DNA from: Pseudodesulfovibrio profundus
GTDB taxonomy: Bacteria > Desulfobacterota > Desulfovibrionia > Desulfovibrionales > Desulfovibrionaceae
Length of the DNA: 64,000 nucleotides
Assembly (NCBI RefSeq): GCF_900217235.1
Contig: NZ_LT907975.1
Location: 124,001 to 188,000, forward strand
Direction: 5' to 3'
Shown here piece after piece: positions 1-64,000 of the stretch. The first letter of the stretch is position 1. Every line of letters begins with the position of its first letter. Position numbers and translations under genes: made by a program. The notes beneath the pieces were generated by a model. The model saw nothing but the letters and a program-made list of their open reading frames with translations. It ran no database searches and was not told where the DNA came from.

Positions 1-22
1 AGTGGGTTAGAAGACATATGGG

Positions 23-1720
23 CTAGTTATCTGGTACAGCCCCTAATTTTAAATAGTTTTGATAGAGTCGTGGGCTGACTCTGGAGTAGTGGTCAAAATC
101 GGATATGAACTCCAAGCCGGGAATGACTGCACGCGTGACAGGGATATTCAAGTCTTTGCGGGTCAAATCCACATATGCTGGCGTATAACCATTTGAAATC
201 AGGGTGTTTTCAAGTACAAGTAAATCGCCTTCCGCACTACCTGTAGAATAATTGGGCAGCGATTCCAGTTCCCGGATTGGCAGGTTGCTCGGGGCTGGAG
301 CGCTTTGGGGGCCAGGGTAGGGATAGGGGGTCTCCGTCATGGCGGAAACCAGTGCGGACTTACCGTTCAGGCCTGAGCCTGTGCCTTTGTTCATGTCACC
401 TCGTTTGCCCACTACAATGGATTTGTAGCAGGGAACGCCAAACTCAGATGTTGCATCCATGAACCAAACATCAATTCCATCTTCTTTATATGCGTTGAGA
501 AGATGGTTTATATCCGGGTCTTGAGTTTTGATGCGAAAACACTTCTCAAGGCTAAATGGTACAGTCGCATCACTGTCTCTCTCTATGACCTCAGTGAGCG
601 CGGCAACTTTCGCTTCTGCCTGGGTGTTGCCGGAGGCAAGCCCCGTAGAACCGAACGCTGAGAAGAGACTTTGCTCATCCAGATTGCAGAAGAGGAATAC
701 CAGTTGAGCTGGAACCCACATGGGAGTTGTCCCTCCCTTGCCATCGGGAATACATCCTTCAAGCCAGTGCAATGGTTGCCCTGCGTATGGGACTTCCAGC
801 CTCAGGTTGGAAGGGTTGATGGCCGGAACTGTTAATTCCTCATAGCTTCCGCGAAGAAGCGGATACTTTCTTGCGTACTTCAATACACCTTCTGAACCGA
901 ATGAAGCATATGAGGAAAAACGCTCTGCCATTTCCATTGAGTATGATGCGTCAGCCTGTTCAGTGGAAAGACCTCGCCCGTAGCAGGTTTGGATTCCTTC
1001 GAGTGAGTTGGACATACGCCCGTTTTTGCATCGAATCTTGGGCATCCAGTGCCGCAGTCTCGCTATGGGAGAGAGCGAAGCCTTGTGCTCCATTGCCGGA
1101 CCCAAAAACGCATCAGCTTTTTCCAAGGCTTTCAGTGCGAAATCAATTGTCTCGGTTAGTGGCTTGCGGGGATTAGGGGCGGGAAGATCATTCTTCAGTA
1201 ATTCAAGGGTATCACTGATTGTTGTGATTGGCTTTTTGGGTAAATCGTCCTCTGGGATTGGCGATGCGAGGCCATGTTCTTCCGGGCGTGGGAGCGGGGT
1301 AAGATTGAAGATATTGTTGCCGAACATTCGTATCCATTGTGTGTGCAGGGCTTGGTCTTCAAGTAGGTAATTGCGGATGTGGATGGCTGGAGTGTGGTCC
1401 AAGAAAAATGTGGGGTCGATTCCGTCAAAGAGTGGGAGGAGTTGATGTTGCCGTTCATGGCAGATGCAGGCTTCATACATGATTGCCGCAAGAACGGGAT
1501 CTGAAGCCCCTTTATCTTTCATGACCTGAACTATGAGTTTCTTGAGTTTTCGGGTGCGAAAGTCCTTGAATCGTTGAAGTACAAATTCATGCATGTAGTC
1601 ATCAAAAGGGTTTTCACGTAGGTGGTCGATCATCTCATTGAAGCTGAGATTAACGGCTGGCATGGCGGCGAATTTGCCGACACCGAAATCTGTATCCATC
1701 ATTTGGAGCTTGTAGCGCAT
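23..1720 (-). CDS. YcaO-like family protein with long helical N-terminal region
   Basis: Predicted protein of 565 residues. The C-terminal half is a YcaO ATP-binding fold: a Ser-x3-Glu-x2-Glu element at about residues 259-266 and an Asn-x3-Glu...Glu-x2-Glu-Arg-Asp element at about 365-382. YcaO enzymes use ATP to activate peptide backbone amides (cyclodehydration or thioamidation), or work with RimO in the case of E. coli YcaO. The first ~240 residues are mostly helical and have no family I recognise. The C-terminus lacks the proline-rich tail of azoline-forming members. The ATG at 1720 is chosen because GAGGG lies 7 bases upstream; an in-frame TTG 21 bases earlier has nothing comparable. No precursor peptide, TfuA or dehydrogenase gene lies within the visible flank, so the substrate is unknown. 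Confidence 0.85.
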   Translation of the reverse strand: MRYKLQMMDTDFGVGKFAAMPAVNLSFNEMIDHLRENPFDDYMHEFVLQRFKDFRTRKLKKLIVQVMKDKGASDPVLAAIMYEACICHERQHQLLPLFDGIDPTFFLDHTPAIHIRNYLLEDQALHTQWIRMFGNNIFNLTPLPRPEEHGLASPIPEDDLPKKPITTISDTLELLKNDLPAPNPRKPLTETIDFALKALEKADAFLGPAMEHKASLSPIARLRHWMPKIRCKNGRMSNSLEGIQTCYGRGLSTEQADASYSMEMAERFSSYASFGSEGVLKYARKYPLLRGSYEELTVPAINPSNLRLEVPYAGQPLHWLEGCIPDGKGGTTPMWVPAQLVFLFCNLDEQSLFSAFGSTGLASGNTQAEAKVAALTEVIERDSDATVPFSLEKCFRIKTQDPDINHLLNAYKEDGIDVWFMDATSEFGVPCYKSIVVGKRGDMNKGTGSGLNGKSALVSAMTETPYPYPGPQSAPAPSNLPIRELESLPNYSTGSAEGDLLVLENTLISNGYTPAYVDLTRKDLNIPVTRAVIPGLEFISDFDHYSRVSPRLYQNYLKLGAVPDN

Positions 1721-1856
1721 GCAGTATCCCTCGGATTGCAAGTGTGTAGAGAGCTGAAGAGCGGTAAAGGGATTTTACCACTTTCTACAGCGCACGCTAT
1801 GAAAGAAAAAGGATAAAAACAAGGCCTGAGTCGAATTAAGTATGAAGGCCTATGTA

Positions 1857-2423
1857 TTATGAATTGATTTGCGAGATGAGCCGTACAACATGAGGGAACA
1901 TGTCTTGTGCGATTCTTTCGACGCCTTGCTCGTTGGGGTGCATTTCATCCATGAGCTTGAGAGAAGAGGAATGGAAATAGCTGGCTAGGATATCCGGCAT
2001 AAGCGGAATGGAGTAGTGGTTGGCCAGTTCTTCGAAAATTTGATTAAAAGCCAGGCGATAGTTCTCATCGTCATTTGTCAGTGCGGAGATGCCAACAAGA
2101 AGTACTGCAATTTCGCGGCGTTTAAACTGTTCAATTATCGTAGAAAGGTTGGCTTTCACGGCTTGGGGCGAATCCCCGACAAAACAGTCGTTCGCTCCAA
2201 ATGCAACAATGACAGCATCGGGGTTGGCGCTGATGACATCCTGTATTCTATGGAGACCGTCTTCAGCGGTCTCCCCGGAAATGCCGAAATTGAGACAGGT
2301 CGCGCCAATTCCTTCCGCTTGCAACATTGCCTGAAGAACCGAGGGTAGGGCTGCATCTGGTGCAAGGCCATACCCTTCGGTCAGGCTGTCTCCAAAACAG
2401 GCTATGTGAAGCGGTGTCTTCAC
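1857..2423 (-). CDS. GDSL/SGNH-family esterase (TesA-like)
   Basis: A 188-residue SGNH hydrolase. Block I (FGDSLTEGYG, near residue 10) supplies the nucleophilic Ser, block II is GISGET, block III is GAND, and block V (DEMHPN) supplies the catalytic Asp and His. This is the lysophospholipase/arylesterase type, which hydrolyses acyl esters or thioesters. No signal peptide is visible, so it is probably cytoplasmic, unlike periplasmic TesA. The start is taken as the GTG at 2423, whose first base is the last base of the upstream gene's TAG stop; this 1-base overlap suggests translational coupling. A GGCGGG ribosome site lies inside the upstream gene. Confidence 0.85.
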   Translation of the reverse strand: MKTPLHIACFGDSLTEGYGLAPDAALPSVLQAMLQAEGIGATCLNFGISGETAEDGLHRIQDVISANPDAVIVAFGANDCFVGDSPQAVKANLSTIIEQFKRREIAVLLVGISALTNDDENYRLAFNQIFEELANHYSIPLMPDILASYFHSSSLKLMDEMHPNEQGVERIAQDMFPHVVRLISQINS

Positions 2424-2947
2424 TATTGCCCGCCGATCCAAAGTTTGACTTTAGCTGCCTCTTCATTCCAGTCGCGGCTCATACGGAGCCTGAGGAACTC
2501 ATTGAAGACGATGTCGAACATTTCAAGGCAGCGTTCCACCAGAAACATTTTTTCAAGAAACTTGGAATCCGGATCGTCACCATCTTCATCTTTAGTGGCA
2601 ACCTTTGGTGTTTTCAGTCCAGAGAGGCCGAAGTCAGCGGCATTGACCGTCAGCAGCCAATCGTCCTGATCCATAGTAAAGAGAAGCTGAGCCTTGTTGA
2701 CCTTTTTGCCTGTCAGCAGACCGGCCTTGGCTTCATCCAGTTCACCGCCCGGGCTGGAGACTGTTGCAGTAGATTTGGTTTCACCTTCGCCACCCTGAAC
2801 AGAAACCTTCTGCTCCATCTGCAGAGAAAAAGTCCTTTTATCTTCCAGTTGGAAAAGGACATTGTCATTATCAGTTTTATACCAGAGCCAGGTCAGAAAA
2901 TCCTGACCAAGCAGGGTGTTTTCGCGTTCTACGAGAGAAAGATCCAT
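2423..2947 (-). CDS. RdgC-like protein, C-terminal part (separate gene)
   Basis: A 174-residue protein that I read as the C-terminal part of the RdgC-like family found in delta-proteobacteria. It opens with a GQDFLTWLWY segment, followed by a beta-rich region and an acidic linker at about 125-135. RdgC binds duplex DNA and modulates RecA. The gene follows the RdgC N-terminal-like gene by 9 bases and has a clear AAGGAG site 6-7 bases before its ATG, so it is translated as its own protein. It resembles E. coli RdgC itself only weakly, so the assignment rests on gene order and on recalled similarity of the opening motif. Confidence 0.55.
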   Translation of the reverse strand: MDLSLVERENTLLGQDFLTWLWYKTDNDNVLFQLEDKRTFSLQMEQKVSVQGGEGETKSTATVSSPGGELDEAKAGLLTGKKVNKAQLLFTMDQDDWLLTVNAADFGLSGLKTPKVATKDEDGDDPDSKFLEKMFLVERCLEMFDIVFNEFLRLRMSRDWNEEAAKVKLWIGGQ

Positions 2948-2956
2948 GACGACTCC

Positions 2957-3571
2957 TTACACGAAAATTGTCGGTTCGAGGTTTTCGAGTTTGGGGGCCG
3001 CATCTTCACCCATGACTTCCATGGCCTGAAAGAAGGGCGTCAGTGGTTCCAGGTGTAGCTCGAATGTCAGTGCAAAATAGTCTTCAAAAAGTGCCCGAAC
3101 TTTGGAGTTCGTAGTTGTGAGATATATTCTGTTGGCTGATGGGTTCCAAATGATATCAAACGAAGCTGGAATGGGGAAAGTTCGCGCGCGAAGTCTCAGG
3201 GTGACCTGCTCCTTGATCTCTTTTTTGCGATCACGGGAGACAAAGTTTTTACCCTGTTCCTTGTTGTGGGCGAGCTCCTTGTTCAATGCGATGGTGTTGT
3301 GCTTTTTCAGCACGGCAGGCGGAATCCTACGAGTGTCCAGTCGCAGACTGAAAGTGAAGTATTCAGCTTTTTCGGGTGGAGACTGGGTCCAGTTCATGTC
3401 CAGCATATCATCAATGTTGGTCCATCCAAAAGAGCGCTCGTCAGCGGTCGCATCAATATCCACAAAACAGAATTTTTGTAATTTTTCCGGAACTTCACTT
3501 AAGAGTTCCTTGGGGACATCTTCAATAATTCTGTAGCGTGTAAGGCCAAGACTGGCGGATAGTATACTCAA
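2957..3571 (-). CDS. RdgC-like protein, N-terminal part (recombination-associated)
   Basis: A 204-residue protein matching the N-terminal half of RdgC: the LTRYRI start region, an FGWTN element, a basic Lys/Arg-rich helix, and a beta segment ending in the LEPLTP region. RdgC is a ring-forming DNA-binding protein that restrains RecA. The start is the TTG at 3571 because GAGGAG sits exactly 6 bases upstream and the resulting N-terminus (MSILSAS) resembles relatives; a GTG at 3610 lacks this. The rest of the family is supplied by the next gene, so the protein appears split. Both genes are intact with good ribosome sites, so I do not call it a pseudogene. Confidence 0.6.
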   Translation of the reverse strand: MSILSASLGLTRYRIIEDVPKELLSEVPEKLQKFCFVDIDATADERSFGWTNIDDMLDMNWTQSPPEKAEYFTFSLRLDTRRIPPAVLKKHNTIALNKELAHNKEQGKNFVSRDRKKEIKEQVTLRLRARTFPIPASFDIIWNPSANRIYLTTTNSKVRALFEDYFALTFELHLEPLTPFFQAMEVMGEDAAPKLENLEPTIFV

Positions 3572-3736
3572 TTCCGGCTCCTCGCTTCTGTGCGGTTTTA
3601 GTGGAGTCACTGAGGTAAAATCTCTTTAGTCTCTTGTCCAGTTAAAAGCCGTCATGGGACTATGAAAGAGTGGTTGTTTGTGGGAACCTTGTTTTTAACG
3701 CTGAAGAACATTAAGGTGTACGCACAAGGAGACCCC

Positions 3737-4108
3737 ATGCAAAAACAAGCACTTGCAGATTTGATATCGTTTTTGGAAGAGAAAAGCTCACGAGTCCTCG
3801 AGATTGAGAAAGAAGCGGATATCGCTCTCAAGCAGGAAGGGCAACTCGCTTTTCAGGCGAAGCTTGAGGAAAAGGCAGAAATTTTAGCGGCACTTGGTGA
3901 GAAAGCCTGGAAGAAGACAGAAGCGGTTGGTGGCACTTTAGGGGATGAAATCGCTCGCAAACTGGAGCAATTTTCCATGAGTGCGAGCACATCGCTTCGT
4001 ATTGGAAGTGTCTTTTTTATGTCCGCATTGCTCTACCCCGAGGACCACAAGCCGGGCGAGCCAAACGATTTGCAATCATTCATTATCGATTTGAAAGGAA
4101 GAATGTAG
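3737..4108 (+). CDS. Conserved-looking hypothetical protein, helical
   Basis: A 123-residue protein I do not recognise. It is strongly helical and charged in the first 75 residues (many Glu, Lys, Ala), ending in a short region with hydrophobic stretches (GSVFFMSALLY). There is no signal peptide. The ATG at 3737 is chosen because AAGGAG lies 5 bases upstream; the frame is open further upstream, but that extension has no ribosome site. It stands alone, divergent from the RdgC-like pair and convergent with the PilZ gene. Confidence 0.6.
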   Translation: MQKQALADLISFLEEKSSRVLEIEKEADIALKQEGQLAFQAKLEEKAEILAALGEKAWKKTEAVGGTLGDEIARKLEQFSMSASTSLRIGSVFFMSALLYPEDHKPGEPNDLQSFIIDLKGRM

Positions 4109-4132
4109 CACTTTGCTGTTGGCAGATGCGTA

Positions 4133-4645
4133 TTACGCCTGTCCCATGTTGAGAATTTCCTGAAGTGAGTTGTCATGCGGCTGTCCACTGGTAATGAATC
4201 TGCATCCGACCACGTTGTTTTCGTGTCTGACCACTTTGCACGTGAGGTCGGCTGCATGTAGCGCATTGCCGAAATAAAGGTCGACAATTATATCCACGCC
4301 GCGCTTCACTCGAGGTGTACTGAAAGCGAAGCCGACACCACTTGCGCTGATGTCCGTTGCGGGGAATCGTTTATTCAACCGTTTGAGATGAATCTGTAGA
4401 CCTGGAATGACCTTTCTGGGAGCACTTCTTTTGACTGACTTTCTTGTGTGATCTCCAATAGAGACACTGAAGCTGGCTTCTGGTGAGTGTTCAGGCTGGC
4501 TGTTTACGCAAACAGCCTTCTGCTCGGAGGAGTACTTGGAATTGATGAGGAAACAGGCTTTCTCTTCTGCATCCTGATTATCGCCAGATTTTCCATTGTG
4601 GTCTATGCCACAAAAAAAGTCGGTTATGAAATCGGAAACAGTCAT
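4133..4645 (-). CDS. PilZ domain protein
   Basis: A 170-residue protein whose C-terminal ~100 residues look like a PilZ domain: a basic HLKRLNKR stretch followed by a D-x-S-x-x-G element (DISASGVGF), the pattern that wraps cyclic di-GMP. The first ~70 residues are polar and probably disordered. PilZ proteins act as c-di-GMP effectors for motility, polysaccharide or surface behaviour. AAGGGTGG precedes the ATG. No flagellar or polysaccharide operon adjoins it, so its target is unknown. Confidence 0.75.
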   Translation of the reverse strand: MTVSDFITDFFCGIDHNGKSGDNQDAEEKACFLINSKYSSEQKAVCVNSQPEHSPEASFSVSIGDHTRKSVKRSAPRKVIPGLQIHLKRLNKRFPATDISASGVGFAFSTPRVKRGVDIIVDLYFGNALHAADLTCKVVRHENNVVGCRFITSGQPHDNSLQEILNMGQA

Positions 4646-4842
4646 CGTCCACCCTTGTTCGACAATAGTTTGATTAGCTATAGCATCGTTAATACATGTG
4701 CTCCGTGCAAGTCAAAGGATGCTTATGGCTTTTAGTTTTATCCGTTCCTTTTCATGGCAACAGGGGCTTGACATTTTTGCATTTAGCAGACAAAGAATAT
4801 AAATCTTTTCAAGCTTAAGAGGGTTGATCGAGGAGGACTAGA
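4646..4842. other. Intergenic region between PilZ gene and small membrane protein gene
   Basis: About 200 bases holding the divergent promoters of the PilZ gene (minus) and the 47-codon membrane peptide gene (plus). Apart from the TTGACA element listed separately and a GAGGAGG ribosome site before 4843, I see no further structure. Confidence 0.4.
4768..4798 (+). promoter_or_regulatory. Putative sigma-70 promoter for the 47-residue membrane protein
   Basis: A perfect TTGACA at 4768-4773 is followed after 19 bases by AAGAAT (4793-4798) inside an AT-rich stretch. The spacing is long and the -10 is poor, so the call is tentative. The start codon it would serve is at 4843. Confidence 0.35.
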
Positions 4843-4986
4843 ATGATTGGTGAACTGCTTTCCGGAATGGCTCATAGCACTGGCCCTGGTTTTGTCGGTG
4901 TTTCTTTGATTTTTATTTATCTTGCATGGATTCTGGCTATTGGCGTTATTCGCGTCCGTGAAGCCATGGAAGAAGACCACCACTAG
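4843..4986 (+). CDS. Small single-span membrane protein (47 residues)
   Basis: This reading frame encodes 47 residues: a short polar/glycine-rich start, one hydrophobic span at about residues 17-37 (GFVGVSLIFIYLAWILAIGV), then a charged tail with Arg-Glu-Asp and His-His at the end. An excellent ribosome site (GAGGAGG, 6-7 bases before ATG), a TTGACA element upstream and a strong terminator immediately downstream support a genuine one-gene unit. I do not recognise the family. Such peptides often act as accessory subunits of membrane complexes, but nothing here shows which one. Confidence 0.7.
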   Translation: MIGELLSGMAHSTGPGFVGVSLIFIYLAWILAIGVIRVREAMEEDHH

Positions 4987-5007
4987 GTCACATCAGTTTT
5001 TATCAAT

Positions 5008-5047
5008 AAAACCCCGCCTTCCGTATTTTCGGAAGGCGGGGTTTTAT
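5008..5047. terminator. Rho-independent terminator, bidirectional
   Basis: A perfect 16-bp inverted repeat (5008-5023 with 5030-5045) around a 6-base loop has four T on the plus side and four A on the other. It ends the small membrane protein gene and can also stop transcription of rfbA arriving on the minus strand. Confidence 0.9.
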
Positions 5048-5087
5048 TATGCATTTTGCGCATGCACGATTGTTCTGGACTCTCGCT

Positions 5088-5981
5088 CTATCGAATGGTC
5101 CTGCTACCCAGAGTGTCTTCCAGTACGACATCCAGCAGGTACTGTCCGTAGCTGTTGTTGCTCATTTGGTTGCCTAAACGCTCAAGCTGCTCGGCACTTA
5201 TGAGTCCCTTGCGGTACGCGATCTCTTCAGGGCTTGAGATGACGTAGCCCTGTCTTTCCTGAACGGCTCGGACAAAGCTACCGGCGCCATGGAGTGATTC
5301 ATGCGTTCCCATGTCGAGCCAAGCATAGCCGCGCCCCAATGTCTCGACAGTCAGCTTTTCTTTATCCAGGTATACTTTGTTGACGTCGGTGATCTCCAGC
5401 TCGCCTCTGGCTGACGGCTTCAGGGACTTGGCGATATCAATTACTTCACTGTCGTAGAAATAGAGTCCTGTGACAGCGTATTTGGATTTAGGCTTTTCCG
5501 GTTTTTCTTCGATGGACAGAGCCTTGTATTCCTGATCAAACTCCACAACGCCATATCGCTCGGGATCTTTGACCATGTAGGCAAAAACCAGCCCGCCATC
5601 CGTAAGCTCTCCGGCCTGTTTGAGAAGAGAGCCCAAACCATGTCCATAAAAAATATTGTCACCAAGTACGAGGCATACAGGGTCGTTACCGATAAAGTCC
5701 TCACCAATGATGAATGCTTGTGCCAATCCGTCGGGTGAGGGTTGGACCCGATATTCAATGTTCAAACCAAGGTGAGAACCATCACCAAGCAGTTCATTGA
5801 AGTTGGGCATATCATGAGGGGTGGATATGATCAGGATGTCGGTGATACCAGCCAGCATCAGTGTCGAAAGGGGATAGTAAATCATGGGCTTGTCATAAAC
5901 CGGGAGCAGTTGCTTGGATACGACGCGGGTCAACGGATGGAGTCGGGTGCCGGAACCTCCGGCAAGGATAATGCCTTTCAT
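5088..5981 (-). CDS. rfbA: Glucose-1-phosphate thymidylyltransferase
   Basis: A full-length 297-residue enzyme that makes dTDP-glucose from dTTP and glucose 1-phosphate, the first step of dTDP-rhamnose synthesis. The nucleotide-binding start [16 protein letters not shown] with the following [11 protein letters not shown] segment, and the [10 protein letters not shown] metal-binding segment, are typical of RmlA/RfbA. The pathway partners rfbB and rfbD lie 35 kb away (41226-42242 and 40350-41225); rfbC is not in this window. Transcribed alone toward the terminator at 5008-5047. Confidence 0.95.
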
Positions 5982-6133
5982 ATAGGTCTCGCTGTCCTGT
6001 AATTTACTTCACGGTTCACTTGGTATACACCCCATTTTCAAGGGGGGAGGTAACAATACCCCGCAAGCGCGCAGTATAGTTCTGTGATAAATGAAAAAGC
6101 AACCCGCTTTTATGCGCGCAGGCAAATACTATT

Positions 6134-6868
6134 ATGCGATATCCTCAATTTCAATTCACCGGTGGAATTTTTGCTGCACTGCTGTTCATGTTTGTGCTGC
6201 TGTTTCTTTTTGTCTTCCTGCCCGTATCTATCGTTGCCGAAGCGTTTTCAAAGCTTGGACTGACGCCTGCTCAGGGTGTGCTTATCTTCATCGCCATTCT
6301 CATCGGCAGGGGCGTGAATGTGCCTGTGTATACGAGTAAAAGGCTGGTCGTTGTTCCCAAACCTCGATCCCTGCAATTCACTCTTGATGAATATGGACGC
6401 CCTGTTCAGCTTGACGATGAGCCGGGAAACGAAGTGAAGAAGCAAGCCTTTTTGCTTAACCTGGGCGGTTGTATCATGCCGATCCTTTTAAGTTTGACGT
6501 TTCTGATCAGCCTTCAATTCAATGGTATGGATTCCAGTGCATATGGTTGGATCGCTTTCGCTTTGGTTATGGTGGCCGGAGGCTGCTATGCCATGGCAAA
6601 GGCGGATCCGTATACCGGATTGCGTGTGCCGATGTTCATGCCCGGCCTTATGACGTTTGCTTCCGTTTATTTTTTTGTTCCGCAGGAATTTCGACCTGTT
6701 GCCGCGTATGTTGCCGGTACAATAGGTACACTCATAGGTGGAAATCTCATTCCACTTCTTACGCCGCGCATTCGTAATGCAGTTGGAGTTCCTAACGTTG
6801 TCATTGGTGGAGCTGGGACTTTCGGCGGCGTATTTGTTGCCGGGATTCTTGCCGTTCTGCTAGCTTAA
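6134..6868 (+). CDS. DUF1614-type integral membrane protein
   Basis: A 244-residue membrane protein. There are two hydrophobic spans in the first 65 residues, a cytoplasm-like polar loop at about 70-105, and a second bundle of four or five spans from about 110 to the end, rich in Gly-Gly pairs (GNLIPLLTP, GGAGTFGG). This layout matches the DUF1614 family, whose function is unknown. It lies 21 bases upstream of the MogA-like gene and probably shares its transcript. Confidence 0.7.
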   Translation: MRYPQFQFTGGIFAALLFMFVLLFLFVFLPVSIVAEAFSKLGLTPAQGVLIFIAILIGRGVNVPVYTSKRLVVVPKPRSLQFTLDEYGRPVQLDDEPGNEVKKQAFLLNLGGCIMPILLSLTFLISLQFNGMDSSAYGWIAFALVMVAGGCYAMAKADPYTGLRVPMFMPGLMTFASVYFFVPQEFRPVAAYVAGTIGTLIGGNLIPLLTPRIRNAVGVPNVVIGGAGTFGGVFVAGILAVLLA

Positions 6869-6889
6869 ACATCACCAGGGAGAATACAT

Positions 6890-7666
6890 ATGGCTGCCAT
6901 TGTTTTGAGTTTTGGAGAGGATGTGCAACGTGGAGACAGGTTTGATTGCAGCACCACTCAGGCCGGTAATGTGCAAGCCGTGATTACTTCTCCGGCGCCC
7001 CCTTTGAAAGTAGGTGACGTGCTCCAGGCTGGTGAGGGATGTTGTCGTGTCCTCGCTGTTCAGTGGATGCCGGGTGAAGCCGGTATCGCTGGAACTCGTT
7101 CCTTTCTGATGGAAGCCCTTGAGGATTGTCAGGCGGGTGAATGGAATTTTTCCTTGTCTTCCAAGCGATACACATTGGCCTGGGTTACTTTGAGTGACAA
7201 GGGTGCTGCGGGGAAAAGAGCAGACGAATCTGGCCCGCTGATTGGCGAGATGGTTGCTGAGAAACTTGATCTGGAATGTGTACAGGGTTTTATCATCCCA
7301 GATGAGGCCGATCAGTTGAAAGCATTGCTGACTGACCTCGCTCTCACGCAGAAGTTTGATTTGATCATGACAACCGGCGGAACCGGTGTGGGGCCTCGCG
7401 ACATTACACCAGAAGCAACGTTGGCCGTTATCGAAAAAAGGCTCCCCGGCTATGAGCGGGCCATGACCATGGCAAGCCTGAGTAAGACTCCACACGGGGC
7501 CATATCCCGAGCTGTTGCAGGTACAATGGGGCGTTCTGTCATCATTAATATGCCGGGAAGCCCAAAGGCTGTTGCCGAGTGCCTGGAACCGTTGTTGCCT
7601 ACATTGAAACATACGTTGGAAAAATTGCAGGGCGATCCTTCTGATTGCGCTGAATTACGTGCCTAA
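6890..7666 (+). CDS. MogA/MoaB-like molybdopterin-binding protein with N-terminal extension
   Basis: A 258-residue protein. Residues ~95-250 are a MogA/MoaB domain with the TTGGTGVGPRDITPEA loop and the NMPGSPKA motif; this family adenylylates molybdopterin before metal insertion. The first ~90 residues are an additional beta-rich domain that I cannot name with confidence. The start has a good GGGAG site 7 bases upstream. The pterin cofactor link fits the tungsten/pterin genes at 42.8-49.2 kb, though this gene is far from them. Confidence 0.85.
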   Translation: MAAIVLSFGEDVQRGDRFDCSTTQAGNVQAVITSPAPPLKVGDVLQAGEGCCRVLAVQWMPGEAGIAGTRSFLMEALEDCQAGEWNFSLSSKRYTLAWVTLSDKGAAGKRADESGPLIGEMVAEKLDLECVQGFIIPDEADQLKALLTDLALTQKFDLIMTTGGTGVGPRDITPEATLAVIEKRLPGYERAMTMASLSKTPHGAISRAVAGTMGRSVIINMPGSPKAVAECLEPLLPTLKHTLEKLQGDPSDCAELRA

Positions 7667-7775
7667 GTCCTGATTTTGAGGGTTGCAGAAAAAATCTAGA
7701 CTTGCTAAAAAAATGGAATTGATTGGTTGCAAGTTCAACTACATTTACAACATACGCTAAGCAGGTTGCTCTATC

Positions 7776-9137
7776 ATGCACAGTAAACGAATCCTGGTTC
7801 TTCCGGTTGCCCTTATCATGCTGTTGGTTTTCAGCGGAATGGCTTTGGCACAGGATGCTGATCCCATGCCAGGAAGCGAAACGGAAAAATCGGAAAACAT
7901 ATCCGGTCCATTTGATTTGGAACGGTGTGTTCAGCGGGCATTGGAATTCAATCCCAGAATGAAGGCCATTCGTGCTGAACTGACTGGTTCCGAATTTGGA
8001 ACTCGCTCTTCCTTCGGTAATTTTCTCCCTTCGGTCAGCGGTAGCTATGGCTACACATACAGCGGACGCAAGAGCCAGTATTCCGACGATCACAATGACT
8101 GGGCTGCCACCGTTAACGTGAGCCAGCCTGTTTTCCAAGGGTTCAACTTGCTCGCTACATGGCAGCGTGCCAAGTTGGCGGAAGAGTCTACTGAAGCAAG
8201 CCTTCTCAATGTCGAACTGTCGCTCATCTCAAGCGTGCAGTCGAGCTTCCTCTCTTTGCTCAAAGCTCGTGAGGATGTGAAAAGTGCCGAAGATTCAGTT
8301 GCTCGACTTGAATCCCAGCTGAAAGTGATCACCGCTTTTTATGATGTCGGTCTGCGTCCCAAGGCAGAAGTCCTTGATGCTGAAGTTGACCTTGCAAACG
8401 CGCAGCAGGATTTGCTCACTGCTCGCAATAACGTGTCCATCCAGGAAACACAGCTCAATACCTTGTTGAACATTCCAATGGAAATGAATGTAAATTACGT
8501 TGGTGAACTCAAGAAGATTGATTTTGACCTGACTCTGCAAGAGTGCTTGCGACGCGCATATGATGGACGCCCCGACCTTGTGATTGGTCAAAAAAGCGTA
8601 GAGATTGCTGAAAAAGACTCGACCATCGCTGCAAGCAGCTTCTACCCGAAAGTGGATGCTGATGTCGATTACGTGAATCGAGGCGTTGATGCCGGACTTG
8701 ATAGGGGTGGATACAGCCATAGCAGCAGTGAATACTGGACTGCAGGTGTCAATGCCAGCATGACTCTGTTCGAGTGGGGTGCTGACTACTACGACTACAA
8801 GAAGACAGAAGAGACTGTGAAAAAGGTTGAAGCTGAACTCGAAGACACGAGACTGAATGCAGGCTTTGAGGTTAAGACCTCCTTGCTGGATATTCAGGAA
8901 GCAGCCGACCGTATTACTGTTGCTCGGAAGTCTGTTGCCGCAGCTGAAGAAGCCTACCGTATGGCCGTTGCCCGTTATCAGGCTCAGGTAGGAACCAACA
9001 CCGATGTGTTGAATGCTCAGTCTCGCCTCACGACAAGTGAAGCGCAGCTCTCGCAGGCCCTGGCTGACTATGGTACCGCCGTATCCGGTTTGTACGTTGC
9101 CATGGGTGAAAAAAATCTCGGCCTTATTGCCGACTAG
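7776..9137 (+). CDS. TolC-family outer membrane efflux protein
   Basis: A 453-residue outer-membrane channel protein. A Sec signal peptide ends near residue 25 (SGMALA-QDAD). Two repeated halves of long amphipathic helices rich in Glu, Ala and Asn follow, as in TolC, with the GFNLLATWQRAK and AQSRLTTSEAQL repeats typical of the coiled-coil barrel. TolC proteins trimerise to form the exit duct for tripartite efflux pumps or type I secretion. No inner-membrane pump or adaptor gene is adjacent, so its partner lies elsewhere. Confidence 0.9.
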   Translation: MHSKRILVLPVALIMLLVFSGMALAQDADPMPGSETEKSENISGPFDLERCVQRALEFNPRMKAIRAELTGSEFGTRSSFGNFLPSVSGSYGYTYSGRKSQYSDDHNDWAATVNVSQPVFQGFNLLATWQRAKLAEESTEASLLNVELSLISSVQSSFLSLLKAREDVKSAEDSVARLESQLKVITAFYDVGLRPKAEVLDAEVDLANAQQDLLTARNNVSIQETQLNTLLNIPMEMNVNYVGELKKIDFDLTLQECLRRAYDGRPDLVIGQKSVEIAEKDSTIAASSFYPKVDADVDYVNRGVDAGLDRGGYSHSSSEYWTAGVNASMTLFEWGADYYDYKKTEETVKKVEAELEDTRLNAGFEVKTSLLDIQEAADRITVARKSVAAAEEAYRMAVARYQAQVGTNTDVLNAQSRLTTSEAQLSQALADYGTAVSGLYVAMGEKNLGLIAD

Positions 9138-9145
9138 CCATTCAG

Positions 9146-9352
9146 ATGTTCTCGAATAGAAAACGTTCCTGGAAAGCGCAAGGCATGGAATGCGAAGCGT
9201 GCGGTCTTGATTTGACTGCGTACAGAGGATGCCAGGAAGTCACCTTACGTTGTCCTCAGTGTGGCAAAGAGTATGATTTGAATACATTTGCCCAACAAAT
9301 GGATGATGAGTTTGAGGAGGAAATGGGTTTTGTTCCAATGGACAGGATCTGA
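9146..9352 (+). CDS. Small dual-CXXC zinc-ribbon protein
   Basis: A 68-residue protein with two CxxC pairs (C16/C19 and C36/C39 counted from the first ATG), spaced as a small zinc ribbon, followed by an acidic tail. Function unknown. It starts 9 bases after tolC and is probably cotranscribed. Neither the ATG at 9146 nor an internal ATG at 9185 has a strong ribosome site; the shorter form would still keep all four cysteines. Confidence 0.6.
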   Translation: MFSNRKRSWKAQGMECEACGLDLTAYRGCQEVTLRCPQCGKEYDLNTFAQQMDDEFEEEMGFVPMDRI

Positions 9353-9365
9353 TCTCTCGCTCTCA

Positions 9366-10286
9366 ATGCGTACAATAAGCGCGGCCACCGTTTTTTCGAT
9401 GGCCGCGTTCCTTTTTCTTGCAGTTTGTGTGGCAGGGGCCCACGCCGCAGAGAATGATTGGCAGCCACTTGTTAAGCGTTTGGTGGATGACGGGTTTGAG
9501 CAGGCATATATCGAAAGTGTTTTTTCTGATGAGGAAGTCGTTTATTCGCCGGAAATAATGGCTCGCAAAATGAACTCCCTTGTTGAGATCAAGTTGTCAG
9601 CTCGAAAACCATCCAAAGCCCGTCAGCCGGAAGTGATGGATCGGTATCTAAATCCAATCCTTATTGCAGGGGCGTACGCTTTTTATCGTGACAATAGAGC
9701 CATTTTGGAACGTGTCGAAACGGATTTCGGTGTGCCAGGGGAAATTCTCACAGCATTGATGCTGGTCGAGACCAAGCTTGGCAAACAAGTCGGGCGTCAC
9801 AAAGGCGTATTGATCTTGGCAAGTATGGCTCTTTCCAGTGACTTCGAGTTGGTTAGACCACATGTAGCCCGGAAGGATTTGTCTCCGGAAATGATGGATT
9901 GGCTTGTTAAGCGGACTGGTGAAAAAGCCGACTGGGGCTATCGTGAATTGAAATCGTTACTGACTTACGCACTCCAGAGTAGCAGGCCTGTGCAAACAAT
10001 ACCGAGTTCCATGTATGGTGCGATTGGCAAGTGTCAGTTTATTCCTTCAAGCGCACTTCATTATGGGGTGGATGGAACAGGGGATGGAGTGGTCGATCTG
10101 TTCGATACGACCGATGCCCTTTACAGTATGGCGAACTACGTGAAACTCCATGGCTGGAAAGAAGACCTCAGTTATAAAGAACAACTCAAGGTCATATATC
10201 GCTACAACCATTCGGAAAGTTACGCGATGACTATCCTTGCTGTTTCTGAAAAGATCAGAAAAACAAAAGAATTTTTTGAGAACTAA
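9366..10286 (+). CDS. Lytic murein transglycosylase (MltB-like)
   Basis: A 306-residue exported enzyme. A signal peptide ends around residue 28 (GAHA-AEND). The slt/MltB fold follows, with the catalytic Glu in LMLVETKLG and the IPSSMYGAIGKCQFIPSS segment typical of the MltB family. It cleaves the glycan strand of peptidoglycan to 1,6-anhydro products. No lipobox cysteine is visible, so it is a soluble periplasmic form. The ATG at 9366 gives a proper signal peptide; a TTG about 40 bases earlier has a GAGGAGG behind it and could be the true start, overlapping the zinc-ribbon gene. Its 3' end overlaps the convergent glycosyltransferase gene by 4 bases. Confidence 0.85.
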   Translation: MRTISAATVFSMAAFLFLAVCVAGAHAAENDWQPLVKRLVDDGFEQAYIESVFSDEEVVYSPEIMARKMNSLVEIKLSARKPSKARQPEVMDRYLNPILIAGAYAFYRDNRAILERVETDFGVPGEILTALMLVETKLGKQVGRHKGVLILASMALSSDFELVRPHVARKDLSPEMMDWLVKRTGEKADWGYRELKSLLTYALQSSRPVQTIPSSMYGAIGKCQFIPSSALHYGVDGTGDGVVDLFDTTDALYSMANYVKLHGWKEDLSYKEQLKVIYRYNHSESYAMTILAVSEKIRKTKEFFEN

Positions 10287-11389
10287 TCCCCGTCGACCAA
10301 GCTTTTATACAAACTCAGGCTGCGTTTGAAGAATTCCTCAAAAGTCAATTGCGACATTGTCACTTTTTGCGCTGCCAAGACATTTTCCCGCAGTTTCTCG
10401 TCTTCAATGACATTGGCTATTGTGTTGGCAAGGGCGTGAAAGTCGCCTGGAGGCACCTGCATTGATTCTGGAACGAGGTCTGGCATAACACCGACTGTTG
10501 TAGAAACCAGTGGTCGATCCGCAGCCATGATTTCCAGGGCTGAACGGGCAATGGCTTCCGACCAGAGTGAAGAAAGAACGCCGATATCGATGGCTGAAAT
10601 GCAGGCTTCAACGTCGTCCCTTTTGCCGGTGATGCTGGTGATATCTTCTACGCCATTGGTCTCTATCAGATTCTGAATCTCTTTCTGCTTCGTGGCTGAT
10701 TCAAAACCAATGAGCATCAACTTGATATTGAGTCCTTTCTTGCGAAGAAGGGCGGCAGCCTCGATTGTTTCCCGATGCCCTTTGACTCTATCAAAACGGC
10801 CAAGCAGACCCAGGACTATTTCGTCATCAGCATATTGGAACTCATCTCGAATGCGAGCGCGCTCTTTTTCGTTGAATGCGAACCGCTTGGTGTCTACGCC
10901 GCCATGAATGAGCCAAAGCTGCTTGCTTGGTGTTTTCATGGTGTTCAGGAAATAGTCAGACATGCGTCTGTTGGTGACGACCACTGCATCGGCAACATGG
11001 GCATGAAGCCAGCGGTTAATACCATCTCCTCGGGGGGGGCGCTGGTCGCCACGTGTACGGACAAGCTTGTACGGGTAGCCGAAATGCTTCAGAAGAGCCC
11101 AGAGGAAAAAGCCTTCTCCCCGGTGACAATTGACGATTTCCGGGCGGTGCTTCTTGAGAAGTTGTATGATATGACGTGTTGCACTGGCGAGGCGGACGGG
11201 ATTGGACGTATTCAAATCCACGGCAACAGTGGGCAGACCGAGTTCCTTAGCCTTTCTCTCGGTGTCTGTGTTGCCTTGGGTCAGTACGGTTACTTCATGG
11301 CCAGCGTCAGCAAGAAGGCGGCTCAAAGTAAGCGCATACCATGAGGTGGCGTTGAACCAGCGAACATTGATTACTTGAAATATTTTCAT
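10283..11389 (-). CDS. GT4-family glycosyltransferase
   Basis: A 368-residue GT-B glycosyltransferase of family 4. The N-terminal acceptor domain is followed by a C-terminal donor domain containing GLLGRFDRVKGH and the SLWSEAIARSALEIMA element (variant of E-x7-E). It transfers a sugar from a nucleotide donor to a polysaccharide or lipid acceptor, probably for LPS or other envelope glycans. It is divergent from a GT2 glycosyltransferase at 11470, which supports a joint envelope role. The ribosome site is weak. Confidence 0.85.
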   Translation of the reverse strand: MKIFQVINVRWFNATSWYALTLSRLLADAGHEVTVLTQGNTDTERKAKELGLPTVAVDLNTSNPVRLASATRHIIQLLKKHRPEIVNCHRGEGFFLWALLKHFGYPYKLVRTRGDQRPPRGDGINRWLHAHVADAVVVTNRRMSDYFLNTMKTPSKQLWLIHGGVDTKRFAFNEKERARIRDEFQYADDEIVLGLLGRFDRVKGHRETIEAAALLRKKGLNIKLMLIGFESATKQKEIQNLIETNGVEDITSITGKRDDVEACISAIDIGVLSSLWSEAIARSALEIMAADRPLVSTTVGVMPDLVPESMQVPPGDFHALANTIANVIEDEKLRENVLAAQKVTMSQLTFEEFFKRSLSLYKSLVDGD

Positions 11390-11469
11390 ATATTATGGTT
11401 TTGTTAATTCCAGTTTTACTAAATGCCAACATGACAGTTCATTTTCGTTAACGCAAGGAAATTACACGC

Positions 11470-12330
11470 ATGAAAGATACGCTGATATCAATCATAATGC
11501 CTACTTATAATCGTGAATCATTTTTGCCCAAAGCCATTGATTCCGTATTGGCACAAACATACGAAAGTTGGGAACTGATCGTGGTTGATGATGGTTCGAT
11601 CGATGGCACTAAAGAATTGATCGCCAGCTACGACGACAGCCGTATCGTCTACCTTTACCAAAAAAATCAAGGTGTTTCTGCTGCCAGAAATACCGGGATC
11701 GCAGAGAGTAGAGGGGAAGTTCTGGCGTTGCTTGATTCCGATGACGAGTGGTTCCCGGATAAACTTGAAACACAATTGCGCTACATGTCTGAAAAGGGTT
11801 TTGAAATCTGTCAGACTGATGAAATATGGGTTCGTAATGGCAAGCGTGTTAATCAGCCGGCAAAATACGCGAAGCTTGAAGGGTGGTTCTTTGAAAAATC
11901 CCTTAATATGTGTCTGATCAGTCCGTCATGTACCATGTTTACTCGTCAGGTCTGGGAAAAAATCGGGCCTTTTGATACCGGAATGCTGTCCTGCGAAGAT
12001 TATGACATGTGGCTCAGAGCATGTTTGCTGTACCCTGTTGGACTCGTTCCGAAACCATTGACGATAAAACATGGGGGGCGAGATGATCAGTTGTCAAACT
12101 GCATTCCATGTCCAGACAAGTATAGAATTCAGGCATTAATCAAAATAGTTCAATGTTGGGATCTTGACGCTGAACAGAAAACGGTTGCTTTGGCGGAGCT
12201 CGAAAACAAAGCTAGGATATACATGCAAGGGTGCGAAAAAAGGGGTAAAACGGACGAAGGTGAACAGGTTTGGAACCTGTTTTGCAGTGTGAAAGAAGGG
12301 AAGAAAGTTCCACTTAATACTTTGTGTTAA
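11470..12330 (+). CDS. GT2-family glycosyltransferase
   Basis: A 286-residue GT-A enzyme. It has the start SIIMPTYNRESFL, the VVDDGSIDGT nucleotide-binding segment, the LLDSDDEW metal-binding DxD region and the ED element (CEDYDMWLR). It probably extends a surface polysaccharide. The 3' end of the gene lies in an 11-bp imperfect inverted repeat (12310-12334), but no T-run follows, so this is not a clear terminator. Confidence 0.9.
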   Translation: MKDTLISIIMPTYNRESFLPKAIDSVLAQTYESWELIVVDDGSIDGTKELIASYDDSRIVYLYQKNQGVSAARNTGIAESRGEVLALLDSDDEWFPDKLETQLRYMSEKGFEICQTDEIWVRNGKRVNQPAKYAKLEGWFFEKSLNMCLISPSCTMFTRQVWEKIGPFDTGMLSCEDYDMWLRACLLYPVGLVPKPLTIKHGGRDDQLSNCIPCPDKYRIQALIKIVQCWDLDAEQKTVALAELENKARIYMQGCEKRGKTDEGEQVWNLFCSVKEGKKVPLNTLC

Positions 12331-12409
12331 GTGGATAAGATTTCCTGCGAAACCTTCTATTGAGATGTGACCCTTTGACAGTCTGTAGCGTGACATACGA
12401 GAGGTGCCA

Positions 12410-15061
12410 GTGCCGTCCATAGCCAGTTTATTGGATTCTTTGCCAGAGATTAGCCAGTCCCGGTTGGTTGCATCGGGATTTGGTGTTTGGATTGTCTGGA
12501 AGGAAAAGCTCAACAAGGCGGTTCCCAACACACTGCGGGAATATGGTGCGTTGTGCATTGCAGAGGAAGCGAATCAGGCGCTTTGGTTTTGCAATACCTC
12601 CGAGATAGTTCGAGCTTTGGCGCGACTTCAGGTTTGGGCGAGAGTCAACCCTATGCCTGTCATGTGTCAGCTCATACCGATGACATTCCTTGTCGACTAT
12701 GAAAGTCAGCACGCCATTTCCATTTCTCCAGAGCTGGACAGACAGGACGCCAATTTTCCACATGAATTTGAATTGCTGATTCATCCCAAACTGAAGACAG
12801 AAATTGAATCCGTAGCTGGCTTGCGTACACAGGTGCTCGGTGGAGTCGATGGGTTGGCTCCGGTCGAATGGCTCTTCATGCATGCGGACCAGGGGATGGA
12901 CTACGAGTCCAGTCGCAGGTGGTATTTTGTCATCAAGCCGCTAGGAAACAAGGCTGACAAGGAAGCCATTTTGGGGTGGCGAGATTTTTCCACGGAAATT
13001 GTGGAACTGCTGCAACGAATGGGGCTCAAGTACATATCCGATGTAGAGGAAGGGTTCTTATTCTTCCCACTGGATTCATTTAATTTATTGCGCTCTTTCT
13101 GCACCGAGATTCTAACACTCATAAAACGAGTGAAAGATGATCCCGAACGCATGTACTGGCCCATTATCATGGTGGCTGTCGGCCAGAAGAATCTTTCATT
13201 TTCCGTCGATCTTCCAAAAAAGATTGGCTTGGATTGGAATCGGCTGGCCCCCGACTATCCGCATGTCCATTTCATGGAAGGACTCATGCTTTCTGAGTGG
13301 TTTCGCATGAATGAGGCCACGTATGGGACTGAGGCCCTTTCTCTCGATTCGTGGTGCACCATAGCGCTGCGGGATGGGACAGAGAGGCTGGACCATGGCA
13401 CTATTCAGGTTGTTTTGCCGAGTGTGCTGCTGGGGCGTGAAGGAGAGAGTTGTTACTACTGCGGACAATTCAATCATAAGGCAGCGAACTGTCCGTCAAA
13501 GAGTATTCAGAAACCTCGGCCCGGTGTTTGGAGTTCTTTGGCAAAAATAGACATGAAAGATTTTTCCAAGGGATTTGCGGAAATGGATACAGCGGTCTCT
13601 TTGGATAATTATTCTGAGTCCATGTCTGCGACTTTGTCTTCTTCGGAGGGATTGGAGTCCCTAATGGCCAAGGCGGTTTTCGAGATCAACGTGCCGTCCC
13701 AGGTTCGTACGATGAAGATCGTTTGGCGAAGTCGAAGCAAGGAGTGGGCTGACGGACTTAAGCAGTTGGCCCCTCAGGAAGGGGACTATGTGTGGGAGGC
13801 CGTAGACCTCTTGGAGCAGGGCGAACTGGAGGAAATGGAAGGCCTCATTCGGGAGGCACAGGTCAAGTATCCCAGAAGCTATCAGCCTCATTGTTTGTGG
13901 GGCTTCTGGTATATGGAGAAGGGTGATCCTACTCAGGCCATGTTCCATTGGCAGGAAGCCGAACGGATGAGCTACACGCCGATGCAGCAGTCCTATTTGG
14001 CCTATCTTCAAGGACGTCTTATGGAGATTGAAGGGAATCTCAAGGAAGCAATCAACACCTATAAGAATGTCAACACCAAAGCTCCCACCTGGATCGATCC
14101 AGTTTATCGCCAGGGTGTGTGTATGGTGAAGATGGGCTTTACTGGTCAGGCCATGGATCTTTTCATGGACCTTGTTGATCGTGATCCTCACATCTTCAAT
14201 AGAATTCTGGTGGATCCTGAGCTTGATCGTGGCCGAGTGCAATTAATGAGCACTCTTTGGGAGCGATGGGCAGAAGCGGATAGAGAAGTGAAGAGTGTCC
14301 GTGAACGTGTCGAGGCATTGAAGAAGGATATAGCAAGTCGCTTTGACGCAAATCATTCATTTTATGAACCTGCAATCGAAGAACTGGATAGGCTGGCCAA
14401 ACTTGGTCAAACCAACAACTATGTTGCCTATCGGATGTTCATGCGTGGAGCAGACCGCTTCAAAAGTAATCTGGACTCGGAAATCAAGCGGGAAACTAAA
14501 CGAATAGACTCTGAACTCGAATACCAATCGGATGTCGTTCGAAACATTCAAAAGGAAGCGGCATGGTTTCCTTTTCCGCGGTTGTTGCTTGATTTCAACA
14601 AAGATTTCAATTTCTGCGTGGACAAGATCAACTGGATTAAAACGCAGCATCTTTCTAATGCAGAAACATTCAGGCGAGCCACCATGTTGCTTGAAGAGAT
14701 TGAGGAGCGCATAGCGCAACTGCAAAAACGCCTGGTTACCTTGCGGATCATTCGTGACAGCACGTTATTCGTGCTTATGCTGGGGCGAAACTTTATTTGG
14801 CTGGAGCTCATTGGGTTGGGTCTGGCTCTGGTGGCTATCCCTGCAACGCTTTACTTTACTCAGGATGTGCAGGGGAACTGGATACTAGACTCCATTCGTC
14901 AGCAACAGTGGGAAGTTACTAAAGGGCTGGTCATTATCCTCAGTATCGTCTGTCTGGCTGTGGCCGCAATCAAAAGCGCTTTTTCCTTTGATAAAAGGAA
15001 GCGTGAACTGTTTGAGCAGCTTGATGATGAGCTACGAAAGGCTGCCCCTCGTCGCTATTGA
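12410..15061 (+). CDS. Large TPR and zinc-knuckle protein with C-terminal membrane anchor
   Basis: An 883-residue protein I do not recognise. The N-terminal ~340 residues form a mixed alpha/beta region. A CX2CX4HX4C zinc knuckle follows at about 348-361 (SCYYCGQFNHKAANC), the retroviral nucleocapsid type that binds single-stranded nucleic acid and is rare in bacteria. TPR-like helix pairs lie at about 480-600 and long charged coiled coils at about 620-780. Two membrane spans lie near 790-820 and 843-862, with a short cytoplasmic tail. The GTG at 12410 has GAGAGG 5-6 bases upstream; a GTG 6 bases earlier is less well placed. There is no signal peptide, so most of the protein should face the cytoplasm. 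Confidence 0.75.
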   Translation: MPSIASLLDSLPEISQSRLVASGFGVWIVWKEKLNKAVPNTLREYGALCIAEEANQALWFCNTSEIVRALARLQVWARVNPMPVMCQLIPMTFLVDYESQHAISISPELDRQDANFPHEFELLIHPKLKTEIESVAGLRTQVLGGVDGLAPVEWLFMHADQGMDYESSRRWYFVIKPLGNKADKEAILGWRDFSTEIVELLQRMGLKYISDVEEGFLFFPLDSFNLLRSFCTEILTLIKRVKDDPERMYWPIIMVAVGQKNLSFSVDLPKKIGLDWNRLAPDYPHVHFMEGLMLSEWFRMNEATYGTEALSLDSWCTIALRDGTERLDHGTIQVVLPSVLLGREGESCYYCGQFNHKAANCPSKSIQKPRPGVWSSLAKIDMKDFSKGFAEMDTAVSLDNYSESMSATLSSSEGLESLMAKAVFEINVPSQVRTMKIVWRSRSKEWADGLKQLAPQEGDYVWEAVDLLEQGELEEMEGLIREAQVKYPRSYQPHCLWGFWYMEKGDPTQAMFHWQEAERMSYTPMQQSYLAYLQGRLMEIEGNLKEAINTYKNVNTKAPTWIDPVYRQGVCMVKMGFTGQAMDLFMDLVDRDPHIFNRILVDPELDRGRVQLMSTLWERWAEADREVKSVRERVEALKKDIASRFDANHSFYEPAIEELDRLAKLGQTNNYVAYRMFMRGADRFKSNLDSEIKRETKRIDSELEYQSDVVRNIQKEAAWFPFPRLLLDFNKDFNFCVDKINWIKTQHLSNAETFRRATMLLEEIEERIAQLQKRLVTLRIIRDSTLFVLMLGRNFIWLELIGLGLALVAIPATLYFTQDVQGNWILDSIRQQQWEVTKGLVIILSIVCLAVAAIKSAFSFDKRKRELFEQLDDELRKAAPRRY

Positions 15062-15136
15062 TAATTTTATTTCACTACTTCTCATAAAGACGCGAAGTGC
15101 GTAATACTCTAGTCCTGAGAAAATCATGGAGGTATT

Positions 15137-15883
15137 ATGCATAAACTCGTGTTGATTCGTCATGGTCAGAGTGAATGGAACCTGTCTAACAGGTTTACCG
15201 GCTGGACTGACGTTGATCTGACCGCGCAGGGAGTGAATGAGGCTATAGCAGGGGCCAAGCTTCTCCTTGAGGAAGGTTTTACCTTTGATCTCGCCTATAC
15301 ATCCTATTTGAAAAGGGCTGTTCGTACATTGTGGCTGGTTCAGGAAGAAATGGACCTGTTCTGGATTCCCGTGTTCAAAACATGGCGCTTGAATGAGCGA
15401 CACTATGGTGCCTTGCAAGGCTTGAACAAGACTGAAACCGCTGCAAAGTATGGAGATGATCAAGTCTTTGTCTGGCGTCGCAGCTTCGATACGCCTCCTC
15501 CGGCGTTGGAGCAGGACGATGAGAGACATCCGGCCAATGAACCTCGATATGCCTCGCTCTCATCAGAAGAGTTGCCTGTGTGTGAATCGTTGAAAATGAC
15601 GATTGACCGGACCATGCCATACTGGTTCCAGACGATGGAGCCTGCCATCCGTTCTGGTAAACGTGTTTTGATTGTTGCGCACGGCAACTCGCTAAGAGGG
15701 TTGGTTAAATACCTGGATGGAATGAATGACGAGGATATCACCAAACTCAACATCCCCACTGGGTTGCCATTGGTGTATGATCTCGACGCTGACCTGAAGG
15801 CTATTCGCCGGTACTATCTTGGCGACCAGGAGGCCGCAGCCAAGGCCGCGGAAGCTGTTGCCAATCAAGCCAAGGGTGGGTAA
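15137..15883 (+). CDS. gpmA: 2,3-bisphosphoglycerate-dependent phosphoglycerate mutase
   Basis: A full-length 248-residue enzyme interconverting 3- and 2-phosphoglycerate. The catalytic histidine lies in [10 protein letters not shown], the acid/base Glu in [11 protein letters not shown], and the second histidine in [11 protein letters not shown] small Ala-rich tail is present. It has a GGAGG site before the ATG and is followed after 12 bases by mutY, so the two probably share a transcript. Confidence 0.95.
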
Positions 15884-15895
15884 ACCCATCCGGTC

Positions 15896-16984
15896 ATGGA
15901 CCGAACATTCACAGAACATTTATTGCAGTGGTATGATGCGAATCGCCGGGATCTCCCATGGCGTAGCAATCCTGAGCCTTACGGTGTCTGGATATCCGAA
16001 ATTATGGCCCAGCAAACCCAGATGGAGCGTGTGGTTGCCTATTGGCGGCGCTGGATGGAGCGATACCCCGATCTGGGATCGTTGGCAGCGGCTTCTGAAG
16101 AAGAGGTTCTTAAGGTTTGGGAAGGGCTAGGATACTATAGCCGGGCCAAAAATATCCGTAAAGCTGCTGAGTTGATTCTTACGGATCATGCTGGTGTTTT
16201 TCCTGATGAAATCAAACAGATTCAGGCGTTGCCGGGTATTGGTGCATACACAGCCGGAGCTATAGCCAGTATTGCATTCAACAAGGTCGCACCAGCCGTG
16301 GATGCCAATGTGTTGCGCGTCTTTGCGCGCTTGCTGGATATTGCAGAGCCGGTCAAGGCGGCTAAGGTTAAGCAAGAAGTCGAGCAGGCTGTGTTACCTC
16401 TGATTCCTGAGAAACGTCCCGGTGATTTCAATCAGGCCCTGATGGAGTTCGGCGCGATGATTTGCTCTAAACGACCTGACTGTGATCAGTGTCCGATGAG
16501 TCAGCATTGCGCAGCTTTTGCCAATGGAACAACTGGTGAACGTCCTGTTCTCCCCCGGAAGCGTAAGGCCATTCATATCGAAATGGCGACCGGTGTACTG
16601 GTGTATAATGATAAGGTATTGATTCAAAAGCGAAAGCCAGATGATGTCTGGCCGGGCTTGTGGGAATTCCCTGGCGGATGTGTTGAAAAAGGCGAAACCC
16701 CTCGGGAGGCTCTGGTCAGGGAGTATATGGAAGAGGTTGAGCTGGAAATTTATCCAGCAGAAAAAATAACTGTCGTATCCTACTCCTATACAAAGTATCG
16801 AGTCACCATGCATTGTTATCTGTGCCATTCGGCCAATAACGGGCAGCTCAAACCTGTTTTTAACGAAGCGGTAACCGGGCAGTTCGTATCCCCTGAGTCC
16901 TTATCAAGTTATGCTTTCCCAGCCGGCCACAGGCGTCTTATCGAATGCATGCTCGATGAAGCATGGTTCGACAACTTGAAGTAA
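15896..16984 (+). CDS. mutY: A/G-specific adenine glycosylase with Nudix-like C-terminal domain
   Basis: A 362-residue MutY that removes adenine mispaired with 8-oxoguanine. The HhH-GPD region has LPGIGAYTAGAI and the catalytic Asp in PAVDANVLRV. A four-cysteine cluster loop follows at about 193-208 and then a C-terminal Nudix-type domain (GLWEFPGG and REYMEEVE) that recognises 8-oxoG. The cluster spacing reads C-x5-C-x2-C-x5-C, one residue shorter in the first gap than the usual C-x6-C. The C-terminal domain keeps a nearly complete Nudix box, unlike many MutY proteins where it is degenerate. Confidence 0.95.
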   Translation: MDRTFTEHLLQWYDANRRDLPWRSNPEPYGVWISEIMAQQTQMERVVAYWRRWMERYPDLGSLAAASEEEVLKVWEGLGYYSRAKNIRKAAELILTDHAGVFPDEIKQIQALPGIGAYTAGAIASIAFNKVAPAVDANVLRVFARLLDIAEPVKAAKVKQEVEQAVLPLIPEKRPGDFNQALMEFGAMICSKRPDCDQCPMSQHCAAFANGTTGERPVLPRKRKAIHIEMATGVLVYNDKVLIQKRKPDDVWPGLWEFPGGCVEKGETPREALVREYMEEVELEIYPAEKITVVSYSYTKYRVTMHCYLCHSANNGQLKPVFNEAVTGQFVSPESLSSYAFPAGHRRLIECMLDEAWFDNLK

Positions 16985-17083
16985 CCTCTTCTATTACAGA
17001 TTGTTACACTCTAAGGCACACTGTTTGCTTACTCCTTTGCGGAGGCCTCTCTGGGGCCAAATATTTGACGCAGGAGAAGTGAC

Positions 17084-18085
17084 ATGTCTTTGGGGTCCAT
17101 AAACGATTACCATGCAATAGCAGCAAAATTATCCGACCAGTCAGGCAAGGGTGGCGATAACAGTGTTCGCAATGCGGGGTTGAAGAAAGCCTTCGACATG
17201 CAAATGCAGATGACGCGCAATCTTTTTGGAGAAGGGTCAGTAGAGCGAGGGGAGGGGAGTTCTCTTGGCGGATTTGACACCTCATTCATTAATGATGCGA
17301 TGATGATGGAGGCGCTGACTACTATCACTCGATTGATGCGTTCAGAATCCGGCGCTCTTGCACGCCCTGTTGCTAACAAAGCACAGCCTTCTAATTCTCT
17401 GCCATCTGTTCAACCACCTGTTGTTGAGAAGTCAGCGGTTGAATCAAACAAGTTTCTCGGCGGACTGTCTGCTCAGTTTGAGTCTGGAACCAGCGGCATT
17501 GCTACCATAGGCTATGACAGGGTTGGCGGAACATCCTATGGAAAGTATCAGATTGCTTCCCGGCCCGGGACCATGGACCGTTTCCTGAATTACCTCGATG
17601 CCAATGCGCCGGATGTAGCCGAGCGGTTGCGAGAAGCAGGACCTGCCAATACTGGCTCGAAAGAAGGTCAAATGCCTACGGTGTGGCGCCAGTTGGCAGA
17701 GGGAATTCCTGAGCGATTCGAGCGTTTACAGCACGATTTTATTGAATCAGAGACCTATGATCCGGCAAGACGGATGATTATGCAAAAGACGGGACTTGAT
17801 TTCGAGAAAGCCCCGAATGCTCTTCAGGAAGTACTCTGGTCGACATCCGTGCAGCACGGGCCTACAGGAGCTGCTCGAATTTTCGAGAAGGTCATTGATC
17901 GATTTGTTGGTGGTCTCGAAAGCGGAGATTTCAATGCGCAATTGATCGAAGGGGTCTACGATGTCCGTAAAGGGCAGTTCGGTTCATCCACCAAGCGGGT
18001 TCAGGAAGCTGTTGCCAACAGATTTGATTCTGAGAAAACGATCGCCATGAACATGTTGGGATCTGGGCTGAGCCGGATCGTATAA
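17084..18085 (+). CDS. Lysozyme-like domain protein, tentative
   Basis: A 333-residue protein. After ~120 polar, Ser/Gly-rich residues, a domain begins with an FESG element followed by a GGTSYGKYQI segment (residues ~130-165). This resembles lysozyme/muramidase-like domains in which the first Glu is catalytic. There is no signal peptide, so export would need a flagellar or other secretion route. The N-terminus has Met-rich amphipathic helices that could suggest a FlgJ-like flagellar muramidase, but this is speculation. A clear AGGAG lies before the ATG. Confidence 0.6.
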   Translation: MSLGSINDYHAIAAKLSDQSGKGGDNSVRNAGLKKAFDMQMQMTRNLFGEGSVERGEGSSLGGFDTSFINDAMMMEALTTITRLMRSESGALARPVANKAQPSNSLPSVQPPVVEKSAVESNKFLGGLSAQFESGTSGIATIGYDRVGGTSYGKYQIASRPGTMDRFLNYLDANAPDVAERLREAGPANTGSKEGQMPTVWRQLAEGIPERFERLQHDFIESETYDPARRMIMQKTGLDFEKAPNALQEVLWSTSVQHGPTGAARIFEKVIDRFVGGLESGDFNAQLIEGVYDVRKGQFGSSTKRVQEAVANRFDSEKTIAMNMLGSGLSRIV

Positions 18086-18096
18086 AATCGTAATGC

Positions 18097-19611
18097 CTAG
18101 CTAAGTTTTTGCTCTAGGTCTGGGTCGATATCCACGCGAATTGTCCCAAGCTTTTGATCAACCACGACCTGGCCGTGGGCAAAGCCTTTTACCTTTCGCA
18201 CATCCTTGACCAGAGCATACATGACGTCAGCTTTGCCGTCTTCCTTACGGTAGCTTTTCAGCGCGCAAAGAATTGCAGCTTCCTCAAGTGTGGCATCGGG
18301 TACTTCATGTCCTGGGTGGTCCCTGCGAAGAATAACGTGTGAGCTAGGTCCATCAGCAATATGAAACCAGTAGTCAAACGGACTGGCTGCCTTGCTGATG
18401 ATGTCGTGATTGGCTTTTTTATTTTTCCCGCGCACGATGGTGAATCCGTCACTCGATTTGAATAGCGATACGGCAAGCCCTTTGTACCGCTTGGGCAGTG
18501 ACGGTGGGCCGGTAACCTGTTCCTTCTCCGGGGCAGGTTGGTGGTTGTCCGGCAGTGTGCCGTTGGTCAAACGTTCCAGTTCAGCCTCCAGCTCTTTTCT
18601 CCTTCGGCGTACATGAGGGAAACCACGGTCAGCCTTGTCGGCTTTCTTGAAATACAGCTCCATGTTTTCCGTCGGCGACAGGTAGGGATTGAGTGGAACG
18701 GTCATCACACCGTGTTTCGGGTGCTCAACAGTTACCTCTTCCAGTCCTTCCTCGTTTTTGAATCGATATAGCTCCGCCTGCATGGCTTCAGCCTTGATTT
18801 TTTCCGCCGCTAACCGTTTAAGGCGCTCTTCCTCCTGGTCGAGGCGAGCCAGGTTTCGATTAACCTTCTTGCGGGCGCGTTTCAGGAGTGTTTGCGTGGG
18901 CTTTTCCTCTTCCATCTCCATCATGGTGAAGAGAGTGCGTTCACCAAAAGCGTTGGAGGCGTCCAAAGCTGAATTGAACAGCTCTCCGTCACCGTGACAG
19001 CCCCATACTGTGGGGGACTGCCAGCCTTGAGCGGTTTTGCATAGATGGAAATTAGTGGAAGTGCCGCTGGCAATGCTCAGGTAAAAAAGATGAGCGTCTT
19101 CTTCCGGGAGAGATGAGAGCGCTTTCCTGAGCGGAGGAGAAAGGTGTGGGTATTCCCGCCAAATTTCGGAATCCTCGATCGCTTCTTCCAGTGTGGGCCA
19201 TTCCGGTTGTTTGTCGAAGTCTGAATCCAGTTCTTCAACAAATTCCATTCCATTGCGGATGTCGAAAATGAGATAGTCGTCACACGGAGGGTGGTTGCGA
19301 GGTGAAAGATGCAGTGCCAGCCGTAAATTGGGCCAGTCCAGATGCCAGTCAAGCACCTTTCTGTTGCGAAGTCGCTTGCGAAACCACATGGCCATAGCTG
19401 GTGCATTGGCAGGATTAACGGGTTTTATAGGAGACAGAAATAAGTGTCCTGCTGTTTTAGCAGGCCTGAAAAGAAGATGAAGGGGGGCGCCTGAGTTCTG
19501 AATCTTAAGCGTCCACACTCCTGGGGCCGGTCCGAATACTTTGTCTATTCGACGGCCAACTAAGAAGACCCCGATTTCGGCTGCGAGGAAGCGAAAGAAG
19601 TTGGCTTCCAT
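18097..19611 (-). CDS. NFACT-family protein (RqcH/Rqc2-like)
   Basis: A 504-residue protein with the NFACT layout: an N-terminal MutM-like region (residues 1-~190), central coiled coils (~215-275 and ~330-350) and a C-terminal NFACT-R domain (~385-490) with GKNKKANHDIISK and DYWFHIADGPSSHVILR. Bacterial RqcH binds stalled 60S-like (50S) subunits and recruits tRNA-Ala to add alanine tails to trapped peptides. The protein is shorter than Firmicute homologues (~570), mostly in the N-terminal half. It lies next to dksA, but about 40 bases separate them. Confidence 0.85.
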   Translation of the reverse strand: MEANFFRFLAAEIGVFLVGRRIDKVFGPAPGVWTLKIQNSGAPLHLLFRPAKTAGHLFLSPIKPVNPANAPAMAMWFRKRLRNRKVLDWHLDWPNLRLALHLSPRNHPPCDDYLIFDIRNGMEFVEELDSDFDKQPEWPTLEEAIEDSEIWREYPHLSPPLRKALSSLPEEDAHLFYLSIASGTSTNFHLCKTAQGWQSPTVWGCHGDGELFNSALDASNAFGERTLFTMMEMEEEKPTQTLLKRARKKVNRNLARLDQEEERLKRLAAEKIKAEAMQAELYRFKNEEGLEEVTVEHPKHGVMTVPLNPYLSPTENMELYFKKADKADRGFPHVRRRRKELEAELERLTNGTLPDNHQPAPEKEQVTGPPSLPKRYKGLAVSLFKSSDGFTIVRGKNKKANHDIISKAASPFDYWFHIADGPSSHVILRRDHPGHEVPDATLEEAAILCALKSYRKEDGKADVMYALVKDVRKVKGFAHGQVVVDQKLGTIRVDIDPDLEQKLS

Positions 19612-19650
19612 GGCTTACGGGCTGTAAAGAAAAAGCAAAGCAAAAACAGC

Positions 19651-20013
19651 TTAGTCGCCGCGAACTGCTTCGTCTTCTTCCTGTTTGCTCTTGCAGTTGA
19701 TGCACAAGGTGGTCATGGGACGAGCCTTGAGACGCGGGATAGAGATATCATCTCCGCACTCCTGGCAAATACCAAAATCACCATCATCAATGCGATCGAC
19801 AGCTTTCTGAATCTTCTTGACGAGCTTACGTTCACGATCACGGAGACGCAAAGTGAAGGCGCGGTCTGATTCTGCAGTAGCTCGATCAGCCGGATCGGCG
19901 TAAACCTCACCAGATTCGGTCATGTCCTCGATGGTTGCTTCGCTCTTGCGCAGCGTGTCATCCAGCATACCGTTGAGCATGTCTTTGAAGAACTGAAGGT
20001 CTTTAGCGTCCAT
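19651..20013 (-). CDS. dksA: DksA/TraR-type zinc finger transcription factor
   Basis: A 120-residue DksA-like protein. A helical hairpin carries the acidic tip (DPADRATAESD) and a C4 zinc finger (CQEC...CINC) lies near residues 84-108. DksA enters the RNA polymerase secondary channel and, with ppGpp, adjusts rRNA and amino acid promoters. The ATG at 20013 has AAGGGAG upstream; a longer frame starting at 20034 has no ribosome site. It is slightly shorter than E. coli DksA (151), as usual in this lineage. Confidence 0.9.
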   Translation of the reverse strand: MDAKDLQFFKDMLNGMLDDTLRKSEATIEDMTESGEVYADPADRATAESDRAFTLRLRDRERKLVKKIQKAVDRIDDGDFGICQECGDDISIPRLKARPMTTLCINCKSKQEEDEAVRGD

Positions 20014-20183
20014 AATTCTCTCCCTTGGAGTCAAAAAGTCAATTGGGAGTTGTATCCTATAAAAATACCAAATTAAAGCGCGTAGGTATACTCAAAAGCC
20101 AGCAAATGTAAAGCGTTTCCATAAAATGATAAAAAACAGTTACTTCTTTCTATGTAATAGAAAAGAAAAAATTAAAAAGACGC

Positions 20184-20212
20184 TTGACACCTGACGGTCA
20201 CACGGTTAAACA
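20184..20212 (+). promoter_or_regulatory. Sigma-70 promoter of the tRNA cluster
   Basis: TTGACA (20184-20189), a 17-base spacer, then TAAACA (20207-20212). The expected start is near 20219, about 10 bases before the first tRNA at 20230. Confidence 0.7.
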
Positions 20213-20229
20213 GTGATTCGCTTTTGAGG

Positions 20230-20304
<75 letters not shown>

Positions 20305-20309
20305 AAAAA

Positions 20310-20384
<75 letters not shown>

Positions 20385-20388
20385 GTTT

Positions 20389-20463
<75 letters not shown>

Positions 20464-20471
20464 GACATACC

Positions 20472-20496
20472 GGCCGGTCCAACAGGACCGGCCTTT
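20472..20496 (+). terminator. GC-rich hairpin between tRNA-Gly copies 2 and 3
   Basis: A perfect 9-bp stem (20472-20480 with 20485-20493), 4-base loop, followed by only three T. It may act as a partial terminator or RNA-processing site inside the cluster. Confidence 0.5.
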
Positions 20497-20502
20497 CCCA
20501 AA

Positions 20503-20577
<75 letters not shown>

Positions 20578-20586
20578 GAAATTTCA

Positions 20587-20614
20587 AGCCGATCCGTATG
20601 GGTCGGCTTTTTTT
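20587..20614 (+). terminator. Rho-independent terminator of the tRNA cluster
   Basis: A 9-bp stem with one G-T pair (20587-20595 with 20600-20608), 4-base loop and seven T. Confidence 0.9.
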
Positions 20615-20796
20615 GTGTTTTATTATCGCTCTCTTCCAATAAAAACATATTGTTAGTGTCTCCTCCGATGTGGTGGGATGATAAGAAAACAAGATCGATT
20701 CTTGTTTTTCTCTGTCATGTGGTCTGTTCGGTACAGTCCGTGCAAAACCGGTGGTGATCGGAAATCTTTTCCCAACTTAAACTTCCTGGATGAGAT

Positions 20797-21825
20797 ATGA
20801 AAAACAGCCACCATAACATCACGCGCCAAGAAAAGGACATCGCTCCTGGCGGATATTCACTCTTCTCCGTGGGAATGCAGGCTCGAAATTTCGCCTCCGC
20901 TCTTCCTGTTTTCGAAAGCGCCATTGCTCCGGAATTTTATTCCTCATCGAGTCTGGCATCAGATATCGAGAAGATGTGCGATCCTGATGTGGTGTTGGAT
21001 GATGCCTTGTATCTGAACATCGCAGTAAAGTACTTCTTTGCTTACGTTCATGACGGGGCTCACCAGGAAAAGGTGGCATACAAAGACATATCGTTCCTGT
21101 ATGAGCAGTTCTCCCGACATCAAAGTCTCAATGAGCCGACGGACGATATTGAGGTCATGAATAGTATGCGGCAGTGGTCTTCTGTTCTGCGAGTGCTGGC
21201 TGACGCTCCTAGAGCAGCGCATGTGATGCGTGCCGTCATCGGGCAGGCGGGGCTGCACAAATCATGGGAAGGGCCTTTTGTCGGCGTGGATATTGGAGCT
21301 GGAACCGGGATCATGCTGCTTGCTCAGCAGGTGCAGGCGTACAGAAGTGGATTTGATGATATTCAAACGTATGGATATCAGACCGACCCGATCTCCGGCG
21401 AGAGAACCCATGATCTCATCCATTCACTGGGAATGGGCAGCGTCATGCTGGCGGATGCGACCCGCAAGAACGCCTATGGAATCCTTCGGGGTCGGAAGGT
21501 TAGCCATGTTGCAAACGAAATGGTAGCGGGCATTCAGCAGTCCCTTTGCTCAGAAAATTTCTTTGACAAATACAAAACCTTTTTGTCGGTAGTGCCAACT
21601 TCGGAGAAAACAGTGTTTTTTCCAGATGGTATTATCGCCCATAGCGGGGCTGATGGCTCCTCGCTCATCCTTGTGCGCGAGAATGGATATATGGTTCCGC
21701 AGGAGTATGCAGATGCGGTTTTCACCCCGCAGGGGCTCATCATTGAAGGAGCTGTGTTGCCCATGCACAAGATCGGGCAGGATTTCTACTCCTTTCTGAT
21801 TGAGGAAAGGATTATCCGAGAGTAA
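20797..21825 (+). CDS. SAM-dependent methyltransferase-like protein
   Basis: A 342-residue protein. A helical N-terminal part precedes a Rossmann-type segment at about 164-175 (VGVDIGAGTGIMLL), which matches motif I of class I SAM methyltransferases. The following strands are less typical and no NPPY-type or DNA-methylase motif is visible, so the substrate cannot be guessed. Its last 14 bases overlap the end of the convergent EamA gene remnant. A GGATGAG site precedes the ATG. Confidence 0.6.
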   Translation: MKNSHHNITRQEKDIAPGGYSLFSVGMQARNFASALPVFESAIAPEFYSSSSLASDIEKMCDPDVVLDDALYLNIAVKYFFAYVHDGAHQEKVAYKDISFLYEQFSRHQSLNEPTDDIEVMNSMRQWSSVLRVLADAPRAAHVMRAVIGQAGLHKSWEGPFVGVDIGAGTGIMLLAQQVQAYRSGFDDIQTYGYQTDPISGERTHDLIHSLGMGSVMLADATRKNAYGILRGRKVSHVANEMVAGIQQSLCSENFFDKYKTFLSVVPTSEKTVFFPDGIIAHSGADGSSLILVRENGYMVPQEYADAVFTPQGLIIEGAVLPMHKIGQDFYSFLIEERIIRE

Positions 21826-22656
21826 CGATCAGTGCTGCGCCGACTGTCATGATGCCAGTGCCGATGAGTCGGTATCGTATCCCTGTTTCATTAAAAAGCA
21901 GCCATCCGTACAGGACCGAAAAAAGCCCGGCCATTCGTTTGATGGTGATCATATAAGCCGCAGCCACCATGGACATGGCAAGGTTGTGCGTGATGACCTC
22001 CAGAAAGAGTATCAGGCCGGATCCTATTCCCAATAGAGGTTTCGCTGTGACCGTCCTGAAAGACGCCTTGCCCACACCGATCAGGATGAGTGGGACAAGC
22101 AGACCGAGCAGGCAGAAAATCAACAGTCCTGCATAAAGCGGCGACGAGTTGATGATGATGACTTTCCCGCCGACCGATGCGAACGCGTAAAGACCTGCCA
22201 CAATCAGCATGAGCCCGGAACCTGGCTCCCTGAATATTGCGCGTATCGGTTCGAGCACGCCATATCTGGCGCTGTCCAGATTCACTACATACCCACCAAC
22301 GACGACAAGCAGCATTCCTGCTGTTCCTGCCATGCTGATGTGCTCATCTAAAATGATGTCACCGGTCAGCAGCACAAATACCGGGGTAAAGCTCAAAAAT
22401 GGAAGCGTCAGCGAAAGAGGGGAGAGGTGGATGGCACGGAAGTGGAGTACGATTGCGACCATGGTAACGGGGACAACCCAGGTCCAATCGGAGGCTTGTC
22501 AACCAGCAATAAGCCGGTTCCGCAAAAGGGGATTGAGTAGAGAAATGGAATCACACACATCTCCCAGGAAGAGACATGGGAGAAGAATCGTTTCATGTAA
22601 GCCGAGTTGGAAGCCATGAGAAAGGCTGCGGCCAGCGAGAGTGTGAACCAGATCAT
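21812..22656 (-). pseudogene. EamA/DMT-superfamily transporter, frameshifted
   Basis: Two adjoining frames together make one drug/metabolite transporter-type protein of about 280 residues and ~10 spans. The first frame (from ATG at 22656) gives the opening spans and reads sensibly to the VDKP segment; a second frame then continues (WVVPVTMVAIVLHFRAIHL and onward) to the stop at 21812. The join must lie at about 22475-22500, because an in-frame TGA bounds the second frame there. A one-base loss or two-base gain explains it. It could be a true inactivating mutation or a sequence error. The gene begins 3 bases after the YdjM-like gene. Confidence 0.75.
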
Positions 22657-22659
22657 GGA

Positions 22660-23658
22660 TTAGCGTTCCGTGGTTTCGCCGATAGAACTGGCTCCCTTGA
22701 TGAACTTCCAGCCGGTAAGAACTCCATCTTCATCCAGATAGGCCGTCAGTGTGAACGGGGGCTGTCTGTCTTGGAATATCCTCTTTAAAACAGGGTTCGT
22801 AGATTGAAACCGAAGGTCGCCAAAGGTGATTTCCTTCCCTTCAGGCGTGGTCTTTTGGGTCATGTGCGGCCATTTGGCAAACCACGCATATGTCCTGAAC
22901 ATTGAATCCTGCTCGCCCAGTGTCTTCAACATTCCCTCATCGGCTCGGCGGTACCGCTCCGGCTGGATATTCCCCTTGTCTCCAAAGAGCACAATGGTGT
23001 CTTGCATATACATATGGCCGGTGGTGGTGACGACCTTCCAGTACTTGGGTGCGAGTGCATCGGGAGTGACATGGACATGTTCGTACGGAATACCTTGCTG
23101 ATTGAGGCGCTCTGCGTATTTCGTTGCCAAATGCGCACTAATCCCCATGTTGGTCAAAGGATACAGGAAGAACCAAAGCATCCCCAGCAAGGCTATTCGC
23201 GAGCGAGACTTTTTATAAATGAGAGCACCAACTATAATAAGTAATGCAATTCCCGTAAAAAGAGGGTCGATGATGAACGCTCCATCCAGAGCAAATCGAT
23301 GATTGGAGAATGGTGCGAGAATTTGAGTGCCGTACGTGGTGATCAGGTCGAGCCAGATATGGGTGCATATGAGAAAGTATGATAACACAAAAGACCGGCC
23401 AAAACTGGTTGTTGGCATCGCGCGTTTGATGAGCCAAGCCATGGCAAAAGCGAGGATCGCGCCTCCGAAAAAGGATGTCGTAATGCCTCTGTGGTGTAAC
23501 AAGGAGAACTCGGGGTCGCCGTTCCCAAAGAAGATATCCCCATCGGGAATCCAGGATGCAAGAAGACAAAGAGGTATGAAATACCTGGATTTAGGGAAGT
23601 AGGGGCGAGCGGCAAGGGCGCCCATTAAGCCGGATGAGAGATGTGTAATCGGGTCCAT
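22660..23658 (-). CDS. YdjM-type membrane-bound metal-dependent hydrolase
   Basis: A 332-residue protein of the YdjM/DUF457 family. The N-terminal ~170 residues hold several spans and the family's conserved His/Asp sites: HLSSG, PDGDIFF, HHRGITTSF and HIWLDLITTYG. The C-terminal ~150 residues are soluble and probably periplasmic. Function is only broadly known; the E. coli member is an inner-membrane LexA-regulated protein. It is upstream of the broken EamA gene and probably cotranscribed. Confidence 0.8.
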   Translation of the reverse strand: MDPITHLSSGLMGALAARPYFPKSRYFIPLCLLASWIPDGDIFFGNGDPEFSLLHHRGITTSFFGGAILAFAMAWLIKRAMPTTSFGRSFVLSYFLICTHIWLDLITTYGTQILAPFSNHRFALDGAFIIDPLFTGIALLIIVGALIYKKSRSRIALLGMLWFFLYPLTNMGISAHLATKYAERLNQQGIPYEHVHVTPDALAPKYWKVVTTTGHMYMQDTIVLFGDKGNIQPERYRRADEGMLKTLGEQDSMFRTYAWFAKWPHMTQKTTPEGKEITFGDLRFQSTNPVLKRIFQDRQPPFTLTAYLDEDGVLTGWKFIKGASSIGETTER

Positions 23659-23764
23659 AATTCAAAATATACGTTTACCGCCCTGTATTGTAAAAACAAA
23701 CTTGCGATTTGCTCTCACTAAAGGTAGATAGCGATCAATCTGCAGCGAAGGAGCTAGAGAAAAA

Positions 23765-24412
23765 ATGTTGAAACCATCTGTTGGCGTCGCCCTTGAGGGC
23801 ATCCCATATATTGTTATATCCGCTTTCACCACATTGCTGTTTGCGGTTCTTGGTTGCTGGTTCATGACCATGCTCATGCTGGGCGTCACTTGTTTTGTTG
23901 GACACTTTTTCCGCGATCCCGAACGCGTAGCTCCTGAAGATGCCGATGCCGTTTGCTCTCCTGCCGACGGTAAAGTCATCAAAGTGACACGTGAAGAAGA
24001 TCCGATCACCGGCGAAAAACGCCAGGTCATCGCGATCTTCATGAACGTCTTCAATGTTCACGTCAACCGCATGCCTGTTTCGGGAAAAATCGAACAGGTT
24101 CGCTATGTCCCCGGCAAGTTTATCAATGCTTCTTTTGATAAGGCGCACAAAGACAACGAACGTAACATTGTTGTTGTCACAGGAAAGGGGAACCAGCGCT
24201 TCACCATGGTTCAGATTGCAGGCCTTATCGCCCGTCGTATTGTCTGCTGGGCCGAGCCCATGGACAAACTGAAGCGAGGAGAACGATTCGGTTTGATCAA
24301 GTTTGGATCGAGAGTTGACCTTTACATGCCTGATGGTTATGTACCAACTGTCAGCGTCGGACAAAAGGTCATCGCTGGCGAGACTCCTCTGGCGGAGAAG
24401 CGTAAGGCTTAA
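23765..24412 (+). CDS. psd: Phosphatidylserine decarboxylase, short form
   Basis: A 215-residue proenzyme of the short Psd type. Two N-terminal spans precede the HFFRDPER, SPADGKV and NVFNVHVNRMPVSG segments. Self-cleavage at the Gly-Ser pair in KFGSRVDLY (about residue 180) would create the pyruvoyl group on the small C-terminal chain. It converts phosphatidylserine to phosphatidylethanolamine. It is directly followed by pssA, which makes its substrate. Confidence 0.95.
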   Translation: MLKPSVGVALEGIPYIVISAFTTLLFAVLGCWFMTMLMLGVTCFVGHFFRDPERVAPEDADAVCSPADGKVIKVTREEDPITGEKRQVIAIFMNVFNVHVNRMPVSGKIEQVRYVPGKFINASFDKAHKDNERNIVVVTGKGNQRFTMVQIAGLIARRIVCWAEPMDKLKRGERFGLIKFGSRVDLYMPDGYVPTVSVGQKVIAGETPLAEKRKA

Positions 24413-24441
24413 CTGTCGGATAATCTGTTACAAGGTTGAAT

Positions 24442-25212
24442 ATGGCGACACCAAATAAACTGCCGCGACACAAGAGCGTATACCTTCTGCCTAACATGCT
24501 GACTACTGCCAGCTTGTTCATTGGCTTTTTGGGGCTCACGTGGGCGATCAAGGGTGACTATGCGTCCTGCGCATTGTGTATCCTTTCAAGCTGCATCTTT
24601 GATGGCTTGGACGGCAAGGTGGCTCGCCTGACCGGTACGACTAGTGAGTTTGGTGTCCAACTGGACTCACTTGCTGACCTTGTCGCTTTCGGCGTTGTTC
24701 CAGCAACCATGACCTACTTGTGGATGCTGGACGGCTTCGGACGCCTCGGATTGATGGCTGCATTCCTCTTCATTGCATGCGGAGCCCTGCGTTTGGCTCG
24801 CTTCAATGTCGAAGCTGCCACCAGTTCCAAAAAACATTTTGTCGGGCTTCCCATTCCAGCGGCAGCCTGCACCCTGGCTACATTGGTCCTTTTCATGGAG
24901 TACGTTCCTGAGCAGTACGTAGAAACCGTATTGCCTATTGGTACGCTTGTACTCGTCTATATGCTTTCCTTCTTCATGGTTAGCACCGTCCGCTTTTATT
25001 CCTTCAAGGAATTCAGCGCCTTCAAGGCCCATCCCTTCAGCTGGATGGTTACTGCGATTTTGGTCTTTTCTCTCGTCGCATCCCGCCCGAAGGTTCTGGG
25101 CTTCATCATTTTCCTGGGCTACATTCTTTCCGGCCCGATCTACACCATTTTCCTACTATCCCGCCGTGGCAAGCGACTACTAAGGGATAGCTCCAGCGAA
25201 GAGCTAGGTTAG
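24442..25212 (+). CDS. pssA: CDP-diacylglycerol-serine O-phosphatidyltransferase
   Basis: A 256-residue polytopic enzyme of the CDP-alcohol phosphotransferase family with the signature DG-x2-x-AR-x8-G-x3-D-x3-D (DGLDGKVARLTG through LDSLAD, about residues 57-83). It makes phosphatidylserine from CDP-diacylglycerol and serine. About eight spans. The start is the ATG at 24442 with AAGG 7 bases upstream; a TTG two codons earlier is less likely. It follows psd by 29 bases in a two-gene operon. Confidence 0.95.
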   Translation: MATPNKLPRHKSVYLLPNMLTTASLFIGFLGLTWAIKGDYASCALCILSSCIFDGLDGKVARLTGTTSEFGVQLDSLADLVAFGVVPATMTYLWMLDGFGRLGLMAAFLFIACGALRLARFNVEAATSSKKHFVGLPIPAAACTLATLVLFMEYVPEQYVETVLPIGTLVLVYMLSFFMVSTVRFYSFKEFSAFKAHPFSWMVTAILVFSLVASRPKVLGFIIFLGYILSGPIYTIFLLSRRGKRLLRDSSSEELG

Positions 25213-25348
25213 CTCTCACTCATCCCATATTAGTACGTCGTACTGACAGGTAATCGCCATACGCAATGCGTATGGTGTTTGCACAACTATATTCTGTATA
25301 CAATTTGGACTACTCCCCTTATAAATTGGGGCAAGATTGGAGGATCTC
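25213..25348 (+). promoter_or_regulatory. leuA leader region with hairpin
   Basis: 136 bases between pssA and leuA. An 8-bp perfect stem with 3-base loop (25257-25275) is followed by TGTTTG, too few T for a confident terminator. It is AT-rich downstream (TACAAT at 25299-25304). I see no run of leucine codons in a short reading frame, so classic leader-peptide attenuation is not supported. The promoter of the leu operon is probably here. Confidence 0.4.
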
Positions 25349-26884
25349 ATGGCTGATAGAGTGTATGTTTTTGATACCACGTTGCGTGATGGTGAACAGT
25401 CTCCTGGTGCAACCATGAACCTGGATGAGAAAATCCGGATGGCCCGCCAGTTGGAAACCCTTGGTGTTGATGTGATCGAGGCTGGATTTCCCATTGCCAG
25501 TCAAGGGGATTTCGAGGCTGTTCAGGCGATTGCACGGGCTGTGGAATCGGTGCAGGTGGCAGGTTTGTGCCGTGCCGTTACCGGTGACATCGACCGTTGC
25601 TGGGAGGCCATCAAAGAGGCTCGTAACCCCAGAATTCACACGTTCCTGGCTACCAGCGACATTCATATGAAATATAAACTGGGTAAGGAGCCTGAGCAGG
25701 TGGTCGAGATGATCGACAAAGCCGTTCGACATGCTAAATCCTACACCCAGAATGTAGAGTTCTCGGCTGAGGATGCCTCACGTTCGGATTGGGATTTCCT
25801 CGTCAGGGTGACAGAGACCGCAATTGAAGCGGGAGCAACGGTTGTTAACATCCCTGACACTGTCGGCTACACCCAGCCCTTCGAATACTACGATATGATC
25901 AAGTACCTGATGGATAATGTACGCAACATTGATGATGCGATCATATCCGTTCATTGTCATAATGATCTTGGGTCAGCGGTAGCCAACAGTCTCGCCGCCA
26001 TCAAGGCCGGTGCTCGTCAGGTGGAATGCACCGTGTTGGGAATTGGTGAGCGTGCAGGTAATGCTGCACTGGAAGATCTCGTCATGGCCATCAATACGCG
26101 CAAGGAACTCTATGACGTTGAGACCAATGTCGTAACCGAGCAATTGTATCCTTCCTGCCGTCGTCTGTCGCAAATTATCGGCATGCCGATTCCGCCTAAC
26201 AAGGCTATTGTCGGCGCCAATGCGTTCGCCCATGAATCCGGTATTCATCAGGATGGTGTGATCAAGAATCGTTTGACCTACGAAATCATGACGCCTGATT
26301 CAATCGGAAGGACTTCCAATGATATCGTCATTGGAAAGCATTCCGGTTCGCATGCGGTCAAGAATAAGGCCGAAGAGTTGGGTTACGTGCTTGATCCTGA
26401 TCAGGTCAAAACATTGTTCCAGGCTGTTAAGGACTTGGCCGATCGCAAGGAGCAGGTCTTTGATGAGGATGTGGAAGCACTTATTTTGGAGAGTGTCTAT
26501 CGTCGTCGCGACAAGTTCCGTTTGATCGACATGTCTGTTTTCTGCGGTACAGGGGATGTTCCTGCCCATGCAGCGACTGTCATGGAGTTTGGAGAGGAAG
26601 GCGAGGATGTTGAGGTGAGGAAGAACAGCTCCTTTGGTGAAGGTTCCATTGACGCTGTATTCCAGTCCATTTATTCATTGGTGGGAGTCGCTCCCAAATT
26701 GGAAGTTTACTCGGTTAATGCGGTCACTGAAGGTTCCGACGCCCTGGCCGGTGTCGCTGTTCGCATTGAGCACGATGGAGTGAAGGCTGTGGGCCGAGCC
26801 AACGATGGTGACGTGGTGAAAGCAAGCGCGTTGGCCATGATTAACGCATTGAACCGTTTGGAAAAAACGAAAGAGGAGAAGTAA
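25349..26884 (+). CDS. leuA: 2-isopropylmalate synthase
   Basis: A 511-residue enzyme that condenses acetyl-CoA with 2-oxoisovalerate, the first committed step to leucine. The catalytic barrel has the signature FDTTLRDGEQSPGA at the N-terminus and the HCHNDLGSAVAN metal site; GANAFAHESGIHQDG follows. A C-terminal regulatory domain of ~120 residues (leucine feedback) is present. The ATG at 25349 has GGAGG 5 bases upstream. First gene of leuA-leuC-leuD-leuB. Confidence 0.97.
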   Translation: MADRVYVFDTTLRDGEQSPGATMNLDEKIRMARQLETLGVDVIEAGFPIASQGDFEAVQAIARAVESVQVAGLCRAVTGDIDRCWEAIKEARNPRIHTFLATSDIHMKYKLGKEPEQVVEMIDKAVRHAKSYTQNVEFSAEDASRSDWDFLVRVTETAIEAGATVVNIPDTVGYTQPFEYYDMIKYLMDNVRNIDDAIISVHCHNDLGSAVANSLAAIKAGARQVECTVLGIGERAGNAALEDLVMAINTRKELYDVETNVVTEQLYPSCRRLSQIIGMPIPPNKAIVGANAFAHESGIHQDGVIKNRLTYEIMTPDSIGRTSNDIVIGKHSGSHAVKNKAEELGYVLDPDQVKTLFQAVKDLADRKEQVFDEDVEALILESVYRRRDKFRLIDMSVFCGTGDVPAHAATVMEFGEEGEDVEVRKNSSFGEGSIDAVFQSIYSLVGVAPKLEVYSVNAVTEGSDALAGVAVRIEHDGVKAVGRANDGDVVKASALAMINALNRLEKTKEEK

Positions 26885-26887
26885 CCG

Positions 26888-28147
26888 ATGGGGCATACAT
26901 TAGCAGAAAAGATCTTGCAAAAGCATACGGATCAGCAAATAACTGAGGCGGGACAGATTGTTCAGTGCAAGGTGTCCATGGTGTTGGCAAACGACATCAC
27001 CGCACCTTTGGCAATCAAATCATTCAAAGCGATGGGAGCTACCAAGGTCTTTGACCAGGATAAAGTCTCCTTGGTGTGTGATCACTTCACCCCTAATAAA
27101 GACATTGATTCCGCTGAGCAGGTCAAGGTTGTTCGCGAGTTTGCTGAAGAGATGGGTGTAACCCACTACTACGAGTGCGGTGACGTCGGCGTCGAGCACG
27201 CGCTGTTGCCGGAAAAGGGTATCGTTGGTCCCGGCGATGTCGTCATTGGCGCAGATTCCCACACCTGTACCTATGGTGGATTGGGCGCATTTGCTACCGG
27301 CATGGGTTCTACTGATGTCGGTGCAGCCATGGCGCTGGGCGAGACTTGGTTCAAGGTTCCGCCGACCATCAAGGTCAACATCACAGGCAAGCCCAAGAAA
27401 TTTGTTGGCGCTAAAGACTATGTCTTGAATCAGATCGGTCAACTGGGCGTTTCCGGTGCTTTGTACAAGGCGCTCGAATACTCCGGCGATGCAGTAGACG
27501 ATCTTTCTATTGAAGGCCGTATGACCATTGCCAACATGGCTATTGAAGCTGGAGGCAAGGTCGGGCTGTTCCCTGTGGATCAGAAGACGCTGGATTATGC
27601 CGAAGCTGCCGGGTTCAGCGGTGCCGAAACCATGGTTGCCGATGATGATGCCGAGTACGAGCGCGTGCTGAATATTGATGTTACCAATATGGAGCCACAG
27701 GTTGCCTGTCCGCATCTTCCCGACAATGTGAAGCCGGTTGATGAAACTTCCGGTTTGAAGATTCATCAGGCTGTCATAGGTTCCTGTACTAACGGACGCA
27801 TTGAAGATATGCGCGAGGCCGCAGCAATCCTGAAAGGGCGCAAGGTTGATCAACGCGTTCGTTGTATCGTTCTTCCTGCAACTCCCTCCATCTGGAAAGC
27901 GTGCATGAAGGAAGGGCTCATGGAGATCTTCATGGATGCCGGTTGTATTGTCGGTCCGCCGACCTGTGGTCCCTGCCTGGGCGGTCACATGGGTATTCTG
28001 GCTGGTGGCGAGCGCTGTATCGCTACGACAAACCGCAATTTCAAAGGTCGCATGGGATCACTTGAAGCAGAAGTATTTCTGTCCAATCCCTCGGTTGCTG
28101 CAGCGTCCGCTGTGGCTGGTGAAATCATCAACCCGGCAAAACTGTAG
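26888..28147 (+). CDS. leuC: 3-isopropylmalate dehydratase large subunit
   Basis: A 419-residue aconitase-family subunit. The [4Fe-4S] cysteines lie in GSCTNGRIEDM and the paired PTCGPCLGGHMG segment. With LeuD it isomerises 2- to 3-isopropylmalate. Its length matches the shorter archaeal/delta-proteobacterial LeuC type (~420) rather than the ~465-residue enteric form. It begins 3 bases after leuA, with its ribosome site inside leuA's end. Confidence 0.97.
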   Translation: MGHTLAEKILQKHTDQQITEAGQIVQCKVSMVLANDITAPLAIKSFKAMGATKVFDQDKVSLVCDHFTPNKDIDSAEQVKVVREFAEEMGVTHYYECGDVGVEHALLPEKGIVGPGDVVIGADSHTCTYGGLGAFATGMGSTDVGAAMALGETWFKVPPTIKVNITGKPKKFVGAKDYVLNQIGQLGVSGALYKALEYSGDAVDDLSIEGRMTIANMAIEAGGKVGLFPVDQKTLDYAEAAGFSGAETMVADDDAEYERVLNIDVTNMEPQVACPHLPDNVKPVDETSGLKIHQAVIGSCTNGRIEDMREAAAILKGRKVDQRVRCIVLPATPSIWKACMKEGLMEIFMDAGCIVGPPTCGPCLGGHMGILAGGERCIATTNRNFKGRMGSLEAEVFLSNPSVAAASAVAGEIINPAKL

Positions 28148-28159
28148 GAGGGGGATTCA

Positions 28160-28651
28160 ATGAAAGTTTCTGGAACAGCACATAAAGTAGGCGATCACAT
28201 CGATACCGATGCCATCATTCCTGCCCGCTTCTTGGTTACGACCGATGCTGAAGAGCTTGGTGCCAACTGCATGGAAGGGCTGGAAGAAGGTTGGGTCAAG
28301 CGGGTAAAGGCTAATGACGTTATGGTTGGCGGCGAAAACTTTGGCTGCGGCTCTTCTCGTGAGCACGCTCCCATTTCCATCCTTGGGGCCGGAATCCCGG
28401 TCGTCATCGCCAAGTCGTTTGCGCGAATCTTTTATCGCAACGGTTTCAACATGGGCCTGGTGCTTCTTGAGATTGGCGATGACATCGACAAGTTCAGCGA
28501 TAAGGATGAGATTGAAGTTGATACAGAGACCGGTCTCATCAAGAATCTGAGCACCGGAGCCTCTGTTCAGGCTGCACCTGTACCTCCGTTCATGCAGGAA
28601 ATCCTGAATGCTGGCGGTCTGGTGGATTACGCCAAAAAGAAACTCGCTTAG
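28160..28651 (+). CDS. leuD: 3-isopropylmalate dehydratase small subunit
   Basis: A 163-residue partner of LeuC. It has the swivel-domain landmarks [11 protein letters not shown] and [12 protein letters not shown]. The short length matches the archaeal-type LeuD that pairs with ~420-residue LeuC. AGGAGGGG lies 6 bases before the ATG. Confidence 0.97.
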
Positions 28652-28700
28652 TCGGTTTTTGCGAGTCTTGTTTACATAAGCATTGACGCTGGAGAGAGAA

Positions 28701-29768
28701 ATGAAAATATGTGTTTTGCCTGGTGATGGCATAGGTCAGGAGATTGTGGCGCAAGCCTTGCGAGTATTGAAGAAGGTGGGCGAGAAATACGGACGCACCT
28801 TTGAAACAACAGAAGCGCTCATTGGCGGCTGTGCCATTGATGCCGAAGGTGTGCCGCTTCCTGCTGATACCATTGCCAAGTGCAAGGATGCTGACGCCGT
28901 GCTGCTGGGAGCCGTTGGTGGCCCTAAATGGGACACCATTGATCCTGCTATTCGTCCTGAAAAAGGGTTGCTTGGTATTCGTAAAGAGTTGGGCCTGTTT
29001 GCCAACTTGCGCCCGGCCACCTTGTTCAAGCAGCTTGCCGATGCCTGCTATCTTCGCCCTGACATCGTTGCCAAGGGCCTGGATGTCATGGTCGTGCGTG
29101 AACTGACTGGTGGCATCTATTTTGGTGAGCCTCGATTCGATGGCGAAAAGGATGGAGAGCGTTTCGGCTATAACACGATGACGTATTACGAGCATGAAAT
29201 TCGTCGTATCGCACGTGTTGCATTTGAGGCTGCCCGTAAGCGCTCTGGCCGCGTTTGCTCTGTAGACAAAGCCAATGTTCTCGATGTTTCCCGTGTTTGG
29301 CGTGAGATCGTTATTGATGAGCATAAGAACTATCAGGATGTGGAGTTGTCCCATATGTATGTGGACAACGCTGCCATGCAGTTGGTTCGCGATCCGTCAC
29401 AGTTTGATGTCGTGGTAACCGGTAACCTGTTTGGCGATATCCTTTCGGATGAAGCTGCCGCAATTACCGGTTCCATCGGTATGCTGCCTTCAGCGTCCCT
29501 TGGTGAGTCCAATCCTGGGCTGTACGAGCCTATCCATGGTTCTGCTCCTGATATTGCCGGACAGGACAAGGCCAATCCTTTGGCCACCATCCTTTCGGTT
29601 TCCATGATGCTGCGTCACTCTTTCGATATGACGGAAGAAGCGGATTGCATTGAAAGTGCTGTAGAGAAAACCCTTGAGCAGGGTTATCGCACCGGAGATA
29701 TCTGGCAGGAGGGCGGCAAGTCGGTCGGTTGCGTAGAAATGACGGATGCTGTTCTGGCAAATATGTAG
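28701..29768 (+). CDS. leuB: 3-isopropylmalate dehydrogenase
   Basis: A 355-residue NAD-dependent beta-decarboxylating dehydrogenase producing 2-oxoisocaproate. [22 protein letters not shown], and the NAD-site region [13 protein letters not shown] are present. The ATG at 28701 has GGAGAG 5-8 bases upstream; an in-frame start 18 bases earlier lacks one. Last gene of the leu operon, before a strong terminator. Confidence 0.97.
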
Positions 29769-29792
29769 ATCGTTTGAGATTAAAGAATAAAG

Positions 29793-29827
29793 AACGGCCA
29801 TACCTTTTTATAAGGTGTGGCCGTTTT
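29793..29827 (+). terminator. Rho-independent terminator of the leu operon
   Basis: A 14-bp stem with one G-T pair (29793-29806 with 29812-29825), 5-base loop, and four T at the end. Confidence 0.9.
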
Positions 29828-29853
29828 GATGTTTTGGTCTCAACAACTGAAAA

Positions 29854-30321
29854 TCAGTTCATAGGCTTGGTTTTGATCGATATTTTATTGATCTTCATTG
29901 TTCTTTTGGCCGTTTCAAGGTCTATGTATCCAAGTGCGAGGCAGGCACCGAGGTAATCCATCTGAAGAACATTCATTTTCTTGAGGGTGTTTTCATTTTG
30001 CTCAAGAGTTATCTTGCCTTCCTGAATGAGGTAACGACTGATTTTTTCGTTTTCATCAATCTCACTCATATCAAGGTCTTTGGCTGAAATGGTTTTCAGG
30101 CCTGTTTCGTTGTTGCGTAACGTCGTTAATGCTTGTTCTTTTTTTATTAGCTGATTTTGCAGGTCATTGCGCTGGTTGACCATGTATTCATACTTATTGA
30201 TGAGTGTTTTACGTTTGTCTTCCAGTGCGTTGATTTCTTCCAGGCGTATAGTGGAAATCTTGTTGATTATATAGAAAAGAATGACTCCGATGAGTATGAG
30301 TATGGTCATAGGGCCTATCAT
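29854..30321 (-). CDS. Membrane-anchored coiled-coil protein
   Basis: A 155-residue protein: one N-terminal span at about residues 4-22, then a coiled coil (~27-70), and a C-terminal helical domain with ILE/Met-rich turns and a basic tail. No recognised family. The ATG at 30321 has AGAGG 8 bases upstream. It follows the smaller span/coiled-coil gene by 4 bases, so the two look like an operon of interacting membrane proteins. Confidence 0.65.
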   Translation of the reverse strand: MIGPMTILILIGVILFYIINKISTIRLEEINALEDKRKTLINKYEYMVNQRNDLQNQLIKKEQALTTLRNNETGLKTISAKDLDMSEIDENEKISRYLIQEGKITLEQNENTLKKMNVLQMDYLGACLALGYIDLETAKRTMKINKISIKTKPMN

Positions 30322-30325
30322 GATA

Positions 30326-30559
30326 TTAACCTCTATACTCGCCAATTTCGGTGTCTAGCTCGTCAATCTTCAGGCGCAAATCAACAATCTCGTTCTCCAC
30401 TGCATCGATTTTTCGTTGCAGTTGGTATGAATAGTTACTTACTTCGCTTTTCTTGCGCTGAATCTCATCGGTACTTTTGTGGTAATGAACCAGGACGATG
30501 GCAATGCATATGAATGCCAACATGATAAGAAGAAGGTATAGTGTGTTAGCGTCCAGCAT
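30326..30559 (-). CDS. Small membrane-anchored coiled-coil protein
   Basis: A 77-residue protein with one N-terminal span (~6-25) and a coiled coil (~35-74). It has the same design as its downstream partner at 29854-30321, in a two-gene unit. The pair resembles scaffold-like anchors rather than any enzyme; function unknown. Confidence 0.65.
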   Translation of the reverse strand: MLDANTLYLLLIMLAFICIAIVLVHYHKSTDEIQRKKSEVSNYSYQLQRKIDAVENEIVDLRLKIDELDTEIGEYRG

Positions 30560-30674
30560 AAAGTCTTATCTAGTCCTGATTTTCTTGTGTGGTAGATTTG
30601 GCAATTACTACAGAGATTTCCTTACATTGAAGTAATGGTTTTGGCAAGTCTCTCCCTGTTTCGTCGATATAACT

Positions 30675-30941
30675 TCATGATGTTGTTGGTTTTTTAAATG
30701 AATCAAGAAAAAAGACCTTTTCATTTTTCTTGCGTTTTTTGACCTGTATCTCCAATTTGAGAGCAGCGCTTTTCGTACTCACTTCGGTGTATGTTTCGAT
30801 GCTGACAGGGCGTCGGGGACGAGTGTATTTGGACGCCTTCCCTGTATTGTGTTGAGTCAGTCGGCGTTTAAGATCATTAGTTATACCGCAATATAACGTG
30901 TCATCGGCACAACGAAGTAGGTAAACAAACCATTTGGACAT
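30675..30941 (-). CDS. GIY-YIG nuclease-domain protein (YhbQ-like, UPF0213)
   Basis: An 88-residue single-domain GIY-YIG protein: FVYLLRCADDTLYCGIT is the signature (variant VYL...YCG), followed by the Arg-rich DLKRRLTQHN helix and the SAALKLE segment that supplies the metal-binding Glu. Members are thought to act in DNA repair or genome stability. It stands alone; the ribosome site is weak. Confidence 0.85.
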   Translation of the reverse strand: MSKWFVYLLRCADDTLYCGITNDLKRRLTQHNTGKASKYTRPRRPVSIETYTEVSTKSAALKLEIQVKKRKKNEKVFFLDSFKKPTTS

Positions 30942-31040
30942 GGCGAAAATGTAACCGGAACTGTTTTAGTGGTCAAAACAGACTTGCATATTGGTCCCGC
31001 CCATTATATTTCACAGCCAACTTAAAGGAACCATATACAC

Positions 31041-33017
31041 ATGTCACGAATCACTGTTCAAAATCTTGGGAAATCCTATGGGGGCGAAGCTGTTTTTGCA
31101 GATGTCTCCTTTGAGGTGGCCCCTGGAATGCGCTTGGCTCTCACCGGCCCGAATGGTTGCGGAAAAAGTACGCTGCTCAAGGTGCTTGCAGGAGAAATAG
31201 AATCGGATCAGGGGCAGGTCACTGTTTCGAAGATGGCCCGTGTTGGATATGTCCAACAGGAGATGACCGATGAAGTTTTGCAGCAGGGGCTGTTGAATTG
31301 GGTCTTGTCCGCACTGCCTTCCTGGAATGAGTTCTGGGAGGAGTGGGAAGAAGCTATTGCAGCCGGTGATGACTACCGAATCGAGCAGTTGGCCCACAAG
31401 CAGGCTGAATTTGAAGAGTTGTATGGCTACAACCCGGACCATAAGGCAAGAGCCATTCTGACTGGCCTTGGATTCTCTGATGATGAACTGCTCAAAAAGA
31501 TAGAAGAACTTTCCGGTGGTTGGCGTGAGCGCGCCAAGCTGGCGAGAGTTCTGCTGCAGGGTGCGGATGTGCTGCTTCTTGATGAGCCTACCAACCACTT
31601 GGATCTTGAAGCTGTAGAGTGGCTTGAAGAGTATCTGCTCAACTTCCGCGGGGCGTTGGCTTTTGTTGTTCACGATCGTATCTTTCTGAATCGAGTAGCA
31701 ACCCATGTCGTATTTCTTGGTGGTGGAAAGCCTGTTATGCGAAAGGGCAACTTCGATGATTTTCTTGCCTGGGATGCCGAGAATGCCGAGCAGCGGGCTA
31801 AAGAGGCGGCCAAGCTGTCTGCTCGAATCGAAAACGAATACAAATACATCAACAAGTTTCGTGTGAAGGCGCGTAAGGCGGCTCAGGCTCAGTCCAAGCT
31901 CAAGAAAGTGGAAAAACTGGAGCAGGAGCTTGACCAGATCAAGGAAGTCCAGGCCGGAGCGCATCGCGGTAAAAGTTTGAACTTCCGACTCCCTGAGCCC
32001 AAGCGAGGGGATAAGGTTCCCATTGCGGCAGTTGATCTTTCTTTTGGCTACGAGGGCGAAGCTCCCATTTGGCCTTCGCTTGATTTTCAACTTTTTCGCG
32101 GAAAGAAAGTTGCTTTGGTTGCGCCCAACGGAGCTGGTAAATCGACTCTTTTGAAGTTGATAATGGGCGATTTGAAGCCTGCATCCGGCCACGTTAAAAT
32201 TGGTAGCGGGACTGTAATCGGGTATTTTAGTCAGCATCAGCATGAGATTTTGAACCTGGATAACAGTGTCATTGGTGAGATTCGTCGGCTTTCTGATCCG
32301 AACCTTACGGAAGAGCAGGTCATGAGCGTGCTCGGTCTGTTTTTGCTTGGCGAACCCTTTTTCGATCGCAAGGTCAGCGGCTTGTCTGGTGGAGAAAAGA
32401 GTCGTTTGCTGCTGGCTACACTGTTTCTTGCCAGAGCAAACTGTCTTATCCTTGATGAGCCAACCAACCACCTGGATATCGAAACACGTGAAGGGTTGAT
32501 TCGCGCTCTGAAGGATTACGAAGGGACCTTGCTCTTTGTTGCTCACGATAGATATTTGCTGAATGAAGTTGCCGAAGAAGTGTGGTCATTGGAAAGTGAC
32601 GGCATCACACAATATCTTGGAGGCTTTGAAGAATTTCATGCAAAGAGAAAGGAAGAGCTTGCATGTAAGGCTGATCCTTCGGAATGCAAAAATGTTGCGG
32701 CCAGGGCAAAGCGAAAGCTGACCAAAGAAGAGAAGCGTCGTCAAGCTGAAGAGCGAAACAAGATGTATCGCCAACTCAAGCCGCTCAAGAAAGAATATGA
32801 AAAACTTGAAGTGGATTTGGAGAAAGTTCTGGACGAGCAGGCTGATCTGGAAGAAAAAATGAATGACCCGGCAACGTATGAAAAGCCCGAAGAGGCATTG
32901 AAGATCAATTCTGCCTATAAGGATGTGTCGGAGTGGGCAGACTCTTTGATGCTCAAAATGGGAGAGATCGAAGAGAAGATAGAGGAAATTTCCGGCAGTG
33001 TAGGGGATGACTTGTGA
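31041..33017 (+). CDS. ABC-F family ATPase (Uup/YheS-like)
   Basis: A 658-residue soluble protein with two ATP-binding cassettes: Walker A GPNGCGKST (~34-42) and APNGAGKST (~361-369), signatures LSGGWRERAK and LSGGEKSRLL, and a linker between them. A basic, coiled-coil C-terminal domain (~535-650) resembles Uup. There are no membrane spans. ABC-F proteins act on the ribosome to relieve stalled translation or give antibiotic protection. Its stop overlaps the Nudix gene start by 4 bases. Confidence 0.9.
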   Translation: MSRITVQNLGKSYGGEAVFADVSFEVAPGMRLALTGPNGCGKSTLLKVLAGEIESDQGQVTVSKMARVGYVQQEMTDEVLQQGLLNWVLSALPSWNEFWEEWEEAIAAGDDYRIEQLAHKQAEFEELYGYNPDHKARAILTGLGFSDDELLKKIEELSGGWRERAKLARVLLQGADVLLLDEPTNHLDLEAVEWLEEYLLNFRGALAFVVHDRIFLNRVATHVVFLGGGKPVMRKGNFDDFLAWDAENAEQRAKEAAKLSARIENEYKYINKFRVKARKAAQAQSKLKKVEKLEQELDQIKEVQAGAHRGKSLNFRLPEPKRGDKVPIAAVDLSFGYEGEAPIWPSLDFQLFRGKKVALVAPNGAGKSTLLKLIMGDLKPASGHVKIGSGTVIGYFSQHQHEILNLDNSVIGEIRRLSDPNLTEEQVMSVLGLFLLGEPFFDRKVSGLSGGEKSRLLLATLFLARANCLILDEPTNHLDIETREGLIRALKDYEGTLLFVAHDRYLLNEVAEEVWSLESDGITQYLGGFEEFHAKRKEELACKADPSECKNVAARAKRKLTKEEKRRQAEERNKMYRQLKPLKKEYEKLEVDLEKVLDEQADLEEKMNDPATYEKPEEALKINSAYKDVSEWADSLMLKMGEIEEKIEEISGSVGDDL

Positions 33018-33400
33018 AGCCAACCCTCAATGTAGTCGCTGGAATAATTTGGCGAAATGAACATTATCTGGCTGTTGAGCGCCCCGAAGGCGCAAATATG
33101 GCTGGGTGGTGGGAATTCCCCGGCGGTAAAATTGAAGAAAGTGAAACTGCTGAACAGGCGCTGGTGAGAGAACTGCAGGAGGAACTGGGCATTACCCCCC
33201 AGAAATTCTCCTTTTGGCAGGAAGTCAGCCATATTTACGATGATTTTACTGTCCAGTTGCATTTCTACCACGTGCGAGAATTCAGTGGTGAAGTGCAGGC
33301 CTTGGAACAGCAAAAAATGGAATGGATCGACCCTAACCACACAGTATCGCTTCCGTTCTTACCTGCAGATATTCCGATTGTTGAAGCTCTGCACCTTTAA
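33014..33400 (+). CDS. Nudix hydrolase (MutT-like)
   Basis: A 128-residue protein with a complete Nudix box at about residues 37-59 (GGKIEESETAEQALVRE then LQEELGI), plus the GWWEFPGG strand typical of 8-oxo-dGTP pyrophosphatases. It would clean the nucleotide pool, matching the MutY-like role elsewhere. The GTG at 33014 overlaps the ABC-F stop (GTGA), so translation is probably coupled. Confidence 0.85.
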   Translation: MKPTLNVVAGIIWRNEHYLAVERPEGANMAGWWEFPGGKIEESETAEQALVRELQEELGITPQKFSFWQEVSHIYDDFTVQLHFYHVREFSGEVQALEQQKMEWIDPNHTVSLPFLPADIPIVEALHL

Positions 33401-33435
33401 ATGTTTTGTCATTTTGGGCCTTCCACTAATTGGCG

Positions 33436-33464
33436 TTGAAGGTTGCGCAAAGAATGCGTATGTT
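33436..33464 (+). promoter_or_regulatory. Putative sigma-70 promoter for metF-asd
   Basis: TTGAAG (33436-33441), 17-base spacer, TATGTT (33459-33464). It is upstream of metF by about 60 bases, with no better candidate in the region. Confidence 0.4.
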
Positions 33465-33526
33465 ACTTCTCTTACCCGATGACCAGGGATGGCTATTACG
33501 AATTTCGAAAATGAAGGAGTTTTGGT

Positions 33527-34420
33527 TTGCGAGTATGTGATCTTATTGACAAAAAATCTCCGTTTATCTCCCTGGAGTTTTTCCCGCCAAAAGAAAAGGA
33601 TGCCTGGCCAGGCTTTTTCGATGTAGTCGAAAAGCTCAAGGAATTGGCCCCCTTGTTCGCTTCCGTGACCTATGGCGCAGGTGGCGGTACACAGGACAAT
33701 ACCTTGGAAATCGCAACTCGTATGAAACGCGATCATGGTATTGAGCCCATCACGCATTTGACCAGTGTTGGTGCATCTGCCAAGCGATTGGATGATTTTC
33801 TGCTGAAGCTTCGCGAGGCTAATATTGAAAACGTTCTGGCTCTTCGTGGTGATCCGCCCCGTGGTGTCGAGGACTTCGATTTTGATAAGCAGGAGTTTCG
33901 TCACGCAACCGATGTGATCGAGTTCATCTCCAAACGCTACCCGGAAATGTGTGTTGGCGGAGCTGCTTATCCTGAACCGCACTTTGAGTCACCCTCCATT
34001 CAGTCTGATCTGGAAATGGTCAATCTCAAGGTTCAAAAGGGCGCGAAATTTCTGGTAACGCAGTTGTTTTTCGACAACCGCCTTTACTTTGACTACGTTG
34101 AGAGACTCAAGCAGATGGGTTCAGAAGTGCCTGTTATTCCTGGCATCCTGCCTATTATGAGCTTGAAGTCCGCTAAATTTATTCTCAGCCTTTGCGGTGC
34201 TGCCATCCCCGGGAAATTCCTGAGCGCATTGGAAAAAGCACATGAAGAAGGCGGCGATGAAGCCGTGTACAGCCTTGGCATGGAGTACGCCATCAAACAG
34301 TCTCAAGAGCTTCTTGATGGCGGTGCCCCAGGTGTTCACCTTTATACGTTGAACCGCGCCAAGGCATGTCTCGATATTGGCAGGAATTTGAAGATAGAAG
34401 AGAGATTGGAGAGAGAGTAA
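33527..34420 (+). CDS. metF: 5,10-methylenetetrahydrofolate reductase
   Basis: A 297-residue FAD-dependent enzyme that supplies methyl-THF for methionine synthesis and the Wood-Ljungdahl methyl branch. SLEFFPPKEK supplies the catalytic Glu, and VTYGAGGGT, LALRGDPP and KFLVTQLFFDN are all typical. The start is the TTG at 33527 with AAGGAG 7 bases upstream. The stop TAA shares its last A with the ATG of asd. Confidence 0.95.
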   Translation: MRVCDLIDKKSPFISLEFFPPKEKDAWPGFFDVVEKLKELAPLFASVTYGAGGGTQDNTLEIATRMKRDHGIEPITHLTSVGASAKRLDDFLLKLREANIENVLALRGDPPRGVEDFDFDKQEFRHATDVIEFISKRYPEMCVGGAAYPEPHFESPSIQSDLEMVNLKVQKGAKFLVTQLFFDNRLYFDYVERLKQMGSEVPVIPGILPIMSLKSAKFILSLCGAAIPGKFLSALEKAHEEGGDEAVYSLGMEYAIKQSQELLDGGAPGVHLYTLNRAKACLDIGRNLKIEERLERE

Positions 34421-35445
34421 TGAACAAGAAGCCCGTAGTAGCGGTCTGCGGCGCCACGGGTGCCGTTGGCCAGGAAATGTTGAAGGTTCTTGAGCAGCGT
34501 GATTTTCCGTATTCGGAAATCATCCCCATGGCCTCCGCTCGTAGCGCTGGCAAGAAGTTGAATTTCAAAGGGGAAGAGCTGACCGTTGTCGAGCTGACCG
34601 AAGAGTCGTTCAAGGGTGTTGATCTCGCATTGTTTTCCGCCGGGGGATCCACCTCGGAGAAGTTTGCCCCAATTGCAGCCAAATCCGGCTGTGTCGTGGT
34701 GGACAACTCTTCTGTCTGGAGAATGAATGATGATTGCCCGCTCGTTGTTCCTGAGGTGAACCCTCACGACCTGGATTGGCACAAAGGTATTATCGCCAAT
34801 CCCAACTGCTCGACGATTCAGATGATGGTTGCTCTCAAGCCGATTCATGATGAAGCTCGCATCAAGCGCGTGGTGGTTTCCACTTATCAGGCTGTTTCCG
34901 GTACCGGGCAGAAGGCAATTGAGGAACTGGAGAATCAGGTTCGCCGTTTGATGGCTGGACAGCCTGTTGTTGCTGATGTGTATCCGCATCAGATTGCATT
35001 CAACTGCCTGCCGCATATCGATGTATTCATGGACAACGGGTACACCAAGGAAGAGATGAAGATGGTCCATGAGACCGTCAAGATCATGGGTGATCCGAAT
35101 ATCAAGGTGACCGCCACCTGTGTCCGCGTCCCTGTCTTCTACGGACATAGCGAGTCGGTGAATATTGAAACCGAAGAGAAGTTCTCTGCCGATGATGTCC
35201 GGTCTCTGCTGGCCAAGTCCCCGGGAATCATTGTTGAAGATTATCCCGAAAAGAAGGCGTACCCGATGCCCGTGAACGCGGCTGGGGATGATGCCACTTA
35301 CGTTGGACGAATTCGTGAAGACGAAACCATTGAGAATGGTATCAACATGTGGATTGTTTCCGACAACATTCGCAAAGGTGCCGCACTCAACACCGTCCAG
35401 ATCGCCGAAACGCTGATTGAGCGCGATCTGCTTCGCGTACCCTAA
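34420..35445 (+). CDS. asd: Aspartate-semialdehyde dehydrogenase
   Basis: A 341-residue NADPH-dependent enzyme that turns aspartyl phosphate into the semialdehyde shared by Lys, Thr and Met synthesis. The Rossmann start CGATGAVGQEM and the catalytic Cys in NPNCSTIQM are present. The ATG at 34420 overlaps the metF stop (TAATG), so expression is coupled. Confidence 0.95.
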   Translation: MNKKPVVAVCGATGAVGQEMLKVLEQRDFPYSEIIPMASARSAGKKLNFKGEELTVVELTEESFKGVDLALFSAGGSTSEKFAPIAAKSGCVVVDNSSVWRMNDDCPLVVPEVNPHDLDWHKGIIANPNCSTIQMMVALKPIHDEARIKRVVVSTYQAVSGTGQKAIEELENQVRRLMAGQPVVADVYPHQIAFNCLPHIDVFMDNGYTKEEMKMVHETVKIMGDPNIKVTATCVRVPVFYGHSESVNIETEEKFSADDVRSLLAKSPGIIVEDYPEKKAYPMPVNAAGDDATYVGRIREDETIENGINMWIVSDNIRKGAALNTVQIAETLIERDLLRVP

Positions 35446-35456
35446 AAGGAAAAACA

Positions 35457-36398
35457 ATGGCGAAAGTGGCAGACAAGAACGAGTATTTGGAGGCTATGCT
35501 CTCTGTCGAAAGACCGGGAGCGCATGAGGTTCATGCCTTCTATGAGCATCGCGTCGGTATGATCTGTACAGATCCCACCGTGATGCTCATGCCGTGGGAC
35601 GACCATCTCGTCCATCGCGGAGATGGTGTGTTTGAAGCGATGAAATTTGTGGATGGTAAGTTATACCAGCTTGATCCGCACATTGATCGCATGAAGCGCT
35701 CCTCTGCTTCCATATTCCTTGATCCTCCGTGCTCCTGGGAAACCATCAGAGAATTGGCTCTGGAGGTCTGCCGTGCCGGTGGAAAGGATAGTGGCATGCT
35801 CCGTATCTTCTTGGGCCGAGGCCCGGGTGGATTCGGTGTGTACCCTTCAGAGTGTCCTGAAACAAGCCTTTATATTGTCGCCACTGATCTCCATAAGCCG
35901 AAAGAGTCGGTGTATGAAAAGGGCGTTACTGCTTTCAAAACGTCGATACCGGCCAAGCAGTCGTATCTGGCAACCATTAAATCCATCGACTATCTGCCTA
36001 ATGTGCTCATGAAGCGCGAGGCGCAGGCAAAGGGATTCGATTATCCCTTCTGTTTTGATGATCATGATTTTCTGGCTGAAGGGGCGACTGAAAACGTCTG
36101 CATTGTTAACGCCGAAGGAAAGCTCGTCATTCCTGAGTTCACGAATGCATTGGCCGGTACAACGCTGATGAGGGCCCTTGATCTGCTGAAGAAGGAAATG
36201 TCCATTGTGTTTCGCGGCATCAGGGAAAATGAAATCCTTGAAGCCAAAGAAGTCATAATCGTTGGGACTACCGGCGATGCCATTCCTGTCGTGCGATTCA
36301 ATGGCAAGCCCATTCATGATGTCAGGCCCGGCCCTGTGGCCAAGCGCATCAGAGCGTTGCTCATTGAAGACTTACACGCTTTCGGAACACCTATTTAA
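35457..36398 (+). CDS. Aminotransferase class IV (branched-chain or D-amino-acid type)
   Basis: A 313-residue PLP enzyme of fold type IV. The Schiff-base Lys lies in TIKSIDYLPNVLMKREA, and the phosphate-binding EGATENVCIV follows. Relatives include IlvE, DAAT and aminodeoxychorismate lyase; length and the SIDYLPN segment fit an IlvE/DAAT-type enzyme, but the specificity cannot be read from sequence alone. It is 11 bases downstream of asd, third in metF-asd-aminotransferase. Confidence 0.85.
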   Translation: MAKVADKNEYLEAMLSVERPGAHEVHAFYEHRVGMICTDPTVMLMPWDDHLVHRGDGVFEAMKFVDGKLYQLDPHIDRMKRSSASIFLDPPCSWETIRELALEVCRAGGKDSGMLRIFLGRGPGGFGVYPSECPETSLYIVATDLHKPKESVYEKGVTAFKTSIPAKQSYLATIKSIDYLPNVLMKREAQAKGFDYPFCFDDHDFLAEGATENVCIVNAEGKLVIPEFTNALAGTTLMRALDLLKKEMSIVFRGIRENEILEAKEVIIVGTTGDAIPVVRFNGKPIHDVRPGPVAKRIRALLIEDLHAFGTPI

Positions 36399-36421
36399 TT
36401 GGGTGTGCTTATGAAATAAGA

Positions 36422-36451
36422 AAAGGCCGTCCATTTTGGGCGGCCTTTTTT
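36422..36451. terminator. Rho-independent terminator
   Basis: An 11-bp stem with one G-T pair (36422-36432 with 36438-36448), 5-base loop, and six T at the end. It ends the metF-asd-aminotransferase operon and lies against the end of the minus-strand glycosyltransferase, which it may also terminate through the A-run at the start. Confidence 0.85.
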
Positions 36452-37358
36452 ATCGCGCGGCTTCAACCGATGACGGTGATATGTCGAATTGTCGGATTGC
36501 CTTTTCTGCCAGCCTGTCCGTTCCCATTGCCTTCATGTGATACTCGTGCATCATTCGGGTGACTTCCATTGCCGAAGGGAGCGTCATGAAGTTGTGTGCG
36601 AGCGCCCATGCATCTCCGCGTAAATAGCCCAATGCCCAACGAACTGTATGCATGTGGAAGTAAGACTGGTTGTTGATTACTATCATTGCCTTGTTTCTGC
36701 CGTCTTCCGCTCTGTCTCTGAAAGAAATCTTGGCATGTTCGCACGAAGCGAGCGGGTAATCCACGTGGAGGAAAGAGCTTCCTGTGTTGGCCGCCTGTAC
36801 CCACATGTCCCAGTCTCGATACAGCGTATTATCTCGAAATCCCTCTGTCCGCTCGAATGCTTCCCGTCGCATGATCACGGCTGGCCCGAGAATGTTGTTT
36901 GTCTGCAGAAGCGACTGGTCAAATTCCGGAAGTTGGACCATACCCGGTGTGATGGACCTGTCGTTGGCGGGAGCAAGCCGGATATAGTCCGGGTACATCA
37001 CATCTGCTTCCGGGTAATCATCAAAAACGGACAGTGCCGTTGTCATGTACTTTGGGTCCAGTCGATAATCTGGTCTGAGAAAGAGGAGAAAATCTCCGTT
37101 GGCATTAGAAGCTGCATGATTGCGAGCTTGGGCAGGGGATGCTTCCTCCCCAATGGGAATGAAGGAAATGTTGGTGGAGCCAGTTATTGCTGACCATATG
37201 TCAAGTGAAGGAGTGCCAGGGGCGTCACAGCCTGCAATCAATATCTCTACCTTGCTGAGTCCGGTGGACTGGCGAGCAATGGATTGCAACAGCCGTGGCA
37301 TGCTGGGGTGTGCTTCCAAGTCGGAAACGAGTATGGAGACAACTGGTCTTGTCTGCAT
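36450..37358 (-). CDS. GT2-family glycosyltransferase
   Basis: A 302-residue GT-A enzyme. The start VVSILVSDLEAHPSMPRLL and the loop SPAQARNHAASNANGDFLLFLRPDY (split here: SPAQARNHAA and GDFLLFLRPDY) are family-typical; the usual DxD is read as RPD, a weak form. The C-terminal half carries the YRDWDMW element. It probably modifies a surface polysaccharide. The ATG at 37358 has AAGGGTT upstream; the frame continues much further but overlaps the divergent SulP gene and lacks support. Confidence 0.8.
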   Translation of the reverse strand: MQTRPVVSILVSDLEAHPSMPRLLQSIARQSTGLSKVEILIAGCDAPGTPSLDIWSAITGSTNISFIPIGEEASPAQARNHAASNANGDFLLFLRPDYRLDPKYMTTALSVFDDYPEADVMYPDYIRLAPANDRSITPGMVQLPEFDQSLLQTNNILGPAVIMRREAFERTEGFRDNTLYRDWDMWVQAANTGSSFLHVDYPLASCEHAKISFRDRAEDGRNKAMIVINNQSYFHMHTVRWALGYLRGDAWALAHNFMTLPSAMEVTRMMHEYHMKAMGTDRLAEKAIRQFDISPSSVEAAR

Positions 37359-37395
37359 GGCCAACCCTTCCTTGGGATAGTCTATCATTGGACGG

Positions 37396-37416
37396 TGCGC
37401 ACACTCCTTGTGCGCA
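37396..37416. repeat. Perfect hairpin in the promoter region between GT2 and SulP genes
   Basis: An 8-bp perfect inverted repeat (TGCGCACA with TGTGCGCA) around a 5-base loop, 37 bases upstream of the GT2 start. It could be an operator or a 5' UTR hairpin. No T-run follows in either direction. Confidence 0.5.
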
Positions 37417-37623
37417 ATTATCCGTCTTCGTGCTAGTTTTATCGACACGATAATCAATATCTTTAGGGGGGCATGGCATTTTTTTGAAATATACTTGCAA
37501 AGCTGTCCGGTTTGATAGCTTGCGCCGCTGCTTTTGTTAACGTATGTACTATAAAAGGCTGATAGAATTAGCATGCTCGGCGATTTGTCCGAGCAATGAA
37601 AATAAACGATCCGGTGGTGCATT

Positions 37624-40353
37624 GTGGCAGTTTTCAAGTGTGATTCCTGTGGATATGAGCGAGTCGTTCCCGATGTCCTGGTGGGCAAAAAGGCCAAGTG
37701 CCCAGATTGCATTAAAAGTGTAGTCATTGTTGAAGACCCGACCCCAAGCAGTACGCCATTCGAGGAAGCCTTCGAGGGTCTCGATGAAGAACTTGCCGAG
37801 ACAGAAGAAGAGCGGCTTGCAGCTCAGGGGGAGCAAGGGGCTGAGTCTATCGACATTGATCGAACTGAGAGCGATGTTGATTACTCGTCGGAAGACGTCT
37901 TGTGCGAAAAATGTGGCGCTGTCGTCCCTCACGATAAAGCTGGGACTCATTGTCCGGAGTGTGGCGTTCTTTTTCCCAATGCTATCCAGACTTCCCATGT
38001 CGATGAGAGAGATGTCGATGTGAGCGACCTGACCGGAGATGAACCAGCCCCTCAGGTGTGGGATACCGACTTCGCCGCAGACGATTCTGCCAACAGTGGA
38101 GCGTTGGTTGAAGAGCTTGCTCCGAGACGAGGTTCTATTTTTACGGGCAGTCTACCTCTTAATATCTTTTCCGGGTTGGTCTCAGGAGTTGTTGCTTTCT
38201 ATTTCGCTGTAGCCATGGCCATGCTTGCATCCACGCAGATTGGTGTGAGTGAGTACATGCCCCATATGTTGACTGTTACCGTAGTTGGGATGTCGGTCGG
38301 TTGTATTTTCTATTCCTTGCAGGGCAGAGTGCCTTTTGCTCTGGCTGGGCCTGGAACTGTTGTAACGGCGATGATGTTCTTCTTCCTCGGGTCAGTTTAT
38401 CGTGATCTAGCCGGGACAACACATACTGAAGGAGTGCTGGCAACGATTTTGGTGACCATTGCCTTGACCTCGGTCATCGCGGGACTGGGGCTTTGGATCA
38501 TTGGAAAACTGAAAGCTGCTGAACTTGTTCGACATATACCAGTCCAAATTGTGGGCGGTGTCATCGGTGGCGTCGGTGTGTTTGTCGTTCTAGCGTCCAT
38601 TTCATGGATGGGCCGATTTGATTTTGACTGGCGAATTCTTTTCTTCTCCTTTGGTGAGTTTGTGGAGGACCTTCAGCAGGGAGGGGGGATTTCCGCCATG
38701 GCACCCAGCCTCGGATTGGGATTGGCGTTATTCCTGGGGTTAGCCAACAGCAAAAACTCGTTATTCCTTCTTTTCGTTCTGCTTGTGACTTCTGCGTTGG
38801 GGTATGGTGCAGGCGCATGGTATTCCAATGATCTCGTCACTTCTCTTGCCCATCCTGTTCCGGATTTCGTTGATGCCGGTATCACCCTTTCCTGGGATGC
38901 CATCCGCGCAGGATACGAAAATATTCAATGGAGCGTGCTCAAATCCAATGCCCTTTACATAGGTGCGCTGGGTGCGTTGATCGCTCTAACCTCGATGTAC
39001 AGAATTACGAGGTTGGAATTGGTGCAGGGGGCGGACGTTGACCTGAATGTCGAATACCGGGCGCTGGGGTTGACCAATATTGCTTCCGGCCTTGTGGGTG
39101 GAATGCCCCTGGGGATTTCCTTTGGGCGCAGTGTGGGGAATTATCGATGTGGAGCCAGGGGTGCAGTGTCAGGCGTTATTGCCGGTCTGGTCTGCTTTGC
39201 CGGATTGTATTATGCCGAACTCATTATTCCGCTCATACCCCGTTTCATCCCGGAAGCCTTGCTGCTCTTCGCCGGGTTGACGTTGATTCGAGGTTGGATG
39301 TTCAAATCGCGAACACCGTTTACCCGACGCGAAGATGTCTGGATGCTCTGGATAACCTTCCTGGTTACAGCCATCTTTGGGATTCTTCTTGGAGTGGGCT
39401 TCTGTGTTTCTCTCGCTCTCGCCGTAACTGTTCGCAGGAATAGCCTCTTGGGTCCTGTCTCAAACATTCTTTCAGGGGCTACTCATCGAAGCAATGTGGA
39501 TCGGGCTCCGGCGCAGGATCGTGTTTTGGTTGAATATGGAGATCATATTCACATTATGCGACTTCAGGGTTTTATCTCTTTAGGATCAATGACGACGCTT
39601 TTGCGTGATATTCATCGGCGTCTTGCTGATAAGCAACTGCTTCCAGTTGAGTATATTATTCTTGATTTCCGAAATGTCAGTGGCCTGGCTTCTGCTGGTG
39701 GGGTCGTTTTTGATAAGCTGAGCCAACTTGTCGAAGAGTATGAAGTGCATTTGGTCATAGCCAGTGCGCCTCTTGAGTTGCAAGAACATATGGAAAGCGG
39801 CGGATATCTGCACGAGGCTGGAGGCAATTTTAGACTCTTCCTTGATCTTGATTATGCGATGGAGTGGTGCGAGAATCGACTGCTGGAATCAGAGAATATT
39901 CTGGAATTGAAAGAAATGAAACTGCCGGAAATGCTTGCTCCCGTTTTCCCGGAACCAAGCTACATACCTGCTTTGATGAAAGTCTTTAAGCGAGTGGTTG
40001 TGCAGAAAGAGGAAGCTGTTTTTCTTCAAGGTGAAGCTTCTGATGCCATGTATTTTGTTGAATCCGGTAGGCTGGAAATCATGCTTGAGACCGAAAACAG
40101 TAAACGAATTCGGCTGAAAAAAGTTGGTCCAGGGGCTGTTTTTGGCGAAATGGGTATCTACAATCTGGCGGCACGGTCAGCCACAGTACGAGCTTCGGAA
40201 AAGTGCGTTCTTTACATGATCAACAATGAAAAGCTCAAAGCTGTTGAAAAGCGAGCGCCTATGCTGGTTTCATGCTTGCATCGATATATCATCAATACCC
40301 TTGCCAATCGTTTGGCTAATGCCAGCTTTAAAGTCAGGGACTTGATGCACTAG
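37624..40353 (+). CDS. SulP-type anion transporter with zinc ribbons, STAS and cNMP-binding domain
   Basis: A 909-residue fusion. Zinc ribbon 1 uses C6, C9, C26, C29; zinc ribbon 2 uses C94, C97, C110, C113; an acidic linker separates them. A SulP transport domain with about 10-12 spans covers ~180-620, with LAGPGTVVTAMM and EYRALGLTNIASGLVGGMP typical of the family. A STAS domain (~635-735) and a cyclic-nucleotide-binding domain (~785-895, with an FGEMGIYNLAARSATVRA cassette) follow. SulP proteins carry sulfate, bicarbonate or similar anions. The cNMP domain implies ligand gating; the zinc ribbons could sense redox or metal. GTG start; its end overlaps rfbD by 4 bases, convergent. Confidence 0.85.
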   Translation: MAVFKCDSCGYERVVPDVLVGKKAKCPDCIKSVVIVEDPTPSSTPFEEAFEGLDEELAETEEERLAAQGEQGAESIDIDRTESDVDYSSEDVLCEKCGAVVPHDKAGTHCPECGVLFPNAIQTSHVDERDVDVSDLTGDEPAPQVWDTDFAADDSANSGALVEELAPRRGSIFTGSLPLNIFSGLVSGVVAFYFAVAMAMLASTQIGVSEYMPHMLTVTVVGMSVGCIFYSLQGRVPFALAGPGTVVTAMMFFFLGSVYRDLAGTTHTEGVLATILVTIALTSVIAGLGLWIIGKLKAAELVRHIPVQIVGGVIGGVGVFVVLASISWMGRFDFDWRILFFSFGEFVEDLQQGGGISAMAPSLGLGLALFLGLANSKNSLFLLFVLLVTSALGYGAGAWYSNDLVTSLAHPVPDFVDAGITLSWDAIRAGYENIQWSVLKSNALYIGALGALIALTSMYRITRLELVQGADVDLNVEYRALGLTNIASGLVGGMPLGISFGRSVGNYRCGARGAVSGVIAGLVCFAGLYYAELIIPLIPRFIPEALLLFAGLTLIRGWMFKSRTPFTRREDVWMLWITFLVTAIFGILLGVGFCVSLALAVTVRRNSLLGPVSNILSGATHRSNVDRAPAQDRVLVEYGDHIHIMRLQGFISLGSMTTLLRDIHRRLADKQLLPVEYIILDFRNVSGLASAGGVVFDKLSQLVEEYEVHLVIASAPLELQEHMESGGYLHEAGGNFRLFLDLDYAMEWCENRLLESENILELKEMKLPEMLAPVFPEPSYIPALMKVFKRVVVQKEEAVFLQGEASDAMYFVESGRLEIMLETENSKRIRLKKVGPGAVFGEMGIYNLAARSATVRASEKCVLYMINNEKLKAVEKRAPMLVSCLHRYIINTLANRLANASFKVRDLMH

Positions 40354-41225
40354 GAAGCGTCAAGGATCGTGTCGGAGATATACTCTTTCAGAGCTTCTTC
40401 CCAGTGACGGGGAGTGACTCCTGTCGTTTTGATGAAACGCGAAAGGTCAAGTGCAGAGTATTTGGGGCGTGTGGCTGCCGTAGGGTAGGCACTGCTGGAG
40501 ACTGGATTCACCGAGCACCCCTTGGCTGCCAAAGAGACAGAGGCAGATGCGAGTCCAAACCACGATGTAATGCCTGAATTGGCGATATGGTAAATTCCAG
40601 TCGCGTCCGCCTCCATGAGCTGAAGCGTGTGAATGGATACGTCAGGAGTATAGGAAGGGGAGCCAATCTGATCGCTAACGACAGTCAGGGTATCTCGTTG
40701 CTCACAAAGGCTGAGTATCTTGGCGACAAAATTGATCTTCCCTGGGCCAAATAGCCATGATGTACGAATAATCAACGTGTTGTCGTAGCCAAGCGATAAA
40801 AGATTCTTCTCTCCCTCGGCCTTGCTTATGCCGTAAACAGAATAGGCGCTCGGCTCGTCATATACGGAGTAAGGCTCGGTCTTATCACCTCGGAAAACGA
40901 AATCTGTACTGAAGTGTACAAATGGAATACCGCGTTTTGCAGCTTCGGCAGCCATGAGCGCTGGTGCTGTCGCATTGAGGGCAAATGCAAGCTCCTGTTC
41001 TTCTTCCGCCAGGTCGACCTGAGTATATGCTGCCGCATTGATCACTATGTCTGCATCATACTTATCCAACACAGACGAGACAGCGGAAACATCCAGGATA
41101 TCGCAGTCACGGCTGGAAAGCGGTTTGGGCTTGGCCTTTGCTGCTTTCAGTGCTGCCGTTAAGGATTGTCCGAGTAGTCCGGTCTTGCCGCCGAAAATCA
41201 GAACAGTTTTGCCGCGCAAGTTCAT
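40350..41225 (-). CDS. rfbD: dTDP-4-dehydrorhamnose reductase
   Basis: A 291-residue short-chain dehydrogenase of the RmlD type: the nucleotide site FGGKTGLLGQS, the catalytic YSVYGISKAEGEK (YxxxK), and VHFSTDFVFRG. It makes dTDP-L-rhamnose in the last pathway step. It starts directly after the rfbB stop (adjacent, no gap), so the two form one unit. The fold is clear; RmlD specificity is supported by neighbouring rfbB. Confidence 0.9.
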   Translation of the reverse strand: MNLRGKTVLIFGGKTGLLGQSLTAALKAAKAKPKPLSSRDCDILDVSAVSSVLDKYDADIVINAAAYTQVDLAEEEQELAFALNATAPALMAAEAAKRGIPFVHFSTDFVFRGDKTEPYSVYDEPSAYSVYGISKAEGEKNLLSLGYDNTLIIRTSWLFGPGKINFVAKILSLCEQRDTLTVVSDQIGSPSYTPDVSIHTLQLMEADATGIYHIANSGITSWFGLASASVSLAAKGCSVNPVSSSAYPTAATRPKYSALDLSRFIKTTGVTPRHWEEALKEYISDTILDAS

Positions 41226-42242
41226 TTAAGAACGCTCCTCGTACCATGTGTCCATGAACTGACGATATTCCCCACTCTGTACCTGGTCCAACCAAAGCTG
41301 ATTCTCTTTGTACCACTGGATGGTCTTTTTCAAGCCGGTTTCAAAGTCGACTGTTGGGGCGAAACCAAGCTCTTCGGCTGCCAGTGAGTAATCCATGGCG
41401 TAGCGAAGGTCATGTCCTGGACGATCAGCAACATATGTGATGAGGGACTCGGGTTTGCCTACTACGCTCAGCAGCGTTTTCACAACATCAAGGTTGGTTT
41501 CCTCAGCGTTGCCGCCAAAGTTGTAAGCCTGGCCTTCCTTTCCTTTTAGGAGGGTCAGTTCTACGCCAAGGCAATGGTCATCAACATATATCCAGTCGCG
41601 AACATTCTGACCATCACCATATACAGGCAGTGACTTGTCGGCCATGGCATTCATGTACATGAGCGGAATCAGTTTTTCGGGAAACTGGTAGGGACCGTAG
41701 TTATTGGAGCAGCGTGTTACGAGAATGGGAAATCCATAGGTCTCAAAATAGGCACGTGCCATCATGTCCGCACCGGCCTTGCTCGCAGAGTAGGGCGAGT
41801 TGGGAGCAAGTGGTGTCGTTTCGACAAATTGCCCTTCCGGTCCAAGGGAACCGTATACTTCATCAGTGGAAATATGAACGAATCGGCTGATGTTGCGCTG
41901 ACGGGCGCATTCAAAAAGATTCTGCGCACCAAGAACATTAGTTTTGACGAAGGGCGACGGATCGTTGATGGAACGATCCACGTGTGATTCTGCTGCAAAG
42001 TTGATAACGGCATCAATGGAGTGGTCGGAGAGAAGGTCCATCACCAATTCACGATCCCCAATGTCACCTTGAACAAAGGTGTAGCGAGGCTCATTTTCTT
42101 CAAGGTCCAGCAGATTGAGCCTGTTGCCTGCGTAGGTCAGTTGGTCGAGGTTGATAATTGACCAGTCCTGGTGCTTTTGCAGCATCAGGCGTATAAAATT
42201 GGTCCCAATAAAACCGCAGCCGCCGGTGACAAGAATTTTCAT
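41226..42242 (-). CDS. rfbB: dTDP-glucose 4,6-dehydratase
   Basis: A 338-residue extended SDR: GGCGFIGTNFIR NAD loop, FAAESHVDRSI, HISTDEVYGSLG with the catalytic Asp-Glu pair, and YSASKAGADMMA (YxxxK). It converts dTDP-glucose to dTDP-4-keto-6-deoxyglucose. With rfbD downstream and rfbA at 5 kb it covers three of the four rhamnose steps; rfbC is not in view. A good promoter precedes it. Confidence 0.95.
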   Translation of the reverse strand: MKILVTGGCGFIGTNFIRLMLQKHQDWSIINLDQLTYAGNRLNLLDLEENEPRYTFVQGDIGDRELVMDLLSDHSIDAVINFAAESHVDRSINDPSPFVKTNVLGAQNLFECARQRNISRFVHISTDEVYGSLGPEGQFVETTPLAPNSPYSASKAGADMMARAYFETYGFPILVTRCSNNYGPYQFPEKLIPLMYMNAMADKSLPVYGDGQNVRDWIYVDDHCLGVELTLLKGKEGQAYNFGGNAEETNLDVVKTLLSVVGKPESLITYVADRPGHDLRYAMDYSLAAEELGFAPTVDFETGLKKTIQWYKENQLWLDQVQSGEYRQFMDTWYEERS

Positions 42243-42296
42243 ATGACTATTGTAGTAAAGAGTTGTTTTTTTGATAAATTATTACACTAGTGAAGA

Positions 42297-42325
42297 ATAA
42301 TACAGGTGCCTAACACAAAAGGCAA
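42297..42325 (-). promoter_or_regulatory. Sigma-70 promoter of rfbB-rfbD
   Basis: On the minus strand TTGCCT (42325-42320), a 17-base spacer, then TATTAT (42302-42297). The expected start is near 42290, giving a 48-base leader. Confidence 0.65.
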
Positions 42326-42331
42326 GACAGG

Positions 42332-42784
42332 CTAAGACGGGATCAAGTCAGTTTGGCGCAGCGCTTCATAGAGAAGGATGCCGGTTGCTGTGGAAAGGTT
42401 GAGGCTTCGCACTTGCCCCCAGATGGGAATGCGCACACGGTGGTCAGACTTTTCGAGCATGGAGTCGGAAAGTCCTCTCGTTTCAGGTCCCATGACGATA
42501 GCGTCGTCTGGTTCAAATTGAAATACGTGGTGAGCGGTGCTGGCTTTAGTGGTCGCCATGACAAGTCGCGATGGCTGAATGGAGGTAATGAAGTGCTCGA
42601 AGTTGGGGTGCACTACCACATTGACGTGAGGCCAGTAGTCGAGTCCTGCGCGTTTTAGGTGTTTGTCGTCAACCGAGAAACCAAGTGGTTCGATGAGATG
42701 CAGTGGGGTTTCTGTCGCGGCGCAAAGCCGCGCAATATTGCCGGTATTGGGTGGAATTTCCGGCTCGAAGAGTACTATGCGCAT
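42332..42784 (-). CDS. trmL: tRNA (cytidine(34)-2'-O)-methyltransferase
   Basis: A 150-residue SPOUT-class methyltransferase that methylates the wobble ribose in tRNA-Leu. PPNTGNIARLCAATETPLHL and the knot segments GPETRGLS and NLSTATGILLYEALRQ are characteristic. The ATG overlaps the mobB stop by 1 base, and the pair belongs to the tup operon by spacing. Its link to tungstate uptake is probably only positional. Confidence 0.95.
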   Translation of the reverse strand: MRIVLFEPEIPPNTGNIARLCAATETPLHLIEPLGFSVDDKHLKRAGLDYWPHVNVVVHPNFEHFITSIQPSRLVMATTKASTAHHVFQFEPDDAIVMGPETRGLSDSMLEKSDHRVRIPIWGQVRSLNLSTATGILLYEALRQTDLIPS

Positions 42785-43491
42785 TATACGTCCAGTTTGA
42801 TGGTGGCTTTACCTGGGGAATATCCTTTCAGGGTGCGGATCATTTCCCGAATGGAAGCAGAAACGATGTCTTCTACAAAGGGCTTCATGCCGACGGGTGC
42901 ACCGTTGATATCTATAGAAATGGAGTTGTGCAAGGCAAGACATGCTTTCGTTGTCGTTGCGCCTCGAATGATTTCGGCAGCCAGGGTTTTGCAGTCGGGA
43001 CGGCCACATGTTTCGCAGTCCATGCCGGGAAGGAAGAAGCCTTTTTCAAGGACGATTTCCGCGAGCTCTTCAACAGAGTCCATGGATGGGATTCCATCGA
43101 TTGATTCGTTGCCATGTGACGCTATAGCCAGCTCGGGAAGGAGCCAGTCAGTGCCGTCGGACATATCGCCAGACAAGCAGAGAATTCGTGGAAGGTAGGT
43201 TTGGGTTTTTCCGCCTTCAACGATAAGCACATCGGCCGTAAGCAAGGGGAGTATGTCAGGCAGAAAGCGGTTGTCTGTCCAGTGAACAAAGGTTTCACTT
43301 GGTCCAAGTCCTGCTACGGCATTGCAGTGTTCAGCATATTTGGTCGTGTCTGCTTCCTGCCAATCAAAGTCGTGGTGGGAGAACTTAGCGGCAGCAACTG
43401 TGAGTCCTTTGTCTTTAAAGTACTTGGCCAGTTTGAGTCCAAGGGTCGTTTTGCCGGATTTCTTGGGACCAACTATGGAGACTGCTTTCAT
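42784..43491 (-). CDS. mobB: MobB-like GTPase with RnfB-type FeS domain
   Basis: A 235-residue protein. Residues 1-~115 are MobB-like, with Walker A GPKKSGKTTL (~8-17); MobB helps attach GMP to molybdopterin. Residues ~155-190 are a C-x2-C-x4-C-x16-C element (C159, C162, C167, C184), the same cysteine spacing as the FeS domain in RnfB in this window (C47, C50, C55, C72), which suggests a [4Fe-4S] cluster. It lies 17 bases after tupC, so cofactor synthesis is probably coregulated with tungstate import. Confidence 0.8.
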   Translation of the reverse strand: MKAVSIVGPKKSGKTTLGLKLAKYFKDKGLTVAAAKFSHHDFDWQEADTTKYAEHCNAVAGLGPSETFVHWTDNRFLPDILPLLTADVLIVEGGKTQTYLPRILCLSGDMSDGTDWLLPELAIASHGNESIDGIPSMDSVEELAEIVLEKGFFLPGMDCETCGRPDCKTLAAEIIRGATTTKACLALHNSISIDINGAPVGMKPFVEDIVSASIREMIRTLKGYSPGKATIKLDV

Positions 43492-43508
43492 CTTTGAACT
43501 CCGAGAGT

Positions 43509-44165
43509 CTATGTTATTTCAACTATTTTACCATGTTCGAGGTGGATAGTCCGATCGCTGACTTCTCCAAGCCAGGGCAAATCGTGGCTGGCGATGACGA
43601 GACTGGTGCCATATTGATCTCTTGCGTTGAGCGCAGCCGTTCGTATGAGTTGTGCGCTTTTTGTGTCGAGGCTGGCAGTCGGTTCATCCATCAACAGCAC
43701 CTTGGGTTTGAGAACAAGTCTGGCCGCCAAGGCAACTCGTTGCGCCTCTCCGCCGGATAGTTCAAACCATTGTCGCTGAGAAAATGAATTTGGGTCGAGT
43801 CCGACTTCAACTAATGCGTTGTGTACCTTGGTTGAAATATCGTTTTTCTTTCTGACTCGCAAACCATACGCGATGTTCGCGTATACGGTCCTTTTCAGCA
43901 GGTAAGGTTCCTGAACAAGCAGGGTTGCCTGTCGGTGTACAGCGCCGGGTTTATTGCTTGTTGGAATGCCGCAGAACTCAATGACGCCGGACGTCGGAGA
44001 ATCTATGAAGGCTAGGAGTTTGAGCAAAGTACTTTTGCCAGATCCATTAGGGCCGGCCAACCCTACGATCTCTCCTTCGCCGAGCTCAAGCGTTTCTATG
44101 CTCAGAACTGTACGATTGGAAAAAACCTGCTGAACATTGTCGAGTTTGATGATTGGGGAACTCAT
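43509..44165 (-). CDS. tupC: Tungstate ABC transporter ATP-binding protein
   Basis: A 218-residue ATPase: Walker A GPNGSGKSTLLK, signature LSGGEAQRVALA, Walker B VLLMDEPTASLD. It powers tungstate import with TupB and TupA. The start overlaps the tupB stop by 4 bases. Confidence 0.9.
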   Translation of the reverse strand: MSSPIIKLDNVQQVFSNRTVLSIETLELGEGEIVGLAGPNGSGKSTLLKLLAFIDSPTSGVIEFCGIPTSNKPGAVHRQATLLVQEPYLLKRTVYANIAYGLRVRKKNDISTKVHNALVEVGLDPNSFSQRQWFELSGGEAQRVALAARLVLKPKVLLMDEPTASLDTKSAQLIRTAALNARDQYGTSLVIASHDLPWLGEVSDRTIHLEHGKIVEIT

Positions 44166-44857
44166 TGAACTGCTCTTTTCTTGAGACCAGATGCGGAAAT
44201 ATTCACTATGAGAGCCACGGAAAGAAGAACGATGCCGAGGGCAATGCCGACAGCGAACTCGCCCTTGCCAGTTTCAAGCGCAATGGCTGTTGTGATGGTA
44301 CGCGTGTGCCATTTGATATTACCACCAACCAGCATCGAAATGCCCACTTCCGATACTATGCGACCATAGGCAGCCATGGCTGCAAGCATGATGGAGAACC
44401 GGGCTTCCATGACCGTGGCCCACAGTATCTGTCTTGGGTTTGCCCCAAGAGTGGTCAGGGTCATGGGAAGACGCTTGTCCAGTGTTTCAACGGCGTTGGC
44501 GGTCATGGCGATGATAATAGGCAGTCCCAGCAGGGTTTGACCGATGGCTATGCCTGGCAGAGAAAACAGGAGGCCTGTCCCACCCAGTGGACCATGTCGT
44601 GTCAAAAAAGCATAAACAAGCAGGCCGATAACAACGGTTGGGAATGACAGTAAGGTGTCAACGAGTGTCTTGATTACCCGTTTGCCAAAAAAATTGTTGT
44701 GTCCAAGCATGAACCCGAGGGGAACGCCCAAGGTCAAGCTGAAAAACATGGAAAGACTGGAAGCGCCGACAGTGGCAAGAATTGCAGAGTAGGTCTCAGG
44801 GTCCCCAGTGAATAGAAGAGCAAAACCCTGAAAAAAACCTTGAAGTAAGTAATCCAT
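44162..44857 (-). CDS. tupB: Tungstate ABC transporter permease
   Basis: A 231-residue permease with about six spans and the EAA-type loop near MTLTTLGANPRQILWATVMEAR (start MTLTTLGANP). It sits between tupA and tupC. A strong hairpin lies in the gap upstream. Confidence 0.9.
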   Translation of the reverse strand: MDYLLQGFFQGFALLFTGDPETYSAILATVGASSLSMFFSLTLGVPLGFMLGHNNFFGKRVIKTLVDTLLSFPTVVIGLLVYAFLTRHGPLGGTGLLFSLPGIAIGQTLLGLPIIIAMTANAVETLDKRLPMTLTTLGANPRQILWATVMEARFSIMLAAMAAYGRIVSEVGISMLVGGNIKWHTRTITTAIALETGKGEFAVGIALGIVLLSVALIVNISASGLKKRAVQ

Positions 44858-44873
44858 TAATAATCCTTAAATA

Positions 44874-44901
44874 CCGGGGGAACGATGATCCGTTCCCCCG
44901 G
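44874..44901 (-). promoter_or_regulatory. Intercistronic GC-rich hairpin between tupA and tupB
   Basis: A perfect 11-bp stem (44874-44884 with 44891-44901) around a 6-base loop. No T-run follows on the minus strand, so it is more likely an mRNA-stabilising or partial-attenuation element that raises TupA over TupBC, as often seen after binding-protein genes. Confidence 0.65.
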
Positions 44902-44918
44902 GGGTACTCATACTTGGA

Positions 44919-45743
44919 TTACTTTGCGTTGGGAATAAAAAGCTTCTTGCCAAGGAGTTTGAACTCGCCAATAGCCTTCTGGGTCTCAGGAGTGGCCATC
45001 CAAGCGATGAACTGCTTGGCCAGGTCGTACTGGGCATCCTTGCAATGCTTGGGGTTAACAGCAAGGGCGCTGTACTGGTTGAACAGGACTTTGTCGCCTT
45101 CGACCAGAACTACCAGCGGCGGGTTGCCGTCGTGGTTGTCAGCATATTTGATGAAGGTACCACGGTCAGTCATGGTGTAACCGGACTTCTCGTTGGCAAT
45201 GTTGATGGTGGGGAGCATGCCCTGACCGGTCTGGACGTACCAGGATTCCTTTTCAGGGACAGCCATACCGGCGGACTTCCAAAGAGAAATCTCTTTTTTG
45301 TTGGTGCCGGAGTTGTCGCCGCGGCTGGCGAAGGCTGCGCCTTTTTCCTTGATGGTGGTCAAAGCCTTGGTGACATTCATGCCTTTGACGCCTGCGGGAT
45401 CAGCAGCAGGGCCGATGATGACAAAGTCGTTGTACATGAGTTCTTTGCGATCAATCAGGACACCTTTGTCCATGTACTTCTTTTCAGCGCCGGGAGCGTG
45501 AACAAGTACGACATCAACGTCGCAGTTTTCAGCCATTTTGAGGGCTTTACCGGTGCCGACAGCAACAAACTTGATTTCCACGCCAGCATCTTTCTGGAAC
45601 AGGGGAACAATAAGCTCATCAAGCAGGCCGGTGTTGGCAGTACTTGTGGTGGTAGCCATCATAAGAGTTTTGGAGGCCATTGCCGGCACTGTAAGTGCCA
45701 GAGTGAGAACAAGAGACAATGTAAATGTGACAATGCGTTTCAT
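44919..45743 (-). CDS. tupA: Tungstate-binding periplasmic protein
   Basis: A 274-residue solute-binding protein. A signal peptide ends near residue 24 (VPAMA-SKTL). The TTTST segment after it and the RGDNSGT segment are the oxyanion-binding signatures of TupA. It delivers tungstate to TupBC. The ATG at 45743 has GGGAG 5 bases upstream. The island also codes for AOR and pterin enzymes, which fits tungsten over molybdenum. Confidence 0.93.
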   Translation of the reverse strand: MKRIVTFTLSLVLTLALTVPAMASKTLMMATTTSTANTGLLDELIVPLFQKDAGVEIKFVAVGTGKALKMAENCDVDVVLVHAPGAEKKYMDKGVLIDRKELMYNDFVIIGPAADPAGVKGMNVTKALTTIKEKGAAFASRGDNSGTNKKEISLWKSAGMAVPEKESWYVQTGQGMLPTINIANEKSGYTMTDRGTFIKYADNHDGNPPLVVLVEGDKVLFNQYSALAVNPKHCKDAQYDLAKQFIAWMATPETQKAIGEFKLLGKKLFIPNAK

Positions 45744-45793
45744 AAATACTCCCATATTTGGTTTTTTAATTCCTTTACAATAAAGGCTTATGC

Positions 45794-46180
45794 TTATTCT
45801 GTGTCATCCCGATAGAATTCACCGGATTTCTCAACATCCATTTTTAGGACTTCTTCAGCTTTTTGAGCCGCATATTGTTCAACATCAAGATAGAAATGAA
45901 GGAACTTTTCCATCAACTCTTTTCCAAAAGGTGACAGGTTGAAACGTTGCCCTTTTCCTTTGGTCTTTTCGACAAGCGGTTGACCGATTCTCTCTTCAGC
46001 ATTCTTTAATTTGCCCCAGGCGCGCCTGTAGGACATGCCGAGGGCCTCGGCTGCTTTACGCAGCGAACCGAGTTTCTCGATATGTTGAAGAAGAAGAGTG
46101 CTGCCTATGCCGATATAGATCTGATCTTTTTGCTCGATCCAAACGCGTAATCTGAGTGTTGCCTTGTTAGATTTTGACAT
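45794..46180 (-). CDS. ModE-type HTH transcriptional regulator without ligand domain
   Basis: A 128-residue protein that is only the N-terminal winged-helix part of ModE: LGSLRKAAEALGMSYRRAW is the recognition region. It lacks the molybdate-binding TOBE/DI domains. It is likely the local regulator of the tup operon, which begins 50 bases downstream. How it senses metal is unclear; a short C-terminal helix with Glu/Lys may mediate dimerisation. Start ATG at 46180 with GGGAA upstream. Confidence 0.8.
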   Translation of the reverse strand: MSKSNKATLRLRVWIEQKDQIYIGIGSTLLLQHIEKLGSLRKAAEALGMSYRRAWGKLKNAEERIGQPLVEKTKGKGQRFNLSPFGKELMEKFLHFYLDVEQYAAQKAEEVLKMDVEKSGEFYRDDTE

Positions 46181-46246
46181 AATTTCCCAATATAGTTTTA
46201 GCGTTATCAATAATAGTGAACGCCATCCAAAGCATGTTCGGATGAA

Positions 46247-46293
46247 TATATGCAGGAATCAAACAATTAAGTCAACAATGACATAATAGTCAT
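46247..46293 (-). promoter_or_regulatory. Promoter and palindromic operator of the regulator-tupABC-mobB operon
   Basis: On the minus strand TTGACT (46275-46270), a 17-base spacer and CATATA (46252-46247). Two bases upstream of the -35 lies the inverted repeat ATGAC-N6-GTCAT (46278-46293). The palindrome is well placed for a regulator binding beside RNA polymerase, and the ModE-type gene that follows is the obvious candidate. Confidence 0.5.
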
Positions 46294-46314
46294 GTTTTGA
46301 CACAAATGTTTCAA

Positions 46315-47154
46315 TTAAAGCTGTACTTTTTCGAAAGTATGGGAGTGGAGGTCGACTATGAGCATAGACGACTCCAGTGATGAGGTATGACCTGTGAGAA
46401 TCTTTATGGCTTCGCAAGCCATCAGCGATGCAAAAAGTGAAACGGCGGGGGCAGGACAACCCAGGATTACTTCAGCCGCATTATCGCTTCCCATGATATC
46501 TGCCGGGCCGGTCTGCCCTGGTTGGACTACTCCAACATAGCCGGTCCATCCCGCAAGGGCGCCGGTAACCATTGGAATGTTGGCTTCGGCTGCACTGCGT
46601 TGGAGAGTAAGGCGAGTCTCGAGTCCCCCTAGAGCGTCGATAACCAGATCAGCCCCTTTAACAAAGGTGGGTAGCGAGGTAGCGTCCAGAAATTGTGTTG
46701 CTATCTCGCATTCGACTGAGGGGTTGATTTCGGCAGCTCTGTTTATGGCGGCGCTCGCCTTGTGCGCCCCAAGAGAGTGAACCGTGGACAATGCCTGCCG
46801 ATTGAGATTGGATTCTTCAAAGCTGTCGCCGTCAGCGGTGCGGATTCTTCCGATTCCGGTTCGCAGCAGAATTTCCAGTAGAGTTCCTCCAAGTCCGCCA
46901 AGGCCGACTTGGGCAATCGAAGAATCCAATAACTTGAGTTGATCATTGGCAGTGATGGAATTCATACTGCGAAGATATCGCTTGGGTATGATCCCATTAA
47001 TCAACGCTTCACGCTCAACCTTCCATCCAGGCACGTCGTGGGCCAACGCAATGGAAGCGATGTGGTTCAAGCTGATGAAGAGTCCAGGACTTCCCGCGGG
47101 CAACTCCGTAGGCTCTGCTTTGCCTCGGATGGCTTCAGCCATGTCGGAAGACAA
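46315..47154 (-). CDS. E1-like adenylyltransferase (ThiF/MoeB family)
   Basis: A 279-residue enzyme of the ThiF/MoeB/HesA family. The nucleotide loop GLGGLGGTLLEILLR, DGDSFEESNLNRQ (Asp and Arg-finger region) and SLGAHKASAA are present. It activates the C-terminal Gly-Gly of a MoaD/ThiS partner by adenylation. I see no clear pair of CxxC zinc motifs, so it may be a zinc-less form. It is 3 bases from the MoaD-like gene. Confidence 0.85.
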   Translation of the reverse strand: MSSDMAEAIRGKAEPTELPAGSPGLFISLNHIASIALAHDVPGWKVEREALINGIIPKRYLRSMNSITANDQLKLLDSSIAQVGLGGLGGTLLEILLRTGIGRIRTADGDSFEESNLNRQALSTVHSLGAHKASAAINRAAEINPSVECEIATQFLDATSLPTFVKGADLVIDALGGLETRLTLQRSAAEANIPMVTGALAGWTGYVGVVQPGQTGPADIMGSDNAAEVILGCPAPAVSLFASLMACEAIKILTGHTSSLESSMLIVDLHSHTFEKVQL

Positions 47155-47157
47155 GGT

Positions 47158-47385
47158 TTACCCTCCTCCTACGGGAGGAAATATACCGACCCTGTCCTTA
47201 TCTTTAAGTTCCGTTTCCAGATTGGAACGACATGAGTTCACAAACATAAGCGAGATGTCCTCAACTGGAATGTCGAGTTTCTCTACAATGGACCTGATGG
47301 TTTCTCCTTTTTCAATGGGATAGTCATCACCATTCTCAGGGAGATATTTGGTCAACGTCGCGAATAATTTAATTTCAATACCCAT
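47158..47385 (-). CDS. MoaD/ThiS-family sulfur carrier protein
   Basis: A 75-residue ubiquitin-fold sulfur carrier ending in Gly-Gly-Gly, the site of adenylation and thiocarboxylate formation. PPVGGG is the C-terminal motif. Paired with the E1-like gene and located just after aor, it probably serves the tungstopterin cofactor. Confidence 0.85.
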   Translation of the reverse strand: MGIEIKLFATLTKYLPENGDDYPIEKGETIRSIVEKLDIPVEDISLMFVNSCRSNLETELKDKDRVGIFPPVGGG

Positions 47386-47430
47386 GACTACAATTTAGCC
47401 ATTGAACTGATGTGGGTCAACAAATGACAT

Positions 47431-47458
47431 AAAAAAAGGCCGGGAAAAACCCGGCCTT
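47431..47458 (-). terminator. Rho-independent terminator of aor
   Basis: A 9-bp stem (47436-47444 with 47450-47458) with 5-base loop. On the minus strand seven T follow the stem. It sits between aor and the MoaD-like gene, so most transcripts of aor should end here. Confidence 0.85.
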
Positions 47459-47480
47459 AATTATTGATATGAACTGAGCG

Positions 47481-49208
47481 TTACGCTTTTGCGCCCTGCA
47501 GCTCATTTTCATCAATGTCCCAAGTGACATTGTGAGGGGGCAGTGCTTCGGTCTCAAAGAACCGGGGCAATTTGTCGTCCATCTTGGTGAATCCGGCACG
47601 TTCGTTGAATTCCTGCTCATCCTTCATGCAGTTAACACCGAGGTTGACGAGATCGTCAGCAGTGAAGGTGTTACCCGTGTAGGACTGAACCAGATCAGCC
47701 ATGGTCTGAACGCCGTTTTCAGCATCAAGCACAGCGAATGCTACGAACAGGCAGAAGCCCATGGAGTCGATGGCGGCAGTTGCGACCTGAAGGTTCTTGG
47801 AAAGTTCAACGTTTCCGTCTTTCTTGTGGCCGTCGACAGTTCCACCGACACCGAGAACGTTGGCGGTGACACCGTAACCGGCGGTGTGGTCTGCGCCCAT
47901 TGCAGAGGTGGCATAGGTTACGCCAACACCCTTGACTGCACGAGGATCGTAGGCAGGCATGGACTGATTTTTCACGACCGGAAGACGGTCAACACCGAAA
48001 GCGTGGCCGGCAAAGGTTACACCGTTACCGATGATCATGCCCATGGGATCGCCAGTGCCGACTTTCTTGAGCAGTTCGATGGCAGCTTTGCCGTCACCCC
48101 AGGGGATGATGCCGCCGTCCATGGCGATTGCAATCGTGTTACCGATTTCAATGGTGTCCATGCCCTTGTCATCACAAATGCGATCGAGTTCGGCGATATC
48201 ATCAATATCTTTGATCATGGCGTTAGCGCCAAATGCCCAGACAGTCTCGTACTCAAAGCCGGAAGTGACGTATTCGCCCTTGGCGTTGTTGTACTGCTGG
48301 GAGCACTGGATAACACAACCTGCGTGGCAACCTTCAGTGGTTTTACCTTTGCGGGATTCAATGACTTCGGCGATTTTTTCACCGGAGATATCGGCAGCAT
48401 GGTCAATTTGGCCGAGGCGGAAGTTCTTTGCAGGAAGAGCGCCGGCTTCGTTGATAACGTTAACGAGCACGCAAGTTCCGAATGCAGGAAGGCCCTCGGA
48501 AGTGACCGGATGGCCCTGGAGGATTCCGACCCATTCTTTACGAGCGGTCTTGAAAGCGTCAACGTCGGCAGCTGCAACCTTGTTGTTCACAGCGGGATCA
48601 AGGATGATCGCTTTGACTTTTTTGGAGCCCATGACAGCACCGGTGCCGCCACGACCTGCCGAACGAGCAGGGCGCTTGTATGGATCGGTGAACTGGATGG
48701 TAGCAGTTTGGCGAACAGTTTCACCAGCGGGGCCGATCATCGCTGCGCACAGTTTGTCACCGTACTCTTCGAGCAGCTTGTCGTGGGCCGGGTAGTTGTC
48801 CATTCCGGTGATATCGGAAGCATCCTTAAACTCTACTTTGTCTTCAGAAATAAAAATAGTGGAGAAGGGTGCGTCTTCGGCAGGCTTATCCTCAAGGATG
48901 ATGGCAAGCAGATCCATTTTGGGCATCTTGTGTGCAAACAGGCCGCCGGAGTTGGATTCTTTGATGCCGCCAGTCAAAGGAGACTTGGTACCTACGGAAA
49001 GACGTCCGGAGTTGGCTGCCGTGGAGCCACCAAGAAGACCAGTAGCGAAAACGAGTTTGTTTTCGGCAGACAGCGGATGACAGTCTGCAGGCACTTCCTT
49101 GTTGATGACACGCGAGGTCAGCGCGCGGCCACCCAAGTTGACATAAGGGCCTACGTCTTCAAACGAATACTCTTTGGTTTTCGTATTGATCCTAAGAATT
49201 CTAGGCAT
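47481..49208 (-). CDS. aor: Tungsten-containing aldehyde ferredoxin oxidoreductase
   Basis: A 575-residue enzyme that oxidises aldehydes to acids with ferredoxin. The N-terminal domain (LGGRALTSRVI, and SGRLSVGTKSPLTGG) binds the bis-pterin; the cluster cysteines are in EGCHAGCVIQC (about 300-310) and a later Cys in LVNLGVNCMKDEQEF. It is slightly shorter than the ~605-residue archaeal enzymes. The neighbours for tungstate import and pterin sulfur transfer fit this role. Confidence 0.95.
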   Translation of the reverse strand: MPRILRINTKTKEYSFEDVGPYVNLGGRALTSRVINKEVPADCHPLSAENKLVFATGLLGGSTAANSGRLSVGTKSPLTGGIKESNSGGLFAHKMPKMDLLAIILEDKPAEDAPFSTIFISEDKVEFKDASDITGMDNYPAHDKLLEEYGDKLCAAMIGPAGETVRQTATIQFTDPYKRPARSAGRGGTGAVMGSKKVKAIILDPAVNNKVAAADVDAFKTARKEWVGILQGHPVTSEGLPAFGTCVLVNVINEAGALPAKNFRLGQIDHAADISGEKIAEVIESRKGKTTEGCHAGCVIQCSQQYNNAKGEYVTSGFEYETVWAFGANAMIKDIDDIAELDRICDDKGMDTIEIGNTIAIAMDGGIIPWGDGKAAIELLKKVGTGDPMGMIIGNGVTFAGHAFGVDRLPVVKNQSMPAYDPRAVKGVGVTYATSAMGADHTAGYGVTANVLGVGGTVDGHKKDGNVELSKNLQVATAAIDSMGFCLFVAFAVLDAENGVQTMADLVQSYTGNTFTADDLVNLGVNCMKDEQEFNERAGFTKMDDKLPRFFETEALPPHNVTWDIDENELQGAKA

Positions 49209-49281
49209 AACACACCTCTATTAGTTTGATGTTTAATGCTTGTATAAACACTTGTTTTTATCTGTACTAACTCTTACCATT

Positions 49282-49310
49282 TGATAAGCGCTTTTGAGGA
49301 AAAATGTCAA
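49282..49310 (-). promoter_or_regulatory. Sigma-70 promoter of aor
   Basis: On the minus strand TTGACA (49310-49305), a 17-base spacer and TTATCA (49287-49282); with 18 bases the -10 reads TATCAA. The palindrome AAGCGCTT lies inside the spacer and could be an operator half. Confidence 0.6.
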
Positions 49311-49369
49311 AGAAAACAAAGAATTGTGCCTACGTGAGCATAATGGGCACAACATCAAGAGAGTAACGC

Positions 49370-49936
49370 ATGAAAAACATTGACTGTCTCTCACTGAAGA
49401 TGAAATCCGAGTCCCGTGCAGCTTGGAACTACATTTTACAGAAAGGGTTTTGGATTGTTGGTCCGGCCGGGAATAGTGTGCGTGATTTTGTGAAAAAAAC
49501 TCTTGGATATGATGATGACATACTTGATGAGCAGGTCAGGACAATATTTTTGAACAACAGCCCCGTTGACTCCATTGATGGAGTCTACGTCGAAGAAGGC
49601 GCCAAGTTGGCTTTGGGGGGAGCCATGCCCGGATTGGTCGGAATTGTTATGGGCAGAGATAATCCCTACAAGGAATTTCGTAGTGGTATCTCATGCAAGG
49701 AAACTGAAGGGGCCGGGGGAAGCTCCCAGCAAGTTCGTGTTTTTCTGAAAATTTTCAGTACACTTGCAGTAGCAACAGGAACAGATATTTTAACGAAAGG
49801 TCTTGAATTGAAGGCTGAAACTTTGAGAGATTTTCTTGAAAAACAGAAAGTGCATCTGTTGAACCCTGAAGTTCTTACTTCTCTGGATTCAACAGACGAT
49901 GCACCCATTCGCTTTACAGTTGAATTTAAAAACTAA
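49370..49936 (+). CDS. Hypothetical protein, 188 residues
   Basis: A soluble mixed alpha/beta protein without a recognised family, signal peptide or span. It has a Gly-rich segment (KLALGGAMPGLVGIVMG) at about residues 78-94. The gene is divergent from aor and its ribosome site is weak (AAGAGAG). It ends a few bases from the convergent small exported protein. Confidence 0.65.
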   Translation: MKNIDCLSLKMKSESRAAWNYILQKGFWIVGPAGNSVRDFVKKTLGYDDDILDEQVRTIFLNNSPVDSIDGVYVEEGAKLALGGAMPGLVGIVMGRDNPYKEFRSGISCKETEGAGGSSQQVRVFLKIFSTLAVATGTDILTKGLELKAETLRDFLEKQKVHLLNPEVLTSLDSTDDAPIRFTVEFKN

Positions 49937-49940
49937 AAAA

Positions 49941-50276
49941 TTACTGACAACCAATGGTGCCAGAATAGGATTCCAGTTCATCGGAGTATTTTTCAAACCG
50001 TTTTTGGTTCCAGATGTCTTCACGAATAATTTGAGTCCGATTATCGTGTAAGCCGCGTCGAATTTTGGTACACACTGAATCTTTTTCTTGTTGCGGCATG
50101 CTTTCCAAATTATCGCCATAGCTATCCATAGTCGAAATGTAGGCCTTTTTGGCAATGCGATAATTTGATTCTGCCTGATACCGTAATGAGCGTCCGATAT
50201 TATCGGATGCCAGGGCTGATGATGCGCCCAAGCAAAACATTGCAAGTAAACAAGACAGTAGAAGCTTCTTATTCAT
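49941..50276 (-). CDS. Small exported protein, 111 residues
   Basis: A signal peptide ends near residue 24 (ASSALA-SDN), followed by an ~87-residue helical, charged domain with two Cys (in DSVCTKIRR and at the extreme end) that could form a disulfide. The start ATG at 50276 has GGAGG 4 bases upstream. Family unknown; periplasmic by signal. Confidence 0.75.
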   Translation of the reverse strand: MNKKLLLSCLLAMFCLGASSALASDNIGRSLRYQAESNYRIAKKAYISTMDSYGDNLESMPQQEKDSVCTKIRRGLHDNRTQIIREDIWNQKRFEKYSDELESYSGTIGCQ

Positions 50277-50373
50277 AATTCCTCCACTCATGGGTTTTAC
50301 TGAACTTAACCGATATGGGTTGATTAGGGAACATGACAACGGAGTGATTCACTGGGGTATGATCCATTGAAAC

Positions 50374-50414
50374 AAAAAATGTCAGGTCCATTTATCATGG
50401 CACCTGACATTTTT
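50374..50414. terminator. Bidirectional rho-independent terminator
   Basis: A perfect 13-bp inverted repeat (50375-50387 with 50402-50414) with a 14-base loop that can itself pair CCA/TGG. T-runs exist on both strands. It ends the minus-strand tRNA-Val transcript. Confidence 0.85.
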
Positions 50415-50422
50415 GAAATAGC

Positions 50423-50499
50423 TGGTGGGCGATGGCAGATTTGAACTGCCGACTTCCACCGTGTGAAGATGGCACTCTGACCAACTGAGTTAATCGCCC
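50423..50499 (-). tRNA. tRNA-Val (CAC)
   Basis: A complete cloverleaf: acceptor GGGCGAT/ATCGCCC, anticodon stem CCATC/GGTGG with loop TTCACAC (anticodon CAC), T-loop GTTCAAATC, encoded CCA. It lies downstream of rnfB and just before a terminator. Confidence 0.95.
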
Positions 50500-50572
50500 A
50501 TTTATCTTTTTTACCTCTTTTTAAAGAGGATATTTCATATATCTGCAACCTTTTTGGTTTGCAAGTTGTTTT

Positions 50573-52678
50573 TTATGCCAGCTTCACGCAGTCATCGCCT
50601 GTGCACACTTCATCTTCACCCATGTCTCGATTGTAGCAGGTGAGTCCGCATCGCAGGCATCTGCATGTTTCGTGTTTGGTTTCTTCTTCTGTCAGCGTTC
50701 CTTCAATTTCCTCAAATGAGCATGTCCGCTCGTCGCATTCGATCAAATGGGGCATTTCAGCTCGTTTGCGGAGCCCAACATCTGGGACATTAGTGAACAT
50801 GGTATACGGGATCAATTCGCGTTGTATGTCTGTAGGATAGTGAAGGGAGCCTTCTGTCAAATACTGATGGATGGATCGCGCCGCCTTTCTGCCTTCACCC
50901 AGGGCTGTGATGACAAGGGCTGGACCTGTGTGCATATCGCCACCTGTGAACACATGTGGCATGGCTGTTTGCAGGGTGTCTGGATGGGCGTCCAGGGTCC
51001 TCCACTTGGTTTCGTTCAGTTTACATGTCCCGGATTCGTCATACAGGCATGATAGTTCAGGCTTTTGGCCGATTGCCGTATAAACCGTGTCACACTCGAT
51101 GAGCGTTTCAGACCCTTCGATGGGGATTGGGCGACGTCTGCCAGAGTCGTCGGGTTCACCCAGTTCCATCTTGATGTATTCCACGTGGGTCACATGACCA
51201 TCGTCGTCCGTCAGAATTCGCTTGGGGGCAGCAAGTAGGAGATAGTGCACAGTCTCTTCTTCCGCTCCAACGATTTCTTCGATATTGGCGGGCATTTCAT
51301 CTCTTGTACGGCGGTACATGAGAGTGACATCTGCACCAAGCCTGACACTGGATCGAGCTGTATCAATAGCGGTGTTACCACCTCCAATGACAACAACTTT
51401 CTTACCGATCCCGGTTTCCATTCCCAGGCCGACTTTAGTCAGGAACTCAGTGCCAGTTTCTACCCCCTCAGCCTCTTCTCCCTCAATGCGGAGGGTGAGA
51501 TTCATCCAAGCACCGATTCCGAGGAAGACTGCTTCGAATCCTTCTTCCTGAAGTGTGTTTAGTGAAAAGTCTGTCCCAAATTTCTGGCTGCATTTAGTTT
51601 CGATACCAAGGTCAAGAATGCCTTGTATTTCCCAATCTAGAACATCTTTGGGCAGTCGGTATTCAGGAATGCCGTAGCGAAGCTGGCCGCCGAGTTTAGG
51701 CATTGATTCATAAATGGTCGGGCTATGACCAAGGCGTCGCAAATAGAAAGCACAGGCAATTCCTGCGGGCCCACCACCAACGATGGCGACCTTTCGTCCT
51801 GTATCCGACGCACAGGGGATTGGAAGGCGTCTTCCAGAGTTCATTTCCCAATCGGCGACAAAGCGTTTGATCATGTTGATGCCAATTGCTTCTTCAACAT
51901 GCTTTCGTCGACAAACTCCTTCACAAGGGTGCGGGCAGACTCGTCCAATGGACAGAGGCATGGGGATGCGTTCACGAATTGTTTCCAGCGCTCCGGCATA
52001 ATCACCACGCGAAACCTGTTCAATGTAGCGGGGGATATTGATCTGGCCCGGGCACTTTTGTCTGCACGGTGCAAGGCAGTCCGTATTTCGATTCAGATGA
52101 GTGATGCGGGCTGACTGTCCCCAGATGGTTATGACTCCGCGAGGGCATACAACAGCACAACCGTTGCAGGCAGTACAAAGCTCGGGGTCAACAATGGGGT
52201 ATCCTTGTGGGCCCATTTCAATGGCGCCGAACTGACATGCATCCACACAGGTGCCATACCCCAGGCATCCCTCGGGACACATCTTGTTGCCTCGATACAG
52301 CAGATTCTGCGCACGGCAGTCGGGAACACCTTCATAGTCGTAAATATCTTCGGCGCGTATGCCGCCAGTGCAGTCGACAAAGGCGATTTGACGTTCCATG
52401 GAGGAGAACTCAAGTCCCATGATTTCTGCCACTTTGACTGCGATCTCATCACCGCCGATGACGCAAACTGTTGCTCCTGCCTTGCCGTCAATGACTCCTT
52501 GTGCCGCGGCCGCGCATCCGGGGAACCCACAACCTCCACAGTTGGCACCGGCGAGGACGGATTCGACCTGGGCGATACGTGGGTCTTCATATACGTACAG
52601 GACCTTGGAAGCGACAGCGAGAACAACCGCGGCTGTGAATCCTATGCCCAATAATACGAGAACGGATGAAACAATCAT
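50573..52678 (-). CDS. rnfB: RnfB fused to a GltD-type NADPH/FAD oxidoreductase
   Basis: A 701-residue fusion. Residues 1-~185 are RnfB: an N-terminal span (~5-24), the C47-x2-C50-x4-C55-x16-C72 FeS domain, and two 4Fe-4S ferredoxin motifs (CPEGCLGYGTC region and CTACNGCAVVC). Residues ~200-620 are a glutamate-synthase small-subunit-like flavoprotein: Cys-rich linker, FAD loop GGGPAG (301-306), NADPH loop GGGNTA (432-437) and YRR (455-457), which favours NADPH. The last ~50 residues add five or six cysteines (CRCLRCGLTC, then CTGDDC). Normal RnfB is ~190-300 residues. It probably moves electrons from ferredoxin or the membrane core to a pyridine nucleotide. Confidence 0.9.
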   Translation of the reverse strand: MIVSSVLVLLGIGFTAAVVLAVASKVLYVYEDPRIAQVESVLAGANCGGCGFPGCAAAAQGVIDGKAGATVCVIGGDEIAVKVAEIMGLEFSSMERQIAFVDCTGGIRAEDIYDYEGVPDCRAQNLLYRGNKMCPEGCLGYGTCVDACQFGAIEMGPQGYPIVDPELCTACNGCAVVCPRGVITIWGQSARITHLNRNTDCLAPCRQKCPGQINIPRYIEQVSRGDYAGALETIRERIPMPLSIGRVCPHPCEGVCRRKHVEEAIGINMIKRFVADWEMNSGRRLPIPCASDTGRKVAIVGGGPAGIACAFYLRRLGHSPTIYESMPKLGGQLRYGIPEYRLPKDVLDWEIQGILDLGIETKCSQKFGTDFSLNTLQEEGFEAVFLGIGAWMNLTLRIEGEEAEGVETGTEFLTKVGLGMETGIGKKVVVIGGGNTAIDTARSSVRLGADVTLMYRRTRDEMPANIEEIVGAEEETVHYLLLAAPKRILTDDDGHVTHVEYIKMELGEPDDSGRRRPIPIEGSETLIECDTVYTAIGQKPELSCLYDESGTCKLNETKWRTLDAHPDTLQTAMPHVFTGGDMHTGPALVITALGEGRKAARSIHQYLTEGSLHYPTDIQRELIPYTMFTNVPDVGLRKRAEMPHLIECDERTCSFEEIEGTLTEEETKHETCRCLRCGLTCYNRDMGEDEVCTGDDCVKLA

Positions 52679-52686
52679 GGAATCTC

Positions 52687-53262
52687 CTAAGAGGCCATAC
52701 CTTTGAATGCAAAGAAAGTTAACGACATGAGTCCTGCCATGATGAGAGCGAGCGGGGTCCCCTTGAGACTGACGGGAACTCTGGATAGATCAAGACGCTC
52801 GCGTATCCCGGCGAGTACAACAAGGGCCAGCATGAAACCTGCTCCGGATGCAATGGAGAATATGATGGTTTCGAGAAGCGTGTACTCTTCGCGTTGACAG
52901 ATGATGGCTATACCCAGCACGGCACAGTTCGTTGTGATGAGAGGGAGAAAAATGCCAAGTGATTTGTAGAGCGGCGGGATAACTTTTTTGAGAAACATTT
53001 CAACAAATTGTACAAGTGCCGCAATAACAAGGATGAAGCAAATGGTCTGGAGATAGGCCAGGTCATTGGGGCCGAGCAGATACTTCTGCACACACCAGGT
53101 GATGCTTGCCGCCATTGTCGCGACAAATACGACGGCCAGTCCCATGCCGATGGCCACCCCGGACTCTTTTGATGTGCCAATGAACGGGCAGTTGCCGAGA
53201 TACTGCGCAAGGACAATATTATTGACAAATATGGCGGCGATAACGAGGACGAAATAATCCAT
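52687..53262 (-). CDS. rnfA: Rnf complex membrane subunit A
   Basis: A 191-residue six-span protein with the typical start FVNNIVLAQYLGNCPFIG and the second NCAVLGIAI, whose cysteines coordinate a membrane iron centre with RnfE. Nearest relative to NqrE/RsxA. It lies 9 bases after rnfE and 8 before rnfB. Confidence 0.95.
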   Translation of the reverse strand: MDYFVLVIAAIFVNNIVLAQYLGNCPFIGTSKESGVAIGMGLAVVFVATMAASITWCVQKYLLGPNDLAYLQTICFILVIAALVQFVEMFLKKVIPPLYKSLGIFLPLITTNCAVLGIAIICQREEYTLLETIIFSIASGAGFMLALVVLAGIRERLDLSRVPVSLKGTPLALIMAGLMSLTFFAFKGMAS

Positions 53263-53271
53263 GGCAGTTCC

Positions 53272-53949
53272 TTATATAGCCGGTTTTTTGGCGCACAAGC
53301 CGCAGGTTTTACAATCGTGAACAGGGCCTTCTACTGCATCAAGGCCGCGTGTTTTACGTTGCCAGTTTGTGAATGCATTCATACCCGCCAGCATCAAACC
53401 AAGACAGACAAAAGCCCCGGGCGCTTCAACCATGAAGGAGAACGGCTCGAACCATCCTCCCATGACTTCAAGGCCAAACCATGTTCCATATCCGAAGAGT
53501 TCACGAATGGAGCCGAGCAGTGTCAGAGAAATGGTGAAACCTATGCCCATACCCAGTCCATCGGCTACCGCCAGGTAGACAGGGTTTTTAGAGGCAAAAG
53601 CCTCGGCTCGACCAAGTATGATGCAGTTAACGACAATCAGCGGAACGAAAATACCGAGCTGTTGATACAGCGGATAGGCGTAAGCTTGCATAAGGAGTTC
53701 GACGCAAACGACAAGGGAGGCTGCTACAACGATAAAGCAGGCGATACGGACTTTTGCCGGGATGAGATTACGTAGCAGCGAGACCAGTAGATTGGAAAAT
53801 GTCAGGACGAAAATGACGGCCATCCCCATGCCAAAACCATTATACGCGGTTTTCGTTACAGCCAGTACCGGACACAGGCCAAGTACTACCTTGAATGGCG
53901 GCAGATCGGTCCACAATCCTTTGGAGAACTCTTTCCACAATAAACTCAT
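53272..53949 (-). CDS. rnfE: Rnf complex membrane subunit E
   Basis: A 225-residue six-span partner of RnfA: LGLCPVLAVTKTA and NCIILGRAEAFA are the paired half-sites carrying the conserved cysteines. The C-terminus adds a short soluble tail ending in CKTCGLCAKKPAI (three Cys), unlike most RnfE proteins. The ribosome site GAGGG precedes the ATG. Confidence 0.93.
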   Translation of the reverse strand: MSLLWKEFSKGLWTDLPPFKVVLGLCPVLAVTKTAYNGFGMGMAVIFVLTFSNLLVSLLRNLIPAKVRIACFIVVAASLVVCVELLMQAYAYPLYQQLGIFVPLIVVNCIILGRAEAFASKNPVYLAVADGLGMGIGFTISLTLLGSIRELFGYGTWFGLEVMGGWFEPFSFMVEAPGAFVCLGLMLAGMNAFTNWQRKTRGLDAVEGPVHDCKTCGLCAKKPAI

Positions 53950-53958
53950 ATCTTACCC

Positions 53959-54537
53959 TCAAGATCCCCAGGCTGTGGGAATATCTTCCTTCAATTGATT
54001 GAAAATCGTTATGGCTTCATTGACTGCGGAGATTGTTGCAGTCGATGTAATCGTGGCTCCGGCAATAGCTTGTATCTGACCACCATTTCGAGCCAATGCG
54101 ATAGAGTCAGTGGAGTGTTGCTGGAACTGGTCACGAAATTCTGCTTCAGATGCACGAGCGCCCAGGCCAGGGGTTTCCTTCATGGTTGTAATGCCTATCC
54201 CTGATATGCGTGAACCATCTATTGATATGCCCACCATGACGCCGACGGGGCCGCCGTACCCTGTACCGAAACGCTCAAAGGCGACACCGGTCAACTTGCC
54301 ATTGCTCATGGCCGGGAAAACCGTGATTGGGCCATCTGCCAGATCAAAGGTTTTACGGTCTTTTACCGGATTATTGTCATATTCCGTGAAAACCTGGCTG
54401 ATTGCCGGCCCTTGAACATAGGTCAGCACCTGTTCTTCGATCTTTTCCTTGGTTGCCTCTCGAACCGTCGCAAGGGTCAGGCCAGACAAGCCGCAAATGA
54501 GCGACAGTACGAGAACCATCTTCAGCATTTCTCGCAT
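53959..54537 (-). CDS. rnfG: Rnf complex subunit G (covalent FMN)
   Basis: A 192-residue protein with an N-terminal span and an FMN-binding domain. The flavin-attachment motif reads AGATITST (about residues 158-165), matching S/TGATxxS/T. ApbE would add the FMN, but no apbE gene lies in this window. The start overlaps rnfD by 16 bases; GGAGG is 9-10 bases upstream inside rnfD. Confidence 0.93.
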   Translation of the reverse strand: MREMLKMVLVLSLICGLSGLTLATVREATKEKIEEQVLTYVQGPAISQVFTEYDNNPVKDRKTFDLADGPITVFPAMSNGKLTGVAFERFGTGYGGPVGVMVGISIDGSRISGIGITTMKETPGLGARASEAEFRDQFQQHSTDSIALARNGGQIQAIAGATITSTATISAVNEAITIFNQLKEDIPTAWGS

Positions 54538-55526
54538 ATTTCATCATCCTCCGGCTCTTGTGTCAGTTGGTAAGGTCCGCCAAATGGTTTGGGACGGATA
54601 CGATCAAGCAGCGGTGTAAACAGGTTGGCAAAAAGAATGGCAAACGGAACACCGTCGGGGTAAATGCCGTATACTCGAATGATGATAACCATCGCGCCGC
54701 CCATCAGCCCATAAATCAGTGACGGGATTCTTCCTGTTGGTGAGGAGGCCGGTTCGGTCATGAGGAAGAATGCACCGAACAGCGTTCCGCCAGTCATCAA
54801 GTGGAAGAGTGGGGAGGCATAGGTAACCGGATCTATCATCTGGAAAATCCATGCTGTCAGGGCGACACCACCGAGGAAGGCCATGGGGATTTCCCAACCT
54901 ATGTGACGCCTGACCAGCAGGAATGCTGCACCAAGAAGTAAGGCAGCAAGCTGAACCTCGCCAAGCCCTCCCAGTTGCTTACCTGAAAGCATAGCCATGT
55001 AGTCGATTGATTGAATGGATTCCAAACCGAAGTATTTCAAATCCTGAAGAGGGGCAGGGAGGTTGGACATAAGCATGGTTGCATTGGTGTCCATGAAACT
55101 TCCCCATGAGATACGGCAAGTTGCCCAACCGACAAGTGGAGCGCACAATGGGTTGGCTCCGAGTCCGCCAAAAATCATTTTCCCCAGAATGATTGATGAT
55201 GCCGATCCGAGTGTGACCAGCCACCACGGTGCCGATGCTGGCAGTAAAAAGGCAAAAAGCAAGCCTGTATGGACGGCACTGAGATTGTCTATGGATTGTT
55301 CTGTCTTGGTGAATTTGTTGCACATCGCTTCACAGAGAACCGCAACCGCACAGGATAAAGCCATGACTCGCATGGCCCCAACGCCAAAGCCGACCATTGC
55401 CATGATAGCCGCAGGCAGCATGGCGATTAGTGTTTCTCTTATGTAGCCGTTAATGGTTCGCCCACAGTGAGCGTACGGGGCAACGGTAACCGTCAGTATT
55501 GGCTGAAATGGTAGGATTATTTTCAT
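54522..55526 (-). CDS. rnfD: Rnf complex membrane subunit D
   Basis: A 334-residue membrane protein with ~9 spans. The SAVHTGLLFAFLLP and FFLMTEPASSPTGR segments identify RnfD. The expected flavin-attachment S/TGAT(P) motif in the central loop is not seen; that loop reads SIDYMAMLSGKQLGGLGE. Its start overlaps rnfC by 4 bases. Confidence 0.9.
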   Translation of the reverse strand: MKIILPFQPILTVTVAPYAHCGRTINGYIRETLIAMLPAAIMAMVGFGVGAMRVMALSCAVAVLCEAMCNKFTKTEQSIDNLSAVHTGLLFAFLLPASAPWWLVTLGSASSIILGKMIFGGLGANPLCAPLVGWATCRISWGSFMDTNATMLMSNLPAPLQDLKYFGLESIQSIDYMAMLSGKQLGGLGEVQLAALLLGAAFLLVRRHIGWEIPMAFLGGVALTAWIFQMIDPVTYASPLFHLMTGGTLFGAFFLMTEPASSPTGRIPSLIYGLMGGAMVIIIRVYGIYPDGVPFAILFANLFTPLLDRIRPKPFGGPYQLTQEPEDDEICEKC

Positions 55527-56695
55527 TGGCCTTCTCCTTCCAGCGTGCTTGAGGCGGTTCTGAGAAGGGCAATTTCATACTTTGCCAGCTTTATATACTG
55601 CAGCAACGGACGTTGGGCTTTGCACCAATATCCGCAAATGCCACATTCAATACATGAGTGAATGTGATAATCCTCCGCTCGTTCAAAGTGCTTGAATTCC
55701 GCACATCTGCTTATGAGGCCGGGCATGATGCGGGCCGGACAATGGCGTTCGCATTCTCCACAACCGAGGCAGAAGTTGTCAGTGGGGGATAGCCCCTCGT
55801 CATGTCGAAGGATAATCATGCCGGTCGTATATTTATCGACCCCCTGATCTATGTTGAGCGCTGCTACGCCGCGCATCAGGCCTCCGAATATGACGCGATC
55901 CCCAGGCTGGACAGTTACCCCTGCTTCTTGGGCCAGGTGCCGAATCTGAGTGCCGATCTTGATCAAATGGTTGTCCTTGCCGATTGTCATGATTGTTTCA
56001 GTGAGAGGGCGCTTCGTTTCCATCACTTTCCCGATGTAGTAGAGATCGCGAATAGAAAGAATTGTGGCGTCTTTCGGGCGTGTCCCCAAGAGTGTCTCTT
56101 CTCCGGTGGTGGCCTTGATGACAAGTTGATCTATGCCATTAGGGTACACTGGTGGAACTTGAAGAATGGAACAATTGGGAAAAGCATTGGTCCTGTTGCC
56201 CTTGGCTACCACCAGGTGGAGCTTGGAAGGGTTGACGATCCGCTGCACTGCGTCGAGTCCCAGTTCGACGATATGTCTATAGTCCTGAATAAGGGGTTCA
56301 TAAATGGAAATTCCTGGCTCTGGCGGGACGGCATTAATGATTAACTGCGAGGCGCGAACCAACTGATACGTGTTGATGCCAAGTCCACGAAGCCATTCTC
56401 TGAGGGCTTTCCCTCCGCTTGGAGGAGCAGAGTCCGGGGTGTTTTGCCCGGTACCCGATCGGCGAACTACGATGGCGTCAACTGTTATATCCTCTATTTT
56501 CCCGGCAGCAGGGGAGTGAACATCTCCGACTCCGGGTCGCGTTGCCTCTGCAATTTTTTCATCCGCGAGTACTTCATCTCCTTCAGACACAATGGATTTA
56601 TGTGTCGGCGTAGGAATGCTGAAAGTCTCCGGAGCATTTAATGTGACTAATGGACCGGTTTCTCCGGTAAGCAGGCTGAAGCTAAATGTTGTCAT
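55523..56695 (-). CDS. rnfC: Rnf complex peripheral subunit C, shortened
   Basis: A 390-residue RnfC. The N-terminal biotinyl-like segment and the two 4Fe-4S motifs are kept (C309, C312, C315, C319 and C348, C351, C354, C358). Where canonical RnfC has a glycine-rich FMN/NADH segment (GMGGAxFP and NGAECEPY), this protein reads LRGLGINTYQLVRA then NAVPPEPGIS. The nucleotide/flavin site therefore seems lost. The stop overlaps the rnfD start by 4 bases. Confidence 0.9.
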   Translation of the reverse strand: MTTFSFSLLTGETGPLVTLNAPETFSIPTPTHKSIVSEGDEVLADEKIAEATRPGVGDVHSPAAGKIEDITVDAIVVRRSGTGQNTPDSAPPSGGKALREWLRGLGINTYQLVRASQLIINAVPPEPGISIYEPLIQDYRHIVELGLDAVQRIVNPSKLHLVVAKGNRTNAFPNCSILQVPPVYPNGIDQLVIKATTGEETLLGTRPKDATILSIRDLYYIGKVMETKRPLTETIMTIGKDNHLIKIGTQIRHLAQEAGVTVQPGDRVIFGGLMRGVAALNIDQGVDKYTTGMIILRHDEGLSPTDNFCLGCGECERHCPARIMPGLISRCAEFKHFERAEDYHIHSCIECGICGYWCKAQRPLLQYIKLAKYEIALLRTASSTLEGEGQ

Positions 56696-56708
56696 GGGTT
56701 ATCAATCC

Positions 56709-57455
56709 CTAGTTCATGTGGCATTTGTCGCAGTTTTCGTCACCGTAGGGGCCAGCATCCATGGTTTCGTGACATCCTCTGCACTGACCGTGGAAAGCAA
56801 CTGTCGTGGTGGGGATAAGTTGGTCGATGCTTTCCTCATGACAGCTTGAGCACGCTTCTTGATCGGCAGTTTTCTGTTCTTTTTGCTCGTTGCGAACATG
56901 GCAGTAGCCACATCCTTCGACGCCCTGATCGAACATGTCATCGTGACAACTTGCGCAACGTGTGTGGTTTGCAACCTTCAGGCTGGGGATGTCGTCTTTC
57001 CCTTCTTTCTGGTGGCAGTTTGAGCATGCCTGTGGCTCTGGCTCAATGGATTCATCGTGATGGCATGATTGACAGTCACTGTCTGCATAATCGAGGGCGT
57101 GGTCGTCATGAGTAAATCTGTCGATGTTGGAATCTGCATGGTGGCAACTTGCACACTGTTTGTCATCGAACTGCGTGGGGTGTTCGATGATGAAAGTCTC
57201 GTCAAACGTTTTTACGTGGCAGCTTTTACAAGCAATCGGATCGTCATCTTTTAAGGTCGTATGATGACATGTGACACATTGGTCATCTTGAATGGAAATA
57301 TGGGTTTCGTGGGTGAATATTACATTTCCTCCTTTATTGGGAAGGAGGATACGCACGGGTTGCGCAGAACTCTCCAGAGGAATCAGGTATCCGGCAATCG
57401 CAGTGATCAGCAATATTCCAGTCAGTATGGCAATGGGAAAGTAACGTCTGTGCAA
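56709..57455 (-). CDS. Decaheme cytochrome c, first gene of the rnf operon
   Basis: A 248-residue exported or membrane-anchored cytochrome. An N-terminal span (~6-24) precedes ten CxxCH haem sites (the first CVTCHH, the last CDKCHMN). It belongs with the multihaem cytochrome found at the head of desulfovibrio rnf operons and probably links Rnf to the periplasmic cytochrome c3 pool. The start is the TTG at 57455 with GAGG 8 bases upstream; the nearby ATG is out of frame. It lies 13 bases upstream of rnfC. Confidence 0.9.
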   Translation of the reverse strand: MHRRYFPIAILTGILLITAIAGYLIPLESSAQPVRILLPNKGGNVIFTHETHISIQDDQCVTCHHTTLKDDDPIACKSCHVKTFDETFIIEHPTQFDDKQCASCHHADSNIDRFTHDDHALDYADSDCQSCHHDESIEPEPQACSNCHQKEGKDDIPSLKVANHTRCASCHDDMFDQGVEGCGYCHVRNEQKEQKTADQEACSSCHEESIDQLIPTTTVAFHGQCRGCHETMDAGPYGDENCDKCHMN

Positions 57456-57795
57456 TTATCAAACCTCATATTTTTTTGGTATTGTTGTCTTGTAGCTGAA
57501 AAAACAGGGTTTCGTCCATATCAAAGTACAATTGCCTGCTTCTTCACGAGAATAACGTCTGAGAGAGGTTGAAACGTGTAATGTTGGATAGGTATGTCGG
57601 GGCTGCGCCCCTCACCTTTTTGCTGGTAGAAAATATGGTGTGATAGATAGTCGAAATGAGAGAGGTGAGTGACGGCTAGGAAGGATGATGGCGAGTCAGT
57701 GGAGACTTCTCGATTGCTGCTATCGAGGGAAATTCTTACAAGAAGCCTTGGTCTATTGCTTGCTTTGAAGACAAAACAATATCCCGATGCCGGGA
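57456..57795. other. Intergenic region upstream of the rnf operon
   Basis: About 340 bases without a convincing gene. It must hold the rnf promoter (minus strand). I see no clean -35/-10 pair or riboswitch. A 6-bp hairpin with 4-base loop (57781-57796) directly follows the stop of the next minus-strand gene and may be its weak terminator. Confidence 0.4.
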
Positions 57796-58092
57796 TTATT
57801 TTCCGAAGACAACTTTCCAGCCGAGTGCCGTTCCAAAGAAGAAAACACCAAGCCACCATAGGGCAATTGAAAGTTCTGTCGTGGAAAGTATGTAAATGGT
57901 TTTGACGGCCAGATCGACTGGGAGGTTTTGAAGAATGGACAGTAGGTCGAATCCCAGAAGATTATTGGATACTGACATAAGTGTCAGCGATGGCCAGGAG
58001 GCATTCAAGGCCCACGAGAGGCCCTGGTAGACCAGTGTCAAAATGCAGGCGAGCCAAGCCCCGATGCCGAGTGTTCTCAATGTTGCAAGCAT
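57796..58092 (-). CDS. Small membrane protein, two or three spans
   Basis: A 98-residue protein with hydrophobic stretches at about 6-26, 35-52 and 65-90. No family recognised. The ATG at 58092 has GGAG 5 bases upstream. It is divergent from the PilZ gene and upstream of, but on the same strand as, the rnf operon. Confidence 0.6.
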   Translation of the reverse strand: MLATLRTLGIGAWLACILTLVYQGLSWALNASWPSLTLMSVSNNLLGFDLLSILQNLPVDLAVKTIYILSTTELSIALWWLGVFFFGTALGWKVVFGK

Positions 58093-58179
58093 GTTTACTC
58101 CATGTGTATCGCGAAGGACCATATATAATTGCTGGTACCATGACCATGGGATATTTTACGAAAAAAAGGAGAAACTGCT

Positions 58180-58806
58180 TTGGAAACCATCTGTGTTGGG
58201 GACAAGGTGTTGATGGAGTTTTCGACCTTCGGGGATCGGTTCGTGAGTGTTGTGGCCGATATTACGAAGGATGAAAACTATATGGTGTACTCGCCGGTTC
58301 CCGAGGTGGTTTTAGAGCGTTTGAAAACCGATCCGAATGTTCTCGTCAGGTATGCATTCGAAGGGCGGTTGCGCGGGTTCAAGACTCGTGTGCTCAACAA
58401 AGTGTCTTCCGCTACAATGCTTATGGAGTTGCAGAAGCCCCGAAAAACATTTGATGCCGAAGAGCGTCGAGAACCTCGGTGCAAGTGTTCTTTTCCGGCC
58501 ATAGTGATTGATGGTGACAAACAACTTGATGGAGTCATGGAAGATGTGTCGGCGAGCTGCACTAAGATTCGTTTGATGACAGGTGGCGGGATTCCATTTG
58601 TTCCAGGAGCTGAAAACGAAGTCTTGCTCCGATTTTTCCCTTTTGGCTCAAAGGGGTATGAAATTCGTTGCCGCGTGGTTCAGACCTTTATGAAGCTTGG
58701 ATTTGAATATGCGGTACTGGAATTCAAAAATGAAGAGGGGGACGCACACAGAAGCATCATGGAATTTGTTGAAGCCCAAGTCTGCTGTGGCATCCCCCGC
58801 ATTTAG
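58180..58806 (+). CDS. YcgR-like PilZ domain protein
   Basis: A 208-residue protein: an N-terminal YcgR-N-type beta domain (~1-95) followed by a C-terminal PilZ domain (~98-205). The RREPRCKC region supplies the Arg pair. The second motif reads D-V-S-A-S-C instead of D-x-S-x-x-G, so c-di-GMP binding may be altered. YcgR proteins brake flagella. The start is the TTG at 58180 with AAGGAG 7 bases upstream. Confidence 0.8.
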   Translation: METICVGDKVLMEFSTFGDRFVSVVADITKDENYMVYSPVPEVVLERLKTDPNVLVRYAFEGRLRGFKTRVLNKVSSATMLMELQKPRKTFDAEERREPRCKCSFPAIVIDGDKQLDGVMEDVSASCTKIRLMTGGGIPFVPGAENEVLLRFFPFGSKGYEIRCRVVQTFMKLGFEYAVLEFKNEEGDAHRSIMEFVEAQVCCGIPRI

Positions 58807-58813
58807 CATCTGT

Positions 58814-59719
58814 TTACAGTTCAAGCTTTTTTGCGAATCCGGCAGCTTCGATGCCTGCCACACAACCTTCTCCCACCGCTTTGGCCATCTGCAGGGGAGG
58901 GCCGCAAATGTCGCCCGCAGCGTATATGCCTTCGACGTTTGTTCGTTGCTTTTTGTCGGTTTCAATATACTTCATCGATTCATCCAGTTGAACACCGAGG
59001 CTTGCGGTTAATTCGAGAACGCCCTTGGCCCCCAGTTCAATGAAGACACCGGAGACACTTTGTGTCGTTCCGTCGCTGAGTTTGACCGCTTCAACAGCGT
59101 CGGTTCCTTCAATGGATTCTATCGTAACTCCTTCATGGACGTTAACTCCCGAGGTTTTGAGCTGTTCCGACAGGCCGTCGGCAATGTCCAGCTCTTCGCA
59201 GTAGAGGTGAACCTCACTGGCGAAGTTGGTGAGGGAAACAGCTCCTCCTGCGGCCGCGCTACGGCATCCGGCAACAGCTACCACTTCATCTCGGTAGAAT
59301 CCTGCGTCACAATCGACGCAGTAGCTGACGCCTTTACCCAGCAACTCCTTTTCACCAGGCACTTTCAGCTTGTTTCGGCTGGAGCCTGTAGCAAGAATGA
59401 CCGTCTTGGCAAGGACTGATTCGCCGGATTCCAGGTCGAGCTTGAAGAGCTTTCCATCGGGGTTAATGGACAGAACGTCTTCATCCCGAAACTCTGCTCC
59501 AAAGCTAATAGCCTGCTCGCGTCCTGTATTGAGAATATCTTCTCCTGAGATCTTGAACTGGCAGCAGTAGTTTTCAACATGAGCCCAATAGAGGCTGCTG
59601 TTGTCCATGCGTCCAAGCATGAGCGTTTTGGCTTTCTTTCTGGCTGCATGAATGGCCGCCTGTAATCCGCCGGGGCCGGCTCCAAGAATTATGACGTCAT
59701 ATGGATCAGATTGGAACAT
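58814..59719 (-). CDS. Thioredoxin reductase-like flavoprotein, atypical
   Basis: A 301-residue FAD protein of the thioredoxin reductase fold. The FAD loop is GAGPGG (13-18), the redox pair is C134-V-D-C137, and the C-terminal AAGDICGPPLQM binds FAD. The NADPH domain has AGCRSAAAGG (about 150-159) instead of GxGxSA, and the usual HRRxxxR is LYCEELD. It therefore probably does not use NADPH; ferredoxin or another donor is possible. Confidence 0.8.
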   Translation of the reverse strand: MFQSDPYDVIILGAGPGGLQAAIHAARKKAKTLMLGRMDNSSLYWAHVENYCCQFKISGEDILNTGREQAISFGAEFRDEDVLSINPDGKLFKLDLESGESVLAKTVILATGSSRNKLKVPGEKELLGKGVSYCVDCDAGFYRDEVVAVAGCRSAAAGGAVSLTNFASEVHLYCEELDIADGLSEQLKTSGVNVHEGVTIESIEGTDAVEAVKLSDGTTQSVSGVFIELGAKGVLELTASLGVQLDESMKYIETDKKQRTNVEGIYAAGDICGPPLQMAKAVGEGCVAGIEAAGFAKKLEL

Positions 59720-59793
59720 GTAATCCTCCGATTCGCTGGTGAGTTAGTAATGATAAAAGTATAACCATTACTTAACCAAAGTACAGACGAAAA

Positions 59794-60576
59794 CTAGAGG
59801 AAGGGGATGCGTAGCATTGAGAAGAGACCGTGGTATCGAGAGTCCCTGAAAATATTCAATCCAATCTTCATACCCGTATGACCTTCTGCGGGCTGGGCTG
59901 TGTAGGTTTTGAACATCCTGTCCCACCATGGAAAGCAGAAACCGTAATTGGTGTTGTACTCCCGTCTGTGCGTTGAGTGGTGAACACGGTGCATGTCGGG
60001 AGTAACCAGGAACTGTCTCAAGGTTGCATCAGTTCTTATGGGAATGAATACATTTGCATGGTTAAACATTGCAGATCCATTCAGCAGTACCTCGAATGTC
60101 AGAACCGCACTGGCAGGCGGCCCGAGGACGAGGATGGACACCAGTTTAATGACCATGGACAAGAAGATTTCGATAGGGTGAAAGCGTATGCCCGTACTGG
60201 CATCTATATTAATATCAGCATGGTGCATGCGGTGAAGTCGCCAAAGAATCGGGTAATAATGGAACGCTACGTGTTGCCCATAAATCAGCATGTCCAGAAT
60301 CAGTACGGACAGAATAAATGCGAACCAATAAGGTACTTCTAGTATATTGAGGAGTCCCCAGCCCTGCTCGGTGCAGTACAGGGCCAATACTGTGGGAACC
60401 AAGGGAAGCAGAAGGCGAACAAGACCTGCTGATACGAATGAGATGCCGACATTGGAAAACCACCGTTTTGCCTTGGGCGCATCAAGTACGCGCCGGGGCC
60501 ACAGTGTTTCAGCGACACCCATGGCGATCAGAATAATGAAAAACGCGCCGAGGCGAATGTATGGTTCGTATGCCAT
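59794..60576 (-). CDS. Fatty acid hydroxylase/sterol desaturase-family protein
   Basis: A 260-residue membrane protein with four or five spans and the di-iron histidine clusters HVAFHYY, HRMHH and HRVHHSTH. Family members hydroxylate or desaturate lipids with O2. An oxygen-dependent enzyme is unexpected in a presumed anaerobe, though the family is widespread. It lies 16 bases upstream of nothing cotranscribed except the REC-TPR gene behind it. Confidence 0.85.
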   Translation of the reverse strand: MAYEPYIRLGAFFIILIAMGVAETLWPRRVLDAPKAKRWFSNVGISFVSAGLVRLLLPLVPTVLALYCTEQGWGLLNILEVPYWFAFILSVLILDMLIYGQHVAFHYYPILWRLHRMHHADINIDASTGIRFHPIEIFLSMVIKLVSILVLGPPASAVLTFEVLLNGSAMFNHANVFIPIRTDATLRQFLVTPDMHRVHHSTHRREYNTNYGFCFPWWDRMFKTYTAQPAEGHTGMKIGLNIFRDSRYHGLFSMLRIPFL

Positions 60577-60592
60577 GGAGCTGTAGCGCTTA

Positions 60593-61705
60593 TTAAGGGT
60601 CGAGGTCCTTGGCAGACTCTCGGGTTCCTTCGGGTATGGGGCGTGCTCTGCCGACTTTCCCTTTGACCGGAACCCATGGTTTGCCGTGGATTCGCTGATA
60701 CAACTTGTTGGCTTCCCTGAACTCGGGGTTCATTTTCAATGACATGATGACATCTTTGGATGCCTGTTCCAATTGCCCCATGAAATAGAGAGCCTTGGCC
60801 ATGTTGAAATAAATATTCTCATCATTGGGCGTTAGTTCCAGTGCCTGTCGGTAGGCATGGATGGCCCCGGGATAGTCGCCTTGTTTGCGGAGATTGACAC
60901 CCAACGTGTTGAATGGGTTGGGGGTGTCAGCTTCATATTTGAGAATCTCGATGAAAAGTTCTTTGGTCTCCTCAAGGCGATCAAACTGTGCATGTACTTC
61001 GGCAGCTTTTTTGAGGAACTTCTTGTATGCTTCAAGATCTTTTTTCCCTTTATAAGCATCAGCCAGCCCTTTGTATGCCTCGGCAAAAAGATCGTTGATT
61101 TTGACGGCTTTCTTGAAAGATACGATTGCTTTGCCATACTTGCTCTGTACAAGAAATTGACAACCCATGTCGTAATACTTTTGCGCTTCATCCTGATAGG
61201 AGATGAGTTCTTCGAACGCCTCGATGGCATCGTCGAAGTCGCCGCGCTCCACCATTGCCTTGGCTTCCTGCAGTTCCATTTCTTCGATTTCAGGGTAGCT
61301 GTCGAGCTGGTCCGCAAGGATGAGGTACTTTTCAAAGGTTTCTAAGGAGTAGGGTCTGAGAATGTACCCTATGCATCCGGCAGCAATGGAATCCAGGACA
61401 TATTCCTTTCTGTTCTCCAAAGTCACCATGATAATGGGGAGAGGACGCCCTGACATGTTTTTGTTGATGATCTGGGCGAATTTAATGCCGGTCATGTCTT
61501 TCAAGGTGGAATCGCACAAAACAAGATCGACGTCGTTGTCGCACAGGTAATCAATGGCTTTGGCTCCAGAAGAAAACAATTCGACCTTCTGGGTGCCGAA
61601 TGTTTTTATGGTAGCCAAGTCCCGTTTGGCATGCACTTCAACGTCACTGATGATGACGACTTTTTGGTATCTACCGAAGGCTTTGCTGTTTTTCTTTTGG
61701 ACCAT
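60593..61705 (-). CDS. Response-regulator receiver plus TPR protein
   Basis: A 370-residue protein: a REC domain (~14-130) with phospho-acceptor D65 and T95, then TPR repeats (~145-345) and a basic tail. The conserved Lys of the active site is Arg here (R117 in ILRPYS), and the N-terminal acid pair is reduced to Ser-Asp. It has no DNA-binding domain, so it probably acts through protein contacts. It directly precedes the fatty acid hydroxylase gene by 16 bases. Confidence 0.85.
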   Translation of the reverse strand: MVQKKNSKAFGRYQKVVIISDVEVHAKRDLATIKTFGTQKVELFSSGAKAIDYLCDNDVDLVLCDSTLKDMTGIKFAQIINKNMSGRPLPIIMVTLENRKEYVLDSIAAGCIGYILRPYSLETFEKYLILADQLDSYPEIEEMELQEAKAMVERGDFDDAIEAFEELISYQDEAQKYYDMGCQFLVQSKYGKAIVSFKKAVKINDLFAEAYKGLADAYKGKKDLEAYKKFLKKAAEVHAQFDRLEETKELFIEILKYEADTPNPFNTLGVNLRKQGDYPGAIHAYRQALELTPNDENIYFNMAKALYFMGQLEQASKDVIMSLKMNPEFREANKLYQRIHGKPWVPVKGKVGRARPIPEGTRESAKDLDP

Positions 61706-61753
61706 GCAGATGGTATCTCCCTGATCTTTTTCTAATATGTTGCAGGGATTAGA

Positions 61754-62533
61754 TCAAGAGGGAGCGATGCCTTTATAATGCATGAATTTGAAAATGGATG
61801 ATTCCAGTGTTTGAATCTCTGGCGTGGATGGCAGGAGAGAGATAATGATTTTCAGGTAGTTACGGGAGGTGACCAGATTGAGCGAAGTGGTGAAGTTGAA
61901 GTCATAGATCCATCCAAGGATCAGGAGTTTGAAGTCATTGGTGCAGTTTATGTTGCGGTAGTCGGCAGTCCTGCCATTCATCACATCATTATATATTGTA
62001 GCGGAATACTGGCCTGGAATATCTTCATAGCCGTGGACTACATCCGGGTCTGGTGAATCGCTGGTAAAGTGATCGACCATGACGTTCAGGATGTCGAGCT
62101 TATCCGCATCTCGGACCAGCTTCACAATGGTTTCGTACTTGGTAGGCAGAGTTTTGGAGAGTTCTTTCAGGTTATGCTGGGCGATGGCGAGTCGGATGGT
62201 GCGCCAGTCTCTCGAAGAGAGTTCGCCCGGAAGAGGAAGGTTGCGGAGAGTTTGTACACCGAGTCGTGCATGATTGGTGGAGATCCTGTCGTTGAATGTC
62301 CCATATTCAACAAACTGAGGGAATCGGCCTATATCATGATACAGGGCCGCCAGTTGGCAAAGCTGATTTAAATGACCATCAATACATTCTCCGGCCATAA
62401 TACTCTCTGCGCATTCCAACACCCTCATGGAATGGCCGAGTTTGAGCCGCAGCATCGCATCCTGCTCGTCCGTGCCGGTGTAGTGAGACTCTGCGAAGGC
62501 GGTGAGTGTTTCTACATGTTCGGCAAGTGACAC
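61754..62533 (-). CDS. HD-domain phosphohydrolase
   Basis: A 259-residue protein with the HD metal site: H34, H66-D67 (ALYHDIGR) and D at DADKLDILN. Such domains hydrolyse nucleotides or phosphodiesters. The start is the GTG at 62533, one base after the TGA of the preceding gene, so translation is coupled. Confidence 0.85.
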   Translation of the reverse strand: MSLAEHVETLTAFAESHYTGTDEQDAMLRLKLGHSMRVLECAESIMAGECIDGHLNQLCQLAALYHDIGRFPQFVEYGTFNDRISTNHARLGVQTLRNLPLPGELSSRDWRTIRLAIAQHNLKELSKTLPTKYETIVKLVRDADKLDILNVMVDHFTSDSPDPDVVHGYEDIPGQYSATIYNDVMNGRTADYRNINCTNDFKLLILGWIYDFNFTTSLNLVTSRNYLKIIISLLPSTPEIQTLESSIFKFMHYKGIAPS

Positions 62534-62534
62534 A

Positions 62535-62864
62535 TCAATCTCTGAGTGCTTTCATTTTGATTTTGAATTCAATTTCGGAAATCTCGCCGCGTTCGAGCAG
62601 GGCTTCCAGTTCGGCTCTTTCCTGACGACGTTCTTCTTCTGCTTCTCTGTCCATTTCCTCATCCCGGAAATAGCCGTTTGGTCCAAAAAGAACGCGTAAA
62701 AATCCTATAATAACAGCAAAAATGAGTGCAACAAAGACCATTCTGGCGATTGCAGGGCCTATATGTTCGCCATAGCCTGCATTAAAGGGCCAGGCTCGCC
62801 ATATGGGGCTATCCAGAAAATCAAAAAACTCGGTGACCATCTGAGGCAACTTATAAGAAAGCAT
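62535..62864 (-). CDS. Membrane protein with SHOCT-like tail
   Basis: A 109-residue protein with one strong span (~40-60) and a charged C-terminal region ending in a SHOCT-like helix (LLERGEISEIEFKIKM). The function of SHOCT proteins is unknown. GGAG lies 6-7 bases before the ATG. It is the first gene of a pair with the HD hydrolase. Confidence 0.7.
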   Translation of the reverse strand: MLSYKLPQMVTEFFDFLDSPIWRAWPFNAGYGEHIGPAIARMVFVALIFAVIIGFLRVLFGPNGYFRDEEMDREAEEERRQERAELEALLERGEISEIEFKIKMKALRD

Positions 62865-63055
62865 TGAATTCTCCGCTAATCAAACATGTTCTGTACAGAG
62901 GGGTTTCTACGTTGCTATACGCTGCCTTGCAAGACTTTTAGCGCGGTTGTGCAAGTCAGATTATCATCAGCTTGTGCTTGCTCTCGGTTGTGATTATCTT
63001 TCCGTTGAGTTTGCATTCGGCTTGGTGTAGGAGTTCAATGGCTCCGGGAGGTGTG

Positions 63056-63454
63056 ATGCGTATCCTGATTGTGGAAGATGAATTTACAAGTCGCAAGTTG
63101 TTGACGGCTTTTTTAAAGGATGTCGGCGAGTGTGATACTGCCGCCGATGGTGTCGAGTGCGTCGACATGTTTAAAAAAGCATTGGATGAAGGTCGACCAT
63201 ATGACTTGTTGTGTCTTGACATAATGATGCCCAACAAGGACGGACACCAGGCACTCAAGGAGATTCGAGCAATTGAGTTTGAGCGAGGGATTTTCTCGCC
63301 GGACGACGTAAAGGTGATGATGGTCACCGCGCTCAACGACCCTCAAACCGTGGTCAAGGCGTACTACAAAGGGGGGGCGGCAGCTTATCTGCCAAAACCC
63401 ATCGAAGTGGAAAGCTTACGCGCCATTCTCAGAGATCTGGGATTTATTGACTGA
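63056..63454 (+). CDS. CheY-like response regulator
   Basis: A 132-residue stand-alone REC domain with the acid pair ED near residue 8, phospho-acceptor D55 (LCLDIMMP), T/S near MMVTAL and the Lys in YLPKPIE. Its partner kinase is not in the window. The ATG at 63056 has GGGAGG 5 bases upstream; a longer frame from 62972 has no ribosome site. Confidence 0.85.
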   Translation: MRILIVEDEFTSRKLLTAFLKDVGECDTAADGVECVDMFKKALDEGRPYDLLCLDIMMPNKDGHQALKEIRAIEFERGIFSPDDVKVMMVTALNDPQTVVKAYYKGGAAAYLPKPIEVESLRAILRDLGFID

Positions 63455-63481
63455 TAAACGGGACCAGTTTACACACATCAT

Positions 63482-64000
63482 ATGATTAAAACTATATTTT
63501 TGTTGCGGAGTATCGGTACGCAAGTCTTCTCTGCTACCGTAGCATCTGTCCTGATGCTGCTTGTAGCTGCGACTCCTGCCCTTGCCAATCAACAGGCCCC
63601 GGCGACGGGTGGCAGTGTGCTCAATATTTTGTTGCTTGCGCTTATTGCGTATTTTCTCGTACGCATGTTTCGTCGCCGATCCGGCGGTGATGATTCCCGC
63701 CCCGGGAATTGGACACAAAACGATTCTGAAGAAAAGAAAGGGCGGGTCATTCGTCCAATGGACCGCCATGAAGCTGCCCGAAGCGCATGGGACCACTTGC
63801 GTTCTGACAGTGATTCAGCAGATGTCGATTCTCATGTCAGTTCACCTGTCGAAACGGGGGGATTCAATGAAGCTGAGTTTCTGGAAGGAGCTAAGCTGTT
63901 CTTTTCTCGTTTCCAGCAGGCGGCAGACGATCGCGATTTCGAACAATTGAAAGTATTTTTGTCTGATGAAGTGTACGCAGACGCTGTTCTGAATGCTCAA
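63482..64000 (+). CDS. Tim44-like domain protein, 3' end cut by window
   Basis: At least 173 residues, still open at the window end. A signal peptide or signal anchor ends near residue 35 (TPALA-NQQ), a span lies at ~46-63, an acidic/Ser-rich linker follows, and from ~130 a Tim44-like segment begins (FNEAEFLEGAKLFFSRFQQA). Bacterial Tim44-like proteins are membrane-associated with unclear roles. The ribosome site is weak. Confidence 0.75.
   Translation, partial: MIKTIFLLRSIGTQVFSATVASVLMLLVAATPALANQQAPATGGSVLNILLLALIAYFLVRMFRRRSGGDDSRPGNWTQNDSEEKKGRVIRPMDRHEAARSAWDHLRSDSDSADVDSHVSSPVETGGFNEAEFLEGAKLFFSRFQQAADDRDFEQLKVFLSDEVYADAVLNAQ

What the first reader, a model, noticed from the sequence alone, without database searches (positions are those of the whole stretch)
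50573..52678. RnfB fused to a complete NADPH/FAD oxidoreductase
Seen: RnfB modules (TM, FeS domain, two ferredoxin motifs) run without a stop into a GltD-like protein with FAD and NADPH loops (GGGPAG at 301-306, GGGNTA at 432-437, YRR at 455-457) and a further Cys-rich tail. Known: canonical RnfB ends after the ferredoxin motifs, and NADH is handled by RnfC. Inference: this Rnf reduces or oxidises NADP(H), perhaps by electron bifurcation in the manner of Nfn.
Basis: partly seen in the sequence, partly recalled or inferred. Interest (0 to 1): 0.65.

Follow-up and report, generated by a model that had tools for sequence, protein, structure and literature searches.

The report
NADPH-linked Rnf pump in sulfate reducers
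In this sulfate-reducing bacterium one subunit of the Rnf membrane electron pump is fused to an NADPH-oxidising enzyme while the usual NADH site is gone, so the pump probably exchanges electrons between NADPH and cytochromes outside the membrane; the fusion itself had been reported before in related bacteria.

Summary
The fusion is real: a 701-aa ORF on the MINUS strand, last gene of an operon decaheme cyt c-rnfC-D-G-E-A-B. It is not an artefact: full-length fusions occur in 67 of 297 genomes of the class. It is not new: a ~700-aa RnfB with an RnfC lacking the NADH domain is published as "Rnf2" of Desulfobacteraceae (PMC5109826, PMC11887813).

Added here is a cofactor-by-cofactor reading. In 51 fused operons RnfC lacks the FMN/NADH loop (0/51) and RnfD lacks residues that hold its FMN (Arg 0/51, Thr 3/51). 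RnfG's FMN anchor and the RnfA/E and RnfC cysteines are kept in 51/51. The return path to NAD looks dismantled. Best model: NADPH-FAD-FeS(RnfB)-RnfA/E-FMN(RnfG)-periplasmic cytochrome c.

The NADPH module has the Lys ligand of non-bifurcating StnC, not the Glu of NfnB, which argues against Nfn-type bifurcation. In 18 of 51 fused operons the NADPH motif is degenerate. The short RnfB of Desulfovibrio-vulgaris-type operons looks like a later replacement; tree tests are mixed.

No activity has been measured. Strongest contrary fact: the cytochrome gene dhcA was dispensable in D. alaskensis.

The parts
50573..52678 (-). rnfB fused to NADPH/FAD oxidoreductase, 701 aa
52601..52675 (-). N-terminal membrane helix of RnfB, residues 2-26
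   Evidence: helix in AlphaFold model; N-terminal match to RnfB models
52460..52555 (-). RnfB 4Fe-4S domain (Pfam FeS), residues 42-73
   Evidence: Cys 47, 50, 55, 72 invariant in A1
52127..52279 (-). RnfB ferredoxin domain with two cluster motifs, residues 134-184
51836..52099 (-). Fer4_20 cluster domain, residues 194-281
51866..51868 (-). Lys271, at the position of StnC Lys170 and the NfnB Glu cluster ligand
51761..51778 (-). FAD loop GGGPAG, residues 301-306
50891..51793 (-). FAD/NADPH double Rossmann domain, residues 296-596
51368..51385 (-). NADPH loop GGGNTA, residues 432-437
51308..51316 (-). YRR, residues 455-457 (2'-phosphate binding by homology, recalled)
50636..50659 (-). C-terminal Cys tail, C674-C681
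   Evidence: aligned with the tails of 9bov, 9n5u and 8oh5
52687..53262 (-). rnfA
   Evidence: Cys pair kept
53272..53949 (-). rnfE, with a C-terminal CKTCGLC extension
53959..54537 (-). rnfG, FMN-attachment motif AGATITST kept
   Evidence: (NF045876 RnfG_DVU2794)
54522..55526 (-). rnfD lacking FMN-site residues
55053..55055 (-). RnfD Ala158 at the FMN-Thr position (Thr153 in C. tetanomorphum)
55125..55127 (-). RnfD Trp134 at the position of Arg130
54645..54647 (-). RnfD Pro294 at the position of Ser284
55523..56695 (-). rnfC, 390 aa, 2x[4Fe-4S] cysteines kept, FMN/NADH loop absent
56350..56380 (-). approximate place in rnfC where G[ML]GGA[TA]FP is deleted
56709..57455 (-). decaheme c-type cytochrome, 248 aa, 10 CxxCH

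Best explanation
This is an Rnf2-type complex. NADPH is handled by the FAD domain fused to RnfB. Two electrons from NADPH pass FAD, then the Fer4_20 clusters and the RnfB ferredoxin clusters, then the RnfA/RnfE metal site inside the membrane, then the FMN covalently held by RnfG on the outside, and leave to the operon's own decaheme cytochrome and the periplasmic cytochrome c3 pool. The second half of the classical Rnf route (FMN of RnfD, then RnfC with FMN and NAD) has been dismantled. Ferredoxin may still enter at RnfB. The reaction is reversible in principle, and ion movement would be coupled to the remaining steps. Shown here from sequence: the fusion, the intact NADPH/FAD motifs, the loss of the RnfC loop and of RnfD flavin residues, retention of the RnfG anchor and the RnfA/E cysteines, and the adjacent cytochrome gene. 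Inferred: NADPH specificity, electron order, the periplasmic exit, and ion coupling.
For: The fused part matches StnC, NfnA and NfnL structures (VIA Z 48.2, 47.2 and 39.5) and keeps GGGPAG, GGGNTA and YRR. In the solved C. tetanomorphum Rnf, electrons cross by RnfB, RnfAE, FMN-RnfG, FMN-RnfD (Thr153; contacts Arg130, Ser284), RnfC clusters, FMN-RnfC and NAD (PMC9588780, passages). In 51 fused operons: RnfC loop 0, RnfD Arg 0, Ser 0, Thr 3; RnfG Thr/Ser 51, RnfA Cys pair 51, RnfE Cys pair 51, RnfC eight Cys 51, cytochrome found nearby 41. In 30 short-RnfB operons with the RnfC loop: Thr in 27 of 27 with a letter there, Arg in 27 of 27. Lys271 and Arg341 match StnC Lys170 and Arg239, where FAD feeds a linear cluster chain. 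A form without the membrane part but with ferredoxin plus NADPH modules lies in one run of genes with a 2-oxoacid:acceptor oxidoreductase, as expected of a ferredoxin/NADPH unit. The own genome has no RnfC over the family cut-off and one ApbE flavin transferase. In D. alaskensis attempts to show ferredoxin:NAD coupling in vesicles were unsuccessful (PMC4841214, passage), a weak point.
Against: In D. [quoted passage not shown] PMC4841214). If that operon is of this type, another cytochrome must take the electrons or the exit is elsewhere. RnfC keeps eight cluster cysteines in 51/51, so it probably still carries electrons. RnfD might hold flavin without a covalent bond. Ser is not strict even in the 30 canonical operons (20 of 27 with a letter), so its loss says little; the case rests on Thr and Arg. 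10 of 51 fused operons show no cytochrome in the fetched stretch. 18 of 51 fused proteins have a degenerate NADPH motif, so NADPH cannot be the donor for all. PMC11887813 describes Rnf2 as linking NADH with ferredoxin/NADP. The 51 operons are related to one another and are not independent cases. Nothing was assayed.
Confidence: 0.5

Rival explanations
1. NADP-linked loop pump: electrons still run from RnfG through RnfD (flavin bound without a covalent bond) to the RnfC clusters and on to an unknown cytoplasmic partner such as ferredoxin, so the complex is an NADPH:ferredoxin (or other) oxidoreductase with no periplasmic exit.
For: RnfC cluster cysteines kept in 51/51; rnf genes but not dhcA important in G20; PMC5109826 says RnfC needs an acceptor other than NAD.
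Against: Three described FMN-RnfD residues are replaced in the window and Arg in 51/51, Thr in 48/51; cytochrome gene beside 41 of 51.
Confidence: 0.27
2. Nfn-like flavin-based bifurcation: NADPH electrons split at the fused FAD, one to the RnfB ferredoxin clusters and one to a higher-potential acceptor.
For: Same fold as bifurcating NfnL/NfnB (Z 39.5); the module belongs to that family.
Against: Lys271 at the position of the NfnB Glu ligand, as in non-bifurcating StnC; no NfnA-like subunit in the operon; Arg341 matches StnC Arg239.
Confidence: 0.06
3. The fused domain is a local ferredoxin:NADP reductase: RnfB docks ferredoxin and passes electrons to NADP inside the same subunit, the membrane part being mainly an anchor or a separate branch.
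For: A free-standing ferredoxin plus NADPH-module protein shares a run of genes with a 2-oxoacid:acceptor oxidoreductase.
Against: RnfA, E, D and G are kept, with the RnfA/E cysteines and RnfG anchor in 51/51, which an anchor would not need.
Confidence: 0.12

Closest known systems
Rnf2 of Desulfobacteraceae (D. toluolica Tol2 type, D. multivorans rnf2)
   Same: ~700-aa RnfB with NAD(P)-binding part, RnfC without the NADH domain, small cytochrome in the cluster (PMC5109826, section read; PMC11887813, passages)
   Different: Here in the lineage of Pseudodesulfovibrio (nearest named record) with a decaheme cytochrome; PMC11887813 assigns Rnf1 to Desulfovibrionaceae
Desulfovibrio vulgaris/alaskensis Rnf with DhcA
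   Different: RnfB is short: 30.9 kDa in D. vulgaris (PMC10920352); the named operons themselves were not read here
StnC of the Stn transhydrogenase (8oh5_C)
   Same: GltD-like NADPH/FAD module, Lys cluster ligand, Arg239 equivalent, C-terminal Cys tail
   Different: StnC is soluble and fused to a NuoG-like part; Cys114 is Ile215 here
NfnB/NfnL (5jca_L)
   Same: Fold and cofactor loops
   Different: Glu cluster ligand and NfnA partner absent here
Methanosarcina acetivorans Rnf with its multiheme cytochrome
   Same: Rnf plus multiheme c-type cytochrome (PMC12174285, passage)
   Different: No NADPH module known to me there (recalled); not compared in sequence here

Membership tests
Rnf2 (large-RnfB Rnf) | RnfB of ~700 aa with NAD(P)-binding part behind the ferredoxin domains | tested here: met
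   701 aa
Rnf2 (large-RnfB Rnf) | RnfC without the NADH-oxidoreductase domain | tested here: met
   no Complex1_51K match; loop absent
Rnf2 (large-RnfB Rnf) | direct sequence identity to the D. toluolica Tol2 complex | not tested
   that sequence was not fetched; nearest named records were L058 (Pseudodesulfovibrio sp.) and L060 (Desulfosarcina alkanivorans)
Classical Rnf (ferredoxin:NAD oxidoreductase) | six subunits RnfABCDGE | tested here: met
Classical Rnf (ferredoxin:NAD oxidoreductase) | FMN/NADH loop of RnfC | tested here: not met
Classical Rnf (ferredoxin:NAD oxidoreductase) | FMN-attachment Thr in RnfD | tested here: not met
   Ala158
Classical Rnf (ferredoxin:NAD oxidoreductase) | FMN-attachment Thr in RnfG | tested here: met
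   AGATITST
Classical Rnf (ferredoxin:NAD oxidoreductase) | ferredoxin:NAD activity | not testable with these tools
   needs the enzyme
Nfn bifurcating transhydrogenase | NfnB-like FAD/NADPH subunit | tested here: met
Nfn bifurcating transhydrogenase | Glu ligand of the FAD-proximal cluster | tested here: not met
   Lys271
Nfn bifurcating transhydrogenase | NfnA partner encoded with it | tested here: not met
   operon holds only cyt c and rnf genes
StnC-type NADPH module | Lys at the FAD-proximal cluster | tested here: met
StnC-type NADPH module | Cys114 alternate ligand | tested here: not met
   Ile215 in the alignment; the paper reports Val or Ile in two homologues

The most novel reading that the evidence does not exclude
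A whole branch of Rnf has lost its return path and become a transmembrane link between cytoplasmic NADPH or ferredoxin and periplasmic cytochrome c. In this branch RnfB is an exchangeable input cassette: the NADPH-fused form is the older state, the lineage of the model organisms D. vulgaris and D. alaskensis later swapped in a ferredoxin-only RnfB, and two further groups of fused RnfB lost the NADPH motif and take electrons from a donor not yet known.
Probability: 0.35. Interest if true: 0.75.

Novelty: new member of a known kind. Interest (0 to 1): 0.48.

Why it matters
Rnf of sulfate reducers is often written as a ferredoxin:NAD pump, and Rnf2 as a pump of unknown acceptor. If the cofactor reading is right, neither Rnf2 nor the D. 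vulgaris-type complex can work by the classical route, which changes the energy budget of a large group of marine sulfate reducers. It also gives simple tests: which subunits carry flavin, and does NADPH reduce cytochrome c. It bears on a published statement that many Desulfovibrionaceae lost rnfB and have a FAD-dependent oxidoreductase instead (PMC11434368, passages): in the fused operons examined here the oxidoreductase carries the RnfB domains at its own N-terminus. The genomes of that paper were not checked one by one.

Tried and rejected
Sequencing artefact or frameshift: rejected, full-length fusions in 67 of 297 genomes of the class. One exception, L072 (Salidesulfovibrio brasiliensis), is split into two ORFs and was dropped from counts.

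First motif test was wrong: the pattern GGAGFP missed canonical RnfC. It was replaced by G[x]GGA[TGAS][FYW]P after the solved RnfC sequences were seen. Results that limit the claim: six loci (L251-L255, L258) lack the loop but keep RnfD Thr (L258 has no RnfB in its stretch and is not among the 106 operons). Five short-RnfB operons (L245-L249) lack loop, Thr and Arg. L250 was scored as short, but its RnfB runs into the contig end, so its type is unknown. So the fused operons all show the losses, but the losses also occur without the fusion.

Sampling limits: fused operons were picked by RnfB, so their RnfC and RnfD states are not selected. Of the 30 short-RnfB/loop operons 26 come from the best TIGR01945 hits, and the 14 D. 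vulgaris-type operons were picked by similarity to the window's RnfC, so the loop state of those two sets is biased. Those 26 loci are under 6 kb, so the absence of cytochrome there says nothing, and RnfG could be read in only 3 of the 30, RnfE in 4 (2 of these with Ala at the second Cys). Cytochromes were found by similarity to the window's cytochrome, so counts are minimum values. The NADPH-motif call is a plain pattern test (GGGN[TS]A and YRR). The loci L146-L174 of the genome search are short stretches of genomes most of which were fetched again in longer form; they were left out of the counts.

Tree limits: core tree (RnfD, G, E, A; 42 rows): all fused rows as one clade is rejected (p-AU 9.9e-37), and so is the fused rows plus L245/L248/L250 with the D. 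vulgaris type outside (1.9e-70); but holding only the Desulfovibrionaceae fused rows together gives p 0.032. RnfB N-domain (190 columns, 58 rows): fused rows alone as one clade p 0.0145, which comes from L250; with L250 added they are one side of a branch in the best tree, support 97. Fused plus D. vulgaris type as one clade p 0.006, with L250 added 0.018; Desulfovibrionaceae fused plus D. vulgaris type 0.068. Groups were named after a first tree was seen, so p values are optimistic; all trees were quick ones. A swap is likely, not shown.

Linking to G20 genetics: a published G20 primer was sought in 288 genomes of the family and found in 0, so the G20 operon itself was not read here. PDB structure comparison covered residues 200-645 for most rows; the RnfB part had low confidence. 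Pereira 2011 was not held; the D. toluolica paper was seen only through PMC5109826.

Full report
Observation. The feature is on the minus strand, 50573-52678, a single 701-aa ORF. Pfam and NCBIfam split it into an RnfB part (residues 1 to about 198) and a GltD/NfnB-like part (about 194-685). It closes an operon read leftwards: cytochrome c (56709-57455), rnfC, rnfD, rnfG, rnfE, rnfA, rnfB. The cytochrome has ten CxxCH motifs in 248 aa.

How common. A search of 297 genomes of the class gave at least one full-length match in 67, including 34 of 34 genomes of the genus, own counted (hand count). A search of 395 genomes drawn from the phylum printed full-length matches in 43, own counted, a minimum because the row list was cut. 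Nearest named record: Pseudodesulfovibrio sp. (L058, 79% identity); named relatives further out include Desulfosarcina alkanivorans (L060).

Already in print. PMC5109826 (section read) reports, after work on Desulfobacula toluolica Tol2, an RnfB of about 700 aa with NAD-binding sites and an RnfC lacking the NADH domain, and says the mode of action awaits verification. PMC11887813 (passages) calls it Rnf2, places it in the core genome of Desulfobacteraceae, and says it is abundantly formed in six strains. That Rnf with its cytochrome may link periplasmic cytochrome c with cytoplasmic NAD(P)H or ferredoxin is also in print as an idea (PMC4287179, passages; PMC10920352, passages). Paper searches showed me no test of the RnfD flavin site in these complexes; I saw listings and passages, not whole papers, so this is not proof of absence.

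The NADPH module. The best structural matches of the AlphaFold model (mean pLDDT 79.8) are NfnABC from Caldicellulosiruptor, NfnABC from Thermococcus and StnC of Sporomusa (Z 49.8, 48.5, 48.2 over 468-473 residues), then NfnL (Z 39.5 over 403). StnC carries electrons from NADPH through FAD to a linear cluster chain, and its FAD is described as non-bifurcating; its FAD-proximal cluster is held by Lys170 where NfnB has Glu (PMC10482914, passages). The window protein has Lys271 in that column and Arg341 at StnC Arg239; Cys114 is Ile215. So it works more like StnC than like NfnB. The C-terminal tail (C674, C677, C681) aligns with the tails of 9bov, 9n5u and 8oh5. My reading that it replaces the N-terminal RCLxC cluster motif of NfnL is inference from recall.

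What the rest of the complex has lost. The solved Rnf of C. tetanomorphum gives the route RnfB, RnfAE, FMN-RnfG, FMN-RnfD, riboflavin, RnfC clusters, FMN-RnfC, NAD (PMC9588780, passages). I scored 106 operons in which RnfB, RnfC and RnfD lie together on one strand. Fused RnfB (51 operons): RnfC loop 0, RnfD Thr 3, Arg 0, Ser 0; RnfG Thr or Ser 51, RnfA Cys pair 51, RnfE Cys pair 51, RnfC eight Cys 51; cytochrome with 4-10 hemes found in 41. Short RnfB with RnfC loop (30): Thr in 27 of 27 with a letter, Arg in 27 of 27, Ser in 20 of 27. D. vulgaris-type short RnfB (14): loop 0, Thr 0, Arg 0, RnfG Thr 14, cytochrome 14. Other short RnfB without loop (10): 5 keep Thr and Arg, 5 do not. One operon, L250, has its RnfB cut by the contig end and cannot be placed. 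The three fused operons with Thr (L205, L207, L208) have Trp and Phe in place of Arg and Ser. Selection effects are given under Tried and rejected.

Mechanism. Put together, the flavin sites of the return branch appear to be gone while those of the outward branch are intact. The simplest product is a transmembrane link from NADPH (and perhaps ferredoxin) to the periplasm, with the operon's decaheme cytochrome as partner. D. alaskensis data speak against a strict role of that cytochrome: dhcA was dispensable where rnf genes were needed (PMC4215793, passages). RnfC keeps its cluster cysteines in 51/51, so a role in electron transfer remains likely and is unexplained.

Three kinds of fused RnfB. 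In one search, besides the window kind (GGGNTA, YRR, Lys271), one group in Desulfovibrionaceae has GD[ST]NTA or GDTNAA, no YRR, His/Gln/Glu at position 271 and five-heme cytochromes. A second group at 33-40% identity has scattered loops and keeps Lys271. In one search, 33 of 51 pass the plain NADPH-motif test and 18 do not. The 18 probably do not use NADPH; their donor is unknown.

History. In the RnfB N-domain tree the fused rows (with L250) are one side of a branch (support 97), which fits one origin of the fusion in this sample. In the tree of RnfD, G, E and A the D. vulgaris-type operons lie inside the fused ones, while in the RnfB N-domain tree they group with canonical short RnfB. This suggests that their RnfB was swapped in. 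The tests are not uniform (p-AU 1.9e-70 and 0.032 for the core; 0.006, 0.018 and 0.068 for RnfB), and the groups were chosen after a first tree. I hold it as likely, not shown. D. vulgaris RnfB is 30.9 kDa and RnfC 43.5 kDa (PMC10920352), which fits the short type.

A free-standing form. In L222, L230 and L051 a ~600-aa protein with the ferredoxin and NADPH parts but without the first ~98 residues lies in a run of genes which in L222 was recognised by family search as 2-oxoacid:acceptor oxidoreductase subunits and succinyl-CoA ligase. It supports reading the two parts as one ferredoxin/NADPH unit.

Verdict. Observation confirmed; NADP(H) inference supported by homology; bifurcation not supported; fusion already known as Rnf2. 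The new part is the cofactor reading and the history, both open to direct test.

Noticed in passing
L222:8861-10657, L230:8898-10694, L051:8510-10312: About 600-aa protein with ferredoxin and NADPH modules but no membrane helix, in one run of genes with a 2-oxoacid:acceptor oxidoreductase and succinyl-CoA ligase (named by family search in L222 only); probably a soluble ferredoxin:NADP reductase.
   Followed up: partly
L044, L045, L046, L052-L055, L057: Second fused RnfB group with GD[ST]NTA or GDTNAA in place of GGGNTA, no YRR, and His/Gln/Glu at position 271, beside five-heme cytochromes; donor unknown.
   Followed up: partly
L062, L063, L083, L086, L220, L221, L223, L236-L243: A further fused group at 33-40% identity with scattered NADPH loops but Lys271 kept.
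   Followed up: partly
L251-L255, L258: Rnf loci whose RnfC lacks the FMN/NADH loop although RnfD keeps its FMN Thr; no cytochrome found.
   Followed up: no
window 53293-53313 (-), C-terminus of RnfE: CKTCGLC extension of RnfE; similar CxxCGxC or related Cys tails stand in several Desulfovibrionaceae operons aligned, and not in the other rows shown there.
   Followed up: no
window 49941-50339 (-): Small protein with a signal-peptide-like stretch directly downstream of rnfB.
   Followed up: no
window 43509-49208 (-): ORFs that look like an ABC transporter, a ModE-like regulator, a ThiF/MoeB-like protein and an aldehyde ferredoxin oxidoreductase next to the rnf operon; names recalled from the sequence, not searched.
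   Followed up: no
L072:3132-5245: Salidesulfovibrio brasiliensis record in which the fused rnfB is split into two ORFs.
   Followed up: no
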